DNA from: Promethearchaeota archaeon
GTDB lineage: Archaea; Asgardarchaeota; Lokiarchaeia; Sigyniarchaeales; SOKP01
Direction of reading: 5' to 3'
Assembly (NCBI GenBank): GCA_016840695.1
Contig: JAEORV010000028.1
Location: 1-9,685, forward strand
DNA: 9,685 nt
A program made the position numbers and the translations under genes. Under the pieces are notes generated by a model. It worked only from the letters and a program-made list of their open reading frames with translations, searched no databases and was not told the origin of the DNA. Of this stretch, positions 1 to 9,685 are shown in pieces; the stretch's first letter is position 1, and each line of letters starts with the position of its first letter.

Positions 1-1685
1 AAGGGAGCATCGTATTGATCAAGACAACCTCCAGTAAGCTCCTCCTTTTTTAAAGGATCATGACAATAATTAAACACGGAATAAAATACGGCTATGTTGC
101 TTACTATTTTTCCATGTTGTAATATATATTGACATCTCGTAATATATGAATTCATTATAGGAAAGAATTCCCAGAAAGGATTATTCCTGCTAAAATTAGA
201 AGAGAAATTCACAGACTGAGGTAAATAAGGTGTCGAAAATCCACAAAAACCCGGATACGGAAATAAAGGATTTTGATAGGGATAACCATGATATATCATT
301 TGATTCACACCAGATGAAAATAGTCTATCTGCAGCAACCTTCCATTTTAATGGCGTGGTCATGTAATCTCTCTGATTCCACACGATTGATTCTGCTGTTA
401 TAATTGGTTTATCGTAAATTATTCCTGCGGATCCAGCAAGTTTTAAAAAATCTATTAATCCACCACCATATAATTGCTCAGTTTCAGGAATATGAGAGAT
501 TCCATATATTTTTAAAGTGTCTGCTCTCAATCCATATGCTTGAATTCTATTCTTTAAATCGTTTTTTTCCGCCCAATCTGTCATAGTTTGGACCAATTCT
601 TTTGAAAAGAGGTCAGAAATAGTCAACTCATAATCGTATCTAATCTTATCACCAATATTTCCCTTTATATCATATGCAGGAAGTAAAGTACGCCCTCCAA
701 ATTCATATACATTATCTCGATCGGGAACGAAACATATAGGTAAATACGGAGTGAGATCATATCCCCTCCACTCCTTAAATTTTGAAAGGAACTCTCGAGT
801 CCATAACCAATTCGAGGCCAATTCTAAGCTATCTGTAAAAAATGCGCGTAATGTTTTTCCATAATGTTCCTTAAGATGATGTTTTCCTTCCCCCAAATGA
901 AGATCTAAATGATGTTTTATGGGTTTAGAAGATAAATGATCTAGCACCAAACTTTTCTTATTAAAATCTGCCCTAGAATCTGCTAATGGTACTACTCCAG
1001 AAGGACAAATATAGAACGAAAAAATTTGCCAAGTTCCTTCAGGAACCTCCCAATTCAATATATCATTCTTGTGAACTTTATGTGTTAAATCAATTAGTGT
1101 GTTACTTTCTAAATAAGAAGTTTTAAAATTCTTAAATTTTATAGGTTTAGGTTCTCCAATAGGTTTGCTTCCAACAACAGCAATCAATGTTTTATCTCTA
1201 CTATAATCTATGTCTCCAATGAAGCCTTTTTTACGTGGGAATACAGGTTCAGGAACAGTATCTGAATATTTAATCGGCCCTTCAATCACTTTTTGTCCTA
1301 TTAATAACATTTTCATTGATAGATCTTTATCGATATGAACACCACCTGCAGGCCAAGAAGAGCCTATGGTTAAATCAATTATCATATTTCTTTTTGAAGC
1401 TTCATCCAACACCGCTTTTACCATTTGATAATAATATGGTGTCATGAATCTATGAGATCTTTTTTCTCTTTCAATATCTAGTTTCCCAAGATTAAGTGGT
1501 GAACCAATCATAAAAACCTGAATTTCCGCGCCTAAGAATCCTACATCATCCAGCTCTTTGATTTCTCTTATTAATTCTTCTTCCTCAACATCCATCCCCG
1601 TCCACCACCATCTTACCATTGGGCGAGCAGACTTAGGAGGATTTCTAAACTCTTCCCAATCTATATCATTTTCATTAAAAGACAT
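1..1685 (-). CDS. GH106-like alpha-L-rhamnosidase, 3' end cut by window edge
   Basis: An open frame of 561 codons runs without a stop from ATG at 1685 off the left edge, so the C-terminus is missing; family members are usually 800 residues or longer. The N-terminus (PPKSARPMVRWWWTG, residues 16-30) is the tryptophan-rich opening of GH106 enzymes. FTDSLELASNWLWTREF (283-299) followed by RGYDLTPYLP (307-316), ETEQLYGG (401-408), TAESIVW (430-436) and ADRLFSSGVNQMIYHGY (452-468) match the order of conserved blocks in the family's TIM-barrel core. Acidic residues in these blocks (E288, E401, E403, E432) are candidates for the catalytic or calcium-binding groups. Family members hydrolyse terminal alpha-L-rhamnose from plant or microbial polysaccharides. 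No signal peptide is visible, so the substrate may be an imported oligosaccharide. A TATA-like box about 36 bases upstream supports this start. The family call is by motif memory; the exact substrate is unknown. Confidence 0.85.
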   Translation of the reverse strand, partial: MSFNENDIDWEEFRNPPKSARPMVRWWWTGMDVEEEELIREIKELDDVGFLGAEIQVFMIGSPLNLGKLDIEREKRSHRFMTPYYYQMVKAVLDEASKRNMIIDLTIGSSWPAGGVHIDKDLSMKMLLIGQKVIEGPIKYSDTVPEPVFPRKKGFIGDIDYSRDKTLIAVVGSKPIGEPKPIKFKNFKTSYLESNTLIDLTHKVHKNDILNWEVPEGTWQIFSFYICPSGVVPLADSRADFNKKSLVLDHLSSKPIKHHLDLHLGEGKHHLKEHYGKTLRAFFTDSLELASNWLWTREFLSKFKEWRGYDLTPYLPICFVPDRDNVYEFGGRTLLPAYDIKGNIGDKIRYDYELTISDLFSKELVQTMTDWAEKNDLKNRIQAYGLRADTLKIYGISHIPETEQLYGGGLIDFLKLAGSAGIIYDKPIITAESIVWNQRDYMTTPLKWKVAADRLFSSGVNQMIYHGYPYQNPLFPYPGFCGFSTPYLPQSVNFSSNFSRNNPFWEFFPIMNSYITRCQYILQHGKIVSNIAVFYSVFNYCHDPLKKEELTGGCLDQYDAP

Positions 1686-1711
1686 TTCTGTTAACCAAAC
1701 TATAATTTTTG

Positions 1712-1728
1712 AACAATATATATTTTGA
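1712..1728 (-). promoter_or_regulatory. TATA-like promoter of the GH106 gene
   Basis: Read on the minus strand, TTCAAAATATATATTG lies about 36 bases before the ATG at 1685. Transcription about 26 bases downstream would leave a leader of roughly ten bases. No Shine-Dalgarno motif is visible. The surroundings are very AT-rich, so the exact box is uncertain. Confidence 0.45.
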
Positions 1729-1783
1729 ATATATCCTTAATATAATGATAATAAAAATATATATCTAACAGAAACGAGCCTTA

Positions 1784-3076
1784 TCATTTGTTCTTAAGGA
1801 TTGGAATGACTTGGGGACCATTAGGTAAAATTAAAATTCTCGCTCCTTGTCCATATTTTTTTAAACTCGCATCAATTGCTTCTTCAACACTATTAGCATA
1901 TTTTAAACCGATATTACCAATTTCTTCTTCTTTTAACGAGGAGATCACATAGATTTCAGCCCTCATCATTATTCTGGCTAAAACTTGTATTTCCCATTGG
2001 TCAGGGATTACGATTTCTTTGTTAAGCACTTGCTCGTAAAGTGTTTTGGGTGTCTTACCTGAGAAAATTAAATCTCGAAAATTTTCTTGCCCGATTCCAA
2101 CTCCATCAGAGAGTTCATTGACACTAATTATCGTCCCGCCCTCTTTCACGGCAATTTCTCCTATCGCCATGCTCTTTACCGCCTGATATAAATTAAGATC
2201 TAATGGATATCCTCCATTTCCACAGATAACTATATCATATAAATCCTTTATTTTTTTAAAAATGTAATTCAATTGATATTTAACGAGTTGCTCGTGTACT
2301 TGCATTACATTACCTGCAGCAACTCGAGTAATTTCGTGCTTCTCGTTAATACAAACATTCACTATGAAATCTGCCCCTATTGTATCACTAATATGCTTAG
2401 AATTTTCGTGCATTGGATTTCCTTTATCAATTCCAAAGCGTGCAAGTGGATGTGCGATGTTTTCTGCGGAATGATTTGCTTGGATTGTTTCTGCTCCTGC
2501 AATTCCTGGTGCTATCGATTTTGGCCCTCCCGAAAATCCAAAAAAGAAATGGGGTTCAACATATCCTGTCAAAATCTTTAGGTCACTTTCACAGTAGTGT
2601 TTGTTGATGTATATTGGAACTCCATCTGGTGCTGTTCCAAAATCTTTTAGCGAAGCCTTATCGGTTGCCACGTGATCGATGGATTTTAATCTACATTTTA
2701 ATTCTATTCCCAAAATTCGTTCTAATTCGTCCTCACGAGACTGTCTGTGTAAACCAGTTGCGATTAAAACTAATATTTGATTATCATTAATACCGTATGA
2801 ATTTAATTCTTCAATAAGAGCCTTTAGAATGATTCTTGAAGGCACAGGGCGAGTCCCATCGCTTGCAACAATGCAAATCTGTTCTAAATCGCCTTTTTCT
2901 TTAATTAATTCTTTTAATGGGATAGTTCCAATAGGATTCCTTATTGCTTCTTTTATCGCTTCATTTGTATTCGCAATAAGGTCTTGGCTCTTTGGACGAA
3001 AAATGGTGAGATTCCAAATTGGATCCACTTTTATTTCGATTCCATCCCTTCCGTAATCAAATTTTATTGAGCTCAA
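1784..3076 (-). CDS. larA: LarA-family nickel-pincer racemase/epimerase (lactate racemase-like)
   Basis: This 430-residue protein matches the LarA/DUF2088 family, which uses a covalently bound pyridinium-derived nickel pincer (NPN) cofactor to racemise or epimerise alpha-hydroxy acids. The signature residues of Lactobacillus plantarum LarA appear with the same spacing: DGTRP (D73, R76), GLH (H110), PHFFFGFSGGPK (H176 catalytic, K186 cofactor-attaching lysine), H202 as nickel ligand, and LYQAVK (Y297, Q298, K301). Length is near the family norm of about 425. The start is TTG at 3076, directly after an in-frame TAA, so no longer version is possible. The next plausible start, GTG at codon 17, would trim the N-terminal domain. 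The cofactor-making partners LarB, LarC and LarE are not in the window. Related enzymes act on other hydroxy acids, including sugar acids, so lactate is not certain. It lies 98 bases upstream of the rhamnosidase-like gene on the same strand. Confidence 0.92.
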   Translation of the reverse strand: MSSIKFDYGRDGIEIKVDPIWNLTIFRPKSQDLIANTNEAIKEAIRNPIGTIPLKELIKEKGDLEQICIVASDGTRPVPSRIILKALIEELNSYGINDNQILVLIATGLHRQSREDELERILGIELKCRLKSIDHVATDKASLKDFGTAPDGVPIYINKHYCESDLKILTGYVEPHFFFGFSGGPKSIAPGIAGAETIQANHSAENIAHPLARFGIDKGNPMHENSKHISDTIGADFIVNVCINEKHEITRVAAGNVMQVHEQLVKYQLNYIFKKIKDLYDIVICGNGGYPLDLNLYQAVKSMAIGEIAVKEGGTIISVNELSDGVGIGQENFRDLIFSGKTPKTLYEQVLNKEIVIPDQWEIQVLARIMMRAEIYVISSLKEEEIGNIGLKYANSVEEAIDASLKKYGQGARILILPNGPQVIPILKNK

Positions 3077-3090
3077 TTATCTTTTCTCTT

Positions 3091-3106
3091 ATTTTATACT
3101 ATATCT
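3091..3106 (-). promoter_or_regulatory. TATA-like promoter of the larA-like gene
   Basis: On the minus strand AGATATAGTATAAAAT lies 15-30 bases before the TTG start at 3076. The usual archaeal box-to-start distance would place transcription at or very near the start codon, meaning a leaderless message. The two overlapping boxes (GATATAG and TATAAAAT) cannot be told apart by eye. Confidence 0.4.
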
Positions 3107-3183
3107 AGTTATCAATATTATATCAATGATGTGAATTAGATAAATAAGTCATAGCAACCTTGATTTGATGAATAGAAATTATA

Positions 3184-3191
3184 TAAAAAAA
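3184..3191 (-). terminator. T-run terminator after the zinc-ribbon microgene
   Basis: Immediately downstream of the TAA of the 35-residue gene, the minus strand reads AATTTTTTTATA, a seven-T run in the coding strand. Such runs are typical archaeal termination signals. The position, one base after the stop, supports a monocistronic microgene. Confidence 0.45.
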
Positions 3192-3299
3192 TTAATCAAC
3201 GAGACTAAATGTGCCGTCTTCAGCTCCACAGCTCGGACATTTCTCCGGAAAATCGTCAAGATCAAAATCGTGGCCACATTTATCACATTTCCATTTCAT
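3192..3299 (-). CDS. 35-residue rubredoxin-like zinc-ribbon protein
   Basis: A short complete gene (ATG at 3299, TAA at 3192-3194) encodes 35 residues. It starts MKWKCDKCGHDF and carries a second knuckle, EKCPSCGAED. The four cysteines (C5, C8, C21, C24) form two CxxC pairs spaced as in rubredoxin-like or rubrerythrin C-terminal metal-binding domains, here without any partner domain. It probably binds one zinc or iron. Coding is supported by the paired knuckles, acidic composition, an AGGA motif eight bases before the ATG, an upstream TATA-like box and a T-run right after the stop. Free-standing proteins of this kind are common in archaea and anaerobic bacteria, with a role in electron transfer or simple metal binding; this sequence does not decide between them. 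It is divergent from the lipase-like gene and co-oriented with the larA-like gene 115 bases downstream. Confidence 0.8.
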   Translation of the reverse strand: MKWKCDKCGHDFDLDDFPEKCPSCGAEDGTFSLVD

Positions 3300-3307
3300 T
3301 GTAGGAA

Positions 3308-3311
3308 TCCT
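3308..3311 (-). promoter_or_regulatory. Shine-Dalgarno-like AGGA of the zinc-ribbon gene
   Basis: AGGA on the minus strand is separated by eight bases from the ATG at 3299. This is one of the few Shine-Dalgarno-like motifs at good spacing in the window and helps to fix the start of a very short gene. Confidence 0.4.
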
Positions 3312-3340
3312 AAGTAAGTATTTCGAGTCTATCTTAACTA

Positions 3341-3368
3341 TTAAATTATAATAAAATATAATTATAAA
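3341..3368 (-). promoter_or_regulatory. TATA-like promoter region of the zinc-ribbon gene
   Basis: The minus strand contains TTTATAAT (3361-3368) and ATTATAATTTAA (3341-3352). Either would give a leader of about 20-40 bases that includes the AGGA motif. The whole 3341-3370 stretch is almost pure A/T, so the active box is not resolved. Confidence 0.35.
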
Positions 3369-3414
3369 CTTTTGGAAAAAATATCATTTAAAATTTAAAG
3401 AATACTACCTTAAA

Positions 3415-3428
3415 CCACTTAAATATTA
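3415..3428 (+). promoter_or_regulatory. TATA-like box of the lipase-like gene, leaderless spacing
   Basis: CACTTAAATATTAT is centred about 25 bases before the ATG at 3447, so transcription would begin at or within a few bases of the start codon. No Shine-Dalgarno motif is present between them, as expected of a leaderless archaeal message. Confidence 0.5.
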
Positions 3429-3446
3429 TTTAGTGATGATGTATAA

Positions 3447-4283
3447 ATGAAAAATGTTGAAGGGAATTTTGAAGGTGCTAAGGGATTAAATATCTTTTAC
3501 CAATCGTGGTTACCAGACAATCCTAAAGCAATCATTCAAGTCGTGCACGGATTTGCTGAACACAGTGGAAGGTATTTAAATGTAGTAAATGAAATAATTC
3601 CACGGGGTTATGGAGTTTATGCTGATGACCATAGAGGTCATGGGAGATCTGAAGGAACGCGGAATTATGTTGATTCTTTTGACCAATATATCGAAGACGA
3701 GAAAAAATTATACGATATTATAAAAGAAAACCATCCAAATTTACCAATCTTCTTACTCGGACACTCAATGGGATCTTTAATTGCAGTATATGTTATAAAG
3801 AATTATGAAGATTTCTATAAAGGATTGATATTATCTGGTACTGGTACAAGTGCCGGTGATAAGGTTAGTGGATTTTTAAAAACCATGGCAAAAGTAATGG
3901 GAAAAATAGCCCCGAAGCTAAAAATCAGCCCTGGACTTGAAGCTAACATGCTTAGTCACGATCCTGAAGTAGTTAAGGCATATCAAGAAGACCCAAATGT
4001 GTACGCAGAAAAAATAACTGCTCGTCTAGGATATGAAATGCTAAGTAAATTTGAGATGATTTTGGATGTCGTAGATAAATTTAAACTGCCCTTATTAGTT
4101 CAATGTGGTTCTGAAGACGCCTTAATTAAAGGTGCTGAACAAGAACTTAAAAATGCTTTTAAAATGGATGACCAGACAATAAATATTTATAACGGACTTT
4201 ACCATGAAGTCTACAACGAGTTAGAAAAGGATCGAAAGATCGTGTTAAAAGATTTGAGTACCTGGCTTGAAAAACACATGTGA
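3447..4283 (+). CDS. Alpha/beta hydrolase, monoacylglycerol lipase/lysophospholipase-like
   Basis: A 278-residue serine hydrolase of the Hydrolase_4 (S33-like) group, close in pattern to monoacylglycerol lipases. The oxyanion-hole motif VVHGFAEHSGRY (residues 32-43), the DHRGHGRSEG block (61-70), the nucleophile elbow GHSMGS (S107), the acid in CGSEDALI (D224) and the histidine in GLYHEVYNE (H253) give a complete Ser-Asp-His triad. The cap region lies between about 135 and 205. No signal peptide or membrane segment is seen, so a cytoplasmic enzyme is likely. Known relatives hydrolyse acyl esters of glycerol or lysophospholipids. In an archaeon with ether lipids the natural ester is unclear, and detoxification or use of scavenged lipids is possible. 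The ATG is supported by a TATA-like box at leaderless distance. The gene appears to be transcribed alone. Confidence 0.92.
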   Translation: MKNVEGNFEGAKGLNIFYQSWLPDNPKAIIQVVHGFAEHSGRYLNVVNEIIPRGYGVYADDHRGHGRSEGTRNYVDSFDQYIEDEKKLYDIIKENHPNLPIFLLGHSMGSLIAVYVIKNYEDFYKGLILSGTGTSAGDKVSGFLKTMAKVMGKIAPKLKISPGLEANMLSHDPEVVKAYQEDPNVYAEKITARLGYEMLSKFEMILDVVDKFKLPLLVQCGSEDALIKGAEQELKNAFKMDDQTINIYNGLYHEVYNELEKDRKIVLKDLSTWLEKHM

Positions 4284-4285
4284 TT

Positions 4286-4340
4286 TTTATTAATTCTATT
4301 TATTTCTCTTTTTCTCTTTTAATGCTTAACTTTTTTAATG
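4286..4340 (+). terminator. T-rich terminator region after the lipase-like gene
   Basis: The stretch after the TGA is pyrimidine-rich with several T runs (for example TTTTTATT at the beginning and CTTTTTTAATG near 4330-4340). This fits multi-run archaeal termination. No stem-loop was needed or found. Confidence 0.4.
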
Positions 4341-4368
4341 TTTAGTTTATTAATTGGTAAGAGATAAA

Positions 4369-4380
4369 TCGTTTAAAAAT
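4369..4380 (+). promoter_or_regulatory. TATA-like box of the coiled-coil/zinc-ribbon gene
   Basis: TCGTTTAAAAAT is centred about 24 bases before the ATG at 4400, which again predicts a leaderless transcript. The intervening AGTTGGGGATGTGTG has no Shine-Dalgarno motif at correct spacing. Confidence 0.45.
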
Positions 4381-4399
4381 AGTTGGGGATGTGTGAAAA

Positions 4400-5245
4400 A
4401 TGAATAAAGAGATGTGTAAGCTTTCTGATGCTGTGAAATATGATTTAGAAACTCGAGAAGAAATGCAACAGACAATTATAACCTTGAGAAATGAAGTAAA
4501 TGACTTAAATTCTCAGATATTAGTCAAGATATCTGCCATCCCTGCAGAAGAACACGATGCAGAAAGTAAACTAAATAAAATTCAAACCCTCAAGAATATA
4601 CTACTTGCACAGAGACAAGAAATATCCTGGAAAAACGATGATCTAGCCAATTATGAAGAGAAAGTAGTGTTTTTGGCTGCTGAATATTTCAAAATGAAAG
4701 CCACTAAGGAAAGTCTTGAAAATGAACTCGAACAGTTTCATAGTAATATTGGGGAATCATCAACTACCTCAACTGATCAATCTACGGTTAACGATATGGC
4801 AGATAAAATTGTTCAATTGCAAGAGGAAATCGAAAAGTTAAAACAAGAAAACTCTGAGTTAGATGAGAAAAGCAAGGCAGTTGATGAAAAAAATAGAATG
4901 TTAAAAGCGGCGCTGTTAATGACCGTTGATACGGAAACTAAAGATGTTCAAGCTCCAGCAGCTACATTAACAGATGATAAAGTGATAGGAGAAAAAGAAG
5001 TGGTAAAAAATTCAGGGGATTCTGGTGATAAAGTTGTTAAAATTCAAGAGGGCCCAAGCACGGTTACAGCTTCTGCAAGCGATTTCGAAAGTCCTGAAAG
5101 AAGAAGACAGTGCCCAAATTGCGGTGCGGCAGGAGCGTTCATTCTTGAAGTTGATGACAAGGAACACGTGATATATCAGGATATGGGAATGAAAATGTAC
5201 GGAAAAAAGTACAAGTGCGGCGATTGTCGCCATGAGTGGAAGTAA
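4400..5245 (+). CDS. Coiled-coil protein with C-terminal TFIIS/RPB9-like zinc ribbon, unknown function
   Basis: I do not recognise a named family. The 281-residue protein has heptad-rich, highly charged segments at about 15-115 and 132-175, split by a Ser/Thr-rich linker (115-130). A low-complexity acidic and alanine-rich stretch (175-232) follows. The compact C-terminal zinc ribbon has CPNC (C238, C241) and KCGDC (C273, C276), with a 31-residue loop and a final HEWK. The ribbon resembles the C-terminal ribbons of TFIIS, TFS and RPB9 in its aromatic/Trp ending. It lacks the Asp-Glu pair that TFIIS/TFS insert into the polymerase active site, so transcript cleavage is unlikely. No membrane segment or signal peptide is present. 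A scaffold or nucleic-acid/protein-binding adaptor is an inference only. Its stop lies 13 bases from the convergent dnaJ stop, so the two transcripts should overlap. The first ATG matches a leaderless TATA-like box; a second ATG at codon 5 is possible. Confidence 0.85.
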   Translation: MNKEMCKLSDAVKYDLETREEMQQTIITLRNEVNDLNSQILVKISAIPAEEHDAESKLNKIQTLKNILLAQRQEISWKNDDLANYEEKVVFLAAEYFKMKATKESLENELEQFHSNIGESSTTSTDQSTVNDMADKIVQLQEEIEKLKQENSELDEKSKAVDEKNRMLKAALLMTVDTETKDVQAPAATLTDDKVIGEKEVVKNSGDSGDKVVKIQEGPSTVTASASDFESPERRRQCPNCGAAGAFILEVDDKEHVIYQDMGMKMYGKKYKCGDCRHEWK

Positions 5246-5258
5246 TATTTAAAATTGA

Positions 5259-6401
5259 CTATTTTTTGCTTAATTCCCTAAATTTTTCAAGGAGCTCTTT
5301 TTGCTCGCTTGAAAGTTTATCAGGCATGATTATGTTGGCTATCACATATTGGTCCCCATGGCCTTTACCCCTCATATAAGGTACACCGTGATTCTTTATC
5401 CGAAATTCTGTAGCAAATTGAGTTCCCGCAGGGATTTCTAATTCTTTTTCTTTGATTACCTTACTTTTATGGTCTAATGTAGGAACCGTGATTTTACCAC
5501 CGAGAATTGCTGTTACAATATCGATGTCTGCTTTTGTATAGAGATCGTTCCTCCTTCTGATGAAATTTGGATCTTCTTTTACTCTTATTTGAAGGTATAA
5601 GTCGCCAGGGATTGCGTTGCTCGAAGGTACGTGTCCCGCACCTTGCATTTTGAGGTGAACTCCATCTTCTACACCCCCAGGGATGTTAACTCCTTTAATT
5701 GTTTTTGTTTCTTCAACTACTTTGCGTCCCTTGCAAGCCTTGCATTTCTTCATGATGATTTCTCCTCGTCCTCCACAATTGCTGCATTCTGTCTCGCGTA
5801 TTATCGTTCCAAATCCAGAACGAGTCATTTTTCTTTCCCTACCTGAGCCATTACAATCAGAACATGTGGCAATACTTGATTTGTCTTCGGCGCCAGTCCC
5901 CTCGCATGTATCGCACGGGACATATCTCTGAACTGTTACGTCTCGCTTAAGCCCAAACATTGCTTCTTCAAAGGACAAAGAAATTTTTAATTCAATGTCT
6001 TGACCAACTTCACGACGAGGTTGAGTTTGTCGACTTCTTCCCCCAAAACCACCAAAACCACCTCCGAATATATCACCTATCCCTCCGAAACCTCCCCCGC
6101 TAAAGATTGACCTAAATAACTCGTCGATTCCAGGGATCCCCCCACTGAAAAAATCACTCATGTCAATGTCTACCCCGCTAAAACCGTATCGATCGTAGTT
6201 TTGGCGCTTATTTGGGTCATTTAAGACTTCATACGCTTCTTGAAGCTCAATGAACTTTTCTTTTGCCTGAGGATCGGTTTTATTAATATCGGGATGGAGT
6301 TTTCTTGCTAATCTTCGATATGCTAACTTTATGTCTTTTTCTGTTGCATCCTTGGCTACACCAAGTACATCGTAATAGTCTCGCTTGTTAGAACTTATGA
6401 T
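5259..6401 (-). CDS. dnaJ: DnaJ (type I Hsp40 co-chaperone), full length, non-canonical or displaced start
   Basis: The open frame codes for a complete type I DnaJ of 380 residues, which stimulates DnaK ATPase and delivers unfolded clients. The J domain ([11 protein letters not shown] at residues 6-16, HPD at 36-38, [17 protein letters not shown]) is followed by a Gly/Phe region (about 85-122). Next come a four-repeat zinc domain ([33 protein letters not shown]163 to C223) and the C-terminal substrate-binding/dimerisation domain ending FRELSKK. The first in-frame ATG is at 6161, after the J domain, so a start there would lose it. Upstream the frame reads stop-ATC-ATA-AGT-TCT-AAC-AAG with no ATG, GTG or TTG. 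A start at ATC or ATA would suit the family length. An ATG at 6405 is out of frame and would need a +1 shift or a one-base correction. GGAG lies eight bases before the ATC. I give the ATC as the boundary. dnaK is divergent. Confidence 0.95.
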
Positions 6402-6409
6402 TCATCAAT

Positions 6410-6413
6410 CTCC
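6410..6413 (-). promoter_or_regulatory. Shine-Dalgarno-like GGAG before dnaJ
   Basis: GGAG on the minus strand is four bases before the out-of-frame ATG (6405) and eight bases before the in-frame ATC (6401). The spacing is more usual for the ATC than for the ATG, but neither is decisive. It is relevant because no standard start codon is available for dnaJ. Confidence 0.4.
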
Positions 6414-6433
6414 GTGATTCAAATTAAGTAAAT

Positions 6434-6447
6434 TAAAAATTATAAAT
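6434..6447 (-). promoter_or_regulatory. TATA-like box of dnaJ
   Basis: On the minus strand ATTTATAATTTTTA lies roughly 30-40 bases before the start region of dnaJ (6401-6405). The predicted transcript would begin near 6415, just at the GGAG motif, giving a leader of about ten bases. The AT-rich setting leaves other boxes possible. Confidence 0.45.
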
Positions 6448-6539
6448 ATTAATCTTAATCAAAATATATTTTTTTAGATATTTTTTTTGATGTTTAATAC
6501 TCTATAATAGATGTTTTTATAATTGTTTAAATTAATACT

Positions 6540-6579
6540 ATCATAAAAATTTATATATAAAGATCTCCTAATCATAAAA
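6540..6579. repeat. Direct repeat ATCATAAAA, two copies 31 bases apart
   Basis: ATCATAAAA occurs at 6540-6548 and again at 6571-6579, a 31-base period (close to three helical turns). The second copy is part of the palindrome just upstream of the proximal dnaK TATA-like box. The spacing would place two bound proteins on the same DNA face. In such AT-rich DNA chance is a real alternative. Confidence 0.4.
6550..6562 (+). promoter_or_regulatory. Distal TATA-like box of dnaK
   Basis: TTTATATATAAAG is the best-looking TATA match in the region. Transcription from it would begin near 6582 and give a leader of about 60 bases that runs through the palindrome. A second box lies nearer the gene, so dnaK may have two promoters. 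Confidence 0.4.
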
Positions 6580-6588
6580 TTTTTATGA
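6572..6588. promoter_or_regulatory. 17-base perfect palindrome upstream of dnaK, candidate operator
   Basis: TCATAAAATTTTTATGA is a perfect inverted repeat with 8-base arms around one central base. It lies ten bases upstream of the proximal dnaK TATA-like box and downstream of the distal one. This is a natural site for a dimeric regulator of heat-shock genes. The binding protein is unknown and none is encoded in the window. Confidence 0.5.
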
Positions 6589-6597
6589 CTAGTAGAA

Positions 6598-6613
6598 CTA
6601 TATATTTCTATAA
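6598..6613 (+). promoter_or_regulatory. Proximal TATA-like box of dnaK
   Basis: CTATATATTTCTATAA, preceded by a purine-rich GTAGAA that could act as a BRE, lies about 35-40 bases before the TTG start at 6642. This gives a short leader of around 10-15 bases. Confidence 0.45.
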
Positions 6614-6636
6614 TTAATAGAAAATTACACATTTCG

Positions 6637-6645
6637 ATGATTTGA
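6637..6645 (+). other. Three-codon mini-ORF overlapping the dnaK start
   Basis: ATG-ATT-TGA precedes dnaK out of frame. Its TGA shares two bases with the TTG start (TTGA, 6642-6645). The overlap resembles stop-start translational coupling and could load or limit ribosomes at a weak start. Alternatively, a single missing T in the TTT run hides an ATG start for dnaK itself. Confidence 0.35.
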
Positions 6646-8678
6646 AAGTGACCGAAGAAAAACCAGTGGACGAAGAAAAGAAATCCACGAGAAAAGAAAA
6701 GATTATTGGTATAGATCTTGGCACGTCTAATAGCGCATGTGCGGTATTAAATGCCATTACCAGAAAACCCGAAATTGTTCCTGCCGCAGAAGGTAGAACC
6801 CTTGGAGGGAAAGCATTTCCTTCATATGTTGCATTTAACGAAGAAGGACAGAAAATTGTTGGTGAACCTGCTCGTAGACAAGCCGTAAGCAATCCTGAAG
6901 GTACGATTTACGCGATTAAAAGAAAAATGGGTCTTTCTTATAAGGCAAAAGCGAAGGTAGGGAGCGAGATAAAAGAGTTTTCTCCCGAAGAAGTCTCAGC
7001 AATGATATTAAAAAAGATCAAGAACGATGCCTCTGCTTATTTGGGTGAAGAAGTAAAAAAAGCAGTAATTACCGTACCAGCGTATTTTAACGACGCTCAG
7101 CGTACTGCGACCAAGAATGCAGGAGAAATCGCTGGTCTAGAAGTCGTGAGGATGATTAACGAACCAACAGCTGCTTGCTTAGCATACGGTTTAGACAAGG
7201 ATACAAAAGATAAATTGCTTAAAATTTGCGTTTTGGATCTTGGAGGAGGTACTTTCGATATTACGCTCATGGAATACGGTGAAGGTGTCGTAGAAGTCTT
7301 GTCAACTGCAGGAGACACTCAGCTTGGTGGGACTGACATGGATAACGCTATTATTGATTGGCTTCTCGATGAGTTCAAGCGAAAAGAAGGAATAGATTTA
7401 AGACAAGATGAAAAAGCGATGATTCGATTAAAAGACGCAGCAGAAAAAGCTAAAATCGAATTGAGCACTACGCTCACATCTTCGATAAACCTTCCCTATC
7501 TCACGCAAAAAGAAGGAAATCCCGTCCATTTTGAAATTGACCTTACCAGGGCAAAATTAGAATCTTTAATAGAACCAACCTTAAGGAGATTGGATCCAAT
7601 AATGCAAAGGGCCGTTTCTGACGCTAAATTATCTGCCGCGAACGTAGATAAAGTAATTCTGGTCGGAGGACCTACAAGAATGCCTTCCGTACAAGAACGA
7701 TTCAAGAAATTTTTCGGTAGAGAACCAGAACATAGCGTTGATCCAATGGAATGCGTGGCATTAGGCGCTGCAATTCAGGGTGGTGTCATCGCTGGCGATG
7801 TCGAAGATCTTTTATTACTTGATGTTACTCCATTGTCATTAGGCGTTGAAACTCTTGGAGGCGTTTCTACAAGATTAATTGAAAGGAATACAACGATTCC
7901 GACTGAGAAGAAACAAACTTTCAGTACAGCCGCTGACAATCAACCTGCAGTAACAATAAACGTGCTTCAAGGGGAGAGAACGATGGCAAAGGATAATATC
8001 TCTTTGGGAACATTCCATCTAACTGGTATACCTCCCGCTCCAAGAGGGATGCCACAGATTGAAGTTAAATTTTCAATTGATGCTGATGGAATCGTACACG
8101 TCACGGCGAAAGATTTAGGAACTGGTAAAGAAACGGGAATCACAGTCACTGGAGCTAAAGGATTATCTGAAGAAGAAATTGCCCAAAAAGTAAGAGACGC
8201 TGAGATGTATGAAGACGAAGATAAAAAACTTAGAGAACAGATCGAAGCTAAGAATACCGCCGAATCAATGATTTACCAAACAAGGAAATTAATGGAAGAT
8301 AACAAGGATAAAATCCAACCTGAGGAAGGAGAAGCCATTGAAGCCGCAATCACGTCGCTTGAAGATGACATTCGATCCGAAGATGTAGAACGAATCAAAG
8401 CAGGGATGGAGAACCTTCAGAAATCGATGTATGGCTTCTCGCAGAGAATATATGGCGATCAAGCTCAACAACAAGCATACCAACAAGCTGCAGAACAAGC
8501 GCAAAGAGCTGCAGGTGGCATGGGAGGAATGCCTCCAGGCGGAATGGGTGGAGGGCCTCCTGGTGGAATGGGTGACATGGGAGGTGCTGGATCTGGTGGC
8601 GCGTCCTATAAAACCGAAGAGAAAAAAGACGACAAGAAAAAGGTTGTTGATGTCGATTGGGACGAAGAGGATAGTTAA
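6642..8678 (+). CDS. dnaK: DnaK (Hsp70 chaperone)
   Basis: A full-length 678-residue Hsp70 that folds and protects proteins in an ATP-dependent cycle with DnaJ and GrpE, all encoded here. The ATPase domain has [10 protein letters not shown] (22-31), [10 protein letters not shown] (145-154), NEPTAA (173-178), DLGGGTFD (199-206) and VGGPTRMP (341-348). The interdomain linker and first beta strand are at [11 protein letters not shown] (394-404), followed by the peptide-binding domain to about 505. A helical lid runs to about 605. A Gln/Ala-rich segment, a Gly/Met/Pro-rich tail (625-653) and the acidic end DVDWDEEDS follow. The Gram-negative insertion near residue 100 is absent. The start is ambiguous: TTG at 6642 gives a charged 20-residue extension before the ATPase core, and GTG at 6648 is a close alternative. 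An in-frame TAG at 6618 excludes a longer form. dnaJ is divergent and grpE follows after 59 bases. Confidence 0.98.
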
Positions 8679-8689
8679 CATACTTTAAA

Positions 8690-8712
8690 CCTCTTTTTAT
8701 TTTTTTATATTA
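8690..8712 (+). terminator. T-rich terminator after dnaK overlapping a TATA-like box for grpE
   Basis: After the dnaK stop come ACCTCTTTTTATTTTTTTAT, with runs of five and seven T, a good archaeal termination signal. The right edge (TTTTTATATTAC, about 8702-8712) is also TATA-like and lies about 30 bases before the grpE ATG. grpE may therefore be transcribed separately or by read-through from dnaK. Confidence 0.5.
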
Positions 8713-8737
8713 CAATAAATTCTATCAAGTTTATACG

Positions 8738-9469
8738 ATGACAAAGAAAAAAGAAGAGTCGAAAAATCCGGGAACTGCTCCAGATGACGAAGTTATCATA
8801 GATTTAGATGAGAATGGGGAGGAAGAAGAAGAGCCATTACTCATTGAATATTTTTCAAAAGACGAACTGGTTGAAAAAATCAAAGAGTTAGAAAAAAAAC
8901 AAGAAGAAGATAAGAAAAAAATCGAAGAATTTCAAGGTTGGCAGAAAAAATACATGCTTCTACAAGCAGAATTTGAGAATGCGCAAAAGAGATGGAGCAA
9001 GGAAAGGCATAATCTAAGAATTGAATATACCGCATCTGTTCTGAAGAAGTTCCTTCCTTTATACGACTCTTATAAAAAAGCAGTTGATACTAATCCCGAG
9101 GATGAGAGTATCGCCCAGTTCTATAATCAATTTCTCAATATTTTTAAAATTTTCGAAGGAGCTGAGCCAATGAAAGTCAATATCAACGATCCTTTTGATT
9201 ATCACTATCATGAAGCCTTAAATTCGATTGAACGAGACGATCTTCCGAACAATACCATAATAGATATCATTCAGGAAGGTTGGATGCTAGGAAAGCAGGT
9301 TTTAAGGTACGCAAAAGTAATCACTTCTAGAAAGGCGAAACCGCCTGAACCTGAACCTGAGCCAGAACTCAAAGAAGAAAAAAAAGATAAAGATTCTGAA
9401 ACCTCTGAGGAAGAAAATTCCGAAATCAATAATTCAGAAAATGATAAACCTGAAGAATATATCTCTTGA
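8738..9469 (+). CDS. grpE: GrpE, nucleotide exchange factor of DnaK
   Basis: The 243-residue protein has the GrpE layout. An acidic, disordered N-terminus (1-40) is followed by a long charged coiled coil (about 42-100) that includes the LLQAEFENAQKRW signature (74-86). The four-helix region contains FLPLYDSYKKA (105-115). The beta domain has DPFDYHYHEALNSI (151-164) and IIQEGWMLGKQVLRYAKVI (177-195). GrpE dimers open the DnaK nucleotide pocket to release ADP. The C-terminus is extended by about 45 residues beyond the usual end. It begins with a Pro-Glu repeat (PEPEPEPE, 203-210) and continues as a very acidic tail, longer than in bacterial GrpE, which often ends soon after this beta domain. 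ATG at 8738 is the first start and is preceded by a TATA-like/T-rich stretch. It lies 59 bases after dnaK, same strand, so co-expression is expected. Confidence 0.97.
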   Translation: MTKKKEESKNPGTAPDDEVIIDLDENGEEEEEPLLIEYFSKDELVEKIKELEKKQEEDKKKIEEFQGWQKKYMLLQAEFENAQKRWSKERHNLRIEYTASVLKKFLPLYDSYKKAVDTNPEDESIAQFYNQFLNIFKIFEGAEPMKVNINDPFDYHYHEALNSIERDDLPNNTIIDIIQEGWMLGKQVLRYAKVITSRKAKPPEPEPEPELKEEKKDKDSETSEEENSEINNSENDKPEEYIS

Positions 9470-9685
9470 TTATTTTTTCGATTATTATTAAGCGATTTCA
9501 CACTTGATATAAAAATGATCTAAATCATCAAGAATTTATTATGTATTTAGAAATTCGGTTACATTTTTTCATTGAAATGAAATTTAGAGAAATAAATTCC
9601 TCATAAAATCACCAAACCGATCAAAATATTCATAAAAACTGGACTACAAATCTTTTTTATTAATCCCAAATCTATCAATGTATAA
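9470..9685. other. Non-coding tail of the window
   Basis: I see no supportable gene in these 216 bases. The T run just after the grpE stop (TTATTTTTTCG) may end its transcript. A small inverted repeat, TTCATTGAAATGAA, lies around 9568-9581. Open stretches on both strands near the right edge are short and lack a start codon, so a gene continuing into the next window cannot be confirmed. Confidence 0.5.

Follow-up and report, generated by a model that had tools for sequence, protein, structure and literature searches.

The dnaJ gene of the window (the whole 9,685-nt stretch of DNA that was analysed) reaches its J domain with no preceding ATG, GTG or TTG, and its translation probably starts at the AUA codon at 6398-6396, which would be placed by a Shine–Dalgarno (SD)-like stretch, GGAGATTGA, six bases 5' of it. 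Furthermore, near-cognate starts behind SD sequences look like a standing class of genes in this Lokiarchaeal family, a reading made from sequence comparison. It is well supported by two conserved genes and by G029, a genome in one contig from a different genus of the family; the count in G000, the genome to which the window belongs, gives it weaker support.

The dnaJ locus

The gene lies on the minus strand, divergent from dnaK, and the features discussed below are collected in Table 1. Its 5' end reads, in frame, TGA (6407-6405) TGA (6404-6402) ATC ATA AGT TCT AAC AAG CGA GAC TAT TAC; the TGA at 6404-6402 had been reported in the initial annotation and is confirmed here, with the addition of a second TGA in tandem. 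The earliest ATG, GTG or TTG in the frame is residue 80, counted from the ATA, and lies 3' of the J domain (residues 7-69 in the Pfam search from the ATA); the zinc domain and the C-terminal domain cover residues 162-226 and 135-359, respectively. All three families (PF00226, PF00684 and PF01556) score above cut-off and the HPD motif is intact, i.e., the product is a complete type I DnaJ. The initial annotation, which held that no canonical start precedes the J domain and that its intact HPD is encoded upstream of the ATG at 6161, was thus correct in both respects. Its further expectation, that an automatic caller would lose the J domain, is true of the mechanical list of open reading frames (ORFs), in which dnaJ appears only as a 300-aa piece from 6161, and fits the annotation of a database relative (P0002) described below.

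Table 1. Features of the dnaJ locus, in coordinates of the window.
Feature	Position	Strand	Remarks
dnaJ coding frame, ATA to stop	5259..6398	-	379 codons and stop; three DnaJ Pfam domains; conserved against G002
Proposed start codon AUA (use as start inferred)	6396..6398	-	Homologous to the ATG of relatives and the ATT of G002
Tandem in-frame stops TGA TGA bounding the dnaJ frame	6402..6407	-	Read from the sequence
J domain (PF00226), 5' of the first in-frame ATG	6192..6380	-	97 bits, profile positions 1-63
First canonical in-frame start, ATG (residue 80)	6159..6161	-	Read from the sequence
Out-of-phase mini-frame ATG AAT CAT AAG TTC TAA	6388..6405	-	TTC-TAA-C junction not in G002
SD-like stretch GGAGATTGA	6405..6413	-	Ends 6 nt 5' of the AUA; imperfect match to GGAGGTGA

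The part of the gene that precedes the first ATG is genuine coding sequence and under purifying selection; between the window and G002, a member of the same genus, its 78 codons have a pN of 0.085 (pS 0.90, saturated), below the pN of 0.145 (pS 0.82) of the remaining 300 codons. This low pN, together with an intact frame and three DnaJ domains above cut-off, argues against a start that is truly lost, which would leave no full-length DnaJ and only a J-less form from the ATG at 6161, or a decaying gene; such a loss is considered very unlikely, even though the same genome holds a paralogous dnaJ with an ordinary ATG (L001/G000:C260), by which the DnaJ function could be covered.

Upstream of the frame, the GGAG noted in the initial annotation is found at 6413-6410, eight bases 5' of the ATC. 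In the window, GGAGATTGA is followed by 6 nt and then ATA; in the dnaJ of G002, GAGGTTGA is followed by 6 nt and then ATT, so that the distance is the same in both genes and fits an SD, the match of the window's GGAGATTGA to GGAGGTGA being imperfect. A 16S tail of the family was searched for, and none was found among the loci examined. A comparable leader is that of the Pyrococcus abyssi aEF1A model mRNA, described as GGAGGUGA, five bases and AUG; the SD-like stretch of the dnaJ leader resembles this GGAGGUGA-type SD, and the leader differs in a spacer of 6 nt rather than 5 nt and in a start codon that is AUG in P. abyssi (PMC6237735).

The start codon in dnaJ orthologs

The 5' ends of dnaJ orthologs from the family were read. 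Of 44 loci of other genera (L024-L067), 43 have ATG as the homologous start codon and L051 alone has TTG, and the following codon is mostly AGT or AGC; two of these loci (L030 and L046) read ATC ATG AGT TCT, one base from the ATC ATA AGT TCT of the window. In G002, the only genome of the window's genus in which a further ortholog was found, dnaJ (L004, with the same 5' end as L011) reads TGA AGA AGG ATT AGT AAC, with ATT at the homologous place and no canonical codon before residue 39; a search of a third member of the genus, G001, for a dnaJ ortholog yielded only the paralogous dnaK/dnaJ locus. Hence, a near-cognate codon occupies the start place in 2/2 dnaJ loci of the genus (ATA in the window and ATT in G002).

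Eight sequences read from the protein database extend this comparison. P0002 (a DnaJ 92% identical to that of the window, with 14 member sequences) fits the pattern: its annotated sequence opens with MARKLHPD, midway through the J domain, which we infer from the protein record to be the outcome of a caller finding no earlier start. Two close relatives, P0001 (84% identical) and P0003, begin with M. In the DnaJ tree, the window groups with P0002 and P0001 (support 100/99), and G002 groups with P0003 (100/97). Because P0001 falls with the window and P0003 with G002, and both begin with M (assumed to stand for ATG, GTG or TTG), the AUG of dnaJ was probably lost at least twice in the genus, as judged from these sequences; a single loss is less likely, with the M-starting proteins split between both groups, and the clade as a whole is not fixed for the near-cognate start.

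These comparisons also bear on the possibility, put forward in the initial annotation, of a mistake in sequencing or assembly, either in the start codon or in one base near the junction. The window is a Lokiarchaeota contig (C109), its assembly comprises 558 contigs and is 74% complete, and a single base separates ATG from ATA; nevertheless, an error is highly improbable, since G002, a separate assembly, also lacks an ATG and has a different codon, the 14-member P0002 represents a third lineage annotated from the middle of its J domain, and the same pattern recurs in other genes of the family, where 15 of 29 ThiF-like orthologs from 15 assemblies would be hard to account for as errors. A close relative with one base fewer, placing the ATG at 6405 in frame, had been named as the sign of such an error; G002 has no ATG there.

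Programmed +1 frameshifting is known from prfB (RF2), which the dnaJ leader resembles in that an SD-like stretch and an ATG open a short upstream frame, out of phase and closed by a stop, and from which it differs in that the slip junction is not conserved in G002. It is very unlikely that dnaJ is translated in this way, from the ATG at 6405 behind GGAG with a slip at TTC-TAA-C into the J-domain frame: the mini-frame opens one base off the dnaJ phase, as first described, its ATG has the GGAG 4 nt 5' of it and a +1 step would join it to the J domain, but G002 has neither the ATG at that place nor TTC-TAA-C, its corresponding frame ending elsewhere, tRNA-Phe, once moved from UUC to UCU, would be expected to pair poorly at the second base, and the leaders examined of other near-cognate-start genes contain no such mini-frame.

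Initiation at AUC or AUA, the remaining proposal of the initial annotation, is supported and can be narrowed to the AUA, because this codon is homologous to the ATG of relatives and has the right spacing from the SD-like stretch. Initiation at this AUA is favoured over a frameshift or an error because the codon is homologous to the start of the orthologs, is ATT in G002 and stands 6 nt behind an SD-like stretch, and because the slip junction is missing from G002.

Proposed mode of initiation

In the proposed mechanism, the SD duplex would set the AUA in the P site, where the initiator Met-tRNA would pair imperfectly with the codon and the SD pairing would compensate. The initiator Met-tRNA would accept AUA at a lower rate, resulting in a reduced output of a DnaJ that carries an N-terminal Met, and dnaJ would belong to a class of genes that start at near-cognate codons (AUA, AUU, AUC and ACG) behind SD sequences in at least three genera of the Lokiarchaeota family. 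Archaeal aIF1 is reported to act against non-AUG complexes, which would count against the AUA start of dnaJ (PMC6237735). A SUI1 (aIF1) gene was found in G002, G007 and G029 and not in the incomplete G000, an observation that is undecisive for the start question. A search of 800 kb of G029 with ARAGORN returned no tRNA gene; some stretches read N, and masking or introns may be the cause.

Near-cognate starts in other genes of the family

A sample of 80 contigs of G000 besides the window (547 kb) was compared with 800 kb of G029, sampled as 40 stretches, and both genomes contained genes whose homologous start place lacks a canonical codon. A first comparison gave 23 candidates among 155 ORFs, many of which were antisense shadow frames or had ordinary starts; a filtered comparison flagged 14 of 150 genes in G000 and 21 of 184 in G029, only part of which are real cases of a missing start, the remaining flags being explained by an alignment that extends beyond an ordinary ATG, by stretches masked as N, by a distant partner or by a TGA that splits the gene. 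When 10 proteins were submitted to Pfam, domains were located 5' of the first canonical codon in four proteins besides DnaJ; in the same set, one protein had no family, and L169, L108 and L104:7277 returned nothing bearing on the N-terminus.

For instance, a ThiF-family gene of G029 reads GGTGA, six bases and ATA, with the next canonical codon at residue 69, and a response regulator of the same genome has ATA with the next canonical codon at residue 89; of two RagA-type GTPases in G029, one has ATT and a canonical codon at residue 8, and the other has ACG and a canonical codon at residue 6. Similarly, an enoyl-CoA hydratase of G000 reads AGAGGTGA TTAAGA ACG GAA TTT, and its tandem paralog reads GAGAGGTGA TTAAAT ATG GAT TTT.

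The ThiF-like gene was followed in 30 loci from 30 genomes, out of 54 family genomes with an ortholog, and 29 loci were scorable, one being cut by a contig end. AUH with no canonical codon back to the upstream stop was found in 15/29 (13 from one genus and 2 from another), as ATA in 2, ATT in 9 and ATC in 4, followed in every case by TTA (Leu); the next canonical codon lies 29-125 residues downstream, and in 13 of the 15 a spacer of exactly six bases separates GTGA from the AUH, with the full GGTGA in 7. Among the other loci, six have AUH preceded at three codons' distance by an in-frame GTG inside the SD-like stretch, five have ATG, and three have GTG or TTG.

The gene without a Pfam family, which is presumably QueG-like, reads GGTGA, six bases and ATT in G000, G029 and G033. 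Its start place was examined at 30 loci, half of which (15/30) were not scored, being distant, ambiguous or unmatched; AUH was found at 8 loci (L223, L224, L232, L233, L234, L244, L250 and L252) and ATG at 7 (L225-L231). The QueG-like gene of G029 (L154, 5838-6618, minus strand) is shorter, at 260 codons; its match to the orthologs ends after the first 119 residues, and it is possibly a broken copy.

Codons behind GGTGA

Since a spacer of six puts the TGA of GGTGA in frame, frames beginning right behind GGTGA were tallied at their third codon, using non-overlapping ORFs of at least 100 codons and counting ATA, ATT, ATC or ACG as near-cognate. In G029, a near-cognate codon occurs at this place in 9/16 ORFs, versus 12/110 behind other TGAs (Fisher p 1.0e-4) and 9/80 when the adjacent codons in these ORFs are scored instead (p 2.1e-4). 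The corresponding count in G000 is 4/15, versus 11/99 behind other TGAs, which is not significant (p 0.11), and 3/75 at neighbouring codons (p 0.014). An Escherichia coli control of four stretches (200 kb) gave 0/5 versus 5/62, none of the five having a near-cognate or canonical third codon, and says little because five GGTGA-led ORFs are too small a sample.

Taken over G000, G029 and other loci of the family, 35 GGTGA-led ORFs have a near-cognate codon in 14 cases, ATG, GTG or TTG in 14 and another codon in 7, some of the near-cognate 14 being doubtful, as L158 (G029) looks antisense and both L211 (G000) and one ORF in L005 have an adjacent ATG. The dnaJ of the window stands outside this tally because its SD-like stretch is not an exact GGTGA. 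A looser scan for SD sequences (at least 6 nt, spacing ±1) was noisy, with ATG at the right spacing in 24/95 cases in G000 and 15/119 in G029, and many other codons.

At a number of further loci, including L135 (5899-7351, plus strand), L101 (1599-2268, plus strand) and L117 (8664-9618, plus strand), a 5-nt spacer brings the GTG of GGTGA in frame, three codons before AUA, AUC or AUU; gene callers would take this GTG, which is part of the SD, as the start.

Relation to known systems and implications

In Escherichia coli, infC and pcnB start at AUU, which is held to limit their expression, and infC is autoregulated by IF3; the putative start of dnaJ in G002 is likewise AUU, but the E. coli cases are single genes in a bacterium. 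The closest parallel with measurements is Staphylococcus aureus, in which infC (AUA), ccpN (AUA) and cvfC1 (AUU) are described as having near-cognate starts that are conserved among relatives and lie behind strong or extended SD sequences, with AUA and AUU reporters giving about 10% of the AUG output in RPMI and up to 30% for ccpN in BHI (PMC13009471). The proposed starts in the family studied here resemble these in being AUA or AUU behind an SD; however, the S. aureus case concerns four reported sites in a bacterium with IF3 (PMC13009471), whereas the Lokiarchaeal case concerns an archaeon, includes ATC and ACG, and extends to many genes whose starts are predicted from sequence.

Archaeal start codons are named as AUG, GUG and UUG, and SD sequences are described as rare or not prevalent in Lokiarchaea, in one case on annotated starts, in passages of two sources (PMC7531240, PMC12993045). 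Across 36 prokaryote groups, an excerpt of a further study gives one switch to AUU among 61,358 ancestral AUGs, and near-cognate starts at the level seen in this family would therefore be unusual (PMC5622118). Among the matches listed in a literature search, as far as their titles and abstract openings reveal, no report of near-cognate starts in Asgard archaea was found.

It appears probable, though with appreciably less confidence than the dnaJ start itself, that the family has a two-tier start code, in which, besides those starting at AUG, GUG or UUG, genes behind a GGTGA-type SD, dnaJ included, start at AUA, AUU, AUC or ACG; callers would truncate these genes and make SD sequences look rarer in Lokiarchaea, and the initiator machinery would be more permissive than that of any archaeon studied. 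If so, a lineage close to the origin of eukaryotes would use near-cognate starts regularly, as a class of their own rather than exceptionally. Standard annotation would shorten the proteins concerned; in protein sets built on ATG, GTG and TTG only, DnaJ, ThiF/E1-like proteins, GTPases and signalling proteins would be truncated, and these are the kinds on which comparisons between Asgard archaea and eukaryotes draw. Annotation may also account in part for the scarcity of SD sequences reported for Lokiarchaea. Moreover, the stringency of archaeal start selection by aIF1, aIF2 and initiator tRNA would become directly testable with natural leaders.

Additional observations

The dnaK gene of the window (plus strand) has TTG at 6642 and GTG at 6648 (region 6642-6650) and no early ATG, and its G002 ortholog begins at ATG; in the species of the window, weak starts may be a property of both chaperone genes, dnaK and dnaJ. 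At the second dnaK/dnaJ locus (G000:C260, G002:C75 and G001:C168), the DnaK match contains one internal stop in each genome (TGA, TGA and TAA, respectively).

Selenocysteine in an HdrA-like protein is known for Lokiarchaeota. A gene of G029 (L162, minus strand) that matches one long frame of G000 is split by in-frame TGAs at about 5650-5652 and 6202-6204, one of which sits at the place of a Cys in its partner (CHCG), and these TGAs look like selenocysteine codons of an HdrA-like protein.
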